A stretch of DNA of 64,000 nt from Natronomonas aquatica (GTDB lineage Archaea > Halobacteriota > Halobacteria > Halobacteriales > Haloarculaceae), in NCBI RefSeq assembly GCF_024449025.1, contig NZ_JAHLKM010000001.1:62001-126000 (forward strand). The letters run 5' to 3'. Shown here in pieces: positions 1 through 64,000 of the stretch; position 1 is the first letter of the stretch, and each line of letters begins with the position of its first letter. The notes beneath the pieces were generated by a model. It did no database searches. It saw only the letters and a program-made list of their open reading frames with translations, and had not been told where the DNA came from. The translations under genes and the position numbers were made by a program.

Positions 1-743
1 ACGTTACCGACCCGGATAGTCTCACAGCCGTCCCCGATGTCGACGCCGTCGTCTTCGCGGCCTCCTCGGGCGGTCGGGGCGCCCAAGCGGCCGAACGGGT
101 GTACGTCGACGGGCTCCGGACGACGATCGAGGCGTTCGGAGCCCGGGACGTCCCGCCCGACCGGCTGATCTACACCTCGAGTACGGGCGTCTACGGAGAT
201 CACGACGGCGGCTGGGTCGACGAGACGACCGACCTCTCGCCGACGACGGGAAAAACGCGAGTGCTCGCGGAGGCCGAACGGATCGCCCGCGAGGTCGCCC
301 CCGAGTACGGGATCGACGGATGCGTCGTTCGGTTCGCGGGGCTGTACGGCCCGGACCGATACCGGCTCGACCGGTACCTCGAAGGGCCGGTGACCGAGGG
401 GTATCTGAACATGATCCACCGCGACGACGCCGCCGGGGTCGTCCGCTTCGCCCTGGAGACGACCGACGAGGAGTTGCTGCTCGCGGTCGACGACGAACCG
501 GTCGAGAAACACGCCTTCGCCGACTGGCTGGCCGACGAGTGTGGCGTCGACCGCCCCCCGAAGCGATCCAAGGCCGAGCGGATCGAGGAGGGCGACCTCT
601 CGACGGCGGCCCGACGGCGTATCCACACGAGCAAGCGGTGTTCGAACGCCCGCCTCCGCGAACTCGGCTACGGGTTCGAGTACCCCACGTACCGGGAGGG
701 ATACCGGGCGGCGACCGAAGCCTACCGGAGCGAAAAGGGGTGA
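1..743 (+). CDS. NAD(P)-dependent epimerase/dehydratase (SDR family), 5' truncated by window edge
   Basis: The reading frame is open from base 3, so the start lies outside the window; 246 residues are visible up to the TGA. The visible part carries the extended-SDR signature TSSTGVYG near residue 58, a substrate-domain segment VVRFAGLYGP, and HRDDAAGVV further on. These are typical of sugar-nucleotide epimerase-like proteins of the YeeZ type. The Tyr of the classical YxxxK pair is not evident where expected; only TGK is seen, as in other atypical members. The GTG at 99 is an internal codon. The substrate is unknown. The next gene follows after about 90 nt. Confidence 0.75.
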   Translation, partial: VTDPDSLTAVPDVDAVVFAASSGGRGAQAAERVYVDGLRTTIEAFGARDVPPDRLIYTSSTGVYGDHDGGWVDETTDLSPTTGKTRVLAEAERIAREVAPEYGIDGCVVRFAGLYGPDRYRLDRYLEGPVTEGYLNMIHRDDAAGVVRFALETTDEELLLAVDDEPVEKHAFADWLADECGVDRPPKRSKAERIEEGDLSTAARRRIHTSKRCSNARLRELGYGFEYPTYREGYRAATEAYRSEKG

Positions 744-835
744 CAACCTCCGGCGAGAGCGATCGGCGCGTTCACCCCTCACACGCGATGCCGCAAGCCC
801 GGCCTTTTTCGATATCCGGCCCTTCCCGGTAATCG

Positions 836-1969
836 ATGGAGTACGTCCAGGAGGACATCACGACGCTTCACGATTTCGGGGCTGCCCGGCCGAGCGCCCC
901 GGCGAGCGAGGCGTCCGTCGTGGTCCCGATGACCGAACGCGAACATGCGGGGCTCGCGGCCGAGCGGGTCCTCTCGGCACTGGAGACCGTCGCCCCGGAT
1001 CGGGTCGTCGTCCCGCTCCGGGCGTCGCCGGACCGCGTCGGCGCGGTCGTCGAGTGGCTGGCCGGGTTCGAACTGCCCCTCGAAGTGCTGTGGTGTGACG
1101 GCCCGCGCATCGCCGGCTTGCTCTCGGCGGCCGGGCTCGACGGAACACGCGGGAAGGGCCGGGACGTGTGGCTCGCGCTGGGGGTCGCGGCGACGAGCGA
1201 GTACGTCGTCGTCCACGACGCCGACGCGAAGACCTACGACGAAACCCACGTCCCGAAACTGCTCTTCCCGCTGGCGGAGGGGCTGGCGTTCTCGAAAGGG
1301 TACTACGCCCGCGTCGAGAACGATCGACTCTACGGTCGGCTGTTCCGTCTTCTGTACCGGCCGCTGATCGAGGCGCTGTCCCGGGAGGACGACGCGGCGA
1401 TACTGGATTTCCTCGGCGCCTTCCGGTACGCGCTGGCCGGCGAGTTCGCGACGACCGGCCGGGCGGCCCGAAAGCTCCGGATCCAACGCGGGTGGGGACT
1501 GGAGGTCGGGACCCTCGGCGAGGCGTTCCGGCTGGTCGGAGCCGACGGTGTCGCCCAGGTCGATCTCGGCGTCCACGAACACGAACACCGGTCGGTGTCA
1601 GGTCCGAGCGGGCTCTCGGAGATGGCCCGTCAGGTGACGGCGGCGCTGTTTCGGGCTGTCGAAGAGAACGGCGGCGACCCTTCATACGGGACGGTCATCG
1701 ACAGGTATCGGGCGGCCGCCGAACGGCTCGTCGACGCGTACGCGCTCGATGCAGCGTTCAACAGCCTCGAATACGATCGGGGGAGGGAACGAAGCCAGAT
1801 CGAAGCGTACGCCGAGGCTATCGAACCGCCGGAATCGGACACGCGGCTCCCGGCGTGGGAGACGGCACCGATCACGTCCGGGGAAGTCGTCGATTCGGCG
1901 ATCGAGGACCTCGACGGGGCGATGGACGCCGGATCGATCGGCGTCGCCCCGGAGCGCCGCCAGGGATAG
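836..1969 (+). CDS. GT2/GT81-type glycosyltransferase, glucosyl-3-phosphoglycerate synthase-like
   Basis: A 377-residue cytosolic protein. It resembles archaeal GpgS/MpgS enzymes, which transfer a nucleotide-sugar moiety to 3-phosphoglycerate when making the compatible solute glucosylglycerate. The sequence shows GKGRD at about residues 106-110, a metal-binding DAD at 128-130 in VVVHDADAK, and FSKGYYARV at about 152-160, all in the order seen in this family. Length matches the family. No phosphatase partner (GpgP) lies beside it, so the end product is inferred. Donor specificity (glucose or mannose) cannot be read from the sequence. Confidence 0.75.
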   Translation: MEYVQEDITTLHDFGAARPSAPASEASVVVPMTEREHAGLAAERVLSALETVAPDRVVVPLRASPDRVGAVVEWLAGFELPLEVLWCDGPRIAGLLSAAGLDGTRGKGRDVWLALGVAATSEYVVVHDADAKTYDETHVPKLLFPLAEGLAFSKGYYARVENDRLYGRLFRLLYRPLIEALSREDDAAILDFLGAFRYALAGEFATTGRAARKLRIQRGWGLEVGTLGEAFRLVGADGVAQVDLGVHEHEHRSVSGPSGLSEMARQVTAALFRAVEENGGDPSYGTVIDRYRAAAERLVDAYALDAAFNSLEYDRGRERSQIEAYAEAIEPPESDTRLPAWETAPITSGEVVDSAIEDLDGAMDAGSIGVAPERRQG

Positions 1970-1980
1970 ACGGGGACAGC

Positions 1981-2139
1981 CTACCGGCGGTTCGGGCCCA
2001 GCGTCTCGACGGTCAGTTCCGTGATCTCCTCGGGCGTGCCGTCCGGAACGACAAGCAGCGGTTCGTCGACAGCCTCGATCGAGGCGATCGCGTCGAACTG
2101 TTCGCGCGCCTCGGCCCGGATCCGGCCATCACCGCCCGT
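1981..2139 (-). other. Coding-like in-frame segment directly after the ADH stop (relic or readthrough extension)
   Basis: Reading the minus strand past the TGA of the alcohol dehydrogenase gene, the same frame stays open for about 52 codons and ends at a TAG at 1981-1983. The predicted residues look haloarchaeal, for example EPLLVVPDGTPEEITELTVE, and third codon positions are nearly all G/C. The segment has no ATG, GTG or TTG of its own. It could be a 3' remnant of a longer gene or a stop-codon readthrough tail. A chance open frame is less likely but possible. Confidence 0.3.
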
Positions 2140-3213
2140 TCAGAACTCGTCGCAGACGGGGATCCCGACCGTGTCGAAATCGTCCATCGAGGCGATGACG
2201 TCCGGTACCTCCTCCAGCGGGACGGTCTCGGAGACGATCTTTCCGGGGTCGATCTTTCCGCGCTCCATCATCGAGAAGATCTCCTCGTACTCGTGGGGTG
2301 GCATGCCGACGGAGCCGATGAACTCCCGTTCCTCCATGACGATCGTATCGACCGGCAGCGAGACCTCGCCTTCCTCCTCGCTCGTCGTCAGCCCGATCTG
2401 GAGGTTCTGACCGCCCTTACACAGCGACTGGACCGAATTCCGGCATGTCTCGGCGATCCCGAGCGCGTCGACGCTGACCTCGACGCCGCGATCCGAGGGA
2501 GTATACGCTTTGACCGCGGCCGGCACGTCGTCCGTTTCGGTGACATCGATCGTCTCGTCGGCGCCGAGTTCCTCGGCCTTCTCGAGTTTCTCCTCGGCCA
2601 AGTCGACGGCGACGACGTTCGCACCGAGGGCGTCGGCGATGTGGACGGCCGACAGCCCGACGCCGCCACAGCCGTGGACGGCGACCCAGTCGCCGGGCGT
2701 GACGTCGACCCGATGGACCAGCCCGTGGAAGGCGGTCGCGAAGCGACACCCGAGGCCGGCGACCTCGACAGGATCGACGCCGTCGGGCAGTTTCACGACG
2801 TTGTGGTCGGCGTACCGGACGGGGAATTCCTCGGCGAACGCGCCGGGCTGGAACGGGACGAACCCGAGCGGGACGACGCTCTCACAGATGTTCGCCCGCC
2901 CCGATTTGCAGTGCCGGCAGGTGCCGTCGCTGAGGTTGAACGGCACGCAGACGCGGTCGCCGACGCTCAGCGTCCGGATCTCCTCGCCGACCGCCGTGAC
3001 CGTGCCGACCGGTTCGTGCCCGAAGACGAGTCCGGGCGTCGGCGAGACACCGAGCCACTCCCAGTCGCCCCGCCAGGCGTGCCAGTCGGACCGACAGATC
3101 CCGCAGGCCTCGGTCTCGACGACGATCCCGTCCGGATCCGGTTCGGGTCGGTCGATCTCCTGTACGTCCATCAGTTCGCCCGGCTCGTCAAAGACCACGG
3201 CTCGCATCGACAT
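2140..3213 (-). CDS. Zinc-dependent alcohol dehydrogenase (medium-chain)
   Basis: A 357-residue MDR-family dehydrogenase that oxidises an alcohol with NAD(P)+. The GroES-like half has CGICRSDWH at 37-45 and GHEPVG at 65-70, which hold the catalytic zinc residues. A lobe at 96-110 reads DGTC..C.......C, where the first of the usual four structural zinc cysteines is Asp. The Rossmann half has HGCGGVGLSAVHIADALGA. The start MSMRAVVF is used, with a second ATG two codons on. The substrate is unknown. An in-frame coding-like segment follows its stop codon. Confidence 0.85.
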   Translation of the reverse strand: MSMRAVVFDEPGELMDVQEIDRPEPDPDGIVVETEACGICRSDWHAWRGDWEWLGVSPTPGLVFGHEPVGTVTAVGEEIRTLSVGDRVCVPFNLSDGTCRHCKSGRANICESVVPLGFVPFQPGAFAEEFPVRYADHNVVKLPDGVDPVEVAGLGCRFATAFHGLVHRVDVTPGDWVAVHGCGGVGLSAVHIADALGANVVAVDLAEEKLEKAEELGADETIDVTETDDVPAAVKAYTPSDRGVEVSVDALGIAETCRNSVQSLCKGGQNLQIGLTTSEEEGEVSLPVDTIVMEEREFIGSVGMPPHEYEEIFSMMERGKIDPGKIVSETVPLEEVPDVIASMDDFDTVGIPVCDEF

Positions 3214-3261
3214 GACGTTCGGGGGCTCGTCGCCGATCGGTTTAACTCTTACAGGCTAAGT

Positions 3262-3377
3262 CCCCGTCCTCAAGGAGCAACGCAGTGAGCGGAGCGAACG
3301 AGTAGCGTTAACGAGACGCGGCGCGTCTCGTTCGCACATCAGAACGCTTCGCGTTCTGAGGACGCAGTAGGGCGGGG
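3262..3377 (+). repeat. Left-end structured repeat of the IS1341-type element
   Basis: A 9-bp outer stem pairs 3262-3270 with 3369-3377, with one G-T pair. Inside are two further hairpins: an 11-bp stem (3310-3320 with 3322-3332, sequence aacgagacgcg) and an 8-bp stem cagaacgc/gcgttctg (3340-3347 with 3351-3358). The opening motif ctcaaggagc and the closing gtaggg match the right end at 4824-4873, so this copy looks like an expanded version of the right-end structure. Confidence 0.6.
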
Positions 3378-3443
3378 ATACAGCCGTACGCCATTGTCAC
3401 TCAACCGAAACGCATAAAATATATACTGAATATATAGTCGTGT

Positions 3444-3602
3444 ATGGGCACGTTCGAATTGAAAGGCGAGGAAATCATCGACCGTGAAGCAAAAGAGTTC
3501 GGCGGGAGTGCCCACGTTACCGTCCCCAAAGACTGGCGCGGCGCAGACGTGAAAGTCATCCGCGTCAGCGACCCCGACGAAACCGACGACCAAGACGAGT
3601 AA
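3444..3602 (+). CDS. DUF2080-like transposon-encoded small protein
   Basis: A 52-residue ORF too short for routine ORF calling, ending 4 nt before tnpB. It begins MGTFELKGEEIIDREAKEFG and continues with AHVTVPKDWRGADVKVIRV, an AbrB-like swapped-hairpin pattern typical of the DUF2080 'transposase-associated' proteins that accompany haloarchaeal tnpB genes. The tail is acidic. Its role is not established; a DNA-binding or antitoxin-like regulator of the element is possible. A TATA-like stretch (aaatatatactg, 3418-3429) sits just upstream. Confidence 0.8.
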   Translation: MGTFELKGEEIIDREAKEFGGSAHVTVPKDWRGADVKVIRVSDPDETDDQDE

Positions 3603-3606
3603 CGCG

Positions 3607-4866
3607 ATGAACTACAACTACAGGTATCGCATCGAGCCTGACGAAGCCGTCGAAGCCGCGTTAGAACGGCATATCGATACCTGTAGGCAACTCTACAACC
3701 ACTTCCTGTACGAACTTCGCAACACCGACGAGTACCTGTCGTACACTGCGATGCAGAATATGCTGCCCGACCTGAAAAACTGGTGGGACGACCTCAACGA
3801 CGTGTACTCGAAAGTGTTGCAAATGGTTGCTCGCCGCGTGAGTGACAACCTCGACCGCCTCAAAGAAAAGAAGGAGAACGGGCACAAAGTCGGGATGCTC
3901 AAGTGGAAGCCACCGCGAGAGTATCGGAGCCTCACCTACAATCAGTCTGGTTTCGAGCTCAAGAACACGAGTGACCAGACCGTCCTCTCACTGTCCAAGA
4001 TTGGTGAGATGCCGATACATCTCCACCGCGACATCCCCGACGACGCCCGTGTGAAACAGGTCACGGTCAAGCAAGAGAAAACTGGCGAGTGGTACGCCAT
4101 ATTCGGTATCGAAACCGAAGACAACGTACCCGAAAAGCCCGCTCTGGATGAGGTTGACCGCGAGGATATGGTTGGTATCGACGTGGGCATCATCAAGTAC
4201 TCCCACGACACCGACAGCACGATGGTCGGCAGCCTCACCCTCAACTCCGAGTACGAGCGACTCGAACGCGAGCAACGAGCGTTGAGCCGCAAAGAACAGG
4301 GGTCGCAGAACTGGCACGAGCAACGGCGTAGTGTGGCTCGCATCCACGCTCGCATCGTGTGGAAACGCCGAGACTTCTTGCACAAACTCTCAGCGTACTA
4401 TGCTCGTGAGTACGACCTCGTAGCGGTGGAAAACCTTGACGTTCACGGGATGATGCAATTGCCGTCGAACAGTCGGAACCGAGCGTCGGCGTCATGGCGA
4501 ACGTTCATCGACTTCCTCGAATACAAGTGCGAGCGCGAGGGAACTCACTTCGTGAAAGTCGAACCTGAAGGCACGACGCAAGAATGTGCCGAGTGTGGTG
4601 TTGAGGTCGAGAAGGAGTTGTGGGTTCGTGAGCATTCCTGTCCGACCTGTGGGTTCGAGACTGACCGTGATGAAAACGCCGCGTACAATGTCCTACAACG
4701 TGGTCTTCAGGAGTTAGGTGTGGGGCACGCCGAAGTCACGCCTGCGGAGACTGCACTCCCTACGTCTACGACTGGTGACTCGTCCACCGTCGTGGATGCA
4801 AAGTGCGTCATTGAAACAGGAAGCCCCACCCTCAAGGAGCGAACCGCGCAAGCGGTGAGCGAGTAG
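3607..4866 (+). CDS. tnpB: TnpB, RNA-guided endonuclease of an IS1341-type element
   Basis: A 419-residue OrfB/TnpB protein, a Cas12 ancestor that uses an omega RNA made from its own right end to cut DNA. The RuvC motifs appear intact: GIDVGI with D192, AVENLDV with E275, and DRDENAAYN at 353-361. The zinc ribbon CAEC...CPTC has Cys 327, 330, 345 and 348. The N-terminal helical region YNHFLYELR is normal. The gene starts 4 nt after the small ORF and its 3' end runs into the structured right end. By these signs it should be active. Confidence 0.93.
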   Translation: MNYNYRYRIEPDEAVEAALERHIDTCRQLYNHFLYELRNTDEYLSYTAMQNMLPDLKNWWDDLNDVYSKVLQMVARRVSDNLDRLKEKKENGHKVGMLKWKPPREYRSLTYNQSGFELKNTSDQTVLSLSKIGEMPIHLHRDIPDDARVKQVTVKQEKTGEWYAIFGIETEDNVPEKPALDEVDREDMVGIDVGIIKYSHDTDSTMVGSLTLNSEYERLEREQRALSRKEQGSQNWHEQRRSVARIHARIVWKRRDFLHKLSAYYAREYDLVAVENLDVHGMMQLPSNSRNRASASWRTFIDFLEYKCEREGTHFVKVEPEGTTQECAECGVEVEKELWVREHSCPTCGFETDRDENAAYNVLQRGLQELGVGHAEVTPAETALPTSTTGDSSTVVDAKCVIETGSPTLKERTAQAVSE

Positions 4867-4900
4867 GGTGGGGTAGTTCACGCTTTCGCGCGACAGCCCT
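4740..4900 (+). ncRNA. Putative omega/sot RNA overlapping the tnpB 3' end
   Basis: Known TnpB systems, and sense-overlapping transcripts described for haloarchaeal tnpB genes, place the guide RNA scaffold over the tnpB 3' end and right element end. Here a 9-bp stem (4824-4832 with 4865-4873) encloses a 5-bp hairpin accgc/gcggt with a GCAA tetraloop (4843-4856). The guide would be the host sequence just past the right tip, i.e. bases from about 4874 or 4882 on, in the aIF1A upstream region. The RNA ends are approximate. Confidence 0.45.
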
Positions 4901-4958
4901 ACGGCGTGTGGTTTCGCGTCGATAAAGTCTTAACACGGTTCCTGTCCAACCCTGAACT

Positions 4959-5252
4959 ATGAGCGATAACGAGGGGCGAAAGGATCTCCGGATGCCCGAG
5001 GGCGAGGAAGTGTTCGCCATCGTAACCGACATGCTCGGGGCGAACCGAGTGAAAGTACGGTGTATGGACGGTACCGAACGAACTGCCCGGATCCCCGGGC
5101 GGATGCAAAAACGCATCTGGATCCGCGAGGACGACGTCGTTCTCGTGGAACCGTGGGACTGGCAGGACGAGAAAGCCGACGTCGTCTGGCGCTACGAGAA
5201 ACAGGAAGCCGACCAGCTCCGCGAGGAAGGCCACATCACCGAGAGCGTCTGA
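4959..5252 (+). CDS. eif1A: Translation initiation factor aIF1A
   Basis: A 97-residue OB-fold protein that helps place Met-tRNA and mRNA on the small ribosomal subunit. It has the family core [40 protein letters not shown] and [14 protein letters not shown] in the usual order and at the usual length. A TATA-like box (ataaagtc, 4922-4929) lies about 30 nt upstream. The IS1341 right end stops only about 45 nt before that box, so the promoter survived insertion. Confidence 0.95.
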
Positions 5253-5357
5253 TCGGCGGATTGCCGGTGGGATCGGGACTGGTATCCAGACTGGTGCGTA
5301 TTTCTCCGTGGTACGACACCGAAGTATTCATGAACGTGCCGTAAGCCACTGGAAGGT

Positions 5358-6071
5358 ATGAACCGCTCGGAGAAGGCCGCCCTCCAGTTGCGTGCCGTCG
5401 ACGTGTTGCGAACGCTGAAGGAGACGCGTACGTACGAGGAACTCGCCGCCGAGACGGGGCTGCCGGCCGGCGATCTCAACCGGTACGTTAACGGCCACGT
5501 GCTGCCGAGCGAGCGCCGCGCCCGGGCGGTCGTCGAGAACGCCGGCCGGGAGCTTCTGGCCGACGAGCTCGATGCCCGTATCACGGTTGACGCCGAGGGC
5601 TACGTCGACAACTCCCGGCTCGTCTTCGATCAGGCGCTTCTGTCGCTTGTCCCGCCGGTTGCCGCCGAAACGCTCGGGGTCGAACCGCCGGACGCCGTCC
5701 TGACAGCCGCGACCGACGGGATCACGCTCGCGGCGGCGATGGCTCGCTACTTCGGGGCGCGCTGTGTGTACGCCAAACAGTCCAGAGAGACCGCCGTCGA
5801 GGAGTTCATCGAAGCCAGACGGCGACTCTCGTCGGGCATCGAGATCGACTATTATCTGCCGGCGAACGCGATCTCGACGGGCGAGTCCGTCCTCGTCGTC
5901 GACGACCTCATCCGGTCGGGCGAGACGCAGGAACTTCTCCTCGAGATCGCGGCGACCGCCGGCGCGGACGTGACCGGGGTGTTCGTGCTCATCGCAGTCG
6001 GCGAGGAGGGGATCGATCGTGCACGGTCCCGCACCGACGCGCCGGTCGGTGCGTTGCTTTCCCGCGAGTGA
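5358..6071 (+). CDS. HTH + phosphoribosyltransferase-domain regulator (GfcR/PurR-like)
   Basis: A 237-residue two-domain protein. Residues 10-50 form a helix-turn-helix (YEELAAETGLPAGDLNRYVNG). Residues 90-235 form a type I phosphoribosyltransferase fold with the PRPP loop VVDDLIRSGET at about 190-200. Such fusions often sense PRPP or purines and regulate transcription, and some keep enzyme activity. It sits 80 nt upstream of a purine/NCS2 permease on the same strand, so control of purine uptake is the natural inference. An orthodox adenine or hypoxanthine salvage enzyme with an extra N-terminal domain is the alternative. Confidence 0.75.
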   Translation: MNRSEKAALQLRAVDVLRTLKETRTYEELAAETGLPAGDLNRYVNGHVLPSERRARAVVENAGRELLADELDARITVDAEGYVDNSRLVFDQALLSLVPPVAAETLGVEPPDAVLTAATDGITLAAAMARYFGARCVYAKQSRETAVEEFIEARRRLSSGIEIDYYLPANAISTGESVLVVDDLIRSGETQELLLEIAATAGADVTGVFVLIAVGEEGIDRARSRTDAPVGALLSRE

Positions 6072-6110
6072 GGCCGCAGTTCCCCATGTTTGCGTACGTT
6101 CCCGAGGGGA

Positions 6111-6120
6111 AATTTTATAC
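6111..6120 (+). promoter_or_regulatory. TATA box of the NCS2 permease gene
   Basis: aattttatac lies about 32-41 nt upstream of the permease ATG. The permease can therefore be transcribed separately from the regulator gene. Confidence 0.5.
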
Positions 6121-6151
6121 TCGTCTTCTGTGGTAAGCTCAAACGAGAAAT

Positions 6152-7597
6152 ATGGGTATAGCTGACTCGCTGGCGGAATACTTCGATTTCGAGGAGCACG
6201 GGACGGACTTCAGAACTGAGACGCTGGCCGGGACGACGACGTTTCTCGCGATGGCGTATATCATCGTGGTGAACCCTGCGATCCTCACGCCGGCGATCAT
6301 GACCGATCCGCCGGCCGGGATGGGCGAAACCGAGGTGTTACAGATGCTGTCCGTGGTCACGATCCTCGCGTCCATCGCCGCGATCACGGTGATGGCGCTG
6401 TACGCCAAACGGCCGTTCGGACTGGCACCCGGACTGGGGCTCAACGCCTTCTTCGCCTTCACGGTCGTACTCGGGCTCGGCGTCCCCTGGCAGGTCGCCC
6501 TCGCCGCGGTGTTCGTCGAGGGACTGCTCTTCATCGCGTTGACCGCCGTCGGGGCGAGACGATACGTCATCGAGCTGTTCCCGGAACCGGTCAAACTGGC
6601 CGTCGGAGCCGGTATCGGCGTGTTCTTGCTGTTCCTCGGGCTCCAGGAGATGAACGTCGTCGCCGACGCGGACGCGACGCTCGTCACGCTCGGGAACTTC
6701 TTCGTCGATCCGACCGCGATCGTCGCGGTCGCGGGCCTCGCGTTCACCCTGTTCCTGTACGCCCGTGGGGTCAGGGGCTCGATCGTCCTCGGGATCCTCT
6801 TGACGGCCGTCGTCGGCTGGCTCGTGGCGCTTTTCGTCCCCGGACAGGAGGAAGCCTTCGCGCCGCCGGGGACGATCGGCGTCATCCGGGAGGTCGGGTT
6901 CGTCGCGTTCCTGACCGACGTCCAGTACAACTTCCTCCCGCTTGCCAGGGGGTTCATCGAAGGCCTGGGCGGGATCACCGAGGATCCGTTCGTCTTCCTG
7001 CTTGTGGTCTTTACCTTCTTCGTCGTTGACTTCTTCGATACGGCCGGGACGCTGATAGGCGTCTCGGGCATCGCCGGGTTCCTCGACGAGGAGGGGAACC
7101 TGCCGGATATCGACAAGCCGCTCATGGCCGACGCGGTCGGCACGACGCTCGGTTCGATGATGGGGACCTCGACGGTCACGACGTACATCGAATCCTCGAC
7201 GGGGATCGAAGAGGGCGGTCGGACCGGCTTTACCGCCCTGGTCGTCGGCTTTCTGTTCTTCGCCTCGCTCGCGGTCGTCCCGCTGATCAGCCTGTTGCCG
7301 CTCTATGCGACGTACCTCGCGTTGGTCGTCGTCGGGATCATCATGCTACAGGGCGTCACCGACATCGACTGGAACGACCCCGCCTGGGCGATCCCGGCCG
7401 GGCTCACGATCACCGCGATGCCGCTTACGGCCTCGATCGCGAACGGGCTCGCGGCCGGAATCCTCAGCTACCCCCTGATCAAGACCGCGGTCGGCGAGCG
7501 ACGCGAGATCACGTTCGGACAGTGGATCCTCGCGCTCTCGTTGGTCGCGTACTACATCGTCTTCTTCCTCGCCGACGGGGAGTTCATCGCGTTCTGA
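6152..7597 (+). CDS. NCS2-family (AzgA/PbuG-type) purine permease
   Basis: A 481-residue polytopic membrane protein with about 12-14 hydrophobic segments, likely importing adenine, guanine or hypoxanthine by cation symport. It has the N-terminal signature TTFLAMAYIIVVNPAIL, PFGLAPGLGLNAFFAFTVV, the central FFDTAGTLIGVSG, and MMGTSTVTTYIESSTGIEEGGRTG, all hallmarks of the AzgA branch. The preceding gene is a phosphoribosyltransferase-type regulator, which supports a purine substrate. Uracil or xanthine cannot be excluded. Confidence 0.88.
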   Translation: MGIADSLAEYFDFEEHGTDFRTETLAGTTTFLAMAYIIVVNPAILTPAIMTDPPAGMGETEVLQMLSVVTILASIAAITVMALYAKRPFGLAPGLGLNAFFAFTVVLGLGVPWQVALAAVFVEGLLFIALTAVGARRYVIELFPEPVKLAVGAGIGVFLLFLGLQEMNVVADADATLVTLGNFFVDPTAIVAVAGLAFTLFLYARGVRGSIVLGILLTAVVGWLVALFVPGQEEAFAPPGTIGVIREVGFVAFLTDVQYNFLPLARGFIEGLGGITEDPFVFLLVVFTFFVVDFFDTAGTLIGVSGIAGFLDEEGNLPDIDKPLMADAVGTTLGSMMGTSTVTTYIESSTGIEEGGRTGFTALVVGFLFFASLAVVPLISLLPLYATYLALVVVGIIMLQGVTDIDWNDPAWAIPAGLTITAMPLTASIANGLAAGILSYPLIKTAVGERREITFGQWILALSLVAYYIVFFLADGEFIAF

Positions 7598-7631
7598 CCG
7601 TTTCGGTCTCCCGGTTCGGAGACGGCCGTTC

Positions 7632-8024
7632 TCAATCGGGATCGTACGCATGCGCCCGCAACGTTTCGATCTCGACGGTATCGAGGACGGCCTCGTTTGT
7701 CGCCTCCAAAACGACCGGGGGGACCGTCGTCTCGGGGAGCCGCCGACAGCGCGTCGCCTCGAGAGCTTCGACCCACCGGCCGAGACAGAGACACCACTGG
7801 TCCCCCGGTGAGAGGCCGGGGAACTGAAACGCCGGCTGTGGGGTCACGAGGTCGTTACCGCGCTCCCTGCTGAACTCGAGGAATTCGGCAGTCATCACCG
7901 CACAGAGTTCGTGGCGTCCCCTGTCTCCGGGGTTTGTCCCACAGCAGCCGTCCCGCTCGAATCCGGTGACTGGATCGGTACTGCAGGGTTGCAGTTCCTC
8001 GCCGAGGACGTTGCGTTCGGTCAT
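7632..8024 (-). CDS. DUF2237 family protein
   Basis: A 130-residue soluble protein starting MTERNVLGEELQPCS. It matches the conserved DUF2237 layout: TGFERDGCC near the N terminus, DRGRHELCAVMTAEFLEFS, GNDLVTP, FPGL-PGDQWCLC, then WVEA and the closing VVLEATNEAVL. Several conserved cysteines suggest metal or redox chemistry, but no function is established. The ATG at 8024 was preferred to longer in-frame starts because the family begins here. It is divergent from the phosphodiesterase gene, with 77 nt between starts. Confidence 0.8.
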   Translation of the reverse strand: MTERNVLGEELQPCSTDPVTGFERDGCCGTNPGDRGRHELCAVMTAEFLEFSRERGNDLVTPQPAFQFPGLSPGDQWCLCLGRWVEALEATRCRRLPETTVPPVVLEATNEAVLDTVEIETLRAHAYDPD

Positions 8025-8101
8025 ACGGGGACGTGGGCTGCCGGGGGGATAGTGATTTCCGTCCCCGAGGCTTCTTTTCGGCCCCGTACGTAGCCGCACT
8101 C

Positions 8102-8614
8102 ATGAAGATCGGTGCTATCTCCGATACCCACGACAACGTGCCGATCGTCGAGACCGCGATGGACCGCTTCGAAACGGCCGACGTCGAGGCGGTCGTCCAC
8201 TGTGGTGACTTCGTCGCGCCGCCGGTGATCCCCCATCTCGACCGCGACGGGATCGAGGTCCACGCCGTCCGGGGTAACAACGACGGCGAACGGGAGGGTC
8301 TCCTCGATGCCTTCGGGGATCTCGACGGCGGGACGCTCCACGGCCGGTTCGCGGAGCTGACGTTCGACGGTCGGACGTTCGCGCTCCTTCACGGCGAAAA
8401 GCGGCCGATCATCGACGCGCTCGCGGCGTCCGGCGAGTACGATTACGTCCTCCATGGCCACTGGCACGTCCGTGAGGAGCGGACGGTCGGTGACACCGTC
8501 GTCATCAACCCCGGAGCGCACTTCCCGACGGTCCCCGGGGAGCACCGGACCGTCGCGGTCGTCGATACCCACGACGACAGCCTCGAATTCCTCCGACTCA
8601 GCGGTTCAATATGA
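8102..8614 (+). CDS. YfcE/MJ0936-type metallophosphoesterase
   Basis: A 170-residue calcineurin-like phosphodiesterase. All metal motifs are visible in order: SDTHDN at 7-12, HCGDFV at about 37, RGNNDGE at about 59, LLHGEK at about 98 and HGHWHV at about 118. MKIGAISDTH is the normal family start. Members hydrolyse simple phosphodiesters such as bis-pNPP in vitro; the physiological substrate is unknown. The stop overlaps the start of the following GNAT gene (ATGA), so the two are translationally coupled. Confidence 0.88.
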   Translation: MKIGAISDTHDNVPIVETAMDRFETADVEAVVHCGDFVAPPVIPHLDRDGIEVHAVRGNNDGEREGLLDAFGDLDGGTLHGRFAELTFDGRTFALLHGEKRPIIDALAASGEYDYVLHGHWHVREERTVGDTVVINPGAHFPTVPGEHRTVAVVDTHDDSLEFLRLSGSI

Positions 8615-9108
8615 CCATCGAGGTCGAGATCCGGCCGGCTGAGACGGCCGACATCGAGGCGATAACCGACGTCGCCGAGGCCGTGTGGTACGCCGCCTAC
8701 GGGGGGATGTTGGACCCCTCGACGATCGCGGCGGCGATCGAGGAGTACTACGATCCGGAACTGCTCGGGACGGCCGTCGAACTCGAGGAGATCGCCTTCT
8801 ACGTCGCCGCCGGGGACGGCGTCGTCGGCTTTGCGAGCGCCGAACGGACGTGGGCCGACGAGGCCGAACTCCACACGATATACGTCCACCCGGACCGGTG
8901 GGGCGAGGGGATCGGGTCCGCCCTCCTCGGGGAGGTGACGGCGTGGGCCCGCGAGCGGGACGTCGATCGGATCGCCTGTGGGGTGCTGGCGGACAACGCC
9001 GTCGGGATCGGCTTCTTCGAGGCCGTCGGGTTCGAGCGGGGCCGCGAGACCGACGCGGAGATCGCCGGGGAGATCCACCCCGAGTACGAGTACGAACTGC
9101 CGCTTTGA
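8611..9108 (+). CDS. GNAT-family N-acetyltransferase
   Basis: A 165-residue GNAT protein. The acetyl-CoA site motif A is seen as LHTIYVHPDRWGEGIGSALL (Q/R-x-x-G-x-G/A type), preceded by beta-strand VVGFASAERTW and followed by GVLADNAVGIGFFEAVGFERG. The start overlaps the phosphodiesterase stop by 4 nt. Substrates of this family range from protein N-termini to small amines; the sequence does not tell which. A rimI-type role is possible but unproved. Confidence 0.85.
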   Translation: MTIEVEIRPAETADIEAITDVAEAVWYAAYGGMLDPSTIAAAIEEYYDPELLGTAVELEEIAFYVAAGDGVVGFASAERTWADEAELHTIYVHPDRWGEGIGSALLGEVTAWARERDVDRIACGVLADNAVGIGFFEAVGFERGRETDAEIAGEIHPEYEYELPL

Positions 9109-9178
9109 GACGCCCCATCCCCGGACCATCCCACGACCGTCAACGAACCCTTAAAAGCCCGGATCACGAAACGGGCGT

Positions 9179-9742
9179 ATGAAACACGTCACAGTCCCGG
9201 AAGACCGGATCGGAGTGCTGATCGGAGAGGGGGGTGAGACGATGCGCGAGATCGAATCCCGCGCGGAGGTTCGGCTCGATATCGACTCCGAGACGGGGTC
9301 GGTCCGCGTCGAGCCGGTCGGGGACCCGATCCTCGGGCTGAAGGGACCGGACATCGTCAAGGCGATCGGCCGGGGGTTCGCCCCGGAGGACGCCTTCCGA
9401 CTCCTGGAAGACGAGATGCAGCGGTTCGACCTGATCGACATCGACGCCGCGACCCGCAACAAGAAGGACCTCCGCCGCAAGAAGGGCCGGCTCATCGGCG
9501 AGAACGGCCGGACGCGAGAGCTGATGGCCGAACTCAGCGGCGCCGACGTCGTCATCTACGGGACGACGCTCGGGGCGATCGGCTCCCCGGAGCAGGTCGA
9601 CGCCGTCCGCAGCGCCGCCGAGATGATCCTCGACGGCGCGCCCCACGGGGCGGTTTACTCCTTCCTCGAACGGCGGCACAACGAGATGCGGTCCAACGAC
9701 ATCGAGTATCACCGCTTTCCCGACGGCTCGCGATCGGCATAA
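9179..9742 (+). CDS. KH-domain RNA-binding protein, archaeal Dim2/Pno1 (Krr1-like)
   Basis: A 187-residue protein with two KH domains. The first has the GxxG loop in IGVLIGEGGETMREIE (16-19). The second, at about 100-113, has KGRLIGENGRTREL. The middle segment GFAPEDAFRLLED and the C-terminal HGAVYSFLERRHNEM are conserved in archaeal aDim2/Pno1 homologues, which bind the 3' end of 16S rRNA and aid small-subunit maturation. A TATA-like cccttaaaag lies about 30 nt upstream. The thermosome gene follows. Confidence 0.88.
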   Translation: MKHVTVPEDRIGVLIGEGGETMREIESRAEVRLDIDSETGSVRVEPVGDPILGLKGPDIVKAIGRGFAPEDAFRLLEDEMQRFDLIDIDAATRNKKDLRRKKGRLIGENGRTRELMAELSGADVVIYGTTLGAIGSPEQVDAVRSAAEMILDGAPHGAVYSFLERRHNEMRSNDIEYHRFPDGSRSA

Positions 9743-9813
9743 CTCACCGAAAGCGGCTCCGGCACCCGGCCGAGACCGTCCGAGGGCGTGGGGTCCCGAA
9801 CCGCAACGAACCG

Positions 9814-9902
9814 TTATATAAAATTTTCGTGCCACCGGTTGTCACGGTAGTCCGTGTCCCGTCAGGCGGTTTTTCGTTCCCGTTTCAGCAAGCTTTATAT
9901 AG
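9814..9902 (+). promoter_or_regulatory. Two TATA boxes ahead of the thermosome gene
   Basis: One box, ttatataaaa, is at 9814-9823 and a second, tttatatag, at 9894-9902. The downstream box is 27 nt before the ATG, the right place for a leaderless transcript. The upstream one would give an approximately 80-nt leader. Paired promoters would suit a heat-inducible chaperonin gene. Confidence 0.55.
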
Positions 9903-9928
9903 AACCACAGACAATCATTCGGACGACT

Positions 9929-11641
9929 ATGGCACAACAGATGGGCAACCAGCCGATGATCGTCCTCTCGGAGGAGAGCCAGCGAACCTCCGGGCAGGAC
10001 GCACAGTCGATGAACATCACCGCCGGCAAGGCCGTCGCCGAGTCCGTACGGACGACGCTCGGCCCGAAAGGGATGGACAAAATGCTTGTCGACTCGACGG
10101 GCAACGTCGTCGTCACGAACGACGGCGTCACCATCCTCGGAGAGATGGACATCGAACACCCCGCGGCCAACATGATCGTCGAGGTCGCGGAAACACAGGA
10201 AGAGGAAGTCGGTGACGGGACGACGACCTCCGTCGTCGTGGCCGGCGAACTCCTCTCGCAGGCCGAAGACCTCCTCGAGCAGGACATCCACGCGACGGTG
10301 CTGGCACAGGGGTACCGTCAGGCCGCCGCCGAGGCCAAAGAGATCCTCGAGGACATCGCTATCGACGTCGGCGCCGACGACATCGACGCCCTCGAATCGA
10401 TCGCCTCGACGGCGATGACGGGCAAGGGTGCGGAAGCCTCCAAGGATCTGCTCGCCGAACTCGTCGTCGACTCCGTCAACGCGGTCGCCGACGACCAGGG
10501 GATCGACACGGACAACATCAAGATCGAGAAGGTCGTCGGCGGCGCCGTCGACGAATCCGAACTCGTCGAGGGCGTTCTCGTCGGCAAGGAGCGCGTCCAC
10601 GACAACATGCCCGCAATCGTCGAGGACGCCGACATCGCGCTGCTCGATACGCCGATCGAGGTCAAAGAGACCGAGATCGACACCGAGGTCAACGTCACCG
10701 ACCCCGACCAGCTCGAGCAGTTCCTCGAACAGGAGGAAAAACAGCTCCGTGGGATGGTCGACAAGCTGGTCGAGGCCGGCGCCGACGTCGTCTTCTGCCA
10801 GAAGGGCATCGACGACATGGCCCAACACTACCTCGCCCAGGAGGGCATCCTGGCGGTCCGCCGCGGGAAGAAGTCCGACATGAAGGCGCTTTCGCGTGCG
10901 ACCGGCGGCCGGCTCGTCTCCAACATCGACGATATCACCGCCGACGACCTCGGCTTCGCCGGCTCCGTCTCGCAAAAGCCCATCGCGGGCGACGAGAAGA
11001 TCTTCGTCGAGGACGTCGAGGAGGCCAAGGCGGTCACGCTCATCCTCCGCGGCGGCACCGAACACGTCGTCGACGAGATCGAACGCGCCGTCGAGGACTC
11101 GCTGGGCGTCGTTCGCACCACCCTCGAGGAGGGCAAGGTGCTGCCCGGCGGCGGTGCCCCGGAGATCGCACTCGGTCTCGGGCTGCGTGACTTCGCCGAC
11201 TCGGTCGGCGGCCGCGAACAGCTCGCCGTCGAGGCGTTCGCCGACGCCGTCGACGTCATTCCGCGCACGCTCGCGGAGAACGCCGGCCTCGACCCGATCG
11301 ACTCGCTGGTCGATCTCCGCAGCAAACACGCCGACGGCGACGACAGCGCCGGGCTGGACGCCTACACCGGCGAGGTCATCGACATGGAGGGAGAGGGCGT
11401 CGTCGAACCCCTCCGCGTGAAGACACAGGCCATCGAGTCCGCGACCGAGGCGGCCGTGATGATCCTCCGCATCGACGACGTCATCGCCGCCGGCGATCTC
11501 AAGGGCGGTAGCTCCGACGACGACGACGGCGAGGACGGCGGACCCGGCGCCGGCGGTATGGGCGGCGGCATGGGCGGTATGGGCGGCGGCATGGGCGGTA
11601 TGGGCGGCGGCATGGGCGGCGGCATGGGCGGCATGATGTAA
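9929..11641 (+). CDS. Thermosome subunit (group II chaperonin)
   Basis: A 570-residue chaperonin subunit of the cytosolic double-ring folding machine. It shows the group II ATPase motifs [32 protein letters not shown] and [10 protein letters not shown]. It ends in an acidic stretch and a Gly/Met repeat tail (GGM repeats, about 35 residues) typical of haloarchaeal CCT proteins. The ATG at 9929 (MAQQMGNQP) was chosen over an earlier in-frame codon at 9854 because the TATA box lies between them. Other subunit genes are not in this window. Confidence 0.97.
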
Positions 11642-11748
11642 GCCCGGCCAACCACCCACCCACAGCCGACGCCGCATACCCACACCGTATCGCCCGTTCG
11701 AGTACCCCGATCCTCTCTTTGTTTTCGCGTGCCGAGAGCCGTCTCCGG

Positions 11749-12858
11749 CTACCGTTCGAGACGGGCCAGAAGCCGGCGGCGGCCCCGTTCGAGGACGACA
11801 CCGGCACCGAGCAGGATCAGTCCGGCGACGACGAGCGCGACCGAACCGGAGAGCGAGTCGACGATCGTCGAGGCGACGAACGACAGCGTCTGTCCCAGCG
11901 CCGCCAGCGCCGCGAGATCGATGAGTCGCCGTGAGCCGCGTCGATAGCCGACGTATCCGGTCGCGCCGACGGCGGCGAGCGTCACGGCGTGACTGCCGAT
12001 GAAGGCAGCCAGACCGGGCAGTTGGTCCGGCGCGAGGGCCGCCAGTCCGGTCGCGACCGCGACCGCGATGACCGCCGTCGCCGCCCACGCGCCGTCGTGT
12101 CGGTCACCCTGCCGGCCGAGCCAGCCGATGCCGGCGAGGCTCGCCGAGGCGGTGGCGACGAGGATCGGCGTCGGATCGACGTCGAACCGGCCGTAGCGTC
12201 CCTCGAGCGTCGTCACAAAGAGCAGCCCCGACAGCACCAGAACCGCGCCGCCGGTCCGATAGGTCCAGGCGACGGGATCGTCCTGGCGGTTCGCGAGGGC
12301 GAACAGCACGACTCCGAGCAAGGCCACCGCCGGGACCGGGTCGGCCGAACCGGCGAGATCGGCGACGAGCGCGACGAGAACGACGAATCCGATCCCAACG
12401 CCGGCCCGCGAGTCGAGCGCGTGACCGCTCGACAGCGAGACCGCCGTCCAGACGAAAAGGAGCCCGGTTCGGGCGATCTCGGATTCGACGGCCGCGAGGT
12501 CGGCGAGCAAAAACAGCGAGGGGCCGACGAGTACCGACCCGAGCAGGCTACAGGCGAGGCCGATCCGTGGGAGCGTTCGGCGATAAGCGACGGCTCCGCC
12601 GGCGTAGGCGGACCCGGGAGCCGCAACGAGGACGGCGACCTGTGCGGCGGTCGGGAGGTCGTTCCAGTTAGTCGCCAAAAAAAGCGCGACGCCGATGAAG
12701 ACGAGCGCCGCGCCGACGGCCGACAGCGCGAGGACGGCACGGGAGCGGCCGCCGCCGTCGTCCTCGTAGCGTTCGAGGATCGTCTCGGCCTGTGATTCGG
12801 TGATGATCCCATCGCGAACCCACGTCTCGACTTCCGGCCGGAGGGCATCGGGGTCCAT
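11749..12858 (-). CDS. DUF2157 membrane protein
   Basis: A 369-residue protein. The first ~45 residues ([22 protein letters not shown]) form the soluble helical DUF2157 region, followed by roughly ten hydrophobic segments rich in Ala, Val and Leu, and a basic C-terminal end ([12 protein letters not shown]). DUF2157 proteins are widespread membrane proteins without a proven role. It faces the thermosome gene tail-to-tail and is divergent from carS. Confidence 0.75.
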
Positions 12859-12954
12859 GACGGGGTTTGGTCACCGGGCGTACATAAAGTGGGGCGGACG
12901 ACGGCCGGTCGAAGAACCAACGTTTCTTATACTGTCGGGGGCCACAGACGCCGT

Positions 12955-13488
12955 ATGGTCGTCGAAACGGTCGCCGTCGCGATCTGGGTGATGCTCCCCG
13001 CCTACATCCCGAACAACGTCGCGGTTCTGGCCGGCGGCGGCCGCCCGATCGACAACGGGCTGACGCTCGAGGACGGAAGCCGGGTCCTCGGCGACGGCAA
13101 GACGTGGCGCGGCACCGCCGTCGGGATCGCGGCCGGCCTCGTCGTGGCGTTGCTCCTCAACCGGTTGAACCCCTTCGTGGGAATCCCCGTCGGGCCGTTC
13201 CCGGTCGCCGCCGCCGTCTCGCTTCCCGCCGGCGCCCTGCTCGGTGACATTCTCGCGTCGTTTCTCAAACGCCGGACCGGCAGGGAACGGGGAGCGTCGT
13301 TCCCGCTCGTCGACCAGCTCGATTTCGTTGTCGTCGCGCTCGTGTTGACTGCGATCGCCGCGACCGGATGGTTCCTCGGGACGTTTACCCTCCCCATCGT
13401 CGTCGCCGTGTTCGTGTTGACGCCGATTTTGCACGTCTCGACGAACGCGCTCGCGTACGCGTTCGGGCTGAAAGACGAGCCGTGGTGA
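12955..13488 (+). CDS. carS: CDP-archaeol synthase
   Basis: A 177-residue membrane enzyme that joins CTP to 2,3-digeranylgeranylglycerol phosphate, an essential step of archaeal phospholipid synthesis. It has the family signatures [12 protein letters not shown] near the N terminus, [13 protein letters not shown] (about residues 43-55) and the [15 protein letters not shown] loop, with [12 protein letters not shown] between transmembrane helices. The ATG at 12955 gives the usual N terminus; the upstream in-frame extension is arginine-rich and not typical. Confidence 0.93.
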
Positions 13489-13555
13489 TCAGGTCCGAAG
13501 CGAGTTCGGGGACTTTCCGCGAGTGAACGGCCGCCATGTCCCGCCGTGACGGAGG

Positions 13556-13564
13556 TATTTATAA
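13556..13564 (+). promoter_or_regulatory. TATA box of the SDR gene
   Basis: tatttataa lies 25-33 nt upstream of the SDR ATG at 13589, correctly spaced for leaderless transcription. Confidence 0.5.
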
Positions 13565-13588
13565 CGGTCTATCGCGACATATCGGCCG

Positions 13589-14392
13589 ATGAGCGAGATA
13601 GATCTCACCGGAGACGTCGCGGTCGTCACGGGCGGCGCGAGCGGTATCGGACGGCGGATCAGCCTCACGCTGGCCGAACACGGGGCGGACGTCGTCGTTG
13701 CTGACCTCCAGTCGGACCCGCGGGAAGGCGGTGACCCGACCCACGAACGGATCGACGCCGAGTTCGAGGGGACGGGGCGGTACGTCGAGTGTGACGTCAC
13801 GGAGCCCTCGGAACTGGAGACGGCGGTCGAGGCCGCCGAGACGCTCGGCGGGGTCTCGATCATGGTCAACAACGCCGGGATCTCCCGCTCCGAAGACTTC
13901 CTCGAGATCGACGAGGCGGCGTACGATCGGATGATGGAGATCAACGCGAAGGGGGTGTTCTTCGGCGCCCAGGCCGCGGCCGACCGGATGATCGACGCCG
14001 GCCGGGAAGGGTCGATCGTCAACCTCGCGAGCATCTCGGGGGTGACGGGACGGGCGACAGGCGTCCACTACTGTGCCTCGAAGGGTGCCGTGCGGGTGAT
14101 GACCTACGCGATGGCGGCCGCGCTCGGCCCCCACGACATCCGGGCGAACGCCGTCTGTCCGGGGCTGATCGAGTCGCCGATGACCAGACAGGACCTGGGG
14201 ATGTTCGGGGAGGACCGGGGAGCCACCGACACCTACGAGCGGACCGCGCCGCTTGGACGGGTCGGCCAACCGCAGGACATCGCCGATGCGGTCCTGTATC
14301 TTTCGAGCCCGCTGTCGGGGTTCGTCACCGGGGAGTCAGTCATCGTCGACGGCGGCGCGACGAACACCTGGAGCGGCGTCGCCGAAAAATAG
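13589..14392 (+). CDS. SDR-family oxidoreductase (3-oxoacyl-ACP reductase/glucose dehydrogenase-like)
   Basis: A 267-residue classical short-chain dehydrogenase. The cofactor loop TGGASGIGRR is at about 12-21, NNAGISRSEDF at about 93, the catalytic Ser in LASISGVTG, and the Tyr-Lys pair in YCASKGAVR near 157-161. The acidic ADLQSDP after the second strand (Asp at its tip) favours NAD(H). The C terminus SGFVTGESVIVDGG is standard. The substrate is unknown. It stands alone between carS and a reverse-strand pair. Confidence 0.88.
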   Translation: MSEIDLTGDVAVVTGGASGIGRRISLTLAEHGADVVVADLQSDPREGGDPTHERIDAEFEGTGRYVECDVTEPSELETAVEAAETLGGVSIMVNNAGISRSEDFLEIDEAAYDRMMEINAKGVFFGAQAAADRMIDAGREGSIVNLASISGVTGRATGVHYCASKGAVRVMTYAMAAALGPHDIRANAVCPGLIESPMTRQDLGMFGEDRGATDTYERTAPLGRVGQPQDIADAVLYLSSPLSGFVTGESVIVDGGATNTWSGVAEK

Positions 14393-14406
14393 GACCGGTT
14401 GCCGGA

Positions 14407-14676
14407 TCAGGCCGTCGCGGGGTCGCCTTTGGCCTGGATGACGGTCACGTCCTCGCTATCGACGGCCTCGGTCTCAAGCTGCATCGGGACGAACTCGCGG
14501 CGCTCGAAGGCCCCCCGTTCGTCGGGCGTTCCGATCGTACACCACAGCTGGACCTCCTCGGGGCCGTGCCATTCGCCCTGTCGGGAGATCCCGAAACAGA
14601 CGTACTCCTCGCCGTCGTGTTCGATGACGGCCCCCTTCCGGATCCCCGGATCGCCGTGGATGATGAGCTTTTTCAT
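14407..14676 (-). CDS. Conserved haloarchaeal small protein (HAH_0734-like)
   Basis: An 89-residue protein starting MKKLIIHGDPGIRKGAVIEHDGEE and containing GEWHGPEEVQLWCTIG. The layout suggests a small beta-rich domain with no membrane segment. It matches from memory a haloarchaeal family annotated HAH_0734; no function is known. It is downstream of the large metallophosphoesterase gene on the same strand, with 70 nt between them, so the two may be co-transcribed. Confidence 0.65.
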   Translation of the reverse strand: MKKLIIHGDPGIRKGAVIEHDGEEYVCFGISRQGEWHGPEEVQLWCTIGTPDERGAFERREFVPMQLETEAVDSEDVTVIQAKGDPATA

Positions 14677-14746
14677 ACGCGGCGTTCGGCCGAATTCGGG
14701 TTAAGCGCTTCGACACCGATACCGGCACCGGGGTCGCCGGAATCGC

Positions 14747-16075
14747 TCATTCCGTCGGCTCGGTTCCGGCGTCGCCGCCGACGACCGTCCGGTCGGGCAA
14801 CGCGACGTTCGGCTCCCGGCCGACGGTGAAGAGCCGTTCGGTCAGCGTGAGTTCCTCGACCATCGGGCTCGGTTTCTCGATCGCCTCGTACTCGGCGGCG
14901 ACGCCGCCGCCGTCGGCGGCCTCGATCCGGACGGCACACAGCTGATAGGAGGGATAGAAGACGGGCGGCAAGATGCCGATGATCCCGTCGCGGCGGTGTA
15001 GCCGTTTGAGCCACGTCCCGGTGTTGACCAGGAGGCGCCCATCTACCTTCCGTGTCCGCGGGCGGTGGGTGTGGCCGTAGCAGAACACCGCAGTCTCGGG
15101 GCGTTCCTCGAAGACTGTCTCGGCGGCCTCGACGTACGGTTTTTCCGCGTCGACGGTGAGGCCCGTCTCGAAGATCCCGAACCGGTCGATCGTCTTCCTG
15201 ATGTCGCGTCTGAGGAGATACAGCGGGATCCCGACGAGCATCAAGAGCCCGGCGACGACGACGTTGACGCTGAGCAGAAACCACGCGGCCGTCCCCGCGG
15301 CACCGAACTGGCCGAGGAAGGTCGTGGTCCGGTCGACCGGCATCGACCAGACGCCGATCAGATCGAGTCCGGCGACCACGGCGAGGATCGCGCTGATGTT
15401 GAAGAGCAACAGGAAGGGCACGAGCGCGTACCGGAGCAGAGGGCTCATCTCCCGGTAGAAATACTTCGAGCCGAGCCAGACCGGCATCCGTTCGGTCGGC
15501 GTGACCGCCTGGACGTCCTTGAGCCAGTTGAATTTCCCCCGATCGGAGAGCTGTCCCGCCCGGGTCGTCACGAGCGTGTTGTAATAATAGCCCAGCGGCG
15601 TCGCGTAGGGGTTCCCCCAGTCCTCGATCCGGTTGTTGGGGTCCTGCTGGTGGCCGTGCTCGAAGTGGACCGTCCGGTCGCCGACCGCGCGTTCGATCGA
15701 CTGTTCGGGGACGAGATCGACGTTGTACTCGGCGAGCCGATCGACGTAGGCGTCGTAGGCGGCGAGTTCGTGGTCGTGGTTTCCCGGCAACAGCGTGATC
15801 CTGATCGACTCGCCGGTCGCCCGAAGCTGCTCGAAGAGCTCCGGATACGTCTCGACGAGCACGTCGAACTTCTCGATCCCGTCGACGTCCGTGAACTCCC
15901 AGAGCCCGAATGCGTCGCCGTTGATGACGAGTTCGACGCGTTCTTCGGTCCGCTCCAGCCGCCGGAGAAAGCCGAGCAGTTCCTCGAGGAACTCGACCTC
16001 CCCGAGCTGTTCGTCCCCGCCGATGTGGAGATCGCTGATGACGTAATAAACCGCCTCGCCGCCATCGTCTGCCAT
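14747..16075 (-). CDS. Membrane-linked metallophosphoesterase
   Basis: A 442-residue protein combining a calcineurin-type phosphoesterase with transmembrane helices. Metal motifs: SDLHIGGDE at about 13-21, NGDAFG at about 52, GNHDHE at about 98, HFEHGHQQDP at about 137 and YGHTHRP at about 347. Two to three hydrophobic segments lie at about 218-300, between the last two motifs, so the enzyme is split by a membrane insert. UDP-diacylglucosamine hydrolase-like domains look similar, but archaea lack that substrate. It may act on a membrane phosphoester. Confidence 0.78.
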   Translation of the reverse strand: MADDGGEAVYYVISDLHIGGDEQLGEVEFLEELLGFLRRLERTEERVELVINGDAFGLWEFTDVDGIEKFDVLVETYPELFEQLRATGESIRITLLPGNHDHELAAYDAYVDRLAEYNVDLVPEQSIERAVGDRTVHFEHGHQQDPNNRIEDWGNPYATPLGYYYNTLVTTRAGQLSDRGKFNWLKDVQAVTPTERMPVWLGSKYFYREMSPLLRYALVPFLLLFNISAILAVVAGLDLIGVWSMPVDRTTTFLGQFGAAGTAAWFLLSVNVVVAGLLMLVGIPLYLLRRDIRKTIDRFGIFETGLTVDAEKPYVEAAETVFEERPETAVFCYGHTHRPRTRKVDGRLLVNTGTWLKRLHRRDGIIGILPPVFYPSYQLCAVRIEAADGGGVAAEYEAIEKPSPMVEELTLTERLFTVGREPNVALPDRTVVGGDAGTEPTE

Positions 16076-16183
16076 TATCGCTCCTATCAGACCCGAGCGT
16101 GAAAGCCTTGTCTCCGCCCGATCGCCGGCGACTGTCCGGGAGCGACCGAACGGTGACGTCCGACGGCGGGAGAAACCAAACCC

Positions 16184-16193
16184 GTTTTAAGCT
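16184..16193 (+). promoter_or_regulatory. TATA box of the L44e-S27e operon
   Basis: gttttaagct about 25-34 nt upstream of the L44e ATG. Confidence 0.45.
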
Positions 16194-16217
16194 ACGGCAC
16201 GTTATCGATCGGTACCT

Positions 16218-16499
16218 ATGGAGATGCCACGCCGGTTCAACACGTACTGTCCGCACTGTCATACCCACCACGAACACGAGGTCGAGAAAGTCCGGACGGG
16301 TCGTTCCTCCGGGACGAAGTGGGACGCCCGCCGGACCCGCCGCGGGAAGGCGGTCATCGGCAACGCCGGCCGGTTCTCGAAGGTGCCCGGCGGCGACAAG
16401 CCGACCAAGAAGACCGACCTGAAGTACCGCTGCAGCGAGTGTGGGAAAGCCCACCTCCGCGAGGGATGGCGCGCCGGGCGGCTCACCTTCCAGGAGTAA
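16218..16499 (+). CDS. rpl44e: Ribosomal protein L44e (eL42)
   Basis: A 93-residue basic zinc protein of the large ribosomal subunit near the E site. Zinc ligands are CPHC (about 11-14) and CSEC (about 74-77). The central [19 protein letters not shown] and [12 protein letters not shown] match the family. Translation may start at the first ATG or at the Met two codons later. It heads a tight operon: S27e begins 2 nt after its stop. Confidence 0.96.
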
Positions 16500-16501
16500 C
16501 G

Positions 16502-16675
16502 ATGGCGGGAGACTTCATCCGCGTCCGGTGTGACGATTGTGAGAACGAACAGGTGGTATTCGGCAAGGCCGCCGGGGCGGTCGACTGTGCTGTCTGTGGC
16601 TCAACGCTTTCGACGCCGACCGGCGGCGAAGCGGACCTCCACGGCGAGGTCCTCGAAGTCGTCGAAGCGCGATAG
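16502..16675 (+). CDS. rps27e: Ribosomal protein S27e
   Basis: A 57-residue small-subunit protein starting [17 protein letters not shown]. The zinc finger uses CDDC and CAVC, about 15 residues apart, as in the S27e family. The start at 16502 lies 2 nt after the L44e stop. The ATG was chosen because it gives the normal length. Confidence 0.95.
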
Positions 16676-16731
16676 CCGAAAACCGGCGGGCGAACGGTGC
16701 TTTTATTCTCGTCACACGGCTAGCGTGGAGT

Positions 16732-17532
16732 ATGAAATACAGTGGCTGGCCCACGCCCGGCGAACTCGTCGTCGGTCGTGTCGACGAAATCGAGGACTTC
16801 GGGGTCTTCGTCGACCTCGAGGAGTACGAGAACAAACGCGGGCTGGTCCACGTCAGCGAGGTCGCCTCCGGGTGGATCAAGAACGTCCGCGATCACGTCA
16901 GCGAGGATCAGACGGTCGTCTGTAAGGTCATCGAGGTCGACGAGGACGCCCAGCAGGTCGATCTCTCGATCAAAGACGTCAACGACCACCAGCGATCCGA
17001 CAAGATCCAGGAGTGGAAAAACGAACAGAAGGCCGACAAGTGGATGGAGATCGCCTTCGGCGAGGACATCGTCGACGATGACTTCCGCCGGATCGCCAAC
17101 GAACTCATCGACGCACACGGGTCGCTGTACGACGGGTTCGAGCAGGCGGCGATCCTCGGCCCCGAGGCGCTCGAGAAGACCGATCTCTCCGACGAGGAGA
17201 TCGACGCCATCGTCGATACCGCCCGCGAGAACGTCTCGGTGCCGTACGTGACGGTGACCGGCTACGTCGATCTGGAGGCCGCCGGCGGCGAGGGCGTCGA
17301 GACCGTCCGGGAGGCACTCGAAGCCGCCGAAGGCAACGGCGAGGTGCCCGACGAGGTCGATCTCGAGGTCGCCTACGTCGGCGCGCCCGAGTACCGGATC
17401 CGGGTGCAGGCGCCGAACTACAAGACCGCAGAGAGCCAACTCGAGGAGAGTGCCGCCCGCGCCCGCGAGGCCATCGAGGCCGGCGACGGGACCGGCGATT
17501 TCCACCGCGAGCGGCGGACCGACGAGGAGTAA
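16732..17532 (+). CDS. eif2a: Translation initiation factor aIF2 subunit alpha
   Basis: A 266-residue subunit of the aIF2 heterotrimer that delivers initiator tRNA. The N-terminal S1/OB domain starts [20 protein letters not shown] and includes [17 protein letters not shown], where eukaryotes carry the regulated serine. A helical middle and an alpha-beta C-terminal domain ([14 protein letters not shown]) follow. It has its own TATA-like tttta (about 16699-16705). Its stop overlaps the Nop10 start by one base (TAATG). Confidence 0.96.
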
Positions 17533-17708
17533 TGGCGAAATCCGACATCCGGGTCTGTTCGGCGTGGCGGGCGGAACACGACCGGCCGGTGTATACGCTC
17601 TCGGAGTCGTGTCCGGAGTGTGGCGCCGACGCCGAAAACAGCGCGCCGGCCCCATTTAGCCCCGAAGACCCCTACGGGGAGTACCGACGCCGCGCGCGCC
17701 GTCGCTAG
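17532..17708 (+). CDS. nop10: H/ACA ribonucleoprotein component Nop10
   Basis: A 58-residue protein of the pseudouridylation complex (Cbf5-Nop10-Gar1-L7Ae). The archaeal zinc ribbon is partly altered: the second pair CPEC is present, but the first pair is reduced to a single Cys in IRVCSAWRAEHDRP. FSPEDPYGEYRR is the conserved Cbf5-binding tail. The ATG overlaps the aIF2-alpha stop. The gene is shorter than most ORF cut-offs. Confidence 0.93.
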   Translation: MAKSDIRVCSAWRAEHDRPVYTLSESCPECGADAENSAPAPFSPEDPYGEYRRRARRR

Positions 17709-17761
17709 GGCGACGCCGCGTATCGCCGTGTTCTTAAGGCGGTAGCCACCCACTGAACCGT

Positions 17762-18511
17762 ATGGACGAGTTCGATATCGAGCGGCCGGCTGACCCCGAC
17801 CTCGGGGATCCGATCCTGATCGAGGGGCTGCCGGGCGTCGGCCACGTCGGGAAACTCGCGGCAGAACACCTCCTAGAGGAGTTCGAGTCCGAACTGGTAC
17901 GGCAGATCTACTCGGAGCACTTCCCGCCGCAGGTCACAGTCGAGGACGGCCGGACGCAGTTGGCCTGCGCCGAGGTGTACGCGATCACCGGGGCCGAACG
18001 TGATCTGCTGGTGTTGACCGGCGACCACCAGGCCGGCGACGGCCCCGGCCACTACCGGCTGGCTGCGACCTTCCTCGACGTCGCGGCGGCCTTCGACGTC
18101 GAGCGGATCTACGCCCTCGGCGGCGTTCCGACCGGCGAACTCGTCGACGAGCCGGACGTAATCGGCGCGGCGACGACCGACGCGTTCGTCGAGGATCTGG
18201 AGGCCACCGGCGTCGAGTTCCGCGAAAACGAGCCCGCCGGCGGGATCGTCGGCGTCTCGGGGCTGTTGCTCGGCCTCGGCGAGCGCCGCGGATACGAGGC
18301 TGCCTGTCTGATGGGCGAGACCAGCGGCTACCTCGTCGACCCCAAGAGCGCCCGGGCGATCCTCGAGATAATCGAGGCCGCGATCGGGATCGGGATCGGC
18401 TACGACTCGCTCGTCGAGCGCGCCGAGGAGATGGAGGAAGTCGTCAAACGCATCCGACAGATGGAACAGAGCGGAACACCCAGCGAGGAGGACCTCCGGT
18501 ACATCGGATGA
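17762..18511 (+). CDS. Proteasome assembly chaperone family protein (PAC2)
   Basis: A 249-residue PAC2-fold protein with the signature ILIEGLPGVGHVGKLAAEHL at about 19-38, FPPQVTVEDG, and a GGVPTGEL loop. In archaea this gene usually follows Nop10/aIF2-alpha, as here, and is thought to assist 20S proteasome assembly or act as a distant ATP-grasp-linked factor. The C-terminal helices are acidic and may be coiled. It ends in an ATGA overlap with a 70-aa ORF. Confidence 0.88.
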   Translation: MDEFDIERPADPDLGDPILIEGLPGVGHVGKLAAEHLLEEFESELVRQIYSEHFPPQVTVEDGRTQLACAEVYAITGAERDLLVLTGDHQAGDGPGHYRLAATFLDVAAAFDVERIYALGGVPTGELVDEPDVIGAATTDAFVEDLEATGVEFRENEPAGGIVGVSGLLLGLGERRGYEAACLMGETSGYLVDPKSARAILEIIEAAIGIGIGYDSLVERAEEMEEVVKRIRQMEQSGTPSEEDLRYIG

Positions 18512-18720
18512 CCCGCGTACCGATCACCGAGGCCGTCGTCGAACAGCTCGAAGACGTCCTCGAGGCGGATCTCCTGGACGACGAGCACAACTACATGGGC
18601 GCCGGCTTCGCTGCCCAGGACCTCGGCCACGAGGAGCTGGCACAGTTCGTCCACGAGGCCGACGCGGCGACCTACTACGAGGCGCTCGAGCGGGCGCGGA
18701 AACGGCGGGAAAACGAGTAA
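18508..18720 (+). CDS. Small acidic protein coupled to the PAC2 gene
   Basis: A 70-residue protein, mostly helical (VVEQLEDVLEADLLDD, ELAQFVHEADAATYYEALERARKRR), overlapping the PAC2 stop by 4 nt. It has no Cys and no membrane segment. I do not recognise a named family. The overlap suggests it is translated with, and perhaps works with, the PAC2 protein. Confidence 0.7.
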   Translation: MTRVPITEAVVEQLEDVLEADLLDDEHNYMGAGFAAQDLGHEELAQFVHEADAATYYEALERARKRRENE

Positions 18721-18743
18721 ACACCGCCGGACGCCGAGTCGGT

Positions 18744-20366
18744 TCAGAACGTCGTTACGGTCCCGTCCTTCCGCGGCTCGGTCGCTCCTGAGAGGGTTCC
18801 CTCCCGGTTCCGGACGATCTGTGCGCCGCCGAACATCCCCGGCGGCAGGACTTCCAGTTCGTGGCCCCGCCGGAGCAGCCCGTGTTGGACCGCCGTCGAG
18901 TGGCGGGCCTCGATCGCCAACCGGCCGGACTCCCGGTAGCGCCACCGCGGGACGTCGAGCGCTTCCTGCAGCGTCGCCCCGTCGTCGAGCAACCGCACGA
19001 GCGTCTGGAGGTGGCCCTGTGGCTGCATGTATCCGCCCATGACGCCGAACGCCGAGCAGTCCTCGGGACCGCGTTCGAGTATGGCGGGTATCAGCGTGTG
19101 AAACGGACGCTTTCCCGGTTCGATGCGATTGGGGTGATCCGGATTCAAAGAGAAGGACGCTCCGCGGTTCTGGAGGGCGATCCCCGTCTCGCCGGCGACG
19201 AGCCCGCTGCCGAAGCCAGCAAACCGGGAGTTGATGTACGAGACGACGTTGCCCTCGCTGTCGCCGACACACAGAAGCACGGTATCGGCGTCCTCGGCGT
19301 TCGCCTCGGGGACGCCGAAGGATACGTCCGACGCCGTCCCGTCGACGGTCGCCGCCCGCTTTTGTGCCCATTTTTCCGAGGCAAGCGGCGGGATCTCCTC
19401 GAAGTCGGGGTCGGTGATATAGCGGTGGCCGTCGTGGAAAGCCCGTTTCATCGCCTCTGCGAGGTAATGGATCCGGGCCGCCGAACCGGCTTCGTACTCG
19501 TCGACGCCGATCTCTTCGGCGATAGCGAGCGCCTCCAGGGCGATGAGTCCCTGGTTGTTCGGCGGCAGTTCGTACACCGTCGCGTCGCCGTACTCGACGG
19601 AGACGGGATCGGGGTACTCGACCTCGAAGTCCGCGAGGTCCTCGACGGTCAGAAAACCGCCCGCCCGCTGGATTTCCTCGGCGATGGCCTCGGCGATGTA
19701 GCCCTCGTAGACGACGTCTGCGCCCTCCTCGGCGATCGCCCGGAGCGACTCACCGAGCCGCTGCAGCCGGACCGTCTCGCCGGGTTCTGGGGCGCGCTCG
19801 CCGTCGACGAGGTACGCCGCCCGGGCGTGGTCGGACTCGAATAGCGTCTCGGCCTGCGTCCACTGGTCGGCGATCACTTCGGTGACCGGGTAGCCCTCCA
19901 TCGCGTACTCGATGGCCGGCTCGAGGACTTCGGCGAGCGAGAGGCGACCGAACTCGTCGACGGTCGCTTCCCATCCGCGGGCCGTTCCGGGGACCGTGAC
20001 CGTGTGGGGGCCCGTCTCCGGCATCGCTACGGTGTCCCGGCCGAGTCCCTGCTCGTCGGCGATGGCCGATCGGACCTGCTCTCTCGTCGCGTCGCTCGGT
20101 GCGCCCCCGCAGGCGCGCATGGCACCGACCTCGCCGTCGGCGTCACGATACAGCATGAAGACATCGCCGCCCAGTCCCGTCATCGTCGGTTCGGTGACGT
20201 TCAGCGTCGCGGCCGTCGCGACGGCCGCGTCGAACGCGTTGCCGCCCGTCCGGAGGGTTTCGAGGCCGGCTTCGGCCGCAAGCGGCTGGCTGGTCGCGAC
20301 CGCCCCGTTCGGGCCGTAGACGGTCGATCGGCGCGAGCCGAACTCGTCGACTGGCGTGTTTTCCAT
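18744..20366 (-). CDS. ggt: Gamma-glutamyltransferase family protein
   Basis: A 540-residue N-terminal-nucleophile enzyme precursor. The probable self-cleavage Thr is in AEDADTVLLCVGD (about residue 366), followed by GNVVSYINSRFAGFGSG and LNPDHPNRIEPGKRP, as in the small subunit of GGT. The large-subunit part has GGNAFDAAVATAATLNVTEP and GLGGDVFMLY. No Sec or Tat signal is seen, so it should be cytosolic, unlike bacterial periplasmic GGT. Haloarchaea use gamma-glutamylcysteine as a thiol, which may be its substrate. Confidence 0.88.
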   Translation of the reverse strand: MENTPVDEFGSRRSTVYGPNGAVATSQPLAAEAGLETLRTGGNAFDAAVATAATLNVTEPTMTGLGGDVFMLYRDADGEVGAMRACGGAPSDATREQVRSAIADEQGLGRDTVAMPETGPHTVTVPGTARGWEATVDEFGRLSLAEVLEPAIEYAMEGYPVTEVIADQWTQAETLFESDHARAAYLVDGERAPEPGETVRLQRLGESLRAIAEEGADVVYEGYIAEAIAEEIQRAGGFLTVEDLADFEVEYPDPVSVEYGDATVYELPPNNQGLIALEALAIAEEIGVDEYEAGSAARIHYLAEAMKRAFHDGHRYITDPDFEEIPPLASEKWAQKRAATVDGTASDVSFGVPEANAEDADTVLLCVGDSEGNVVSYINSRFAGFGSGLVAGETGIALQNRGASFSLNPDHPNRIEPGKRPFHTLIPAILERGPEDCSAFGVMGGYMQPQGHLQTLVRLLDDGATLQEALDVPRWRYRESGRLAIEARHSTAVQHGLLRRGHELEVLPPGMFGGAQIVRNREGTLSGATEPRKDGTVTTF

Positions 20367-20397
20367 ACCGGGGCGTGTGGGCGGCGACTACAAAGAA

Positions 20398-21678
20398 CTA
20401 GGTTCCGTGCTGCCAGCTGTCCATGTAGTCGGCCTGTTCGTCGGTCAGTTCGTCGGTCTCGATCCCCTCGGCTTCGAGTTTGATCTCCGCGACCTCCCGG
20501 TCGAGTTCGTCGGGGACCTCGTGGACGCCGGGGCCGTACGAGTCCCCGTTTTCGACGAGTTCGCGGACGGAGACCGCCTGGATCCCGAAGCTCTGGTCCA
20601 TCACCTCGACCGGATGACCGAGCGCGACCGGGGCGGCGAGGTTGACGAGTCGGCCGTCCGCGAGGACGTTGATCCGGCGGCCGTCGGCCATCCCGAACTC
20701 CTCGATTCCGTCCCGGACTTCCGTCCGACCGACGGCCAGATCGTCCAGCGCGTCGAGATCGATCTCGACGTTGAAGTGGCCGGCGTTGGCCAACACGACG
20801 CCGTCGGACATGCGCTCGAAGTGCTCTTCGACGATCACGTCGCGGTTGCCCGTCGTCGTCACGAAGATATCGCCCTTTTCGGCGGCCTCGGTCATCGAAC
20901 AGACTTCATAGCCCTCCATGTGGGCCTCCAGGGCGCGTCTCGGTTCGACCTCGGTGACGATCACGTGGGCGTTCTGTCCTTTGGCCTTCTTGGCGACACC
21001 CTTCCCGCAGTAACCGTAGCCCGCGACGACGACGTTCTTGCCCGCAAACGAGAGGTTCGTCGTCATGGCGATGCTGGAAAGCGACGCCTCGCCGGTACCG
21101 TGGACGTTGTCAAAGAGCCGCTTCATCGGCGTGTCGTTGACGGCGAACATCGGATATCGGAGCGCGCCGTCGTCGTCCATCGCGCGAAGGCGGTGGACGC
21201 CGGTCGTGGTCTCCTCACAGCCGCCGACGATCGAGTCGATGAGTTCGGGATACTCGTCGTGGATCGCCATCACCAGATCGCCGCCGTCGTCGACGGTGAT
21301 CGTCGGTCCGTGTTCGAGCGTCGCCTCGATGGCGGCGTAGTACGCCTCGTCGGCGACGCCGCGTTCCGCATACGAGGTGATCGCCTCGTGGGCGTCCAGC
21401 GCCGCCGAGACGTCGTCGTGGGTCGAAAGCGGGTTACAGCCGGTGATCGCGACCTCGGCGCCGGCCTCCGCGAGAACTTCGGTCAGCACCGCGGTTTTGG
21501 CCTCGACGTGCATCGCCATGGCGACGGTTTCTCCATCAAGGGGCTGTTCCTCGCGGAACTCCCCGGCGATGGCGGTCATGATCGGCATGTGCTGGCGCGC
21601 CCATTCGATCTTCCGGCGGCCCGACTCACGGGCCTCGGCCGGGTCGGCGAGCCGTTCGGTGATCGTCGGATGGTTCAT
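20398..21678 (-). CDS. ahcY: Adenosylhomocysteinase
   Basis: A 426-residue NAD-dependent enzyme that splits S-adenosylhomocysteine to adenosine and homocysteine. Key segments: substrate site TGCNPLSTHDDV, DDGGD, the Lys-bearing NDTPMKRLFDN, and the NAD loop VVVAGYGYCGKGVAKKAKG. It ends with the family tail, in which HYRY-type residues are replaced by YMDSWQHGT as in archaeal forms. It is followed downstream on the same strand by ggt and preceded by the MTA/SAH deaminase gene, forming a methyl-cycle cluster. Confidence 0.96.
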   Translation of the reverse strand: MNHPTITERLADPAEARESGRRKIEWARQHMPIMTAIAGEFREEQPLDGETVAMAMHVEAKTAVLTEVLAEAGAEVAITGCNPLSTHDDVSAALDAHEAITSYAERGVADEAYYAAIEATLEHGPTITVDDGGDLVMAIHDEYPELIDSIVGGCEETTTGVHRLRAMDDDGALRYPMFAVNDTPMKRLFDNVHGTGEASLSSIAMTTNLSFAGKNVVVAGYGYCGKGVAKKAKGQNAHVIVTEVEPRRALEAHMEGYEVCSMTEAAEKGDIFVTTTGNRDVIVEEHFERMSDGVVLANAGHFNVEIDLDALDDLAVGRTEVRDGIEEFGMADGRRINVLADGRLVNLAAPVALGHPVEVMDQSFGIQAVSVRELVENGDSYGPGVHEVPDELDREVAEIKLEAEGIETDELTDEQADYMDSWQHGT

Positions 21679-21733
21679 ACGGATACATGAGCCGACGCCG
21701 GGAAAACGCTACCGAAGGTCACGACCGACGCGG

Positions 21734-23029
21734 TCAGTTCCCCTCGGCTCGCCGGATCAGCGCCTCGGCGTGCGCTTCCGCCTCCCGTCGGACGGCCGCC
21801 TCGTCGAGGGTCTGTACCCGCCGGTTCCGGACGACGACCTCGCCGCCGACGACAGTGTGTTCGACGTCCGATCCCCGGACGGCGTAGGCCAGGTGGCTGA
21901 CGGGGTCGTGCGCCGGCGTGAGATGCGGCTTCTCGAAGTCGACGACGGCCAGATCGGCGAGCGCGCCTTCCTCGATACGGCCGGCGTCGAACCCGAGCAG
22001 TTCCGCCCCGCCCTCGGTCGCAGCCCGAACGACCTCGGGGGCGGCGAGAGCTGCCGCGTCGTCGGCCCCGAGTTTGCCGACCATCGCCGCGTCCCGCAGC
22101 TCGTCGAAGGGATCCAAGTCGTTGTTCGAGGCCGCCCCGTCGGTGCCGATCCCGACGGTCACGCCCGCATCGAGCATCGTCTGGACGGGAGCGATCCCGC
22201 TTGCGAGTTTCATGTTCGAGGCCGGACAGTGGGCGACACCGACATCCCTGTCGGCGAGCAGTTCGATCTCGGTTCGGTCGACGTGGACGCCGTGGGCGAT
22301 GAAATCGCCGTCCTCGAGCATCCCGAGATCGTCGGCGTACTCCAGCGGCCGGACGCCGTGGTCCTCGACGATCGGCTCGACCTCCTCGCGGGTCTCGTTG
22401 GCGTGATAGTGCAGCGGAACGCCGGCGTCCCGCGCCCGGGGGACGAACTCTTCTACGAGGTCGGCGTCGGCCGTCGTCAGCGAATGGGGCATCAGCGCGG
22501 TCCGGATACGTCCGTCGGCCGCACCATCGAGGTCACGTGCGACCGCCAGCCCCTCCTCGAAGTCCGCCCGGGCGTCGGCGTCGTCCTTGCCGACCGTGAC
22601 GATCCCGTGGCCGATCCGGGCCCGGAGGCCGGCTTCCCCGAGGACGTCCGCGACCGTCGGCATCTCGAAGTACATGTCGCCGATCGCCGTCACGCCGTTT
22701 TTCAGCAGTTCGACGGCGCCGAGGCGGGTCCCGGCCTCGATATCGCCCGGCTCGAGTGCGGCCTCGACCGGCCAGATGTCCTCTCTGAGCCACGCGTCGA
22801 GCGGCTTGTCGTCGGCGTACCCGCGCAGAAGCGTCATCGCGACGTGACAGTGGGGGTTGACGAGCCCGGGGACGACGAGACAGCCCGAGGCGTCGAGGGT
22901 CTCCTCGCCCGCGGCGGTGTCGCCGATCTCGACGATGCGTCCGGTTTCGCGGTCGGCCAGCACGTCCGCCTCCCGGGCCGTCATGTCCGGACGGAGGACC
23001 GTCCCGCCGGTGATCTGGAGCGTACTCAT
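21734..23029 (-). CDS. mtaD: 5-methylthioadenosine/S-adenosylhomocysteine deaminase
   Basis: A 431-residue amidohydrolase. Metal and catalytic motifs: NPHCHVAMTLLRG (HxH) at about 56, HYHANETREEVE at about 205, HGVHVD at about 240 and GIGTDGAASNN at about 293. These match MTA/SAH deaminases that convert SAH or MTA to inosyl products. The start MSTLQITGG at 23029 fits the family; longer in-frame codons upstream read poorly. Its place before ahcY supports a role in SAH recycling. Confidence 0.9.
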   Translation of the reverse strand: MSTLQITGGTVLRPDMTAREADVLADRETGRIVEIGDTAAGEETLDASGCLVVPGLVNPHCHVAMTLLRGYADDKPLDAWLREDIWPVEAALEPGDIEAGTRLGAVELLKNGVTAIGDMYFEMPTVADVLGEAGLRARIGHGIVTVGKDDADARADFEEGLAVARDLDGAADGRIRTALMPHSLTTADADLVEEFVPRARDAGVPLHYHANETREEVEPIVEDHGVRPLEYADDLGMLEDGDFIAHGVHVDRTEIELLADRDVGVAHCPASNMKLASGIAPVQTMLDAGVTVGIGTDGAASNNDLDPFDELRDAAMVGKLGADDAAALAAPEVVRAATEGGAELLGFDAGRIEEGALADLAVVDFEKPHLTPAHDPVSHLAYAVRGSDVEHTVVGGEVVVRNRRVQTLDEAAVRREAEAHAEALIRRAEGN

Positions 23030-23153
23030 GGGGTCGCCTTCGACGGGGCGGCCGTTAAACTGCCGGGACGCGGCCGACGAGCGAGGCCGGGAACGGACCG
23101 GAAACAGTGCCGGAGCGTCCCGTTTTTTGTCGGTCTCGCCCCTCCGTCCGAGT

Positions 23154-23597
23154 ATGACAGAGGACCTCCCGGAGCCGGGGATCACCGCCGAACGGACGTT
23201 CGAAATCGAGCGGCGACACACGACCAACCTCTTCGGGGAGCAGGAGACGCCGCCGGGGGCGCCGGCCGCGACGGACGCCACCCCCGAGGAATCGATACGC
23301 GTGTTGGGCACCCCACAGCTCCTCGCCGAGGTCGAGTTCCTCGGCCGGCAGTCGCTCCGCGGGACGCTCCCCGACGGGAGCGGCGTGGTGGGGATCGACG
23401 CCGACGTGACCCACCTGAGCGCCATCCCGGTCGGAAAAGCGGTTCACGTCCGGACCGAACTGACCGACGTGACCGATCGGACGCTCACGATCGAGGGGAC
23501 GCTGTCTTCGGCCGACACCGACGAACCGATCGGCGAGGTGACGAACCGGCTGCGCGTCGTTCGCCGTGAGTCATTCAGAGAACGGATCGGACTCTGA
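23154..23597 (+). CDS. Hotdog-fold thioesterase (FlK-like)
   Basis: A 147-residue protein. The region from LGTPQLLAEVEFLGRQSLRG through SGVVGIDADVTHLSAIPVGKAVHVRTELTDV follows the thioesterase/fluoroacetyl-CoA hydrolase-like hotdog pattern, with Thr/Glu/His positions in T-P-x-L-x-x-x-x-E and T-H-L. The likely role is hydrolysis of a small acyl-CoA. It is divergent from the mtaD gene. Confidence 0.7.
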   Translation: MTEDLPEPGITAERTFEIERRHTTNLFGEQETPPGAPAATDATPEESIRVLGTPQLLAEVEFLGRQSLRGTLPDGSGVVGIDADVTHLSAIPVGKAVHVRTELTDVTDRTLTIEGTLSSADTDEPIGEVTNRLRVVRRESFRERIGL

Positions 23598-23680
23598 CTC
23601 CCTCCCGACCGCTATAGCCAAAAAGAGGCTATCGAGCGATAGCCGGGGCGTTTTTGCTCGTGGCCGGCGTGCGGTCGGGT

Positions 23681-24397
23681 ATGAACGCGGCACTGGTGAC
23701 GGTCGGCGACGAACTGCTTTCCGGCGACACCGAGAACACGAACGCGACGTGGCTCGGACGGCAACTCACGGAGCGTGGGGTAACCGTCAAGCGGATGTTG
23801 ACCGTCCCCGACGAGACGGCCGTCATCGCCGACGCGGTGGGACGCTACAGCGACGCCTTCGACGCGGTCATCGTGACGGGCGGACTCGGCGGGACGCCCG
23901 ACGATATCACCATCGAAAGCGTGGCGAAGGCCTTCGGTCGGGGCCTAATCGAGAACGAACTCGCGCGGGCCGACGTCGAGAAGCATCTCGAGTCGGTCGC
24001 CGAAAAATACCCCGAACTGAACGTCGACGTCGCCGCCGAGGCGAGAATCCCCGAGGGCGCCCGCCCACTTTTGAACCGCGCGGGGATGTCACCCGGCTGT
24101 GTGCTCGAGAACGTCTACGTCCTACCGGGGATCCCCACCGAGATGAAGCGGATGTTCGAGGACGTCGCCGACGAGTTCGAAGGGGACGTCACCGCCCGGA
24201 CGCTCTACACCGAAGAGCCGGAAGCCAACCTCATCGAGCGCCTGGACGAGGTCAGAGACCGGTTCGGGGTCCAGGTGGGCTGTTATCCGGACCGGGAGGC
24301 GGGACACAACCGGCTGAAGATACGCGACTCGGACGGGGCTGTCCTCGACGAGGCGGAGGCGTGGCTCACAGAGCAGATCGTCCTCGTCGAGGTGTGA
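23681..24397 (+). CDS. CinA/MoaB-type molybdopterin-binding domain protein
   Basis: A 238-residue protein with the MoCF-biosynthesis fold: ALVTVGDELLSGDTENTNATWLG at the N terminus, IVTGGLGGTPDDITIE at about 66-81, and LPGIPTEMKRMFE at about 145. This is the N-terminal (COG1058) half of CinA without the amidohydrolase half, as is usual in archaea. COG1058 proteins can have ADP-ribose pyrophosphatase activity. The ATG at 23681 was preferred to the upstream in-frame codon. Confidence 0.85.
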   Translation: MNAALVTVGDELLSGDTENTNATWLGRQLTERGVTVKRMLTVPDETAVIADAVGRYSDAFDAVIVTGGLGGTPDDITIESVAKAFGRGLIENELARADVEKHLESVAEKYPELNVDVAAEARIPEGARPLLNRAGMSPGCVLENVYVLPGIPTEMKRMFEDVADEFEGDVTARTLYTEEPEANLIERLDEVRDRFGVQVGCYPDREAGHNRLKIRDSDGAVLDEAEAWLTEQIVLVEV

Positions 24398-24434
24398 TCC
24401 GGAAGTATATCCGTCCGAACGCCCGAGGCTCGGT

Positions 24435-25001
24435 ATGGACTTCGACGTCGAATCCTGGCGTACGGAACTCCGAGAGTACCGCGAAGAGAAAGACGAGAAG
24501 TTCGGCGTCCCCCACTCCTCGCCGCTGGGTCCGGAGGGCCGCCGGGAGTTCGACGGCATCGAATACTTCGAGCCGGATCCCGACTATCGCGTCGAAGCGA
24601 CGGTCGAACTCGACGAAAGCGACGAGACAGTCACGATGGAGACGACCGCCGACGGCGAACAGCTCCACGAGCGGGCGGCCCGCCTTCACTTCGCGTTGCC
24701 CGACCAGCGCGGCGAGACGGCCGAACACACCCTCGTCGGCTACCGGCGGGTCGACCAGTCCGGGGGGTCGCTTTTCGTCCCGTTCCGCGATAAGACGACG
24801 GGCCAACAGACATACCCCGGCGGCCGGTACATAGAGCTTCACTACGAGGGAGAACTCGAGGACGGCGAAACGTTCGCGCTGGATTTCAACCTCGCGTACA
24901 ACCCGTTCTGTGCGTATAGCGACGCCTACGAGTGTCCGCTCCCACCCCGGGAGAACTGGCTCGAGATAGCGATCCCGGCCGGCGAGCGATACGAGGACTG
25001 A
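24435..25001 (+). CDS. DUF1684 family protein
   Basis: A 188-residue soluble protein. Conserved DUF1684 stretches are visible: WRTELREYREEKDEKFG, SPLGPEGRREFDGIEYFEPD, LFVPFRDKTTGQQTYPGGRYIEL, and LDFNLAYNPFCAYSDAYECPLPP near the C terminus. The domain has no established role. It lies just after the CinA-like gene. Confidence 0.85.
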   Translation: MDFDVESWRTELREYREEKDEKFGVPHSSPLGPEGRREFDGIEYFEPDPDYRVEATVELDESDETVTMETTADGEQLHERAARLHFALPDQRGETAEHTLVGYRRVDQSGGSLFVPFRDKTTGQQTYPGGRYIELHYEGELEDGETFALDFNLAYNPFCAYSDAYECPLPPRENWLEIAIPAGERYED

Positions 25002-25074
25002 CGTCCGGATCCAATAGCCGAAACGCGTCGTCCGGAAGCGACAGACCGAGGTAGCTGCCGTCCGATTCGGACGT

Positions 25075-26181
25075 ATGGACGAGTACGAACGGCCGGTATT
25101 CTTCCATCTGATGGAATATGCGGCCGAAGCGGAGGGTGACGTCATCGATATGGTATCCGGTACCCCGGACTGGGAGCCCCCGGAAGCGCTCCGGGACGGG
25201 CTGAAGCGGTACGCCGACGGCGACAGCCGGTCGTTCCAGTACCCGCCGAGCGACGGGCTCTCGGGTCTCCGGGAAGCGATCGCCGAACGCCGCGGTGTCG
25301 ACGTCGATCGGGTCGTCATCACGAACGGGGCCGGGGAGGCGAACTACCTCGCGATGGCGACCGCGCTGGAGACCTACAGCGGCGACGAGATCGTCCTGGC
25401 CGATCCGGTGTACCCCTACTACCACAAGCGGACGGAGATGCTGAACGGGACCCCGCGATTCGTCACGAGCGAGGCCGACGGGACGCTCGATCCGGTGGCG
25501 GTCCGGGACGTGACGAGCGACGACACCGCAGCGATCGTCGTCAACTCGCCGAACAACCCGACAGGCGGCGTCTACGGCCGTGAGACGAAGCGCGAGCTGG
25601 TCGAGATCGCCGAAGCCAACGACGCGCTTTTCATCTCCGACGAGGTGTACGACCGGTTCGTCTACGACGAGGGGGCCTTCGAGACGGCGCTGTCGTTCGA
25701 ATCACCGAACCTCGTCGTGACCAACTCGTTCTCGAAATCGATGGCTATTACGGGATACCGGGTGGGGTACGGGGTCTTCCCGCCCGAGATCGTCGACGAG
25801 ATCCGGACGCGACACATGCTCGTCAACGTCACCAGTTCCCGGCCGGCACAGCGGGCGGTGCTCGATGCACTGTCGGAGACGCCCGAAGCGTACTACGAGC
25901 GGAACCGCGAAATGCTGGCCGAGCGGGTCCGGACGTTCTGTGCGGCCCTAGAGGAGGCGGGCGCGGAGTACACCCGTCCGAAGGGTGGGTTCTACGTGAT
26001 GGCGCGCTTCGAGGGCTATCCCGGAACGCTCGAGAACACCGAACGGCTCATCGACGAGACGGGCGTCGCGGGGATGCCGGGCAACGCGTTCGGGGAGACG
26101 CGAACCGACTGGCTGCGGTTCGCCGTCGTCACGCCCCGGGTCACGGAAGCGGCCGGTCGGCTCGCGGCGTATTTCGGTTGA
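25075..26181 (+). CDS. PLP-dependent aminotransferase, class I/II
   Basis: A 368-residue fold-type I aminotransferase. It shows [13 protein letters not shown], the PLP-binding [10 protein letters not shown] and [20 protein letters not shown] with the pyridine-binding Asp, and the Schiff-base Lys in [14 protein letters not shown] (about residue 223). The C-terminal substrate Arg is in DWLRFAVV. Length is slightly below the family mean. The donor and acceptor are unknown (aspartate/aromatic group). The last codons overlap an 18-bp tandem repeat. Confidence 0.88.
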
Positions 26182-26228
26182 TGCGGCCCGTGTGGTTGAT
26201 GCGGCCCGTGTGGTTGATGCGGCCCGTG
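26176..26228. repeat. 18-bp tandem repeat, about 2.9 copies, spanning a stop codon
   Basis: ggttgatgcggcccgtgt occurs at 26176-26193 and 26194-26211, then all but its last base at 26212-26228. The first unit includes the aminotransferase TGA, so the array is a local expansion starting at the gene end. It is identical between copies, which suggests recent slippage. Confidence 0.85.
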
Positions 26229-26319
26229 CGTTCGATCACACGAGCGTAGCCGGACTCACGGTCGCGGTCGACCGCGGTCGCGCCGAACGACGGCGTCCAC
26301 GCCGTCTGGTCCCGGCCTC

Positions 26320-26328
26320 GTATATAAA
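26320..26328 (+). promoter_or_regulatory. TATA box upstream of DHFR
   Basis: gtatataaa lies about 86-94 nt before the DHFR ATG, implying a leader of roughly 60 nt. That is unusual here, where most genes seem leaderless. A 12-bp palindrome (gcggtcgaccgc) is about 50 nt further upstream. Confidence 0.5.
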
Positions 26329-26413
26329 CCGTCGGGGGAGGACGGGACGGAGCGACGGGCGCGGGGATGGCCGGGGGAGAAACGCGTATGCCACCCCGTA
26401 TCCAATCGAGGAT

Positions 26414-26890
26414 ATGGAACTAGTCTCAGTCGCCGCGGTCGCCGAAAACGGCGTCATCGGCCGCGACGGCGAACTCCCCTGGGCGTCGATCTCGGCCGAC
26501 AAGACCCAGTACAGGGCGCGGATCGCCGACGAACCGGTGATTCTCGGCCGGCGGACGTTCGAGTCGATGCTCGAAGACCTCCCCGGCCGGGCACAGGTCG
26601 TGTTGAGCCGGACCGAGCGGGACTACGACGTCGAGACCGCGGTCCACGCCGACGGCGTCGAGGGGGCGATCGACCGAGCACGGTCGTTCGGGAGCGACGC
26701 CGCCTACGTCATCGGCGGCGGCGGGATCTACGAACTCTTCCAGCCACATCTCGACCGGATGGTGTTGAGCCGCGTCAACGGGAGCTACGAGGGCGATACG
26801 TACTATCCCGAGTGGGACGAAGACGAGTGGGAACTGACCTCGGAGACGGCCTACGACCGGTTCACGCTCGAAGAGTGGCGGCGCCGGTAG
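26414..26890 (+). CDS. folA: Dihydrofolate reductase
   Basis: A 158-residue DHFR that reduces dihydrofolate to tetrahydrofolate. It begins [23 protein letters not shown], the classic N terminus, followed by [10 protein letters not shown] (NADPH Arg region), VVLSRTE and [12 protein letters not shown]. The ATG at 26414 is used; the upstream open extension is Arg-rich and non-homologous. The neighbours include a dCTP deaminase-family gene, consistent with thymidylate supply. Confidence 0.93.
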
Positions 26891-27014
26891 GGGACCGGGC
26901 GGAGGGTTCACGCTCGGAGAGAATCGCCCGATACCAGGGACCTCGACGAACGGTTCGGGCGGCCGCGAACCGAAACCGTCGCCTGTTTTTGTGCTGGGAC
27001 CCTCGCGTATCGTA

Positions 27015-27695
27015 ATGAGCGTCCAACGGGAGTTCGACTCGTGGGCCGAATCCGGCAAGGACCGCGGGATGGAAAAGCGACACTGGCACACGGCAAAGCA
27101 CGCGCTCGCCCGGATGCCCGTCGAGGCTGGCGATCGGATACTCGATCTCGGGACGGGGTCCGGATACGCGCTGCGTGCGCTCCGTGAGACGCGGGACGCG
27201 GGGGCATGCGTCGGTCTCGACGGCGCCCCCGAGATGGTGCGGAACGCCCGGGAGTACACTGACGACGGTCGGATCGAGTACGTGAGCGGTGACTTCCATC
27301 ACCTCCCGTTCGGGGCCGATAGCTTCGATCACGTCTGGAGCATGGAGGCGTTCTATTACGCTCAGCGGCCGATCGAGGTCCTCGAAGAGATCCGCCGTGT
27401 TCTCCGGTCGGGGGGCACGTTCTTCTGTGCGGTCAACTTCTTCGAGGAGAGCGAACACACCCACGGCTGGCAGGAGAATATCAGCATCGAGATGAAACGC
27501 TGGACGCGCGAAGAGTACCGAGAGGCGTTCCGAGATGCCGGACTGTCCGTCGCGTCCCAGGATACGATCGCCGACGAGGAGATCGAGATCCCGCCCGAAG
27601 AGGCGTTTCCGACCGACTCCTGGGAGACCCGGGAGGCGATGGTCGATCGTTACCGGACGTGGGGAACGCTTCTGACGGTCGGCGTCGCTCCCTGA
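27015..27695 (+). CDS. Class I SAM-dependent methyltransferase
   Basis: A 226-residue methyltransferase. Motif I is ILDLGTGSGYALRAL at about 39-53, followed by GLDGAPEMVRNARE, the motif IV-like FDHVWSMEAFYYA and the post-motif LRSGGTFFCAVNFF. The C-terminal part is a UbiE/SmtA-like cap. The substrate is not evident. The start at 27015 (MSVQREFDSW) is preferred to an in-frame codon 24 nt upstream. Confidence 0.85.
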   Translation: MSVQREFDSWAESGKDRGMEKRHWHTAKHALARMPVEAGDRILDLGTGSGYALRALRETRDAGACVGLDGAPEMVRNAREYTDDGRIEYVSGDFHHLPFGADSFDHVWSMEAFYYAQRPIEVLEEIRRVLRSGGTFFCAVNFFEESEHTHGWQENISIEMKRWTREEYREAFRDAGLSVASQDTIADEEIEIPPEEAFPTDSWETREAMVDRYRTWGTLLTVGVAP

Positions 27696-27702
27696 CCGCT
27701 GT

Positions 27703-28200
27703 CTACACGTTCTCGCCCTGATAGCTCCCGTCGTAGGTCCCCTCGTGGTCGGCGTCCGCGAGGACGAGTTGGGCGATGCGGGCGCCCGCCTCGAGTTCGA
27801 TCCCGTGGTGGACCTCGAGGAGCCCCTCGCCTTTCCCCTCGTAACCGGCGTCCCAGACCGCCGTATCGAGCATACAGGAGTTTCTGAGCAGCGACGAGCG
27901 CGGATAGATGAAGCCGACGTGGTCTGCCGGGATCGCAACCGTCTCGCCGTACCGGACGACGTACCCACCCGGAGAAAGCCGGTATACGTCCCGGCCGTCG
28001 GCTTCGGTTCCGTCCCCGGCATCGATCGTCTCCGCCCGAACGGTGCGACGGTCACCGATGGTTGTTCCGTCCCGCCCGATCCGGCCGGCCCCGGACTGCT
28101 CGAAGACCGCCCCGAGCGTCAGATCGACGCCGTTGGGCTGGAGCTGGTCGTCGGTCGTCGGCTCGACGTGGTCGGCGACGAAGCGGCCGCTTCGGTACAT
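27703..28200 (-). CDS. dcd: dCTP deaminase/dUTPase family protein
   Basis: A 165-residue homotrimeric dUTPase-fold protein. It has QPNGVDLTLG at about 21-30, YVVRYGETVAIPADHVGFIYPRSSLLRNS with the conserved RSSL, VWDAGYEGKGEGLLEV and RIAQLVLADAD near the C terminus. In haloarchaea this length and pattern is annotated either as dUTPase or as dCTP deaminase. The product is dUMP or dUTP for thymidylate synthesis. It converges on the methyltransferase gene. Confidence 0.88.
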   Translation of the reverse strand: MYRSGRFVADHVEPTTDDQLQPNGVDLTLGAVFEQSGAGRIGRDGTTIGDRRTVRAETIDAGDGTEADGRDVYRLSPGGYVVRYGETVAIPADHVGFIYPRSSLLRNSCMLDTAVWDAGYEGKGEGLLEVHHGIELEAGARIAQLVLADADHEGTYDGSYQGENV

Positions 28201-28304
28201 ACCGGCCGATCAGCCCTCGGAGACAAATCGGTTGCGCTCCGGCGACGTCCCGACGGCGCCCGGTCTCCGACCGGCTTTTAATTGTCGCCGCCCAACCGGC
28301 GGGT

Positions 28305-28613
28305 ATGGATGCCGAAACCTTCGACGAGCAGAAGTACGTCGATCTCTTCCCGCAGCTGCAACAGGCGTACAAGAACGTCTTCAACAGGATGAACGAGGAG
28401 TACGACTCGACGCTCGTCCACGGGATCGACCAGCAGATACTCAACGAATCCGAACCGTTCTACGACGACGAGACGGAGGCGTTCTACGTCGAGTTGCCCG
28501 ACGAGCCATACGAGCGGCTCACCGAGGTCGTCGTCGCCGAGGATCGCTTCGAGACGGTACTCGAAGAGTACATCGAAGAGCTCGAGACGGAGCTGGAGCG
28601 GACCTTCAGCTAG
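28305..28613 (+). CDS. Conserved haloarchaeal protein (DUF5783-like)
   Basis: A 102-residue, strongly acidic protein with helices and coiled segments: YVDLFPQLQQAYKNVFNRMNEEYDST, FYVELPDEPYERL and a terminal EEYIEELETELERTF. It appears to match DUF5783; no function is known. A TATA-like cttttaatt lies about 25 nt upstream. Its stop overlaps the reverse-strand lipoprotein gene by 4 nt, tail-to-tail. Confidence 0.65.
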   Translation: MDAETFDEQKYVDLFPQLQQAYKNVFNRMNEEYDSTLVHGIDQQILNESEPFYDDETEAFYVELPDEPYERLTEVVVAEDRFETVLEEYIEELETELERTFS

Positions 28614-29083
28614 ACGTTCTCGAGGTCCTCGCCCTCGCCCTCGCCGGCGTCGGTGTCGGTCCCACAGTCCGAGCCGTTCCAGACGGCCAACTCGCCGGAC
28701 GCGTCGATCCGCACCAGCACCCGGACGCAGTCTGTGCTCGAGCCGACCTCCTCGGTCACGTCGGCTGACTGGATTTCGCCGTCGTCGAGCCTGGCGTGGA
28801 TCCGATAGCCCCCGGCGTCGTCGGTCCAGACTCCCTCGATCGTCCGCGTTTCGCCGTCGCTACCGAGATCGTAAGTCCCGAGATGGAGCATCTCGTCGTC
28901 GGCCTCGACCGCCAGCTGGACCTGGTGGTGGTCGACGTGGTTGTTCTGGACCGAGAGTTCGCCGAGACGGACGCGGTCGGCGTCACCGGTCGCCTCGCTT
29001 CCACCGAGCGCGCCCGTACAGCCGGCCGTCGCGGCGGCCCCGGCGGCCCCGACAGCGACGAGCAGGTGACGGCGCGTGTGCAT
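28610..29083 (-). CDS. Secreted/lipoprotein-like protein with Tat-type signal
   Basis: A 157-residue protein starting MHTRRHLLVAVGAAGAAATAGC. The twin Arg, hydrophobic stretch and TAGC lipobox point to Tat export and lipid anchoring at Cys 22. The remainder is an acidic beta-rich domain with NNHVDHHQVQLAVEA, of the kind seen in many haloarchaeal surface proteins. Cys residues near 118 and 143 may form a disulfide. No specific family is recognised. Confidence 0.7.
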   Translation of the reverse strand: MHTRRHLLVAVGAAGAAATAGCTGALGGSEATGDADRVRLGELSVQNNHVDHHQVQLAVEADDEMLHLGTYDLGSDGETRTIEGVWTDDAGGYRIHARLDDGEIQSADVTEEVGSSTDCVRVLVRIDASGELAVWNGSDCGTDTDAGEGEGEDLENV

Positions 29084-29257
29084 ACGCTATCCGAAGCCGT
29101 CGGAGCGTATAAACCCACGTCAGACACCGGTCGGACGGACGGCCGGAGCGGGACCCGTTCGGACGGCACCTCCCGACGGGGGGAAGTACACGAACGTTCC
29201 GGATGGATTGATAGAGCGGAGCCAAATCTTCATACCCCTGGGCGGCATAGTGAAGGT

Positions 29258-29620
29258 ATGAGCACTGAAACGGCCGACACCGACGACGAACTCCGCGAGC
29301 GCATCAGCAACTTCCTCCGCCGCAACTTCCCGCAGATCCAGATGCACGGCGGCAGCGCTGCGATCCAGAACCTCGACCGCGAGACGGGCGAGGTGACGGT
29401 CATGCTCGGCGGCGCCTGTTCCGGATGTGGCATCTCGCCGATGACGATCCAGGCGATCAAGAGCCGCATGACCCAGGAGATCCCCGAAATCGAGACGGTT
29501 CACGCCGACACGGGCATGGACGGCGGCAGCGAGGGTATGGCGGGCGGGCAGACCTCGCCCTCCTTCCCCGGCGACGGCGGCGGGGAAAACGAGGACGAAG
29601 GCCCCGAAGCGCCGTTCTGA
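29258..29620 (+). CDS. NifU-domain iron-sulfur protein
   Basis: A 120-residue protein with the NifU C-terminal (Nfu) domain: RRNFPQIQMHGGSAAIQNLD, then the cluster-binding CSGC in GGACSGCGISPMTIQAIK (Cys about 53 and 56). A Gly/acidic tail of about 35 residues (GGGENEDEGPEAPF end) follows. It likely carries or transfers a 4Fe-4S cluster. The ATG at 29258 gives the family N terminus. It is separate from the sufS-sufU pair at 59.3 kb. Confidence 0.9.
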   Translation: MSTETADTDDELRERISNFLRRNFPQIQMHGGSAAIQNLDRETGEVTVMLGGACSGCGISPMTIQAIKSRMTQEIPEIETVHADTGMDGGSEGMAGGQTSPSFPGDGGGENEDEGPEAPF

Positions 29621-29831
29621 ACGCGCCGTAGTCTGACAGTTCCGACCGTTTCGTTTCCGGTTTTTCCGTGACTGTGCGTCTGACCGTGTGTCGGTAGCGC
29701 CCGCTATCGCGCCCGCGGCTACTGGGTCGGATCACGCTCCAGTAGAATCCCCGGACACCGATCTGCCGGGCATCGACGACGGTCGCCGTCCCGACGGAAC
29801 GTTTTTGCTCTGGGACCCGAACGACTGGAGG

Positions 29832-30965
29832 ATGTCCGAACACCGGATCGAGACAGTCGAGGCGATACCGCTGGAGGCGCCGGTCGAGGAACCGTTCGGG
29901 TACGCCCAGGCGTGGGTCGACACCCGCAAAGCCACGCTCGTCCGGATCGAAACCGCCGACGGAACGGTCGGCTGGGGGGAGTGCTGGGGGCCGACCGCGG
30001 GGACCCTCGGGACGATCGAGGAGCTTCTGGCCCCCGAGCTGATCGGGGAGGACCCAACGCGCGTCGAGGCGCTCTCGGATCGGCTCTATGAGCGGACGAG
30101 GGCGGCCTACCAGTCGGTCGTCCCCCTGCCGGCGCTTTCCGGCGTCGACATCGCGCTTTGGGATCTCAAGGGGCGGCTCCTCGATACCCCGGTCACGGCG
30201 CTTCTGGGTGGGGCGCGGCGCGACCGAGTACGGGCGTACGCGACCGGACACTACTTCAAACAGGGGGCGAGCCTCGAAGAGCAATACGAGCGGATCGCGG
30301 CGGAGGCGAGCGAGAACGCGGACGCGATCGGTGCCCTGAAGGCCAAGATCGGGCTCGGGCTCCTCGGGTACGGGGCCGAGGAGGACATCGAACTCGTCGC
30401 CCGGATCCGGGAGGCCGTCGGCGATGCGACACTGATGGTCGACGCCAACTACGCGTACGATCCGGCGACCGCGAGGGAGGTCGGGCGGGCGCTCGAGGAG
30501 TTTGACGTCCACTGGTTCGAAGAGCCCGTCCGTCCGGAGCTTCTCGGCGCCTACGCGGACCTCCGGGAGACGCTCGACGTACGGATCGCCGGCGGGGAGT
30601 GTCACACCCCTCAGGAGTTCACCCGAGCCCTCGATGTCGGTGGGTTCGACGTCGCACAACCGGATCTCTGCAACGTCGGCGGCCTCACTGCCGCCCGTCG
30701 GATAACGGCGGAGTGTCGGGCCGCGGGCGTACCCGTCGTCCCGCACGTCTGGGGGACGCCGATCGCGCTGGCGGCGAGTCTCTCGTTGATCGCGACGCTC
30801 CCGGGGGAGCCGTGGCTGGAGTTCGATCGATCGGCGAACCCGCTACGCGAGGAGCTGTCCCCGGACCCGTTCGTCGCCGACGACAGCGGGCGGGTACCGA
30901 TCCCATCGGGGGCGGGGCTCGGGATCGAGCTGGACGAAGAGGCGATCGAACGGTACCGGCGGTGA
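29832..30965 (+). CDS. Enolase-superfamily enzyme (mandelate racemase/muconate lactonizing type)
   Basis: A 377-residue protein. The capping domain (VEEPFGYAQAWVDTRKATLV) is followed by a TIM barrel with KAKIGLGLLG (second-strand Lys), metal ligands MVDANY (Asp), WFEEPV (Glu) and AGGECH (Glu), and the base in VPHVWGTP (His). This set points to a sugar-acid dehydratase or racemase, but specificity is not readable. It converges on ilvD, with 21 nt between them. The start at 29832 is preferred to a non-homologous upstream extension. Confidence 0.85.
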   Translation: MSEHRIETVEAIPLEAPVEEPFGYAQAWVDTRKATLVRIETADGTVGWGECWGPTAGTLGTIEELLAPELIGEDPTRVEALSDRLYERTRAAYQSVVPLPALSGVDIALWDLKGRLLDTPVTALLGGARRDRVRAYATGHYFKQGASLEEQYERIAAEASENADAIGALKAKIGLGLLGYGAEEDIELVARIREAVGDATLMVDANYAYDPATAREVGRALEEFDVHWFEEPVRPELLGAYADLRETLDVRIAGGECHTPQEFTRALDVGGFDVAQPDLCNVGGLTAARRITAECRAAGVPVVPHVWGTPIALAASLSLIATLPGEPWLEFDRSANPLREELSPDPFVADDSGRVPIPSGAGLGIELDEEAIERYRR

Positions 30966-30986
30966 CGGACGCCGACGCGTCGCTCG

Positions 30987-32690
30987 TTACTCGAATTCCC
31001 CGGGCGGGCGCGTCACGGCGCCCCGCTCCGCCGAGTCGAAGAGCGCGCCGTACTTTTTCAGCGCACGGGGAATCTCCCCGTATCGCTCCGGTTCCCGAGC
31101 TTCGAGCCGTGCGTCGATCTCCTCGTCAGTGAGGTCCGCCTCGATCCGACGCTCCGGGATGTCGAGTTCGACCGTGTCGCCGTCCTCGAGGGCGCCAATC
31201 GGCCCGCCGACGTAAGCCTCGGGGGCGACGTGGCCGACCATCGGACCGCGGGTCGCCCCGGAGAACCGCCCGTCGGTGACCATGATCACGTCGTCCTCGT
31301 GGCCGCGGCCGACGATAGCGGCCGTGACCTGCAGCATCTCGCGCATTCCGGGGCCACCGCGGGGGCCCTCGTTCCGGATAACGACCGCGTCGCCCGAACC
31401 GATCTCGCCGTTCTGGACCGCCTCGAAGGCCGCCTCCTCGTACTCGAAGACGCGGGCGGTCCCCTCGAAGGTGAAGTCTTCCTCGTATCCCGAGATCTTG
31501 ACGACCGCACCCCCGGGGGCGAGGTTCCCACGGAGCACCGCGACCGCACCCTCCTCGTGGACGGGATCCTCGAGCGGTCGGACCACGTCCGGGTCGGGAT
31601 CGGGGAGTTCGAGGCCGGCGAGGTTCTCCGCGATCGTCTCGCCGGTGACGGTGAGCGCGTCGCCGTGGAGCAGGTCGGCCTCGAGCAGTCGCCGCATGAT
31701 CACCGGGACGCCGCCGTTCTCGTGGAGATGCGACATCGCGTACTCGCCGCCGGGGAGGAAGTTCCCGATACAGGGGGTGCCATGAGAGATCCGATCGAAG
31801 TCCTCGAGTTCGAGGTCGACGTCGGCCTCCTCGGCGATCGCGAGCAGATGGAGGACGGCGTTCGTCGAGCCGCCGATCGCCATCTGGACGGTGATGGCGT
31901 TCTCGAAGGCCTTCTTCGTCAGGATGTCGCTGGGACGGATGTCCTGCTCGATGACTCGCATGAGGAGTTCGCCGGTATCGTAGGCCACATCGAGGCGTTG
32001 GTCCGTCTCGGCGGGGGCCGAGGCGGATCCGGGCGGCGCGAGGCCGATGGCCTCGCTTATCGACGCCATCGTGTTGGCGGTGTACATCCCCGGACAGGAG
32101 CCCTCGCCGGGGCAGGCGGCGTGCTCTATGGCCTCCATATCCGCCTCATTGAGTTCGCCCTTCCCGTACGCGCCGGCGGCTTCGAGGGCGTCCTGGCTGG
32201 TGATCTCCTCGCCGCCGAGTTCGCCGGGGACCATCGCCCCGCCGTAGAGGAACACGCTCGGAAGGTCCATCCGCGCGGCCGCCATCATCATCGCCGGATG
32301 GTTCTTGTCGCAGCCGGCGATCCCGAGGAAGGCGTCGAGGCGCTCGGCGAAGACCACGGTCTCGACGGAATCGGCGATCATCTCCCTGGAGACGAGCGAG
32401 GCCTTCATCCCGAGATGACCCATCGAGATGGCGTCGGAGATCGTGATCGTGCCGAACTCCATCGGCGTCCCCTCGTTGGTTTCGATCCCCGCGGCCGCCC
32501 GGTCGGCGACATCGTCGAGGTGGACGTTGCACGGCGTCACGTCGGCCGCCGGGTTCGCGATCCCGACCATCGGCTGATCGAGGTCTTCGGTCGAGAGCCC
32601 GGTGGCATACAGCATCGCGCGGTGTCCGGCCCGCTCGGGGCCTTCGGTAACCTCCCTGCTGGGTCGCGGTTCGTTTCGGTCGCTGCTCAT
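30987..32690 (-). CDS. ilvD: Dihydroxy-acid dehydratase
   Basis: A 567-residue iron-sulfur enzyme of valine/isoleucine/CoA synthesis. Cluster cysteines are visible in [21 protein letters not shown] and [14 protein letters not shown]. The C-terminal domain has [22 protein letters not shown]. It starts at ATG 32690 (MSSDRNEP), which is preferred to GTG 32699 because the TATA box lies 26-37 nt upstream. Two enolase-superfamily genes flank it, so a sugar-acid dehydratase role is an alternative, though the sequence looks like a normal IlvD. Confidence 0.92.
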
Positions 32691-32715
32691 GAGTAACACC
32701 CCTCACGGCGGATCC

Positions 32716-32726
32716 CGGATGTATAT
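32716..32726 (-). promoter_or_regulatory. TATA box of ilvD
   Basis: On the minus strand, agaatatatac sits 26-37 nt before the ilvD ATG at 32690, fitting a leaderless start. Confidence 0.55.
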
Positions 32727-32835
32727 ATTCTTCGTTCACGCGCCGCGATCGAGGCAGGGTGTCGCCGGGACACCGACGCCCGCCGCCGTTCGGACCCCCA
32801 AACATATGTACCCGTTCGTCGATCTTTGAGTCGGC

Positions 32836-34011
32836 ATGGCCCCAGAGATCACGCGAGTCGAGACCACGGAGTTCAGTTATCCGATCGAGGACGTCGGGTA
32901 CAGCCCGGACGGGTTCAATCCGATATACGAACCGGGGGCGAACACCGAACGGAAGATCTTCGGTATCCGGATCGAGACCGACGCCGGCGTCACCGGCGAG
33001 TACGTCGGCGGGAACTCGCCGGCGATGGCGCAGGTAAACATGTTCGGCGATTACCTCGTCGGCAAGAACCCGCTCCACCGCGAGCGCATCTGGAGCGAAC
33101 TGAAGAAGGCGCTCCGCAAGTACGACCGGATGGGGATCGGGCCGATCGACATCGCGCTGTGGGATCTTGCGGGCAAGTACAACGACGCGCCGATCCACGA
33201 GTTGCTCGGGGCGTACCGGACCCGGCTGCCGGCGTACGCCTCAACGTACCCCGGCGACGACAACGGCGGCCTCGATTCCCCGGAGGCGTACGCGGACTTC
33301 GCCGAGGAGTGTCTCGAGATGGGCTACTCGGGCTTTAAGATCCACGGCTGGGGCGGCAGCGACGAGATGCGCGATATCGATCGGGAGATCGCCACCGTCC
33401 ACGCGGTCGGCCAGCGGGTCGGCGACGAGATGGACCTGATGATCGATCCCTACTGTGAGCCCGAGACGTTCGGCGACGCCCTGCGGCTCGGGCGGGCCTG
33501 CGACGAGGAGGGGTTCTTCTGGTTCGAGGACCCCTACCGCGACGGCGGGATCTCCCAGCACTCCCACCGGAAACTGGCCGACAAGCTCGATACGTCGATA
33601 CTGCAGACCGAACACGTCCGGGGACTGGAGCCCCACACGGATTTCATCGCCAACGAGGCGACCGACTTCGTCCGTGCCGATCCCGAGTACGACGCCGGCA
33701 TCACCGGCGCGTACAAGATCGCCCACGTCGCGGAAGGGTTCGGGCTCGACGTCGAACTCCACGCCCCCGGGCCGGCACAACGACAGCTCATGGCGGCGCT
33801 GCGCAACACGAACTACTACGAGATGGCGCTGGTCCACCCGAACTGTGAGAACACCCAGCCGCCGGTGTACGAGGACGGGTACGCCGACTTCCTGGATGCC
33901 GTCGACGAGGACGGGACGGTTCCGGTCCCCGACGGCCCCGGCCTCGGCGTCGAGTACGACTGGGACTACATCGAGGAGAACAAGACCGGCAGCGTCCACA
34001 CCTACGAGTGA
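32836..34011 (+). CDS. Enolase-superfamily enzyme (mandelate racemase-type)
   Basis: A 391-residue protein, distinct from the 29.8-kb paralogue. Capping region: MAPEITRVETTEFSYPIEDVG. Barrel residues: KIHGWGG (Lys-x-His), MIDPYC (Asp), FWFEDPYRD (Glu/Asp), QTEHVRG (Glu) and the substrate loop LHAPGPAQRQ. The pattern is near galactarate/gluconate dehydratase-like members, but the general acid is uncertain. It is divergent from ilvD across about 145 nt with its own TATA-like aacatatgta (about 32802-32811). Confidence 0.83.
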   Translation: MAPEITRVETTEFSYPIEDVGYSPDGFNPIYEPGANTERKIFGIRIETDAGVTGEYVGGNSPAMAQVNMFGDYLVGKNPLHRERIWSELKKALRKYDRMGIGPIDIALWDLAGKYNDAPIHELLGAYRTRLPAYASTYPGDDNGGLDSPEAYADFAEECLEMGYSGFKIHGWGGSDEMRDIDREIATVHAVGQRVGDEMDLMIDPYCEPETFGDALRLGRACDEEGFFWFEDPYRDGGISQHSHRKLADKLDTSILQTEHVRGLEPHTDFIANEATDFVRADPEYDAGITGAYKIAHVAEGFGLDVELHAPGPAQRQLMAALRNTNYYEMALVHPNCENTQPPVYEDGYADFLDAVDEDGTVPVPDGPGLGVEYDWDYIEENKTGSVHTYE

Positions 34012-34338
34012 GATCCCCCCTGCCGTGAACGGAAAACGGGCTTGGTCCCCGCCCCCTCAAGCATCGTTCGTCCACCGGAACGTGCCCTGATCGGCTCCGT
34101 TCCGCCTGCTCGGCTACTGTACCGATATGACTGCAAGCGTGGCGTGTCTGCCCCGTGTGCGCCGGTTGGACTACGAGTGATCCGTAACTCGAATACAGTA
34201 TCTGAGAACGTTGTTCACCCCAGCCCCAAACGATTCGATATATAACGATATGGAATACTGGATTGGGGACACGTTATAGAATCATTCCGATAGAAAATAT
34301 AGCATAGTTTGTGCTTTTAATGGCCCTAAACCATCTCT

Positions 34339-34358
34339 TACGGTAGATACTGACCGTA
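34339..34358 (+). promoter_or_regulatory. Putative operator, inverted repeat TACGGT-N8-ACCGTA
   Basis: The arms 34339-34344 and 34353-34358 are perfect reverse complements. It lies about 60 nt upstream of the small Cys-Cys protein gene, in front of the first ArsR operon. Confidence 0.4.
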
Positions 34359-34366
34359 TGAGCACA

Positions 34367-34394
34367 ATACTATATCAGCGAAAGATATTAGTAT
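34367..34394 (+). promoter_or_regulatory. Putative ArsR operator, near-perfect 10-bp inverted repeat
   Basis: atactatatc (34367-34376), a 7-nt spacer, and gatattagtat (34384-34394) pair apart from one extra T. Its position 24-51 nt upstream of the 34418 start overlaps where a TATA box must be, as expected for a repressor site. Confidence 0.5.
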
Positions 34395-34417
34395 CATACC
34401 GAAAATTATCGAAGTGT

Positions 34418-34531
34418 ATGGTGAACTCGCTACTCGGGAAGATCGCGGACACGCTGTTCGGGACCGGGAAAGACACGGACGACGACGCCTGCTGTGGCAT
34501 CGAAATCGAAGACGTCGACGGCGGGGAATGA
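34418..34531 (+). CDS. 37-aa acidic Cys-Cys protein, first gene of an arsR operon
   Basis: The ORF encodes a 37-residue protein with a hydrophobic start (MVNSLLGKIADTLFG), an acidic run DDDA and vicinal cysteines 25-26 in ACCGIEIEDVD. Codon use is GC3-rich like that of its neighbours, in contrast to the AT-rich leader. ArsR follows after 6 nt and the permease overlaps arsR by 4 nt, so the three form one operon. Vicinal cysteines next to a metal/arsenic regulator suggest As(III) or soft-metal binding, which is inference only. Confidence 0.6.
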   Translation: MVNSLLGKIADTLFGTGKDTDDDACCGIEIEDVDGGE

Positions 34532-34537
34532 TCCAGG

Positions 34538-34918
34538 ATGGCTGATTCCGTCTCAGAATCGACGCGACAGACGCTTGACCGGCTGTACGACGATTCGGAG
34601 GAGCGGCTCACGTCGCTGTTCGAGCTGACGCCCGACGACGGGGAGATCGAGACGACACGAGCAGTCTTCAAAGCGCTCTCGAACGAACACCGGATTCGCG
34701 TCCTCGAAGCGCTCAGAGAGGGAGAGCTGTGTGCGTGTGAACTGCAGGCGATACTGGATGCGCCACAGTCGACGGTCGGCAGCCACCTCCGGGAACTGAA
34801 GGACGCGGGACTGGTCAAGACGCGGCGACAGGGTAAGTGGACGTACTATCGGATCGGGGACACCGCCGTGCTCCAGTTACTCGATATCGCCGTCGCGCTC
34901 GGAAGGGAGACTGAATGA
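34538..34918 (+). CDS. arsR: ArsR/SmtB-family metalloregulator
   Basis: A 126-residue winged-helix repressor. The core starts at FKALSNEHRIRVLEALREGE. The metal-sensing helix has ELCACEL with Cys 65 and 67, the type 1 ArsR arsenite site. The recognition helix is APQSTVGSHLRELKDAGLV, with the wing at RRQGKWTYYRI. It probably represses the operon through the palindromes at 34339-34394. It overlaps the permease gene by 4 nt. Confidence 0.9.
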   Translation: MADSVSESTRQTLDRLYDDSEERLTSLFELTPDDGEIETTRAVFKALSNEHRIRVLEALREGELCACELQAILDAPQSTVGSHLRELKDAGLVKTRRQGKWTYYRIGDTAVLQLLDIAVALGRETE

Positions 34919-35889
34919 TTCCCTCCGGAATCGAGACCGCGATGCTCGACTCGTGGGATTATTTTTTGCATCTCGCGATCGTGCTCACACCGCTTTTCAT
35001 CGGGGCTTCGTTCCTCGTCGGCCTCGCACAGGAGTATCTCCCGCCGGAACGCGTCGAGGAACTCCTTCGGTCGCGGGACCACGGGAGCGGGAACGTCCTC
35101 GCGGCCGGTCTCGGGGCTGTAACGCCGTTCTGTTCGTGTTCGACCGTTCCCGTTCTCGCCGGCCTGCTGGGTGCCGGCGCGCCGACCGGCATGGCGTTTT
35201 CCTTCCTTCTCGCCTCACCGATCGTCAACTGGATCGCCGTGCTCCTGTTGTTCGGGCTGTTCGGGGCCGGTGTGACCGTCGCGTACGTGACGACGGCACT
35301 GGGTGCAGCCATCGTCGGTGGATTGGTCATCGGTACGTTCGATCTCGACCGGTATATCAAAGACGTCCGAATCACCGCCGGCGGTAGAGAGATCGCGACC
35401 GACGGCGGGGCAGCGACGGCAGGGGGCTGTAACGAATGTAGCGCTTCCTCGGCGAATCGCACCCACAGGGAACGAGTGACCGCGGCTGGGGAGGGCGCGC
35501 TCTCGTTTTTCCGGGATACGCTCCCGTACATCGTCATCGGGATCGCGATCGGTGCGGTGATCCACGGCGCGGTTCCGGCCGAGTTCCTCCAGCGGATCGC
35601 CGGACCGGAAAACCCGCTGGCGACGCCGATGGCGGCGCTCGCCGGCGCGCCGATCTACGTGAGTCTCAGTGGCATGCTTCCGATCGCACATTCGCTTACC
35701 GAAGCGGGGGTTCCGATCGGCACCGTGATCGCATTCGTCATCGGTGGCGCGGGTATCAGCATCCCGAACCTGATCCTGCTGAACAAACTCTTCGAACGCC
35801 GACTGCTCGCCATCTACGCGACGACAGTGGTAGCCACCGGGGTTACCGTGGGTGTGCTGTTCAACACCGTGTTCGCTGGTCTGCTCTAG
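34915..35889 (+). CDS. Permease of the ArsP/UPF0718 (DUF318) family
   Basis: A 324-residue, ~8-helix membrane permease. The signature TPFCSCSTVPVLAGLLGAG has Cys 73 and 75 in the first repeat. A cytoplasmic loop near residues 160-180 is Cys-containing (GGCNECS). The second half has APIYVSLSGMLPI and GGAGISIPNL. ArsP members export organoarsenicals (MAs(III), roxarsone); relatives move Cu/Zn. Coupling to an ELCxCEL-type ArsR favours arsenic. Confidence 0.85.
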   Translation: MIPSGIETAMLDSWDYFLHLAIVLTPLFIGASFLVGLAQEYLPPERVEELLRSRDHGSGNVLAAGLGAVTPFCSCSTVPVLAGLLGAGAPTGMAFSFLLASPIVNWIAVLLLFGLFGAGVTVAYVTTALGAAIVGGLVIGTFDLDRYIKDVRITAGGREIATDGGAATAGGCNECSASSANRTHRERVTAAGEGALSFFRDTLPYIVIGIAIGAVIHGAVPAEFLQRIAGPENPLATPMAALAGAPIYVSLSGMLPIAHSLTEAGVPIGTVIAFVIGGAGISIPNLILLNKLFERRLLAIYATTVVATGVTVGVLFNTVFAGLL

Positions 35890-36079
35890 GCGGGTCTTCT
35901 CTAGACGGCTCCTCTCTCGCAGTGCAACGTTCGGACGAACGGGACCGCTCGATGGCTGCTATTCGACGGTCGCTTACACAATCGTGATCAGTGCGGGGGA
36001 TCATTAGCCACCTGTTGTAAACCGAAACCGGTTCTACGCCGAATAGTGAACGGATTACTATGACCAATTATATCGATCA

Positions 36080-36445
36080 ATGGGGGTGCCAGCGGTGAAT
36101 CGAAGCCGGGGAGATCGTGTGGTTGCAATTCTCGTCTCGGCAGTTCTGGTTGGCGGGGCTGTTTTCACCTGGCAGGCCTATCGACAGCGTCGCGCTATCG
36201 AGCGATCGATGGGGTCGATGATGGATTCATCCATGGGGACGATGCACGGCCCGGACCCGCTCTGGTACGGGATTGGAACTCTCCTGGTCGCGGGCAGTAT
36301 CGGTGGTGTGTATTACGTGGTTCGAGGGGAGCTCACCGAGTCGGCCTCTGCCGACTCGACGGAGCAGATCGATCCCGATCGGGCACCGACGGCGGTGCCT
36401 CCGTCGATGGGTGAGGAAGCCTCGCGTTCGCCGCGCCGGTGGTGA
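36080..36445 (+). CDS. Small two-helix membrane protein
   Basis: A 121-residue protein with hydrophobic segments at about 14-30 (VVAILVSAVLVGGAVFTW) and 62-80 (YGIGTLLVAGSIGGVYYVV). A Met-rich exposed loop, SMGSMMDSSMGTMHG, lies between them. Its stop overlaps the GTG start of the next gene (GTGA). The Met-rich loop suggests copper or soft-metal contact. The family is not recognised. Confidence 0.6.
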   Translation: MGVPAVNRSRGDRVVAILVSAVLVGGAVFTWQAYRQRRAIERSMGSMMDSSMGTMHGPDPLWYGIGTLLVAGSIGGVYYVVRGELTESASADSTEQIDPDRAPTAVPPSMGEEASRSPRRW

Positions 36446-36693
36446 GCGCACACGGTGACGACCCGGCCCAGGAGAACGAGGCGGCAGCTGAAGGGACGCC
36501 AGCCGATGGTGATACAGCGGAGTGGGCGGCCCGGATGGAGGGTCACATGACCGATCACATGGGACCGGACGCCGTTGACGAGATGGAAGCGCACATGGGC
36601 GTAACCGTCGACGAGATGCCACGAGATATGGCGGACGAGGATCACGCCGCCGGGATGAACGGACAGGGACACGGCTGCTATAGTAGTCGGTAG
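36442..36693 (+). CDS. Met/His-rich protein ending inside a MITE
   Basis: An 83-residue acidic protein starting at GTG 36442 (an alternative GTG is one codon earlier). Its second half is full of metal-type residues: MEGHMTDHMG, DEMEAHMGVTVDEM, ADEDHAAGM and GQGHGC. There is no membrane segment. The last codons, YSSR and the TAG, come from the 112-bp MITE inserted at 36679, so the native C terminus has been changed or lost. A copper-binding role is an inference from composition. Confidence 0.65.
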   Translation: MSAHGDDPAQENEAAAEGTPADGDTAEWAARMEGHMTDHMGPDAVDEMEAHMGVTVDEMPRDMADEDHAAGMNGQGHGCYSSR

Positions 36694-36790
36694 AAGTCAG
36701 TGCAGATCCACTCGCAAGTGTCCGGCCAGCGTGGCTGTCGCTGGCCATCCGGCTGTGAGTGGTGTGTAAACAGTTCTACTGACTACTATA
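36679..36790. mobile_element. 112-bp MITE, copy 1
   Basis: Terminal inverted repeats tatagtagtcggtagaa and (reverse complement) tatagtagtcagtagaa differ at one base. Inside, ccactcgca/tgtgagtgg and ggccagcg/cgctggcc pair, so the whole element folds as a nested hairpin. It has no coding capacity. A second copy at 41586-41697 differs at about 8 positions by eye. Confidence 0.85.
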
Positions 36791-36854
36791 GCGTCCCTGC
36801 CCAGGAGCACTCGTTCGACACGAGAGAAACTCGAACTACCAACCCACGATCACA

Positions 36855-37208
36855 ATGAAGCACTACACCAACACCCTCGGACGAACGACTCGCCGAATCG
36901 CGCTACTCGCTATGCCGCTGTTAGTTGCAGCGACGGGCGCCGCAGCAGCTCACGGTGGTGGAGGCTACGATGGCGGGATGACGGGCGGCAGTTGGAGGCT
37001 CTTCGGCGCGGGGATGGGCCTTTGGGGGCTCCTCTGGATGGGGCTTTTGATTGGCGTGCCGCTCTATCTCGGCTACTCGCTTCTCAACAGCGGTTCCGAG
37101 GAAAAAAACGGCCGACCGCTTTCGGTTCTCCGGGAGCGCTATGCCCGCGGTGAACTCTCCGATGAGGAGTTCGAACGACGGCGAAAACAGCTGGAACAGA
37201 CGAGATAG
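36855..37208 (+). CDS. SHOCT-domain membrane protein
   Basis: A 117-residue protein. A signal-like hydrophobic segment (ALLAMPLLVAATGAAAA, about 18-34) is followed by a His/Gly-rich stretch, a second hydrophobic span (GLLWMGLLIGVPLYLGYSLL) and a C-terminal SHOCT motif LRERYARGELSDEEFERRRKQL. SHOCT is a short oligomerisation domain. The gene lies in the metal island after the Met/His-rich proteins. The function is unknown. Confidence 0.82.
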   Translation: MKHYTNTLGRTTRRIALLAMPLLVAATGAAAAHGGGGYDGGMTGGSWRLFGAGMGLWGLLWMGLLIGVPLYLGYSLLNSGSEEKNGRPLSVLRERYARGELSDEEFERRRKQLEQTR

Positions 37209-37226
37209 GGGAAGTATCCTTCAACA

Positions 37227-37676
37227 CTACTCCCGTTCGACGGCTATCTCCTCGAAGAGATCGACGACTCGCCGTTCTATTTCGTCGCGGATTTCACGTA
37301 CTCGATCGGGATCCTGCCCACCGGGATCCTCCAGCGCCCAATCACGGACGTCGACGTCCCCGCCGACGTCGCCGACCTCGAGTGTCGAACAGCCCATCGT
37401 CGCCACGCAGTCACACGACCGCAGTTCGTCCAGCGTGATCTCACGCGGCGTTCGATCCGACAGATCGAACCCCGCCTCGTCCATCACGTCGACGACCGCC
37501 TCGTGTACGTGGTCGGCCGGGTGAGTCCCGCCGGTGAGGATTTCGACTCGATCCCCGAGGCCGCGTCGGTCCCGTTCGCGTTCCGCGAACGCTGTGGACA
37601 TCTGCGAGCGGCCGGCGTTTTGGACGCACATGAACGCGATACGGATCGGATCGTCTGTGTCGGTGTTTGATGACAT
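37227..37676 (-). CDS. arsC: Low-molecular-weight phosphatase-type arsenate reductase
   Basis: A 149-residue LMW-PTPase-fold protein. The CX5R loop is MCVQNAGRSQMS, with Cys 17 and Arg 23. THPADHVHEAVVDVMDEAGFDLSDRTPREI is typical of thioredoxin-coupled ArsC, and MGCSTLE and DWALEDPGGQ supply the later Cys and the catalytic Asp. It reduces arsenate to arsenite for export by Acr3. It is the last gene of arsR-acr3-arsC, 9 nt after the acr3 stop. Confidence 0.88.
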   Translation of the reverse strand: MSSNTDTDDPIRIAFMCVQNAGRSQMSTAFAERERDRRGLGDRVEILTGGTHPADHVHEAVVDVMDEAGFDLSDRTPREITLDELRSCDCVATMGCSTLEVGDVGGDVDVRDWALEDPGGQDPDRVREIRDEIERRVVDLFEEIAVERE

Positions 37677-37685
37677 GTTTCGTGG

Positions 37686-38846
37686 TTAATCGTCAGTCGT
37701 CGGCTCGGGCTCGGAGGAATCGAGACGGCCGGTATCGAAGCCGCGCCAGTCGAACTTCCGTTGGAAGTACAGCGCGACGTGCACGAGCGCGAGGAGGACG
37801 GGAACTTCGATAAGTGGACCGACGACGGTCGCGAAGGCGACCCCGCTACCGACGCCGAAGACCGCGACTGCGACCGCGATCGCGAGTTCGAAGTTGTTCG
37901 AGGCGGCGGTAAAGCCGATCGCCGTCGTCGTTGAGTAGTCCGCGCCGATGCCCCGGCCCATCCCGAAGCTCACGAAGAACATCACGACGAAGTAGATCGT
38001 CAGCGGGACCGCGATCAACAGGACGTCGGCCGGCGAGGCGACGATTCTGCCACCTTGGGTCGCGAACATCACGATGACGGTAAAGAGAAGCGCAACGAGC
38101 GTCACTGGATCGATCTTCGGGATGAACTCCTCGTCGTACCAGGCTTCGCTTTTGACGCGGGTCCCGACGTAGCGGCTCAAGAACCCGGCGGTGAAGGGGA
38201 TCCCCAGGAAGACGACGATCGCCTCGGCCACCTGCATCGGCGTGATATCGAAGGTCGTGATGCCGGCGACGAGGGACTCCATTCCCAAAAGCGGCGGAAG
38301 GAACAGCGCGAAGAACCAGACGTAGACGCCGTAGGTGACGATCTGGAAGAGGCTATTGAACGCGACGAGCCCTGTCACGTACTCGGCCGACCCTTCGGCG
38401 AGTTCGTTCCAGACCAACACCATCGCGATACACCGGGCCATCCCGATGAACACGAGCCCGAGGAAGTATTCGGGGCGCGCCGGCAGTCCGGGAACGAGCC
38501 CACTGAAGAAGAACACGGCGAGCCCGAACATCAGGGTCGGGCCGATCAGCCAGTTCTGGACGAGGCTCAACCCGAGCACGCGCCAGTTGCTGAAGACGGA
38601 CCGAAGTTGCGAGTAATTGGCCTTCGCGAGTGGCGGGTACATCATCAGGATGAGTCCGATCTCGACGAGATGGAGGTCCTGGATCGGCTGGGTCACCGAC
38701 GGGGCAACGAAGCCCAGCCCGACGCCGATCGCCATCGCGCCGAAGATCCAGACGGTGAGGTACTTGTCGAGAAAGTCCATCGATCGCGGATCGCCACAGT
38801 CCGGGCAGTCACAGTCCGGCCCGTGTTGGTGTTCGAGGTTACTCAT
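37686..38846 (-). CDS. acr3: Acr3-type arsenite efflux transporter
   Basis: A 386-residue, ten-helix BART-superfamily transporter. It has the conserved Cys in FIGMARCIAMVLVWN and the charged VVGPLIEVPVLL helix. The start MSNLEHQHGP at 38846 overlaps the arsR stop (ATGAGTAA), so the two genes are coupled. A short N-terminal extension, HGPDCDCPDCGD, carries four Cys/His-type ligands not usual in Acr3. It may help sense or load arsenite. Confidence 0.92.
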   Translation of the reverse strand: MSNLEHQHGPDCDCPDCGDPRSMDFLDKYLTVWIFGAMAIGVGLGFVAPSVTQPIQDLHLVEIGLILMMYPPLAKANYSQLRSVFSNWRVLGLSLVQNWLIGPTLMFGLAVFFFSGLVPGLPARPEYFLGLVFIGMARCIAMVLVWNELAEGSAEYVTGLVAFNSLFQIVTYGVYVWFFALFLPPLLGMESLVAGITTFDITPMQVAEAIVVFLGIPFTAGFLSRYVGTRVKSEAWYDEEFIPKIDPVTLVALLFTVIVMFATQGGRIVASPADVLLIAVPLTIYFVVMFFVSFGMGRGIGADYSTTTAIGFTAASNNFELAIAVAVAVFGVGSGVAFATVVGPLIEVPVLLALVHVALYFQRKFDWRGFDTGRLDSSEPEPTTDD

Positions 38847-39240
38847 CGGCGTCCACACTCCCTTCGAGGACCGTCACGAGCGCTACCGCGCGGTTGGTCG
38901 CCCGGTACTTCTTCCAGCGGCCGTCCTTCCGGCCCTCGAGGAGGCCGGCATCGACGAGCGTCGAGCAGGCGTGGCTGAGTCCGCTCTCGGTCACGTCGAC
39001 GACCGCGTTCAGTTCACAGACGCAGAGTTCCTCCCCGGCTGCAACGAGAACGCGTACGAGAGTATAGCGCGTCTCGTTTGCGAGCGCGGACAGGACGTCG
39101 AGTTCGGCCTCGGCCTGTGCCGTCCCGAGTCCGGCCTCGAGCGTGGAGAGTTCCTCGAGTCGGCGCTCGAGGTCCTCGTTGCGACACTCCCCGATCTCGT
39201 CGTCGAGATAGCGTCGGAGTCGTTCCGTAGCTTGTCCCAT
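38839..39240 (-). CDS. arsR: ArsR-family regulator of the acr3-arsC operon
   Basis: A 133-residue winged-helix protein. The sensor motif ELCVCEL has Cys 73 and 75. VTESGLSHACSTLVDAGLL is the recognition region and RKDGRWKKYRATNRAV the wing. An additional N-terminal helical stretch of about 45 residues (ERRLEELSTLEAGLG) is present. It overlaps acr3 by 8 nt. It is a different paralogue from the 34.5-kb ArsR. Confidence 0.9.
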   Translation of the reverse strand: MGQATERLRRYLDDEIGECRNEDLERRLEELSTLEAGLGTAQAEAELDVLSALANETRYTLVRVLVAAGEELCVCELNAVVDVTESGLSHACSTLVDAGLLEGRKDGRWKKYRATNRAVALVTVLEGSVDADE

Positions 39241-39613
39241 CGATCAATAGTTGAACAGAAATTCAATTAACGATTTCGGTACGGGCAGACTGATTCCGCC
39301 GAAGTGCTCTTTTATAGCACAAAATCGAATCTTGACAACTACTCGGATCTTTGTAGTTGAAAAATGATTAAACTGTTTTGAAGGATCGATGTGCGGACCA
39401 CGGACACCCAGTCCCCGCGAAAGGAGTCACACACAAGGACGGACGTCTCGACGGTCCCGGAGGATCCGCGGATGCGAACCCCGGGGGAAACGGCCCGGGC
39501 AGCTGTCTCCTCGATGTGGTTAAAAAGAGTATGTCGTCCCGGTCGCGGGATATCCCTCTCCTCGAATACAGACGACCCTTTGGCTTTTATTATCCGACCG
39601 CGTACGTAGACGT
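39241..39613. other. Intergenic region between divergent arsR and the PNPOx-like gene
   Basis: Apart from the ars operator, it holds a perfect inverted repeat caactac/gtagttg at 39336-39342 and 39353-39359. A TATA-like cttttattat (39584-39593) serves the next gene. Several open frames exist but are Arg/Ser-rich and do not look coding. Confidence 0.5.
39252..39267 (-). promoter_or_regulatory. Putative operator/TATA region of arsR-acr3-arsC
   Basis: On the plus strand, ttgaacagaaattcaa forms an imperfect TTGAA/TTCAA palindrome 12-27 nt upstream of the arsR ATG at 39240. The adjoining AT stretch (cgttaattg read on the minus strand) would act as the TATA element, so bound ArsR would block it. 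Confidence 0.45.
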
Positions 39614-40075
39614 ATGGTCGATAGTAGCCCGGAGGAGATCCAGCTGGACGAGTCCGAGAGAGACGCGTTTCTGGATCGTGTCGATACCGGGGTTCTCTCG
39701 TTGTCAACGCCGGGCGGCGAGGCCCCACACAGCGTCCCCGTCTCGTTCGGATACAACGCCGCCCGGACCGTCTTCTACTTCCGTATCGCGGACCTCCCTC
39801 CCGAGCGGAAGGGCGAACTGGACGGCAGAGCAGTGACGTTCGTCACGTACGGGACGGACGAAGCGATCGGCGGCTACGTCAGCGTCGTGGCACAGGGCTC
39901 CCTCGAGCGGACGACGGACGAGGAGACTGCCACGGAAGCGCTCAAGGGACTCGAAGGCGTCACGATCCCGTTCGTGGATATCTTCGGCGAGCGACCCGCA
40001 GATATCGACTTTTCGTTCTATCGACTCGTTCCCGAAGGGCTCACTGGACGCAAAGAAGCCACGACGGGGCTTTGA
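39614..40075 (+). CDS. Pyridoxamine 5'-phosphate oxidase-like flavin-binding protein
   Basis: A 153-residue split-barrel protein: DRVDTGVLSLSTPGGEAPHSVPVSFGYN at the N terminus, FYFRIADLPPERKGE, and RAVTFVTYGTD. The C terminus FSFYRLVPEGLTGRK is typical of the F420/FMN-binding PNPOx-like group. It probably reduces a small molecule or binds flavin; the substrate is unknown. It is not part of the ars operon. Confidence 0.83.
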   Translation: MVDSSPEEIQLDESERDAFLDRVDTGVLSLSTPGGEAPHSVPVSFGYNAARTVFYFRIADLPPERKGELDGRAVTFVTYGTDEAIGGYVSVVAQGSLERTTDEETATEALKGLEGVTIPFVDIFGERPADIDFSFYRLVPEGLTGRKEATTGL

Positions 40076-40186
40076 AGCCAACGTTCAGTTGCAGCGTCAC
40101 GCACGATTTCACCGGAAATGCGGTGTGTCCCCCCAATCCGGGAAGCTTCTTGCGTGTAAAAGAATCTGTGTGATCAAGAATCGCTT

Positions 40187-40669
40187 CTATGGCGGATTGT
40201 CTGCGTCGTTGAGTCCCTCGAAGATGCCGTTCGTGTAGGCGTATCGCCACCGTTGGAGGGTCGCTCGCGTGAACAACGGAGCCTCACGCACAGTAATACA
40301 GGAAGGCCCAACGGGACGACTTGGAGCGTCGGGTGGTGGATGGAAGTGTCGTGTCGGCGCGTCGGGTTTCGGATGGCAGTCGAACCGAAAATCCCGCCCC
40401 TGGTTGTCCGTGTAGTGCGCGGCGTAGTTCCCAGTCAGACTCCACCGGATGTCTATCCGCGCCGTTGATGCCGCTCCGACGCCGTCGGACAGTTCGACCG
40501 AAAGTGTTTGTGGATTCAGCGGATCGTCTAATGATGCCGCCTCAACTAGCGGCTCTTGGTTGACGACCAGATCCCGGATCTCGCGTAACGCCCCGGCATC
40601 AATCGGGCCGAACACCTCGGCCTGTTCGGCTGGCTGGCTATCCTGAGAGAGTCCCTCGTCATCGGTCAT
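40187..40669 (-). CDS. TumE-like (DUF6516) putative toxin
   Basis: A 160-residue protein. After an acidic N-terminal region (GPIDAGALREIRDLVVNQEPLVE), the core ARIDIRWSLTGNYAAHYTDNQG, RFDCHPKPDAPTRHFHPPPDAP matches the His/Pro signature HPxP...HxHPPPDA of TumE-type proteins. Its ATG overlaps the stop of the upstream HTH gene by 4 nt, the gene arrangement of a toxin-antitoxin pair. The C-terminal region RATLQRWRYAY may be a contact helix. Toxicity is inferred from family context. Confidence 0.65.
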   Translation of the reverse strand: MTDDEGLSQDSQPAEQAEVFGPIDAGALREIRDLVVNQEPLVEAASLDDPLNPQTLSVELSDGVGAASTARIDIRWSLTGNYAAHYTDNQGRDFRFDCHPKPDAPTRHFHPPPDAPSRPVGPSCITVREAPLFTRATLQRWRYAYTNGIFEGLNDADNPP

Positions 40670-41277
40670 ACGACAATTGACGTGTCGCTGTTGCCATCGT
40701 CGTCTGTGTCCGTGCCAGTAAGGTGGCCAGTGCGACTTGCCTCACCAATTGCGAGTGTCGCTTGTGCGAGCGCGAGGTTGCGGCGGGTCGTTTGCCATTC
40801 TCTGAGCAACGCACCACAGTCGCTGTCGGCGTCTTCGATGTCCAGTTCCCGAGCGAGTTCCTCGGGAGAATCGACACCGTGCTCGTCACGCCATTCCTGG
40901 ATCTGCGTTTTCATCTCGGCAATCCCAGATGCGATCTCTTCGGGTGTTCGTTCCGCAAGCAGCGACTGTGCATGCTCGGTGACGATACCCGTTTCCGACC
41001 GGCGGTACAGCATCGTCTGGCCTTCCCGAGATGTCGTCACCTCGCCAGCGTTCACGAGCGTCCGCAAGTGCTTTCGTGCCGTCGTCGGGGAGACACGAGC
41101 GCGGTCAGCAATCTGTGATGCGGACGTCGGATCGTAGGTCCGGCGGATGGTCTCGTAGACTCGCTCGAAGGGAGTCGTCTCCTCGATCCATTCCTCGACG
41201 ACAACGTCGTTTACGTCACGGCGTTCGGTACCACCATCTGGACTCACTCGGCCGGGTGGGGGCGTCTCCTTAGACAT
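40666..41277 (-). CDS. Winged-helix protein paired with the TumE-like gene (DUF7342-like)
   Basis: A 203-residue protein. Residues 32-95 form a winged helix: FERVYETIRRTYDPTSASQIADRARVSPTTARKHLRTLVNAGEVTT and EGQTMLYRRS. The C-terminal half is helical (PEEIASGIAEMKTQIQEWRDE). It precedes and overlaps the TumE-like gene, so it is the candidate antitoxin and autorepressor. A short AT-rich promoter region (about 41280-41335) lies upstream. Confidence 0.75.
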   Translation of the reverse strand: MSKETPPPGRVSPDGGTERRDVNDVVVEEWIEETTPFERVYETIRRTYDPTSASQIADRARVSPTTARKHLRTLVNAGEVTTSREGQTMLYRRSETGIVTEHAQSLLAERTPEEIASGIAEMKTQIQEWRDEHGVDSPEELARELDIEDADSDCGALLREWQTTRRNLALAQATLAIGEASRTGHLTGTDTDDDGNSDTSIVV

Positions 41278-41585
41278 GATATACTAAACAACGGCAGATG
41301 GGAATAATAATCTGTGGGTCATTATATTGTTCTCCAAGCCTTCCAAACGCGAAGCGTTTCATCACAATCGCAACCAATATACCCCACAGTCTGATTCAGT
41401 ATTGTTGGTTAAGTAGAAATTCCGGGATCTATCCCGGAAAATCCGAGACCACCGAAATCGACCGAGTGACCAGGTGACACCGTTCTCGAAGTTATCCTTT
41501 GAATTGTGGAAACAACACGCCACGGCTTATACAGTACTGAACCGTTCGGTTCAATCGAGACTGGACTATCACAAACGCCGTTCAC
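41278..41585. other. AT-rich intergenic stretch
   Basis: Contains the promoter of the HTH-TumE pair near 41279-41335 and a small hairpin (aaacgcgaagcgttt, about 41347-41361). A minus-strand frame stays open from about 41585 to 41413, but with low GC3. No firm gene is seen. Confidence 0.5.
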
Positions 41586-41697
41586 TGTAGTAGTCGGTAG
41601 AAGTCAGTGCAGATCCACTCGCGAGTGTCCGGCCAGCGTGGCTGTCGCTGGCCATCCCGGTGCGAGTGGTATGTAAACAGTTCTACCGGCTACTATA
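41586..41697. mobile_element. 112-bp MITE, copy 2
   Basis: Same length as the 36.7-kb copy, with the same terminal repeats (tgtagtagtcggtagaa; reverse end tatagtagccggtagaa) and the internal hairpin ggccagcg/cgctggcc. The inner arms ccactcgcg/tgcgagtgg are almost fully complementary. It interrupts the minus-strand pseudogene that follows. Confidence 0.85.
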
Positions 41698-41952
41698 TCG
41701 ACCTCCTCAACGATGGTCAGGTCCTCGAGTGGGACGCCACTGCTGACGGCGCTGTCGTCACGGAGCGTGAAATAGGGGATCGCGTCCCGTATGTCCTCGT
41801 CGACGGCCGGCCAGCGTTCAAATATCGGGTCAACGAAGCCGAACTCCGCAGGAAGCTCAGATCGTAGCGTGACGCTCCTCGATCCTTCGGTGACGGCCTT
41901 CGCGAGCGCTCCGCGCTGTTTCTCCGCGATCTCGTTGGGGGTCGAGTGTCAC
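41698..41952 (-). pseudogene. Broken gene: frameshift plus MITE insertion
   Basis: On the minus strand, a GTG at 41952 followed by a 5-C run (41937-41941) leads into a coding-like frame (NEIAEKQRGALAKAVTEG, SVTLRSELPAEFGFVDPIF, ERWPAVDEDIRDAIPYFTL) only if one C is dropped. The frame then runs into the MITE at 41697. The translated segment is acidic and protein-like. The antisense plus-strand frame is codon-aligned and also open, so assignment of the strand is a judgement. The family is not recognised. Confidence 0.45.
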
Positions 41953-42110
41953 GGTGGGTAGAGTCGGATTCCCCTACACGTCCAGTCGAAGCGAACCCAC
42001 CGGTCGAAATGACGTGACTACTCGAATTTCTCTTTTTCAGGTGCACCCCCACCGGGCCGGTCCTGTCGCCGACCTGAAGAGTTATCACGGTCGGGGATGC
42101 AACCGACGGT

Positions 42111-42458
42111 ATGAAACACGCCGGCGTTACCGATCAGGAGACGATCGAAGTCGTCGATGGGGGCTTTCTCACGCAACTGTCGGTCGGCGAGGAAACGAGC
42201 GCACAGGCGTTCGAGGCCGAACCCGGGGCGGTCATCCCCGAGCACAGCCACCCTCACGAACAGACCGGGATCGTCCTCGAGGGGACGCTGACGTTCCTCG
42301 TCGACGGCGAGGAGATCGAGATCGGCCCCGAGGAGTCGTTCGTGATTCCGGGCGGGATGCCGCACGGAATGGAGAACCGCAGCGAGACGAGGGTTTTCGG
42401 CATCGACGTATTCTCGCCGGCGCGTCCGGACCCGGAGTGGGGATCGGATCCGAAGTAG
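42111..42458 (+). CDS. Single-domain cupin protein
   Basis: A 115-residue cupin. Motif 1 is PEHSHPHEQTGIVLEGTL, with metal-type His residues and Glu, and motif 2 is FVIPGGMPHGMEN with Pro and His. It is probably a small metal-dependent sugar or ligand-binding protein. A TATA-like gagttatca lies about 27 nt upstream. Function unknown. Confidence 0.88.
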   Translation: MKHAGVTDQETIEVVDGGFLTQLSVGEETSAQAFEAEPGAVIPEHSHPHEQTGIVLEGTLTFLVDGEEIEIGPEESFVIPGGMPHGMENRSETRVFGIDVFSPARPDPEWGSDPK

Positions 42459-42490
42459 GGCGTCGGGCGCCGGTCACGGACCGACGGATG

Positions 42491-42499
42491 CTTATATAT
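42491..42499 (+). promoter_or_regulatory. TATA box of the 2-hydroxyacid dehydrogenase gene
   Basis: cttatatat lies 23-31 nt before the ATG at 42522. Confidence 0.6.
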
Positions 42500-42521
42500 C
42501 AGTACCCGCCGAAGGGCCGGC

Positions 42522-43448
42522 ATGCTCTCGACGATCGGCATCCACGAGTCCGTCGGCGCCGTCTTTCGGCCGGAAGCGCTCCGTGACGCCCTCGAGGACA
42601 TCGACCCGGACGTACGCATCGTCTCGACGGGCGATCTGGGCGGCTGTGACGCGCTCGTAACCCTCGCCTACGACAACGCGTTTCTGGAGGCCGACCTCGA
42701 GTGGATCCACTCGATCCAGGCCGGCGTCGATCGGTTCCCGTTCGACGCGCTCGAATCGACTGGGATCACGCTGACGAACAGCACCGGCATCCACGGCGAC
42801 GCGGTCGGTGAGACCGTCGCCGGGTACATGCTTTCGTTCGCCAGAGGGCTCCATCACTACCGGGACAACGAAGCCGACCACGAGTGGGACAGACAGGACT
42901 GGGACGTCCCGTTCACGCTGGGCGAGGAATCCGTCTGTGTGGTCGGTCTCGGCACGCTCGGTCGCGGGGTCGCGGCGCGGGCGGACGCGCTGGGGATGGA
43001 CGTCGTCGGGGTGAAACGGACGCCGATCCCGGTCGATCACGTCGGGACGGTCTATCCGTCGGGCGAACTGAAAACGACCGTCGCCGAGGCACGGTTCGTC
43101 GTCGTCACGGTCCCGCTGACCGATCGGACCGAGGGACTGATCGGGACGGCCGAACTCTCGGCGATGCGGTCCGACGCCGTCCTGATAAACGTCGCCCGCG
43201 GGAGAGTGCTCGATCAGACGGCACTCGTCGACGCACTCGAGACTGGCACGATCGGCGGCGCGGCGCTGGACGTCTTCGAGACCGAACCGCTGCCGGCCGA
43301 CTCGCCGCTGTGGGGGATGGAGAACGTCATCGTAACGCCGCACGCCGCGGCCGCGACGGGGGCGTACTACCGTCGGATCGCGACGCTCGTCAGAGAGAAC
43401 GTGCGACGGCGCGACGACGGGGAGGGGCTGGCGAACCGGGTGGTCTGA
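42522..43448 (+). CDS. D-2-hydroxyacid dehydrogenase
   Basis: A 308-residue NAD(P)-dependent reductase of the 2-ketoacid type. The Rossmann loop GLGTLGRGVAARADALGM is at about 145-162, the substrate Arg in INVARGRVLD, and the catalytic His in VTPHAAAAT. Similar haloarchaeal enzymes reduce 2-ketocarboxylic acids. It is somewhat shorter than family enzymes such as D-lactate dehydrogenase but complete. Confidence 0.9.
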   Translation: MLSTIGIHESVGAVFRPEALRDALEDIDPDVRIVSTGDLGGCDALVTLAYDNAFLEADLEWIHSIQAGVDRFPFDALESTGITLTNSTGIHGDAVGETVAGYMLSFARGLHHYRDNEADHEWDRQDWDVPFTLGEESVCVVGLGTLGRGVAARADALGMDVVGVKRTPIPVDHVGTVYPSGELKTTVAEARFVVVTVPLTDRTEGLIGTAELSAMRSDAVLINVARGRVLDQTALVDALETGTIGGAALDVFETEPLPADSPLWGMENVIVTPHAAAATGAYYRRIATLVRENVRRRDDGEGLANRVV

Positions 43449-43510
43449 TCGATCTATCGGGTGCTTTCAGCCGTCGAGGTCCGTCTCGAACAGTAAAACC
43501 GTTCGGACGA

Positions 43511-44026
43511 CTATAGCGGCATCGGGCCGCGGTCGCCCTCGCTGTCGGACTGTCTGGCCCGCGAGAGCAGCGCCGAAACCGGCGGGCCGTACTCGTAGCC
43601 GGGGACGATCCCCTCGACGTAGGTGCCCTCGGCGTACTCGGCGATCGCCTTCGCGATGTCGGGGACGCGGCCGGCGTTGCCGAACTCGAACTCGAAGACT
43701 GCGACGGCCTCACCGGCCTCCTCGACGACGCGCTGGTCGTCGAACGCGAGGTCCTCCCGGAGCGCCATCACGGCGTCCTCGAGGCGGAGTTCGTAGGTGT
43801 CGAACCACCCTTCTTCGACCGCCGATCCGACCGTCTCCTCGGCGGCGTTCGAGAGCATGGGGGCGCGAACCTCAAGCGTGTAGGCGAGCGCCCACTCGTC
43901 GGTTTCGGCGGCCGTCACCCGCGCGTCGAAGGCGGTCGTCGTCACGGAGAACCACTCGCTGTCCCGCTCGAAGGCGTCGTGGCCCTCGAACGCCCGCACG
44001 GCCCGATCCGGAAGCTCGTCTGTCAT
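43511..44026 (-). CDS. Conserved haloarchaeal protein (DUF5813-like)
   Basis: A 171-residue acidic protein without membrane segments. Conserved-looking parts are AFEGHDAFERDSEWFSVTTTAFDARV, EEGWFDTYELRLEDAVMALRED and VFEFEFGNAGRVPDIAKAIAEY. It appears to match DUF5813, a haloarchaeal family without known role. It follows metX on the same strand after 49 nt. Confidence 0.65.
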   Translation of the reverse strand: MTDELPDRAVRAFEGHDAFERDSEWFSVTTTAFDARVTAAETDEWALAYTLEVRAPMLSNAAEETVGSAVEEGWFDTYELRLEDAVMALREDLAFDDQRVVEEAGEAVAVFEFEFGNAGRVPDIAKAIAEYAEGTYVEGIVPGYEYGPPVSALLSRARQSDSEGDRGPMPL

Positions 44027-44074
44027 CGTCGATCGGTAGGCGGGTCGCCCTCAAAAGGGCGTCGAGAGCCCGAT

Positions 44075-45313
44075 TCAGTCCGAAAACAGGCTCGTGTGGA
44101 CCGGCGCGAACTCGTCGCCTTCCTCGCTCGCGTCGGTGTCGGTGACCGCCTTGCCGCGAATCCCGGCTTCGAGGAAGTCGGCGACAGGCGGCCCGACCCG
44201 GTCGGGTTCGACGAGGAAGGCGTCGTGGCCGTGATCGGAGTCGATGACGTGGTGGGCGGTGTCGGTACCGGACGCCCTGAAGGCGTCGGCGAGCACCTCC
44301 GACTGTTCGACGGTGAAGTGCCAATCGCCGGTAAACGAGAGCAAAAGCGCCTCCCCGTCGAAGGCCGCCAGGGCGTCGGTGTCGTTCTCGTAGCCCGAAG
44401 CGAGATCGTAGTTGTCCATCGCCCGCGTCAGGTACAGATACGAGTTGGCGTCGAACCGTTTCGCGAACTTCTCGCCCTGATAGTCGAGGTAGGACTCGAC
44501 CTCCCGGTAGGGGAAAAACCCCGCCGCCGGGTCCATCTCGAAGGTGTCCCGGCCGGCGTCGATCCCGGCCGAGCGGCGGCCGAACTTGTCGGCCATCGAC
44601 GATTTCGAGAGGTACATGACGTGGCCGATCTGGCGGGCGAGTGCCAGCCCCCCGGTCGGCGGGTCGCCGCCGTAGTAATCGCCCCCACTCCAGTTCGGAT
44701 CGGTGGTGATCGCCCGCTGGGCGATCGCATCCAGCGCGAGACACTGGGGATCGAGACGGGCCGCCGCGGCGACCGAGATCGCCCGGTCGACGTGATCGGG
44801 GTGTCGTTTCACCCACTCCAGAACGTTCATCCCGCCGACCGAGCCCCCGATGACGGCGTGCAGGTGCGGGATCCCGAGATGATCGAGCAGCCGGCGCTGG
44901 GCGCGTGTCCAGTCGGCGACGGTCACCGCCGGGAAGTCGGTGCCCCAGGGTTCGCCGGTTTCGGGGTTCGTCGACGGCGGCCCCGAAGAGCCATAACAGG
45001 ATCCGGGGACGTTCGCACAGATGACGTAGTACTCGGTCGTGTCGACGGCCTTCCCGGGACCGACGATGTCGTCCCACCACGCGTGGGCCTGCCCTGCGGT
45101 GTCCGTCCGGCGGCGGCCGCCCGCGACGTGGGCGCTACCGGTGAGGGCGTGACAGACCAACACGGCGTTGTCGCCGGTGAAGTCGCCGTAGGTCTCGTAG
45201 GCGATCTCGAGTTCGGGGATCGACTCCCCGCACTCGAAGGTGAACTCCCCCAGCGAGACCGTCTCCGGGCCGTCCGTCCCGTCTCCTCTCTCTGTCCCGT
45301 CTGGCCCGGTCAT
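44075..45313 (-). CDS. metX: Homoserine O-acetyltransferase
   Basis: A 412-residue alpha/beta hydrolase that acetylates (or succinylates) homoserine for methionine synthesis. The nucleophile Ser is in [12 protein letters not shown] (about 153), with later Asp and His in ESDHGHDAF-type [26 protein letters not shown] and [14 protein letters not shown] are MetX landmarks. It overlaps metY by 4 nt, so the two enzymes form a coupled direct sulfhydrylation pathway. Confidence 0.92.
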
Positions 45314-46590
45314 AGTGCTTCTTCGAGGTCTGTGATAATATCGTCTACGTTCTCGATGCCGACCGACAGCCGGACCATCTCGGGGGCGACGCCGCTTTCC
45401 CGCTGTTCCTCGGCGCTCAACCCGGCGTGGGTCGTCGAGGCCGGATGGACGACGAGCGTTCTGGCGTCGCCGATGTTCGCGAGGAACTTCGCGACCTCCG
45501 TGCCCTCACAGAGCCGTTTTGCCGCCTCGTATCCCCCCTCGAGGCCGACGGCGACCATCCCGCCGTAGCCGCCCTCCAGGTACGTCGAGGCGAGGTCGTG
45601 TGTCTCGTGGGACTCGATGCCGGGGTAGGCGACCCACGAGACCGCCGGGTGATCGGCGAGGTACTCGGCGACCGCGACGGCGTTCTCGCAGTGCCGTTCC
45701 ATCCGGAGCGGCAGCGTCTCGACGCCCTGCATCGTCACCCACGCGTCGAACGGCGACTGCTGGTCGCCGAGGCTCCGGACGCCCCGATGGCGGGCCGCCA
45801 TCATGAGCGCCCGGTCGCCGAAGCGCTCGGTGAAGGTGACACCGTCGAAGGCGGGGTTGGGGGCGGCGATCTCGGGGTACTTCTCCGGGTACTCGGCGAA
45901 CGGGAAGGAGCCGTCGGTCACGAGGATCCCGCCGAGGGTCGTCCCCGAGCCGTGGATCCACTTGGTCGTGGAGTTCCAGACGATGTCGGCGCCGTGTTCG
46001 AGCGGTCGACACAGCGCCGGTGTGCCGAAGGTGTTGTCGACGAAAAGCGGCACGCCCCGTTCGTGGGCCACGTCGGCGATCTCCTCGAGGGGCGGCGTCA
46101 CGAGAGCGGGGTTGGCGATCGTCTCACAGTGGACATAGGCGGTGTCGTCGTCGATCGCCTCGGCGTAGGAAGCGGGATCGAGCGTGTCGACGAACCGGGC
46201 CTCGATCCCACGCCGGGCGGCGGTATGGGAGAGATATCCGTGTGTGCCGCCGTAGACTGAGGCGGCACAGACGACGTTGTCGCCCGCCTCGGCGAGAACC
46301 GAGGTCGCGGCGTCGAGCGCGCCCATCCCCGAGGCGGTCGCGAGGGCGTCGACGCCGCCCTCGAGCGACGCGAGCCGTTCCTCGAGGGCGCGCACCGTCG
46401 GGTTCGCGATCCGGGAGTAGACGTTGCCCTCGTCCTCCAGAGCGTATCGTGCGGCCGCGGTGTCGGCGTCCGGGAACTCGTAGGAACTCGTCTGATAGAT
46501 CGGCGGCGCGGCGGCACCTGTCGTCGGGTCCGGCCCCTGCCCGACGTGGAGACACCGCGTTCCGAACCCCAGTTCCGGCTCGTCGTTCAT
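45310..46590 (-). CDS. metY: O-acetylhomoserine sulfhydrylase
   Basis: A 426-residue PLP enzyme (Cys/Met metabolism family) that makes homocysteine from O-acetylhomoserine and sulfide. It has [29 protein letters not shown] at the start, SRIANPTV, and the PLP Lys in [15 protein letters not shown] (about residue 210). FVDNTFGTP and VYPGIESH-type [12 protein letters not shown] are typical. It is the first gene of metY-metX, with an inverted repeat around its TATA box. Confidence 0.93.
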
Positions 46591-46602
46591 GTATCTCGTG
46601 CA

Positions 46603-46633
46603 TAACTCTCAACACATCTATAACCGAGAGTTA
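46603..46633 (-). promoter_or_regulatory. Inverted repeat TAACTCTC/GAGAGTTA flanking the metY TATA box
   Basis: Perfect 8-bp arms at 46603-46610 and 46626-46633, separated by 15 nt that contain the minus-strand TATA-like ggttataga. The site is 13-43 nt upstream of the metY ATG, the placement of a repressor operator, perhaps for methionine-responsive control. Confidence 0.55.
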
Positions 46634-46750
46634 CGGCAATACTTGCGCGGTCGGGCTGTCCGGAAACCAGAGTTCAAGCGGACGGCCGGCGGCGCGGAGG
46701 GGACCGACGACCGGCAACAGACGTATGTACGGCGCCACGCTGGCGTGAAT

Positions 46751-47734
46751 ATGGCGATGGGACATACGGTCGATTACCGTATCAGCGACCGCGACGAGAA
46801 CGTCCACGTCGGCGTCTGGGACAACAGCCTCGATCCCGTCCGCACCGTCGAGCCGGGATCGGTCGTACGCTTCGAGTGTCGGGACGCGACCGACAACCAC
46901 TTCGACGCCGAATCGACAGTCGAGGAGATGGCGACGAAACCGTCCGGCGGCCACCCGCTGACGGGGCCAATCCGCGTCGATGGAGCCGAACCGGGCGACG
47001 TCCTCGCCGTCGAGTTGCTCGAATTCCAGCACAAGGGGTTCGGCGTGAGTTACTTCTACTCCCGCGACACCGACAAGGGGCTGCTCCCCGAGTCGTTCGA
47101 AGAGCCCGGGCTCCACACCTGGGAGCTGGACGGCGACGTCGGCCGGTTCGTGAACGGGATCGAGATCCCACTGGAGCCGTTCCCGGGGATCGTCGGTGTC
47201 GCCCCGGCCGAACCGGGGGAACACAGCACGATACCGCCACGGCGGGTCGGCGGCAACATGGACATCAAACACCTCACCGCGGGGTCGACGCTGTATCTAC
47301 CGGTCGAAGTCGAGGGGGCGCTTTTCAGCATCGGCGATTGTCACGCCGCACAGGGTGACGGCGAGGTGTGTGTGACCGCGATCGAGGCCCCGATGTCGGT
47401 CACCGCCCGGCTCGACGTCCGGTCGGATATGGCGATCGAAGAGCCACAGTTCGAGACGACTGGGCCGTTCACCGCCACCGGCGCCGACGAGCCGGCCTAC
47501 GCGACGACGGGGATCGCCGACGATCTCATGGACGCGACCAAGCGGGCGATCCGGCATATGATCGATCACCTCTCGGAGACACACGGGCTCACGCGGGCGG
47601 AGGCCTACATCCTCTGTTCGGTCGCGGTCGATCTGAAGATCAATCAGGTCGTCGACGCCCCGAACTGGACGGTCTCGGCGTACCTGCCGGAGAGTATCTT
47701 CCCCGACGAAGAGGGCGAAAGCGCCGATCAATAG
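46751..47734 (+). CDS. Acetamidase/formamidase family protein
   Basis: A 327-residue amidase of the FmdA_AmdA family. It has GPIRVDGAEPGDVLAVELL, PGIVGVAPAEPGEHSTIPPRRVGGNMDIKH (the metal/substrate core) and FSIGDCHAAQGDGEVCVTAIE. It hydrolyses formamide or acetamide to ammonia and the acid. The ATG at 46751 is used (a second is two codons on). The neighbours do not hint at the substrate. Confidence 0.88.
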   Translation: MAMGHTVDYRISDRDENVHVGVWDNSLDPVRTVEPGSVVRFECRDATDNHFDAESTVEEMATKPSGGHPLTGPIRVDGAEPGDVLAVELLEFQHKGFGVSYFYSRDTDKGLLPESFEEPGLHTWELDGDVGRFVNGIEIPLEPFPGIVGVAPAEPGEHSTIPPRRVGGNMDIKHLTAGSTLYLPVEVEGALFSIGDCHAAQGDGEVCVTAIEAPMSVTARLDVRSDMAIEEPQFETTGPFTATGADEPAYATTGIADDLMDATKRAIRHMIDHLSETHGLTRAEAYILCSVAVDLKINQVVDAPNWTVSAYLPESIFPDEEGESADQ

Positions 47735-47899
47735 AACCAACGGTAGGTTCGAGTGACGGTGGGATTCGCCATACATAGCGGTGTGTCACATTAGAGTTGT
47801 AGAGGTCAAATCCCAATATCTTGTAGGGCAGTGCGTGAGATAAGACGCGAATACGTCGACTAACATCCGACTACGAGACAACAATCAAGACTTTAGTAT

Positions 47900-47915
47900 A
47901 TTCGTATCTTCGAAT
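47900..47915 (+). promoter_or_regulatory. Putative ArsR-type operator ATTCG-N6-CGAAT (site 1)
   Basis: attcg-tatctt-cgaat, a perfect 5-bp-arm inverted repeat, 13-28 nt before the glutaredoxin-like start. The same architecture occurs at 49244-49259 before the ArsR gene of this locus. Confidence 0.55.
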
Positions 47916-47927
47916 CTATTGTAATCC

Positions 47928-48188
47928 ATGCTGGAACTCTATCAGTCCGAGGGCTGTCCGTACTGTGCGAAGGTTCGAGAGAAGCTTTCGGAACTCGGCG
48001 TCTCGTACGTTATTCACAACCCGCGTCTTCCCGGCGACGAGGGGGGCGATGTGACCAACGCGGTCACCCACGACGAACTCACAGCGGGCGGTGAAGACCA
48101 GATCCCGTATCTCGTCGACAGCGAACGCGGCGTAACGATGTACGAAAGCGACGACATCGTTGGTTACCTCCAAGAACACTACGAATAA
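47928..48188 (+). CDS. Glutaredoxin/GST N-terminal-like thioredoxin-fold protein
   Basis: An 86-residue protein. The redox-active CPYC at 10-13 (YQSEGCPYCAKVREKL), the cis-Pro loop in DQIPYLVD and the end YESDDIVGYLQEHY are the classic glutaredoxin order. It would act with gamma-glutamylcysteine or a thiol partner. The unknown helical protein gene starts 31 nt later and is likely in the same transcript. The intergenic region upstream (about 190 nt) is AT-rich. Confidence 0.9.
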   Translation: MLELYQSEGCPYCAKVREKLSELGVSYVIHNPRLPGDEGGDVTNAVTHDELTAGGEDQIPYLVDSERGVTMYESDDIVGYLQEHYE

Positions 48189-48219
48189 CGGACGAACTGA
48201 TATACAGACTATTACTTCG

Positions 48220-48909
48220 ATGACAGAGGCAGAACAGGCGGAGACGTCGGCCAGATTCGAGGACGTCCTGAAGACGGCCGACGATGAGATCGAAGCGTTA
48301 GCTACATCAGGCGGTATCACGGCGGACACGCGCGGTGACCTGTCGGTAGATACGTTGTTGCGCATCGCACGGTGGCGGTCCGTCCAGAGCGCCGTCCTCT
48401 ACAGTGACTGGGCAGACCAGCAGAATGTCACAGGCCTGGACGCGGATGCCACGCTGGCCGCAGCGTGGAAAGCGGGACGATCCGTCGATCAGTACGAGGC
48501 TGCGACCGAGCATCTCGTAAGTCGCGGGGTCGATCCCGATCCGATCGAATACGAGTTACACGGTGAAACGCTGCAGTTCATGGCCGACCTAACCGATCCG
48601 GTCGCCCGGCTCACCGCGGGGTTCGTCGTTGCCCCCAAACTTCGCGTCGTCAAAGACAAGCAGGCGACCCTCGTCGCGACCGGCAACGCCGACCCCCGGA
48701 CTGCGAATCTCTACCGGGAGACGATCATCCCACCCGAGGAGGACGCCATCGAACGTGGGAAACAGCTACTTTCCCGGTATTTCGACGCCGATACATCTGT
48801 CGTCGGAACCGTCGAGGAGACCGCCGACGCGTTCCTCGATATCGCAAGGAAATCGCAAAAACAGGCCATGGACGAGACGGGCGACGTTGACCCGAAAACG
48901 ATCTGTTAA
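48220..48909 (+). CDS. Predicted all-helical protein of unknown function
   Basis: A 229-residue acidic protein with no membrane segment. Helices are seen at MTEAEQAETSARFEDVLKTADDEIEAL, SVQSAVLYSDWADQQN, AWKAGRSVDQYEAATEHL and YRETIIPPEEDAIERGKQLLSRYF. The last resembles the second metal-ligand helix of ferritin-like proteins (E..E...G pattern), but the full ligand set is not obvious. It is probably co-transcribed with the glutaredoxin. It ends in a 4-nt overlap with the opposing ArsR gene. Confidence 0.6.
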   Translation: MTEAEQAETSARFEDVLKTADDEIEALATSGGITADTRGDLSVDTLLRIARWRSVQSAVLYSDWADQQNVTGLDADATLAAAWKAGRSVDQYEAATEHLVSRGVDPDPIEYELHGETLQFMADLTDPVARLTAGFVVAPKLRVVKDKQATLVATGNADPRTANLYRETIIPPEEDAIERGKQLLSRYFDADTSVVGTVEETADAFLDIARKSQKQAMDETGDVDPKTIC

Positions 48910-49235
48910 CTGCTCCGTTCCGAGACGGCCGCGTCGTCGGCCATCCGATCGAGCAACACGTCGCGCATCGTGTCCATCCCCTCGACGATCCGCTCGTCGG
49001 CGATCGCGTAGTATTTGTTGAGCCCCGCATCGCGTTTGGTCACGACGCCCTGATCGCGCATCTTCCGGAGATGCTGGGAGACCGTCGGCTGTGAAATCCC
49101 GGTCTCGTCGCTGATCTCACCCACGCTGTATTCGTCGTCTTTCAGGAGATGGAGGATCCGCAGCCGCTTGGGATTCGAGAACATCTTACAGAACTCGGCG
49201 TGGCGCTCGTAGAGGGCGTCGTCTGCGTCGGTCAT
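48906..49235 (-). CDS. ArsR-family winged-helix regulator without the ELCxCEL motif
   Basis: A 109-residue regulator: FCKMFSNPKRLRILHLLKDDEYSVGEISDETGISQPTVSQHLRKMRDQGVV and the wing KRDAGLNKYYAI. It lacks the arsenic-type ELCxCEL; one Cys (16) is in the first helix, so the signal may be redox or a different metal. It is convergent with the redox pair. The putative operator ATTCG-N6-CGAAT is 9 nt upstream of its ATG. Confidence 0.88.
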   Translation of the reverse strand: MTDADDALYERHAEFCKMFSNPKRLRILHLLKDDEYSVGEISDETGISQPTVSQHLRKMRDQGVVTKRDAGLNKYYAIADERIVEGMDTMRDVLLDRMADDAAVSERSS

Positions 49236-49243
49236 GGCGTTGT

Positions 49244-49259
49244 ATTCGACTCCACGAAT
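49244..49259 (-). promoter_or_regulatory. Putative ArsR-type operator ATTCG-N6-CGAAT (site 2)
   Basis: attcg-actcca-cgaat, perfect 5-bp arms, 9-24 nt upstream of the ArsR start. It matches site 1 at 47900-47915. Confidence 0.55.
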
Positions 49260-49460
49260 ATGTGCGTTCGCTTCTACCTATCGGAACCCACACTCGTATT
49301 ATATTCGGGTATACAGTGACGGGGCTCAAGAGTGTTTTCTGGGTATCGAAGAGGGAACTATAGTGGAACGTCGTGATCCGGATAAGGCTGCGATAGCTGC
49401 CCCGTGGGGAACCGATACCGCAATCGCCATCATCTTGCGTCAGACTCGAATAAAAGGGGT

Positions 49461-50279
49461 ATGACTGATTTCGACGAAGGGCCGGAATCGCCGCTTCTCG
49501 GGGCCAAGCGGTTCGATGACCCGTCCGTATTCACACCCGAATCGCTCCTCACGGAGGCACGTCGACAGAAGGAGCTCCCCGACGACGACGTTCCCGACGT
49601 CTGCGTCCTCGATCCGGACGGCGATGTCGTCCGACATCTCGTCTCGACGGGGCGGGGCGAGAAGGATCGGACATGGCCGGGCTACCACACTGATCTCTAC
49701 AGGTTCTCTCTCGACGGGAACGAGGTCGGAATCATCGGCTGTGCAGTCGGCGCACCCTTTGCGGTCCTCGTCGCCGAGCAGTTGTTCGCGTCGGGGTGTC
49801 AGTTTCTCGTGAGTATCACTTCCTCGGGACAGATCGTTCCGAAGGACAACCCGCCGTACTTCGTGCTTATCGAACGAGCGCTCCGTGACGAAGGGACCAG
49901 TCACCACTACAGACCACCCGACCGATACGCGACGCTATCCGCTGATCTCAAAGATCGGATCGAGACGGCGTGTCGATCGGTGTCCCGGCCAGTCTATACG
50001 GGGGCGACGTGGACGACTGACGCCCCGTTTCGAGAGACGGAAGGCGCTATCGAACGGGCACGAACGGAGGGGATCCTCGCTGTGGAAATGGAGGCGGCCG
50101 CCCTCTATACGTTCGCTACCGAGCGGGACTGCTCGGTCGTCTGTTTCGCATACGTGACAAACGAGATGGGACAAGGCGACAGCGAGTTCGAGAAGGGTGA
50201 TGCGAACGGGAGCACAGCAGCCCTGGAGATCGTCGATGCCGCGATCACAGCCTACCGATCCGATTCGGGAGGCGTTTGA
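49461..50279 (+). CDS. Purine/uridine phosphorylase-family protein
   Basis: A 272-residue NP-I (PNP/UDP) phosphorylase-like protein. The central GNEVGIIGCAVGAPFAVLVAEQLFASG (phosphate/ribose site region), TSSGQIV, TWTTDAPFRETEGAIERA and VEMEAAALYTFATERDC carry the conserved Glu-Met-Glu of the family. It cleaves a nucleoside with phosphate; the base specificity is unclear. The N-terminal ~60 residues are variable. Confidence 0.8.
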   Translation: MTDFDEGPESPLLGAKRFDDPSVFTPESLLTEARRQKELPDDDVPDVCVLDPDGDVVRHLVSTGRGEKDRTWPGYHTDLYRFSLDGNEVGIIGCAVGAPFAVLVAEQLFASGCQFLVSITSSGQIVPKDNPPYFVLIERALRDEGTSHHYRPPDRYATLSADLKDRIETACRSVSRPVYTGATWTTDAPFRETEGAIERARTEGILAVEMEAAALYTFATERDCSVVCFAYVTNEMGQGDSEFEKGDANGSTAALEIVDAAITAYRSDSGGV

Positions 50280-50341
50280 ACGACCCCGGGACGGCCCCGG
50301 GAGTAGATTTAATTATATTCGCATATTACAATATATCTGTG

Positions 50342-50500
50342 ATGCACGGACGAACGTCTCCACAGGAACATCAGCCCCGATGTGGCTGCTGCTGTGGTAC
50401 GAACAACAAGAGCAGGATAGAGACCGGGCGTCACCGGACGCTATACGACAAGCTAGAGCAAATAGAGAAACGACTCGAAGCACTCGAAGGCGATCAGTAA
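50342..50500 (+). CDS. Small Cys-cluster coiled-coil protein
   Basis: A 52-residue protein with CGCCCG at about residues 15-20 (Cys 15, 17, 18, 19) and a C-terminal helix LYDKLEQIEKRLEALEGDQ typical of a coiled coil. AT-rich promoter sequence (ttatattcgcatatt) precedes it. A second small helical gene starts 2 nt after its stop. Probably a metal-binding peptide; not recognised as a family. Confidence 0.5.
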   Translation: MHGRTSPQEHQPRCGCCCGTNNKSRIETGRHRTLYDKLEQIEKRLEALEGDQ

Positions 50501-50502
50501 TT

Positions 50503-50793
50503 ATGTCACGAGATAGCTTGGATCAAGCAGCCGACGCAGTCAATACGGCAATCGAGGTCAGTACTGATGAGGAAATCAAAGAGCGACTGGATCAACTCGG
50601 ATCAAAACTGGAATCACAGGCCACCCGGGACACAACACCGGCCCTCGGCATCCTCGATCGCGTCCAGACGAAACTCCGTGAGATCGAATCCGAAACACAG
50701 GAGCAGGCCGTAGCGGAGTCGTTGGCGGACGCCCGAGAGCATATCCTTTCGTTTCTCGGGACACTCGACGATCGCGGCATGAAACAGCACTAG
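50503..50793 (+). CDS. Small helical protein following the Cys-cluster gene
   Basis: A 96-residue acidic helical protein: SLDQAADAVNTAIEVSTDEEIKERLDQLGSKLES, ILDRVQTKLREIESETQE and LADAREHILSFLGTL. It resembles widely distributed haloarchaeal small helical proteins (DUF7553-like) without assigned role. It starts 2 nt after the Cys-cluster ORF, so they are co-transcribed. Confidence 0.65.
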   Translation: MSRDSLDQAADAVNTAIEVSTDEEIKERLDQLGSKLESQATRDTTPALGILDRVQTKLREIESETQEQAVAESLADAREHILSFLGTLDDRGMKQH

Positions 50794-50798
50794 AACGC

Positions 50799-51698
50799 TT
50801 ATTCGCGCCGTTTGACCTCGTGGCGACCGAACCCGTACCGGAGCCGGTTCGCCAGCCGCCGGGAGAACTTGCCGTCCTCGAGGCGGGAGTCGAAGCGCTC
50901 GCCCAGCGCCTCGTAGATGAGCGGGATGGCGATCTCCTGTTCGAGCGCCTCCTCAACCGTCCAGGTGCCCGTCGAGCCGCCAGCCACGTGATCGTCGACG
51001 TCGCCGAGGTCCGACCCCTCCTCGCGGAAGGCCTCCTCACAGAGCTCTAAGAGCCACGACCGGATCACCGCGCCGTCGTTCCACGTGCGGGCGACCGACT
51101 CCAGATCGAGGTCGTAGCGGCCCTCTGCGAGGAGTTCGAACCCCTCGCCGTAGGCCTGCATGAGGGCGTACTCGACGCCGTTGTGGACCATCTTGACGTA
51201 GTGGCCCGACCCCTGGGGGCCCATGTGGTCGTGGCCGGCGGGCCCGGTCGCGATGGCGTCGAAGGCCGGCCGCAGTTCCTCGTAGGCCCCGGCGGGACCG
51301 CCGACCATGAGCGAGAAGCCGAGTTCGGCACCCGCAGGGCCGCCGGAAGTGCCACAGTCGAGGTATGCCGCCGAAAGCGAGTTGCCGCGATCGATCGAGC
51401 GCTCGAAGTGGGAGTTGCCGCCGTCGACGACGATATCCTCGCCGTCCAACAGCGGGTCGAGCTCCGAAAGCGTCGCGTCGACCGCGTCGCCGGCCGGCAC
51501 CATCAGCCAGATCCGTTTCCGTTCGGGGAGCATCGCGACCAGGTCGTCGATCGAATCCGCGGGCTCGGCCCCGGCGTCGGCCGCCGTTTCGACCGACGCC
51601 TCGTCGAGGTCGAACGCGACCACGTCGTGGCCGTCCGAGAGCAGCCGGTCGACGACGATCTGCCCCATCCGCCCGAGACCGATGACTCCGAGTTGCAT
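50799..51698 (-). CDS. gndA: 6-phosphogluconate dehydrogenase, short (NAD-type) form
   Basis: A 299-residue enzyme that decarboxylates 6-phosphogluconate to ribulose 5-phosphate. The cofactor loop is IGLGRMGQIVVDRL; GGNSHFERSI, DCGTSGGPAGA and the catalytic Lys in KMVHNGVEYALMQ are conserved. The Asp in AFDLDEAS suggests NAD use. This short form serves the oxidative pentose phosphate pathway in haloarchaea. Confidence 0.93.
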   Translation of the reverse strand: MQLGVIGLGRMGQIVVDRLLSDGHDVVAFDLDEASVETAADAGAEPADSIDDLVAMLPERKRIWLMVPAGDAVDATLSELDPLLDGEDIVVDGGNSHFERSIDRGNSLSAAYLDCGTSGGPAGAELGFSLMVGGPAGAYEELRPAFDAIATGPAGHDHMGPQGSGHYVKMVHNGVEYALMQAYGEGFELLAEGRYDLDLESVARTWNDGAVIRSWLLELCEEAFREEGSDLGDVDDHVAGGSTGTWTVEEALEQEIAIPLIYEALGERFDSRLEDGKFSRRLANRLRYGFGRHEVKRRE

Positions 51699-51741
51699 AC
51701 CAGAAGGTCGGCGGGCCGGTAAGTGAGGGTTGTGATTCGGA

Positions 51742-52290
51742 CTACAGTTCGAACCGTTCGACCGTCCGGTAGTCCGGGCTCTCGGGCGTCAGTTCGCTCT
51801 CCGTGAGCCGGATTTCTTCGATTTCGACGGTTCCGGCCGTGGGGTCGCGCTCCCGGAGGAACCGCTGGATGTCGGCCTTCGAGGCGGCGTTGTCCATCCG
51901 GGCGAGCGTGACGTGTGGCGTGAACGCGTGGCGCTCCTCGTCGTACCCGAGGGCGGTGGTCTCGGCTTCGACGCGCCGGTGGAGTTCGGACAACTGCTCG
52001 GTGCCGTCGCCGAACCCGAGCCAGACGACGCGGATGTACTCCGGCGAGGGGAACGCGCCGACGCCCTCGAGGGTCGCCTCGAACGATCCGACGCCGGCTT
52101 CGGCGACCGCCCGGCCGATCGCCCCTTCGAGGGCCCCGTTGTCGTGATCGCACTCGCCGAGGAACTTCACCGTCACGTGGGCCTGCCCGGGATCGGTCGG
52201 CCGGAGGCCCTCGAGTCCGGTCAGCGGTTCCTGAACGGTCTCGATCCGGTCGGAGAGCGGTTCGACGCCGACGCTCACGAACAGCCGCAT
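51742..52290 (-). CDS. thpR: RNA 2',3'-cyclic phosphodiesterase
   Basis: A 182-residue 2H-phosphoesterase. The two HxTx motifs are HVTVKFLG (about residue 39) and HVTLARM (about 129). The start MRLFVSVGVEPLSDRI is normal. It opens 2',3'-cyclic ends left after RNA cleavage. The ATG at 52290 was chosen over a longer in-frame stretch to 52548 that does not read like the family. Confidence 0.9.
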   Translation of the reverse strand: MRLFVSVGVEPLSDRIETVQEPLTGLEGLRPTDPGQAHVTVKFLGECDHDNGALEGAIGRAVAEAGVGSFEATLEGVGAFPSPEYIRVVWLGFGDGTEQLSELHRRVEAETTALGYDEERHAFTPHVTLARMDNAASKADIQRFLRERDPTAGTVEIEEIRLTESELTPESPDYRTVERFEL

Positions 52291-52592
52291 ACCCGCCTTT
52301 GGAGGGCCTGGAATATAATTCGCTTTGCTCCCGTCGAACCGGAGGATGCGATCGTGTCGATAGATTACCGTGTGGACCCGAGCGCCAACGATGACCCCCA
52401 CGAGACACCGAACGCGGGTTTTACTCGGGTTTCCCTCCGACTCTCGTTGGATCATCTCGGACAATATTGGAACGCGACGTATCGGGGAATACGAACGACT
52501 ACTCCGGGAAGTGACGCGGTGATCTCTGCAGCCTCCGGGATCAATCAACGAACTCCACTGAACTTTTGTTCAGATCGCAACGAATTGAGCAT
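52291..52592. other. Intergenic stretch without recognised gene
   Basis: About 300 nt of mixed composition upstream of thpR; no convincing ORF or repeat was seen apart from an arm of AT-rich sequence. It borders the decayed patch at 52.6-53.1 kb. Confidence 0.4.
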
Positions 52593-52826
52593 ATGTTCGC
52601 CCTCCAACTCGGAATTCCCGGCGGTCGATAACTGCTGGTGTTCGTGCTGATCGGTATTATCGGTCTGACCCTTCCGTTCGTCTCAGCTTATTGGGTGTAC
52701 AACGATGCCGACAAGCGCGGCAAGGACAACACCGCACTGTGGGCGTTGGCGGTCGGTTGACTCACGATCCTAGCGTTCTTTGGTGGGTTCCTCGCGCTCG
52801 CAGTCTACATCCGGGATCGTGAGTGA
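52593..52826 (+). pseudogene. Small membrane protein gene with two in-frame stops
   Basis: The 78-codon frame reads MFALQLGIPGGR-stop-LLVFVLIGIIGLTLPFVSAYWVYNDADKRGKDNTALWALAVG-stop-LTILAFFGGFLALAVYIRDRE-stop. The pattern (hydrophobic helix, NDADKRGKDNTALW loop, second helix) is that of common haloarchaeal small membrane proteins. A TAA and a TGA break it, so it is most probably inactive. Confidence 0.65.
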
Positions 52827-53114
52827 TTCTCGATGACGGCCTGTTCGTGTGGTAACACCCGAACCTTGATCCCCCCAGTCGCCATCGGCACCGATCAGCG
52901 CCTCGGAATAACCGCGCGCTCGTCCACCCGGAATCGCGGTCTGAACGTACCGGATCTGTGCGTGATTGAACCCGGGCACCTTCGCGATTTCTTCGTTCAT
53001 TACATCGAGTTTGTGGAACTGCTTGATCCCACACTGGTCCGGAATCATCCTCGAGATGTCGTGTGCCAGAAACTCGTCGACTGTCTGTGTAATGAACTGA
53101 ATCGAGAGATTGCG
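52805..53114 (-). pseudogene. Relic of a VirB4/TraC-type conjugation ATPase (C terminus)
   Basis: The minus-strand frame reads NLSIQFITQTVDEFLAHDISR, IPDQCGIKQFHKLDVMNEE, GFNHAQIRYVQTA and RARGYSEALIGADGDW, close to the end of VirB4-like ATPases (SQTVDEF, DQC, ARGYSEAL). It then shifts by one base in a run of six G (C on the plus strand, 52869-52875), after which IKVRVLPHEQAVIE continues in the other frame. The 5' part is missing. The family is assigned from motif memory, so this is moderate. Confidence 0.5.
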
Positions 53115-53202
53115 GTGACATCCCCGTGTGTGAGTTGGACCTGGAGCTCTCCCGTGACGAGCGGATTCAGCCGCCGTGAAAGGCCGACACGCTAATCAGT
53201 CT

Positions 53203-54186
53203 TCACCGGCAGTCTGCCTCGGTGACGACCGCTTCCAGGGCATCCAGATGGAAGGCGATAGCCTCCTCGCGTCCGACTGCTGGGTAACGAGGGTTCGTCA
53301 CGGCCCCCGATGAATCGACCGCACTCTCCGCGATAGCCACTCCTCTGTGGATCGGATGGACCGTCGGAAAGTTCCTGATCTCCGCATAGCCGTCCCTGAA
53401 TGCCTGCCGAAGCGGCTCTGGATCGTCAGCGTACCAGTCGGCTACCAGATATTCGGACTTGGCGACCGAGAGGGCTGGCGGACCTGCGAGGGGTACTTCC
53501 CAGTCCACCACAGCAGTGACTGATCCGTCCGCAACCAGCGCGTTTCCGGGGCGAAAGTCCCAGGGAAACAGCCGTGATGGGTGGCTTGACTCGACTGCCG
53601 GGGTATCGAACAGCGCATCCAGGTCGCTCCGAACCGGATCGAACGCCGGCGGCAGTCGGGCGAGCGCCCGGCGACCGAAGTCTCGAAACCATTGGCTGAA
53701 ATCGGAGCGATCCGCGGTCAGGGATGACGTTTCTTCGGAGACAGATAGCCGGCCGAAAGCACCGAATCCGAACGCCTCGTGGAGGCGGGCTAACGCTTTG
53801 CCGAACCAGCGGGCGAGTCCACGCCGCGTCTCAGCGCTGACCGTAGTGAATCGTTCGTGTAGATCCTCCCCGGCGACATATGCGGTGAGCATGTATGCCA
53901 CGCCATCGTGTGTTCCCGCCGCCAGCACTGGCGGAACCGGCACGAAGGTACGCTGCCGGATCTTCAACAAGAGCGCCGCCTCGGTTCGCAGCCACGTTCG
54001 TTCGCTACAGACCTGTATCACGACCGGGCCCCGTGCTTCGAACCGGGCAATAGCGGTCTGTTTGCGGTTCCCTCGGTTGATCCGCGTCACCCCGATCGGG
54101 GATTCCTCGAGCACTCTGAGCGCAGCAGCTGCTGCGGCTCGCAGGGACTCGGTTTCGAATGCCTCCCCGAGTGACGGTTCGTTCAT
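53203..54186 (-). CDS. Aminoglycoside phosphotransferase-family kinase
   Basis: A 327-residue protein-kinase-like fold kinase. It shows the ATP-site Lys region RKQTAIARFEARG, the variable hinge YMLTAYVAGEDL, the catalytic segment LFPWDFRPGNALV (usual HGDxxxxN replaced by W-D-x-x-x-x-N) and the metal-binding VVDWEVPLAG. The substrate (aminoglycoside, amino alcohol or sugar) is unknown. It overlaps the HAD gene by 4 nt. Confidence 0.75.
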   Translation of the reverse strand: MNEPSLGEAFETESLRAAAAAALRVLEESPIGVTRINRGNRKQTAIARFEARGPVVIQVCSERTWLRTEAALLLKIRQRTFVPVPPVLAAGTHDGVAYMLTAYVAGEDLHERFTTVSAETRRGLARWFGKALARLHEAFGFGAFGRLSVSEETSSLTADRSDFSQWFRDFGRRALARLPPAFDPVRSDLDALFDTPAVESSHPSRLFPWDFRPGNALVADGSVTAVVDWEVPLAGPPALSVAKSEYLVADWYADDPEPLRQAFRDGYAEIRNFPTVHPIHRGVAIAESAVDSSGAVTNPRYPAVGREEAIAFHLDALEAVVTEADCR

Positions 54187-54857
54187 CGGTCACCTCGAAG
54201 AACCGATGGGAGGTCGGCCAGCGAGTCGAGGACGTACTCGGGTGAATACGCTCCGGCGTCTTCGCCGTCGTGTAACCACGCGACGGCGAGGCCGGCGTTT
54301 TGCCCGCCTGCAACGTCGTATTCCACCGTGTTTCCAACGTAGAGCGTCCGGTCGGGTTCCACACCGAGAGCATCGAGTGCTCTGTCGAACGGCAACGTGT
54401 GCGGCTTCGCCCGAGGCAATTCCGCGCCGAACACGACGGTCGCCAAGCGATCCGTGATGCCGATCGCCCCGAGTTTTGTCCGCTGTCGGTCGGCCGGACC
54501 GTTCGTAACGACACCCACAGGGCCGACCTCCTCGGCCGCGTCCAGTGCCTCCCGGGCTCCGGGGGCCAGCGCCACCTCAGTGTCGTCGATGAGGGAGAGA
54601 AGCGCCCGGGCAAGCGCGAGCGGATCGACGTCGGTCCGGTCCTGTTGGGCCGCCATCCTGGCGAACCCTGCGCCGTAGTATCCGACTGGGTCGTCGTGAT
54701 CGGGAGGGCCCGAGAGCGCGGCCCACAAGTCATCAGGCTTGCCGAACGGTGTCTCGCCTGTGCGGTCGAAGACCCGTTCGTACATCACCTCGCTGTCCTG
54801 AGTGCGGTGGCAGAGTGTCCCATCGAGGTCGAACAGGACGGCGTCGAAATCGCTCAC
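54183..54857 (-). CDS. HAD-superfamily phosphatase
   Basis: A 224-residue HAD hydrolase when started at GTG 54857 (MSDFDAVLFDLDGTLCH). Motif I is DLDGT, motif II TNGPADRQ, the Lys in RAKPHTLPF and motif IV YVGNTVEYDVAGG. An ATG at 54944 would add 29 residues (GEIRYPGGLEDID...), which is possible but less typical. Its ATGA overlap with the kinase gene makes a kinase-phosphatase pair. Confidence 0.78.
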   Translation of the reverse strand: MSDFDAVLFDLDGTLCHRTQDSEVMYERVFDRTGETPFGKPDDLWAALSGPPDHDDPVGYYGAGFARMAAQQDRTDVDPLALARALLSLIDDTEVALAPGAREALDAAEEVGPVGVVTNGPADRQRTKLGAIGITDRLATVVFGAELPRAKPHTLPFDRALDALGVEPDRTLYVGNTVEYDVAGGQNAGLAVAWLHDGEDAGAYSPEYVLDSLADLPSVLRGDR

Positions 54858-54962
54858 AGAACGGCGTTCGGTTCGGCGTAGCAAAACCCCGACGGCATAG
54901 GCATCGATATCCTCCAGTCCCCCGGGGTATCGGATCTCACCCACCGTTCTGTGTCCGGGCCG

Positions 54963-55955
54963 TCAATCGGATTCCCCATCAGGCGTCTCACCGAGTTCAT
55001 CAGGAACCCGTCCGCCGAGGGTGTTCCGGTTATGTGATCTCTCGAAATCTAGTTCGGGACCGGTCGGCACGATCCCACCCGGATTGATCTCCCCGTGACT
55101 TCGGTAGTAGTGCTCCTTGATGTGATCCATGTTGACCGTCTCGGCAACTCCCGGGAGTTGATAGATGTCCCTCGTGTACGCCCGGAGGTTCGGGTAGTCA
55201 CTGATGCGGCGAAGGTTAGTTTTGAAATGCGTGTAATACACCGCGTCGAAGCGTACCAGTGTCGGAAACAGCCGTAGGTCTGCGAGTGTCAGATCTTCGA
55301 GGAGGAACCGCCGATCCGAGAGAATCGATTCCCAGCGATCGAGCGCCTCGAAGATACCCCGGACGGCTGTCTCGTACTCGTCTTGGGTCGACGCGAAGCC
55401 AGCACGGTAGACGCCCTTGTTGATCGGAGCGTAGATCGCCTCGATTACCTCGTCGATCTCGCCACGGCGATCCGCCGGGTAGAGATCGACGCCATCGTAG
55501 TCAGTGAACGCGACGGCGAGTGTCCGCATGATTTCGTCGGATTCCTCGTTGACGATCGTCTCCTCGCGTTTGTCCCACAGGACGGGTACGGATACCCGCC
55601 CGGTGTAGGAGGAATCCGCTGTCGTGTACACCTCCCGGAGGTAATCACTGCCGTTGACCGTATCGGACGTACACCCCGCTTTTGTCGGGGTGAACTGCCA
55701 GCCGTCCTCGGCTCGATACGGATCGACGACATCCATCGTGACCGCGTCGTCGAGTCCGAGGAGTGTCCGGGTGAGGACCGCGCCATGAGCCCACGGGCAG
55801 GCCCGGGAGATGTACAGATGATAGCGCTCCGGGTCGGGCGGATGACGCCCGCCTTCTTGCAGTTTGTTTCGAAACGCCGTTTCGTTGTAGTCAATCTCCG
55901 CAGTGTCCTCGTTCGTGATGTCTGTACGCCAAGTGCCGTCTATGAGTCGTCCCAT
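54963..55955 (-). CDS. Glutathionyl-hydroquinone reductase-like GST (ECM4/YqjG family)
   Basis: A 330-residue protein. The catalytic Cys lies in ISRACPWAHGAVLTRTLL (usual ACPWAHR), followed by SVPVLWDKREETIVNEES (cis-Pro, Glu/Ser thiol site), YNPINKG-type IYAPINKGVYRAGF and the C-terminal domain DLTLADLRLFPTLVRFDAVYYTHFK. In this family the Cys removes thiols from hydroquinones. Haloarchaea use gamma-glutamylcysteine, so a thiol swap is expected. The start at 55955 is MGRLIDG. Confidence 0.88.
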   Translation of the reverse strand: MGRLIDGTWRTDITNEDTAEIDYNETAFRNKLQEGGRHPPDPERYHLYISRACPWAHGAVLTRTLLGLDDAVTMDVVDPYRAEDGWQFTPTKAGCTSDTVNGSDYLREVYTTADSSYTGRVSVPVLWDKREETIVNEESDEIMRTLAVAFTDYDGVDLYPADRRGEIDEVIEAIYAPINKGVYRAGFASTQDEYETAVRGIFEALDRWESILSDRRFLLEDLTLADLRLFPTLVRFDAVYYTHFKTNLRRISDYPNLRAYTRDIYQLPGVAETVNMDHIKEHYYRSHGEINPGGIVPTGPELDFERSHNRNTLGGRVPDELGETPDGESD

Positions 55956-56016
55956 TGTTGTAGGTTGGATCGTGATCGGTTCAGTGATCGATTCGGCCGG
56001 TCGTTTGCGTGTCTGC

Positions 56017-56847
56017 TCACTCGGAGTTTTCGTGTGCAACCGTTTTCCACAGCGATCCGGTTCCCCGAATCGACTCTTCGATTCTCCCTGCCGAGGCGAG
56101 GTCTTCGAGCCGCAGTCGTGCTATGTCGTCGCTGAGGTTGTACACCTCCGCGACTTCCCGGGTCGCAACCGGGCTGTACTGTTCAACGAACTTCGGGAGC
56201 GGTCGCGGAGGCGTCCGTTCGAGATCGGGGGCGACTGCCTCTATCGCCTCGGCCAGGGAGTCAAACGACTGAGATCCCGCAAGCTGCCTTTCGTCATCCC
56301 CGGCCTCGACTCGAAACGTCGGAAACACTGTCGTGCCCTGCTCGCGGGAGTGTACTCGGTCTTCTTCGAACGCCGCGCGTGCCCGATCACCGGCGAACGC
56401 CGCCCGGAACCGCTCGACGTCGAGACCGACGTCAGCGGCGAGATCGGTCAGTACCTCACGGTCGCCGATGTTCTGGCGTTCCGTGGCGATTGCCTCACGC
56501 AATCGTCTGAGATACCGGTTGGCAGCGTCGGTTCCCTGAAGTTCTGCGGCTTCGTAGGCGATACATGCCGGGTACGACGACCGGGGTGGGTTGGTTAGCC
56601 AGATGTCGGCATCGACGGGCATGCCGTGCTGTCGCGCAGCCGTCTCCCAGTGGGGCGCGACATCTGCAGGCTCCGTGATTCCGTTAGCGGCATCAGAGAA
56701 CGATCCGAAATCTGCGACAAGTCCACCCATAACGAACCTGGTGTCGATCTGATCGCCGTACGTCTCCTCGATACGACGCAGGACGGGTTCAGCACCCCAG
56801 CACCACGTACAGAACGGATCAGTGAACTCGGTAAGCGTGACCTGCAT
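56017..56847 (-). CDS. DsbA/FrnE-like thioredoxin-fold oxidoreductase
   Basis: A 276-residue DsbA-family protein. The CxxC site is in FTDPFCTWCWGAEPVL (Cys about 13 and 16), helices follow (SSYPACIAYEAAELQG), and the cis-Pro loop is in TTVFPTFRVE. An extra C-terminal region, VEQYSPVATREVAEVYNLSDDIARLRLEDLASAG, looks like a small winged helix and is not usual for FrnE. It lacks a signal peptide, so it is cytosolic. Confidence 0.85.
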   Translation of the reverse strand: MQVTLTEFTDPFCTWCWGAEPVLRRIEETYGDQIDTRFVMGGLVADFGSFSDAANGITEPADVAPHWETAARQHGMPVDADIWLTNPPRSSYPACIAYEAAELQGTDAANRYLRRLREAIATERQNIGDREVLTDLAADVGLDVERFRAAFAGDRARAAFEEDRVHSREQGTTVFPTFRVEAGDDERQLAGSQSFDSLAEAIEAVAPDLERTPPRPLPKFVEQYSPVATREVAEVYNLSDDIARLRLEDLASAGRIEESIRGTGSLWKTVAHENSE

Positions 56848-56851
56848 GGAA

Positions 56852-57271
56852 TCACCACAACCCAATGCCGAGGGCGTACGGCCACGTCGTGGCTGACAGT
56901 GCGAGAAAGACCATCGCACCCGCGGCGAGGCCGACGTTCTTCAGGAAGTGATACTCCTCGTTATCGCGTTGCATACCCGTTTCGTTCCAGAAGTCGTGCA
57001 TTACGGGCGTGACGCCGATGAAGAATGCGAGGATTGTGATCGCCCCGAGAGCGGGATACGCACCGATGAGGATGGCTGCTGCGCCCGCAAGCAACGCGAA
57101 TGAGGTGGCGGGCACCAGTAGCCGCGGGAGGGGCGCACCCTTGCTCGCAGCGTAGTCGATCGCTCCGGAGAGATCCAGCAAGTTCCCGAGCGCGAGGTAT
57201 CCGAGGACTGCTGCGAACAGCGTTCGAGCGATCAACAACGCCTCTGCGGTCCCGGTCGCTTCGAGCGTCAT
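56852..57271 (-). CDS. DoxX-family membrane protein
   Basis: A 139-residue four-helix protein: LLIARTLFAAVLGYLALGNLLDL, LVPATSFALLAGAAAILIG, AITILAFFIGVTPVMHDFWNE and NVGLAAGAMVFLALS. DoxX proteins link to thiol/quinone redox chemistry. It starts the run DoxX-DsbA-GHR-HAD-kinase and its stop is 4 nt upstream of the DsbA start. Confidence 0.82.
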   Translation of the reverse strand: MTLEATGTAEALLIARTLFAAVLGYLALGNLLDLSGAIDYAASKGAPLPRLLVPATSFALLAGAAAILIGAYPALGAITILAFFIGVTPVMHDFWNETGMQRDNEEYHFLKNVGLAAGAMVFLALSATTWPYALGIGLW

Positions 57272-57647
57272 CAGCTATCAACCTCCACTGAAATGTTGGT
57301 CAGTTGTCTATTCGTACTGTGAATGCCTTGCTTCAGCCGCGAATACGGTTTTACGTGCATCGCATTCGAGACGATGAGCGCCACCCATATAAATTATCAA
57401 GTAAATTATGTTTTACCGAGGGAAGTTGTGAATATCAGGTGTACCGAGGTATACCGGGGTCTCGCGATATCGTTCAACCAGCAGATAAAACGGCGAAGGG
57501 ACCTACACCTACCCTCTCCGAAAATCAAAAAATACGATCTCGACGATACATCGAGTGTATGATGACGAAGATGTAACCGTTACTGCGATCAATCCACCGG
57601 GATGAGCACCCTTCACTTTTTTCTTCAATTAACGCAATTAACGAGTA
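57272..57647. other. AT-rich divergent promoter region between DoxX and HxlR
   Basis: About 375 nt with low GC. It contains actgaaatgttggtcagt (weak inverted repeat, 57285-57302) near the DoxX start and, near HxlR, two adjacent copies of caattaacg at 57626-57643. The open frame 57304-57576 is not convincing. Confidence 0.5.
57626..57643 (+). repeat. Tandem 9-bp direct repeat caattaacg, putative HxlR-type binding site
   Basis: Two abutting copies, 5-22 nt before the HxlR ATG. A single copy also occurs at 39264-39272 ahead of the second arsR. A regulator could bind here. Confidence 0.4.
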
Positions 57648-58007
57648 ATGACTGCTGACGACGAGCGACTGGCCGAACTGAACCCGGCGGTGTGTCCGAC
57701 GGTCGAATCACTGAACGTCATCGGAACGCAGTGGCGTTTGAACGTGCTCTACGATCTTCAGGACGGCGAAAAGAGATTCAACGAGCTCAAGGAATCGACG
57801 GGGGCGAGTTCGCGAACCCTCTCGCAGACACTCGATACTCTCGAAGAGTACGGGCTGGTCACCGAGCGAACGGAGCGGGCGTCGCCGATCGCCGTTTACT
57901 ACCGGTTGACCGAGAAAGGTGAAGCACTCGAAGCCGCCTTCGACGAAATCGACGCGTGGGCGCGTGAGTACATGGACGTAGCTGAACCGGAGATCCAGTC
58001 GGAGTAG
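57648..58007 (+). CDS. HxlR-family winged-helix regulator
   Basis: A 119-residue HxlR-type regulator: CPTVESLNVIGTQWRLNVLYDLQDGEKRFNELKESTGASSRTLSQTLDTLEEYGLV with the wing ASPIAVYYRLTEKGEALE. One Cys (16) precedes the helix-turn-helix and may sense thiol stress or electrophiles. It is divergent from the DoxX-DsbA-GHR run, which it probably controls. Confidence 0.88.
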   Translation: MTADDERLAELNPAVCPTVESLNVIGTQWRLNVLYDLQDGEKRFNELKESTGASSRTLSQTLDTLEEYGLVTERTERASPIAVYYRLTEKGEALEAAFDEIDAWAREYMDVAEPEIQSE

Positions 58008-58135
58008 ACGGCATCACTCTACTTCACTCGGGGAGCAATACCCCGATCGCTACGATAGAGGGGAGGAAGGGACCGCGTTCCCACCGCCCTCCGGACAACA
58101 CAACCCTTAGAAGTGCTCGTGGCCAAGACTGGAGC

Positions 58136-58873
58136 ATGACTGAGGACGAACCACGGGACCACGAGTTCTCCGAGGGACAGGGCTTCGGAGACCCCTACGA
58201 GGGGTTCGATCTGGATCCGCCGGAACTCGACGTCGACCCCGAGATGGTCGATCCGGTCGACTCTCGGGTCGTCTCGGATACGCTCGACCGCCGACAAGTC
58301 CCGACCGAAGAGATCGACACCGAGGAACTGCTCGACGTCGGCCTCGAGTACATGCGGATCAACCGCCACGAGCAGGCGACCGACACCTTCGAGCGAGCCG
58401 CCCAGTTCGCCGACGACGACGGGATCGAACAGGAAGCCCGGATCAACAAGGGCGCCGCCCACGCCGAACTCGAGGAGTTTCAGGCGGCGATCGACGCCTA
58501 CCGGGAGGCGTTGCGGATCGACCGCGATTCGGAACACGCCGCCTCGGCGGAGACGAACCTCGCGTACGCGCTGTGGAACTCGGGGCAGGGCGAGAAGGCC
58601 CTCGAGCACGCCGAACGCGCCGTCGAGATCGACCCCCGGTTCCCCCAGGGCTGGTACAACCGGGGCTTTTTCCTGCTCGAACGGGGGCTAGCCGAGGACG
58701 CCGTCTCCTGTTTCGACAACGCGCTCAGACTCGGCCACCGCAACGCCGAGATCTTAGAGGAGAAGGCCAAAGCGCTCGAAGAGATGGGCGAGGACGAACG
58801 CGCCGAGGAACTCGTCGAGGAGGCCGAAGAGATCCGCGGTGCGGCCGAGGACCGGCTCGTCGAAGAGCGATGA
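58136..58873 (+). CDS. Tetratricopeptide-repeat protein
   Basis: A 245-residue acidic protein. After an acidic leader (DPYEGFDLDPPELDVDPEMVD), about four TPR units are visible, e.g. LLDVGLEYMRINRHEQATDTFERAAQF, ARINKGAAHAELEEFQAAIDAYREALRI, TNLAYALWNSGQGEKALEHAERAVEI and GWYNRGFFLLERGLAEDAVSCFDNALRL. It is a protein-protein scaffold of unknown partner. It overlaps the DUF424 gene (ATGA). Confidence 0.88.
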   Translation: MTEDEPRDHEFSEGQGFGDPYEGFDLDPPELDVDPEMVDPVDSRVVSDTLDRRQVPTEEIDTEELLDVGLEYMRINRHEQATDTFERAAQFADDDGIEQEARINKGAAHAELEEFQAAIDAYREALRIDRDSEHAASAETNLAYALWNSGQGEKALEHAERAVEIDPRFPQGWYNRGFFLLERGLAEDAVSCFDNALRLGHRNAEILEEKAKALEEMGEDERAEELVEEAEEIRGAAEDRLVEER

Positions 58874-59169
58874 CGGCGATGTTGCTCCGGGAGCGGTCGA
58901 CGCCCGAGGGACTTTTGGTCTCCGTTTGCGACGCCGAGATCCTGGGTGAGACCTTCGAGAACGGCGAGGTTTCCTTGACCGTCGATCCGGAGTTCTACGA
59001 CGGCGAGGAGGCCGACGCCGAGGCGGTCGCGACCAGCCTCGCGGAGGCCGCCGTCGCGAACCTCGTCGGTACCGAGTCGGTCGGGACGGCGATCGAACAC
59101 GGATTCGTCGAGGAGGGCAACGTCCTCGAATTCGAGGGGACGCTGCACGCACAGTATCTCCGGATGTGA
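58870..59169 (+). CDS. DUF424 family protein
   Basis: A 99-residue protein: VSVCDAEILGETFENGEVSLTVDPEFYDGEEADAE and NLVGTESVGTAIEHGFVEEGNVLEF. These are hallmarks of the archaeal DUF424 family, which may take part in translation (a link to aIF2-beta is inferred for some members). It is coupled to the TPR gene. Length and motif order are normal. Confidence 0.88.
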   Translation: MTAMLLRERSTPEGLLVSVCDAEILGETFENGEVSLTVDPEFYDGEEADAEAVATSLAEAAVANLVGTESVGTAIEHGFVEEGNVLEFEGTLHAQYLRM

Positions 59170-59263
59170 TGTAACCAGGGCGCTGTCCCGGAGTACGAGC
59201 GGCGAAACCGGAGGCTCGCCCCGACCGAAGGAGTAACCAGCCTCGAACCCCAACAGGTAAATA

Positions 59264-60502
59264 ATGAGTCAACAGGCCGAGACGCTCGACGTCGAGCGGA
59301 TCCGCGAGGAGTTCCCGATCCTCGAACGGGAGTTCGACGGTACACAGCTCGTCTATCTCGACAACGCCGCCACCACCCAGACGCCGGAGCCGGTCGTCGA
59401 GACGATTACCGATTATTACCGCAACTACAACGCCAACGTCCACCGGGGCATCCACCAACTGAGCCAGGAGGCCTCGATCGCATACGAGGAGGCCCACGAT
59501 CGGGTCGCGGAGTTCATCGGTGCCGACGGCCGCGAGGAAGTGATCTTCACGAAGAACACCACCGAGTCGATGAACCTCGTCGCCTACGCGTGGGGGCTCA
59601 ACGAACTCGGCCCCGGCGACGAGGTCGTGTTGACGGAGATGGAACACCACGCCTCGCTCGTCACCTGGCAGCAGATCGCGAAACGGACCGGCGCCGAATG
59701 CAAGTACATCCCGATCACCGACGAGGGACGGCTCGATATGGAGGCTGCCAAAGAGCTGGTCACCGACGACACCGAGATGGTCTCGGTCGTCCACGTCTCG
59801 AACACGCTCGGGACGATCAATCCCGTCTCCGAACTCGCGGATATCGCCCACGACCACGACGCCTACATCACCGTCGACGCCGCCCAGTCGGTCCCGAACC
59901 GCCCGGTCGACGTGACGGAGATCGACGCGGACTTTCTGGCCTTCTCGGGTCACAAGATGGCCGGGCCGACCGGGATCGGCGTCCTATACGGGAAACAGCA
60001 CATCCTCGAGGAGATGGAGCCGTACCTCTACGGCGGCGATATGATCCTGAAGGTCACCTTCGAGGACTCGAAGTGGAACGAACTCCCCTGGAAGTACGAG
60101 GCCGGCACGCCCATCATCTGTCAGGGGATCGCCCTGGCGGCGGCCTGCGATTACCTGGACGACATCGGGATGGAACGGATCGAACGCCACGAGGCCGAAC
60201 TGGCGGCCTACGCCTACGAGCGGCTGACCGAAGAGGACGACGTCGAGGTGTACGGCCCCCCGGCAGATGACCGCGGCGGGCTGGTCGCGTTCAATCTCGA
60301 GGGCGTCCACGCTCACGACCTCTCGAGCATCCTCAACGACAGCGCTGTCGCGATCCGGGCCGGCGACCACTGTACCCAGCCGCTACACGACGTGCTCGGC
60401 ACCGCCGCCTCCGCGCGGGCCTCGTTCTATATCTATAACACGAAAGACGAGATCGACAGGCTCGTCGAAGCGGTCCACGACGCCAGACAGTTGTTCGCGT
60501 AG
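59264..60502 (+). CDS. sufS: SufS-type cysteine desulfurase
   Basis: A 412-residue PLP enzyme that supplies sulfur for Fe-S clusters. It has LVYLDNAATTQTPEPVVE, NTTESMNLVAY, the PLP Lys in LAFSGHKMAGPTGIG (about residue 230) and the active Cys in AGDHCTQPLH (about 369). The Asp of AGDHC replaces the more usual His. sufU follows after 62 nt. Confidence 0.94.
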   Translation: MSQQAETLDVERIREEFPILEREFDGTQLVYLDNAATTQTPEPVVETITDYYRNYNANVHRGIHQLSQEASIAYEEAHDRVAEFIGADGREEVIFTKNTTESMNLVAYAWGLNELGPGDEVVLTEMEHHASLVTWQQIAKRTGAECKYIPITDEGRLDMEAAKELVTDDTEMVSVVHVSNTLGTINPVSELADIAHDHDAYITVDAAQSVPNRPVDVTEIDADFLAFSGHKMAGPTGIGVLYGKQHILEEMEPYLYGGDMILKVTFEDSKWNELPWKYEAGTPIICQGIALAAACDYLDDIGMERIERHEAELAAYAYERLTEEDDVEVYGPPADDRGGLVAFNLEGVHAHDLSSILNDSAVAIRAGDHCTQPLHDVLGTAASARASFYIYNTKDEIDRLVEAVHDARQLFA

Positions 60503-60564
60503 TCGGCCCCCATACCCCGCGACCGGTGGTCTTTTGGGTTTCACGCCCCTTTTCAACGGTACTA

Positions 60565-60981
60565 ATGGGAATCGGATCGGACATGTACCGCCAGCAGATC
60601 CTCGATCACTACAAGAACCCCCGCAACTACGGGGAACTCGAGGACGCGGACATCGAACACGTCGGGGAGAACCCGATGTGTGGCGACACAATCAAGATGT
60701 TCGTCAGGCTGGACGACGACGAAGAGACGATCGAGTACGTGAGTTTCGTCGGCGACGGCTGTGCGATCAGTCAGGCCTCGGCGAGTATGCTCTCGAACGA
60801 ACTGCAGGGCCGCTCGCTGGAGGCGGTCAGAGGGATGGACAGAGACGACATCATCGACATGCTGGGGGTCGAACTCAGCCCGATGCGGATCAAGTGTGCG
60901 GTACTCGCCGAGAAGGTCGCCCAGGACGGGATCAAGATCCACGATGGCGAACTCGACGTCGAGGAGACGACGACCGAGTAA
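60565..60981 (+). CDS. sufU: SufU-type Fe-S scaffold/sulfur-transfer protein
   Basis: A 138-residue IscU-fold protein with the three expected metal/cluster cysteines: NPMCGDTIKMF, GDGCAISQASASM and RIKCAVLAEKV. It is the partner of SufS, as their adjacency shows. It has YRQQILDHYKNPRNYG at the N terminus. A Zn-bound sulfur-transfer role is typical for SufU. An alternative ATG six codons on (MYRQQ) is possible. Confidence 0.93.
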   Translation: MGIGSDMYRQQILDHYKNPRNYGELEDADIEHVGENPMCGDTIKMFVRLDDDEETIEYVSFVGDGCAISQASASMLSNELQGRSLEAVRGMDRDDIIDMLGVELSPMRIKCAVLAEKVAQDGIKIHDGELDVEETTTE

Positions 60982-61220
60982 GCGACGGGACGTATACCGA
61001 TCGACCGGAGGCCCGAAGCCGTGTCGGTCGGCCGGACGGCGGCCGATCCGGAGTGTGAGGCCGTCGTGGAAGCGTGCCGGGTCCCGAACGCGACCCGAGG
61101 ACGGCGAGGCTCTCGCCGGGGGGATACCACGGGATCCAACGCGAGTACCTCCGCCGGCAAGAGGCGTTCCACCGCAAGGGATCGTTCACCGGGTGACCCG
61201 ACGAAGGCCAAGCGTGGCCC

Positions 61221-62414
61221 TCACCCGTCCGTCGAACCGAACCACACGATCCGGACGAAGACCACCGCGGAGACGAGAAAACAGCCGCCCAGCCCCGCAT
61301 ACGCCACGACGAAGGAGGTCCGTTCGGCCGCGAAGCCGACGTACGACGGGCCGAGGCTCCCGAACCCATAAAAGAGTGCGCGCGTGATCCCGTAGTCGGC
61401 GCCCATCGTCTCGTCGTCGAGGGCGCCGATCAGATCGGCGGTCATCACCGGCCAGAACGTCACCATCCCGACCGCGAAAAGCCCCGTCCCGACGACGAGG
61501 CCGGGCCCCGTCGGAACAAAGAGGAGGATCGCCAGCCCCACGGTCCCGACGACGGGGGTCAGCAGGCCCACACGGCGGTGGCCGACCCGATCGCCGAGCG
61601 TGCCGACGGCCGGGCTCATGACGAGGCCGATGGCGAAGATGGAGGCGAAAGCCACCGTCGAGGCGGTCGGGGCGACGCCCAGATCGGACTGCAGAAGCGT
61701 CGGAAAGAAGCTGATCGAGCCCTGCCAGAGGAACATGTTGACACAGAACAACACGAGCAGGTACCGGAGCTCGGTGGTCACGAAGACCCGACGGAACGAC
61801 TCGCCCGGCCGCAGTCGGACCCACGACGGCGTGTACGGCGCCGACAGGAACCGATGGAGCAGCCAGCCGACGAAAAGGAGCCCGCCGACCGCGGGGAGGA
61901 AGGCGGACCGCCAGCTTCCGACGGAAAGCGCCGCGATCGCGAGCCCAGCCGCCACGCCGCTGCCGACGTTGTAACAGGCCGAGATGACGCCGTATGCCCG
62001 CCCCCGTCTTGCGGTAAAGAGATCCGCGACCGTCGCCATGCTCGTCGGCTCGTAGAGGCCGATCCCGACGCCGATGAGCGAAAGCGCCAGCATGAACGTC
62101 GGGAAGTTCGGCGCCAGGGCGGCGAGACAGAGCCCGACCGACGCCACGAGGAGGGCGACCACCAGCACGGGCCGCCGGCCGAGCGTATCCGAGAGCCGCC
62201 CGCCCGGATACATCGAGAGGGCCCCGCAGGCCCACATCGCGGTCAGCGCCGCGCCGGCCGTCCCGGAGGTGATTCCGAACGTCTCGGTTATCGTCGGCAG
62301 AAGCGGCGAGACGACGAGCTGTCCGGCCAACAGCGCGACCGTCCCGAACGCGAGCGTCCCCAGCGCCCGCCCTCGACGTTCCTCCGTCCCCTGCTCGGCG
62401 TGGGTTCCGGACAC
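61221..62414 (-). CDS. Major facilitator superfamily transporter
   Basis: A 397-residue, 12-helix MFS protein. Motif A-like GGRLSDTLGRRPVLVV (loop 2-3) and a second GDRVGHRRVGLL (loop 8-9) are seen. Substrate unknown (drug/sugar-efflux type). The GTG at 62414 (MSGTHAEQG) was chosen because a minus-strand TATA (aaatactacta, about 62440-62450) lies 26-36 nt upstream of it, which would exclude the earlier GTG at 62465. Confidence 0.82.
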   Translation of the reverse strand: MSGTHAEQGTEERRGRALGTLAFGTVALLAGQLVVSPLLPTITETFGITSGTAGAALTAMWACGALSMYPGGRLSDTLGRRPVLVVALLVASVGLCLAALAPNFPTFMLALSLIGVGIGLYEPTSMATVADLFTARRGRAYGVISACYNVGSGVAAGLAIAALSVGSWRSAFLPAVGGLLFVGWLLHRFLSAPYTPSWVRLRPGESFRRVFVTTELRYLLVLFCVNMFLWQGSISFFPTLLQSDLGVAPTASTVAFASIFAIGLVMSPAVGTLGDRVGHRRVGLLTPVVGTVGLAILLFVPTGPGLVVGTGLFAVGMVTFWPVMTADLIGALDDETMGADYGITRALFYGFGSLGPSYVGFAAERTSFVVAYAGLGGCFLVSAVVFVRIVWFGSTDG

Positions 62415-62439
62415 GGACGGCGGTACGACGACCCCGCTT

Positions 62440-62450
62440 AGTAGTATTTT
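62440..62450 (-). promoter_or_regulatory. TATA box of the MFS gene, deciding its start
   Basis: The minus-strand aaatactacta is placed for transcription from about 62414. The longer ORF start at 62465 would lie upstream of the promoter. Confidence 0.45.
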
Positions 62451-62486
62451 GATGTCCCTCGGCACCGATATCGGATCCGTCCCGGG

Positions 62487-63983
62487 TCAGCGGTACCCGA
62501 GATCGCGGAGCCGCCGTCGCGTCGCCGCGTCCATCCTGGCAACCGTCGTTTCGGCGTCGGTACCGTCGGTGCTCCCGTCGTCGTCCATACACGTCGATCC
62601 GACGCGTGCGCCGAATCGATCGAGTTCGGCCGACAGCGCCGCGGCCACCGGTCCCTCGGGATCGATCGGCGTCCCCTCGATCGGGCCGTCGTCGAGCCGG
62701 TAGGCCTCGTCCGGGAACCGCTCGTTTCGGATGTACTTCGCGTCCGGTCCCCGGACGGCCCACATCCGCGAGTCGAACCGCGGGTCCTCGAGGCCGATCC
62801 CGGCCCGTTCGGCCTTCGTCTCCAGCTGTCGGCGCTCGATGACGGGCCGGTGGTATTCGAGGAAGGCGTACTCCCCGCCCGGGATCGCCCGGCCCTCCGA
62901 CATGAGCGACCGTTCGGGCTCGAACGGCCGGCCGCCGACGACTCCGGGGGCGTCGGTCGCGGCGGCGCTCTCGAGGACCGTATCGTAGAGGTCGAGACAC
63001 TCGACCGTCTCGCCGGTCCGTCCGGGCGGCAGATCGGGGTGTTTGACGAGGAGCGGCACGTTGACAAGCGGGTCGTAGACCGCGAACTCGTGGCCGTAGC
63101 GGCCGAACTCGCCGTGGAGTTCCCCGTGATCGGCACAGACGATCACGACGGTGTCAGCCCACCGGCCGGTTCGTTTCAGCCACCCGAAGAGCCGGCCGAG
63201 TTGGGCGTCCATGTGCCGGATCTCGGCGTCATAGAGCCGGCGGATCGCGTCGAACTCGGCGTCAGAAACGGTCCGGACGCCCGCGTTGTGGACCTTCGAG
63301 TTCTGACAGACGGCCGTCGGGTCGACGTCCGGGGCGAACTCGGCGCGGTGTTCCGTCGGCGGGACGTACGGCAGGTGGGCGTCCATCAGGTTGATGAAGG
63401 TAAACCATCGCCCGTCGGCGGTCTCGATGAACGACCGGGCGCGATCGACGACCGCGGGCGTCTTCGAGTCGGCCCCGCGGGCGGCGAGCCGTTCGTGGAG
63501 CGCGTTGCCGAGTTCGACGAGCCGATCCGCGAGCGGGCGGAGCCGACCGTCGACGAGCCGACGCCAGAGGGTGGCCGCCGCCGACGGGACGGCCCCGCCG
63601 GGCAGCGCGCCGAAGAAGCTATCGTGGGCCTCGAAGCCGGCCGTCAGGCGGGTGTACGGCGTTATCCAGGCGTTCGAGGAGAAACAGCCGGTCCGATACC
63701 CCGAGGCCGACAGCGCCTCGGCGAGCGTCCCGACCCCCTCGGGGAGGTACGGCGACTCCTGGGTCGCCCCGTGTTCGGAGGGATACCGGCCGGTGAACAT
63801 CGACGCGTGGGCGGGCAGCGTCCACGGGGCCTGGGCGATCGCCTCCTCGTAGACGAGTGCCTCATCGGCGAAACGTTCGAGTACCGGCGTCGTCGGGCGG
63901 TCGTACCCGTACGGCGTCAGGTGGTCCTTCCGGACGGTATCGAGGACGACGAACAGGACGTTCCGGCCGTCGGTGGGCGCCAT
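62487..63983 (-). CDS. Sulfatase-fold (alkaline phosphatase superfamily) hydrolase
   Basis: A 498-residue sulfatase-like protein. The metal motif is VLFVVLDTVRKDHL at 10-23, the nucleophile region PWTLPAHASMFTGRYPSEHG at about 52-71, CADHGELHGEFG at about 285 and LLVKHPDL later. The residue where active sulfatases have Cys/Ser is Thr, so a formylglycine sulfatase is unlikely; a phosphatase, phosphodiesterase or transferase with a Thr nucleophile is more likely. No signal peptide is visible. The start is ATG 63983. Confidence 0.8.
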   Translation of the reverse strand: MAPTDGRNVLFVVLDTVRKDHLTPYGYDRPTTPVLERFADEALVYEEAIAQAPWTLPAHASMFTGRYPSEHGATQESPYLPEGVGTLAEALSASGYRTGCFSSNAWITPYTRLTAGFEAHDSFFGALPGGAVPSAAATLWRRLVDGRLRPLADRLVELGNALHERLAARGADSKTPAVVDRARSFIETADGRWFTFINLMDAHLPYVPPTEHRAEFAPDVDPTAVCQNSKVHNAGVRTVSDAEFDAIRRLYDAEIRHMDAQLGRLFGWLKRTGRWADTVVIVCADHGELHGEFGRYGHEFAVYDPLVNVPLLVKHPDLPPGRTGETVECLDLYDTVLESAAATDAPGVVGGRPFEPERSLMSEGRAIPGGEYAFLEYHRPVIERRQLETKAERAGIGLEDPRFDSRMWAVRGPDAKYIRNERFPDEAYRLDDGPIEGTPIDPEGPVAAALSAELDRFGARVGSTCMDDDGSTDGTDAETTVARMDAATRRRLRDLGYR

Positions 63984-64000
63984 CGTCCGGCTGGTTCGAC

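Follow-up and report, generated by a model that had tools for sequence, protein, structure and literature searches.

The window (the whole stretch of 64,000 nucleotides of Natronomonas aquatica DNA analysed here) contains an HxlR-type regulator which faces a series of closely spaced minus-strand genes. The locus raises the question of which of these genes belong together, and to what they would respond. We consider it rather probable that HxlR, DoxX, a SpxH-like protein and a GHR form a horizontally mobile haloarchaeal regulon of thiol/electrophile defence, responsive to electrophiles or quinones.

Gene content and distribution of the cassette

All six open reading frames of the original prediction are present, in the families it had named (APH, HAD, GST, DsbA, DoxX and HxlR; Table 1). 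HxlR is divergent from the series opened by DoxX, across an AT-rich interval (45% GC, compared to 65% for the window). The DoxX stop is followed after 4 bp by the start of the DsbA-like gene, and HAD and APH overlap by 4 bp. The start of GHR, previously placed at 56039, was corrected to the ATG at 55955 because homologues begin with MGRLI and are 330 aa long. The most likely start of HAD is the GTG at 54857, 105 bp from the GHR stop.

Table 1. Features of the HxlR-DoxX locus, in positions of the window
Feature	Position	Strand	Description
HxlR/DUF24 regulator	57648..58007	+	119 aa; PF01638 5e-21
Operator dyad O1 GGTATACCTCGGTACACC	57438..57455	-	PWM rank 1 in window, leave-group-out
Weaker dyad O2 GGTAAAACATAATTTACT	57400..57417	-	38 bp (2 x 19) from O1
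Probable TATA box of DoxX operon TTTATATG	57386..57393	-	from sequence; directly downstream of O2
Small ORF	57271..57360	-	29 codons; leaderless-type start; stop overlaps DoxX ATG
DoxX family membrane protein	56852..57271	-	139 aa; PF07681 8.5e-6
YjbH/SpxH-homologous DsbA-like protein	56017..56847	-	276 aa; CTWC; SpxH-type domain C-terminal; Thioredoxin_5/DSBA
GHR, Xi-class GST (glutathionyl-hydroquinone reductase type)	54963..55955	-	330 aa; GST_N/GST_C; CPWA motif, Tyr triad
HAD hydrolase, outside cassette (second module)	54183..54857	-	PF00702
APH-family kinase, outside cassette (second module)	53203..54186	-	PF01636

The first reading of the locus took all six genes as a single electrophile operon, in agreement with their common strand and the short gap between GHR and HAD. 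HAD and APH are however found next to each other, away from the cassette, in eight genomes (G022, G016, G021, G026, G001, G009, G004 and G003), two of which, G001 and G009, hold both the cassette and the pair, far apart. APH does not adjoin the cassette in Halovenus aranensis or elsewhere. These placements largely refute the six genes as a conserved unit and make a six-gene operon highly improbable; since HAD and APH are paired away from the cassette we excluded them from it, and gene order indicates that they constitute a separate conserved two-gene module.

The four other genes recur together. Linkage of HxlR, DoxX, the SpxH-like gene and GHR was observed at at least eight other haloarchaeal loci, some of them plasmid-borne, and the order of the genes differs between loci. 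They include those of H. aranensis, G191, G170, G002, G001 and G009, together with one plasmid locus each from Haloarcula litorea and Halobellus limi. The H. aranensis proteins are respectively 85, 63, 68 and 71% identical to HxlR, DoxX, the DsbA-like protein and GHR of the window. The DsbA-like gene has a scattered distribution, being detected at E 1e-15 in 13 genomes out of the 243 in the order; its close homologues are mostly accompanied by GHR, DoxX and an HxlR. A scan of genome contigs with DsbA gave two loci, and the set was widened by whole-genome searches and plasmid records. Partial sets were also found: G023 has HxlR, DoxX and GHR and misses the SpxH-like gene; frameshifts disrupt the HxlR-DoxX-SpxH-like set of G030 (L052/L091); the HxlR closest to the G191 cassette is about 14 kb from it, adjoining a second SpxH-like gene; and a plasmid of Haloarcula pelagica carries SpxH-like and HTH genes, with neither DoxX nor GHR in the 16.8 kb read. 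Comparison of these loci gives strong evidence for one regulon. No description of the cassette was found in the literature (open-access text).

Several neighbouring gene families were recorded during this survey. Related clusters (L086, L087, L088, L089, L147 and L148) have AzlC/AzlD added, and variously an MFS, FMN-reductase-like, citrate-synthase-like or cystathionine-lyase-like protein; the AzlCD, citrate-synthase-like and cystathionine-lyase-like neighbours may reflect sulfur or amino-acid chemistry. G030 retains a further SpxH-like copy (L092), with an STWC motif. A distinct family of longer DsbA-like proteins (about 390-400 aa; L096, L098 and L102), unrelated to the cassette, sits behind a protein of 280-410 aa and recurs in haloarchaea, partly on plasmids.

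Proposed operator dyads and the DoxX promoter

An 18-bp dyad of consensus GGTnTA-n6-TAnACC is newly described here. Sites were initially chosen with the consensus of the window and H. aranensis loci, and then tested. The conserved block of these two intervals scores 67, compared to a maximum of 30 in shuffles. No other site of the quality of O1 occurs within the 64 kb window, and the long dyad consensus, with up to three mismatches, is met in the genome of the window (G000) only at the place of O1, in overlapping registers. Matrices of 18-mers (PWM) were trained without each locus's own group. With this leave-group-out procedure a cassette promoter site ranks first in all eight training loci, complete or broken, and certain secondary dyads of the training set rank third or fourth.

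Dyads were also found at loci outside the training set. They are located 5' of the SpxH-like gene (7893) and of DoxX (10910) in Haloarcula litorea (L147), in the cassette promoter of Halobellus limi (7896, L148), between HxlR and the SpxH-like gene in G191 (5223, L085) and upstream of DoxX in G023 (10233, L090). The scan of Haloarcula pelagica gave nothing convincing. The spacing between O1 and O2 is repeated in H. aranensis (9412/9450, L070) and G191 (5223/5261). More generally, the best non-overlapping neighbour lies at exactly 19 or 38 bp for 15 of the 18 dyads, where 0.58 are expected (mean of 1000 shuffles, maximum 3); several sites share descent, so that these spacing counts and the rank counts above are not all independent. 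The second dyad of each pair is weak, and O2, the promoter-proximal one, abuts the TATA region. The existence of one cassette with one operator family is well supported.

The dyads would be bound by HxlR, as we infer from their co-occurrence, HxlR being the regulator common to the cassettes. An unrelated winged-helix regulator is also present in G170, G002, G001/G009 and the two plasmid clusters. Although YodB and QsrR repress their targets, a dyad placed just upstream of BRE/TATA could also serve activation. A scan for bacterial-type promoters and terminators performed no better than on shuffles. Additional dyads were seen 5' of AzlC in G001/G009 and of a DMT transporter in Halobellus limi.

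In G191 a dyad is also located 5' of a benzoate-CoA-ligase-family gene, near the PaaB/PaaC genes, a placement which hints at aromatic intermediates as the quinone source in that species. The cassette could belong to a regulon for catabolism of aromatic or sulfur compounds, degrading its substrates via thiol conjugates instead of serving general stress. The proximity of the G191 cassette to Paa epoxidase subunits agrees with such a role, as do the cystathionine-lyase-like, AzlCD, FMN reductase and MFS genes of other clusters. These neighbours nevertheless differ from species to species, the constant part being HxlR, DoxX, GHR and, in most cases, the SpxH-like gene, and we regard catabolism as improbable.

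The interval from the TATA box to the DoxX start is occupied by a small ORF. A coupled small ORF of this type, 20-31 codons long, precedes DoxX at each of the 11 cassette promoters. It is present at 26 of the 33 DoxX loci in total; among 250 control genes, 28 have one (Fisher p 9e-16, the rows not being independent). The other DoxX loci of this survey (L070, L084, L086-L091, L147, L148 and L154-L173) include solo HxlR-DoxX loci, where the small ORF also occurs. The peptide is weakly conserved between groups, so translational coupling seems likelier than a functional microprotein.

Candidate sensor, thiol enzymes and inducers

The best PDB matches of HxlR are YodB (5hs7, 2.7e-16) and QsrR (1e-12). 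The protein combines a DUF24 winged helix with an N-terminal cysteine of the redox-sensing type: Cys16, its sole cysteine, aligns with Cys6 of YodB and Cys5 of QsrR, and the N-terminal cysteine is kept in all cassette HxlRs. YodB and QsrR sense quinones through these two residues, which become quinone-alkylated (PMC6798810, PMC8063818). Electrophile sensing by a thiol is moderately supported. The second, C-terminal cysteine of the YodB-type intersubunit disulfide is absent from the window HxlR and from the other intact cassette HxlRs, while the solo DoxX loci encode HxlRs with a second cysteine; the single cysteine favours a one-cysteine mechanism.

This bears on a second possible inducer. YodB-family sensors respond to diamide as well (PMC8063818), Xi GSTs show thioltransferase activity (PMC7278568), and the SpxH-like proteins of most cassettes have a CTWC motif. 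The genes could hence form a disulfide or hypochlorite stress regulon induced by oxidants, with the SpxH-like protein as main thiol-disulfide enzyme and GHR as a thioltransferase of deglutathionylase type which would not act on quinones. With one cysteine, however, the Cys6-Cys101' disulfide of YodB is impossible in intact cassette HxlRs, and one SpxH-like protein has CTWS and another STWC. We consider an oxidant-induced regulon unlikely.

The DsbA-like protein had been described as FrnE-like with an extra C-terminal domain. The DsbA-like character and the extra domain stand, and the FrnE identity was rejected: in profile searches FrnE matches residues 97-205 only (1.4e-9), whereas YjbH of Geobacillus (6ghb, also 6gho) matches residues 4-269 at 3.5e-49. 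As this match extends along the whole length, C-terminal domain included, we call the protein SpxH-like; both a DsbA-like domain and a C-terminal SpxH domain are present. Foldseek also gave 6gho/6ghb as top matches (1.7e-18), which we take as supporting evidence because the model has a mean pLDDT of 70 and poor global geometry. The cysteines are C13 and C16, forming the single CXXC (CTWC), and C95. The CXXC motif is variable in Firmicutes YjbH/SpxH too (PMC7253607). Among the eight cassette genomes, none has Spx (Spx/ArsC, PF03960) and none has ClpX (TIGR00382) over cut-off, so the protein cannot be classified as a working Spx adaptor.

GHR matches NmGHR (6gzf, 3e-109) and E. coli YqjG (3r3e, 1.5e-88) and retains the CPWA motif and the Tyr triad (residues as named in PMC6345682). 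It carries HYYRSHxxINP like YqjG; core haloarchaeal GHRs mostly have HYYTTHPDVNP. In the tree, eight cassette GHRs and two others make one group (support 99/98), separate from the core haloarchaeal group which includes NmGHR. The family is present in 25 of 25 good-quality genomes (40 related genomes surveyed), and G000 has two full-length members, one in the window and one of the core group outside it (G000:C19:24918-25889). In three annotated GHR plasmid records, neither DsbA nor DoxX adjoins GHR. NmGHR, the sole characterised haloarchaeal GHR found here, was crystallised and had no activity with benzoquinone and gamma-glutamylcysteine or glutathione, its His-tag blocking the site (PMC6345682). 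We counted this inactivity against the regulon, although NmGHR belongs to the other clade and was blocked by the tag.

Concerning the thiol, gshA is present in all eight genomes and gshB gave weak partial ATP-grasp matches only. This is in line with the expectation of gamma-glutamylcysteine, and not glutathione, as haloarchaeal thiol (PMC7278568). The gamma-glutamyltransferase also noted in the window is real (18744-20366, minus strand, TIGR00066 over cut-off); it lies 33 kb from the cassette, and none was seen beside the cassette at the other cassette loci. On a plasmid of Haladaptatus salinisoli (L151), a gene of the gamma-glutamyltransferase family lies near a GHR.

Returning to the electrophile/quinone regulon, the following scheme can be proposed, in which we infer the inducer, the thiol and the binding of HxlR. 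An HxlR dimer would occupy the tandem dyads beside the TATA box and repress the DoxX operon. A quinone or other soft electrophile would alkylate Cys16, or a mixed disulfide would form there, and HxlR would be released. DoxX would act at the membrane, possibly on quinones. The substrates of GHR would be thiol-hydroquinone conjugates, from which it would strip the low-molecular-weight thiol, gamma-glutamylcysteine being the likeliest. The SpxH-like protein would have a thiol-disulfide or adaptor role with partners other than Spx and ClpX, which were not found. The most detailed form of this scheme is a mobile haloarchaeal quinone regulon with a one-cysteine HxlR, operators spaced by 19 bp, a hydroquinone reductase dependent on gamma-glutamylcysteine, a SpxH-like protein without Spx/ClpX and a translated leader ORF coupled to DoxX; we hold it tentatively, below an even chance. 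The predicted electrophile/thiol module under HxlR is supported by its YodB/QsrR-type regulator, its conserved operator array and its recurrent clustering, with four genes and not six.

Comparison with known systems

The cassette provides a regulated, operator-defined GHR paralogue, tied to a sensor of quinone type, that can be assayed in place of the inactive NmGHR, and with it a route to testing quinone detoxification in archaea without glutathione. It also places a SpxH-family protein outside the Spx/ClpXP context, which bears on roles of SpxH beyond that of Spx adaptor.

The nearest relatives of the regulator are YodB/CatR of B. subtilis and QsrR of S. aureus, which share with it the DUF24/HxlR family and the conserved N-terminal cysteine, and whose targets are quinone-defence enzymes (PMC6798810). 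The haloarchaeal system differs in being archaeal, in having its own operator and one cysteine only, and in its targets: where the bacterial regulators control azoreductases, nitroreductases and dioxygenases, it has GHR, DoxX and the SpxH-like protein. Solo haloarchaeal HxlR-DoxX loci resemble the cassette by an HxlR near or divergent to DoxX and by the coupled small ORF 5' of DoxX. They differ by the second cysteine of their HxlR and by having no adjoining GHR or SpxH-like gene, and no close dyad match was found in those examined. The SpxH-like protein is homologous to YjbH/SpxH (6ghb, 6gho) along its full length, C-terminal domain included, with a CXXC motif that likewise varies among members; unlike its Firmicutes counterparts it occurs with no Spx/ArsC or ClpX over cut-off in the eight cassette genomes and is linked to GHR and DoxX. 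Finally, the window GHR shares with NmGHR (6gzf) and E. coli YqjG the CPWA motif, the Tyr triad and, by homology, the fold, but compared to NmGHR, an inactive member of the core clade, it belongs to a separate and patchy clade linked to HxlR.
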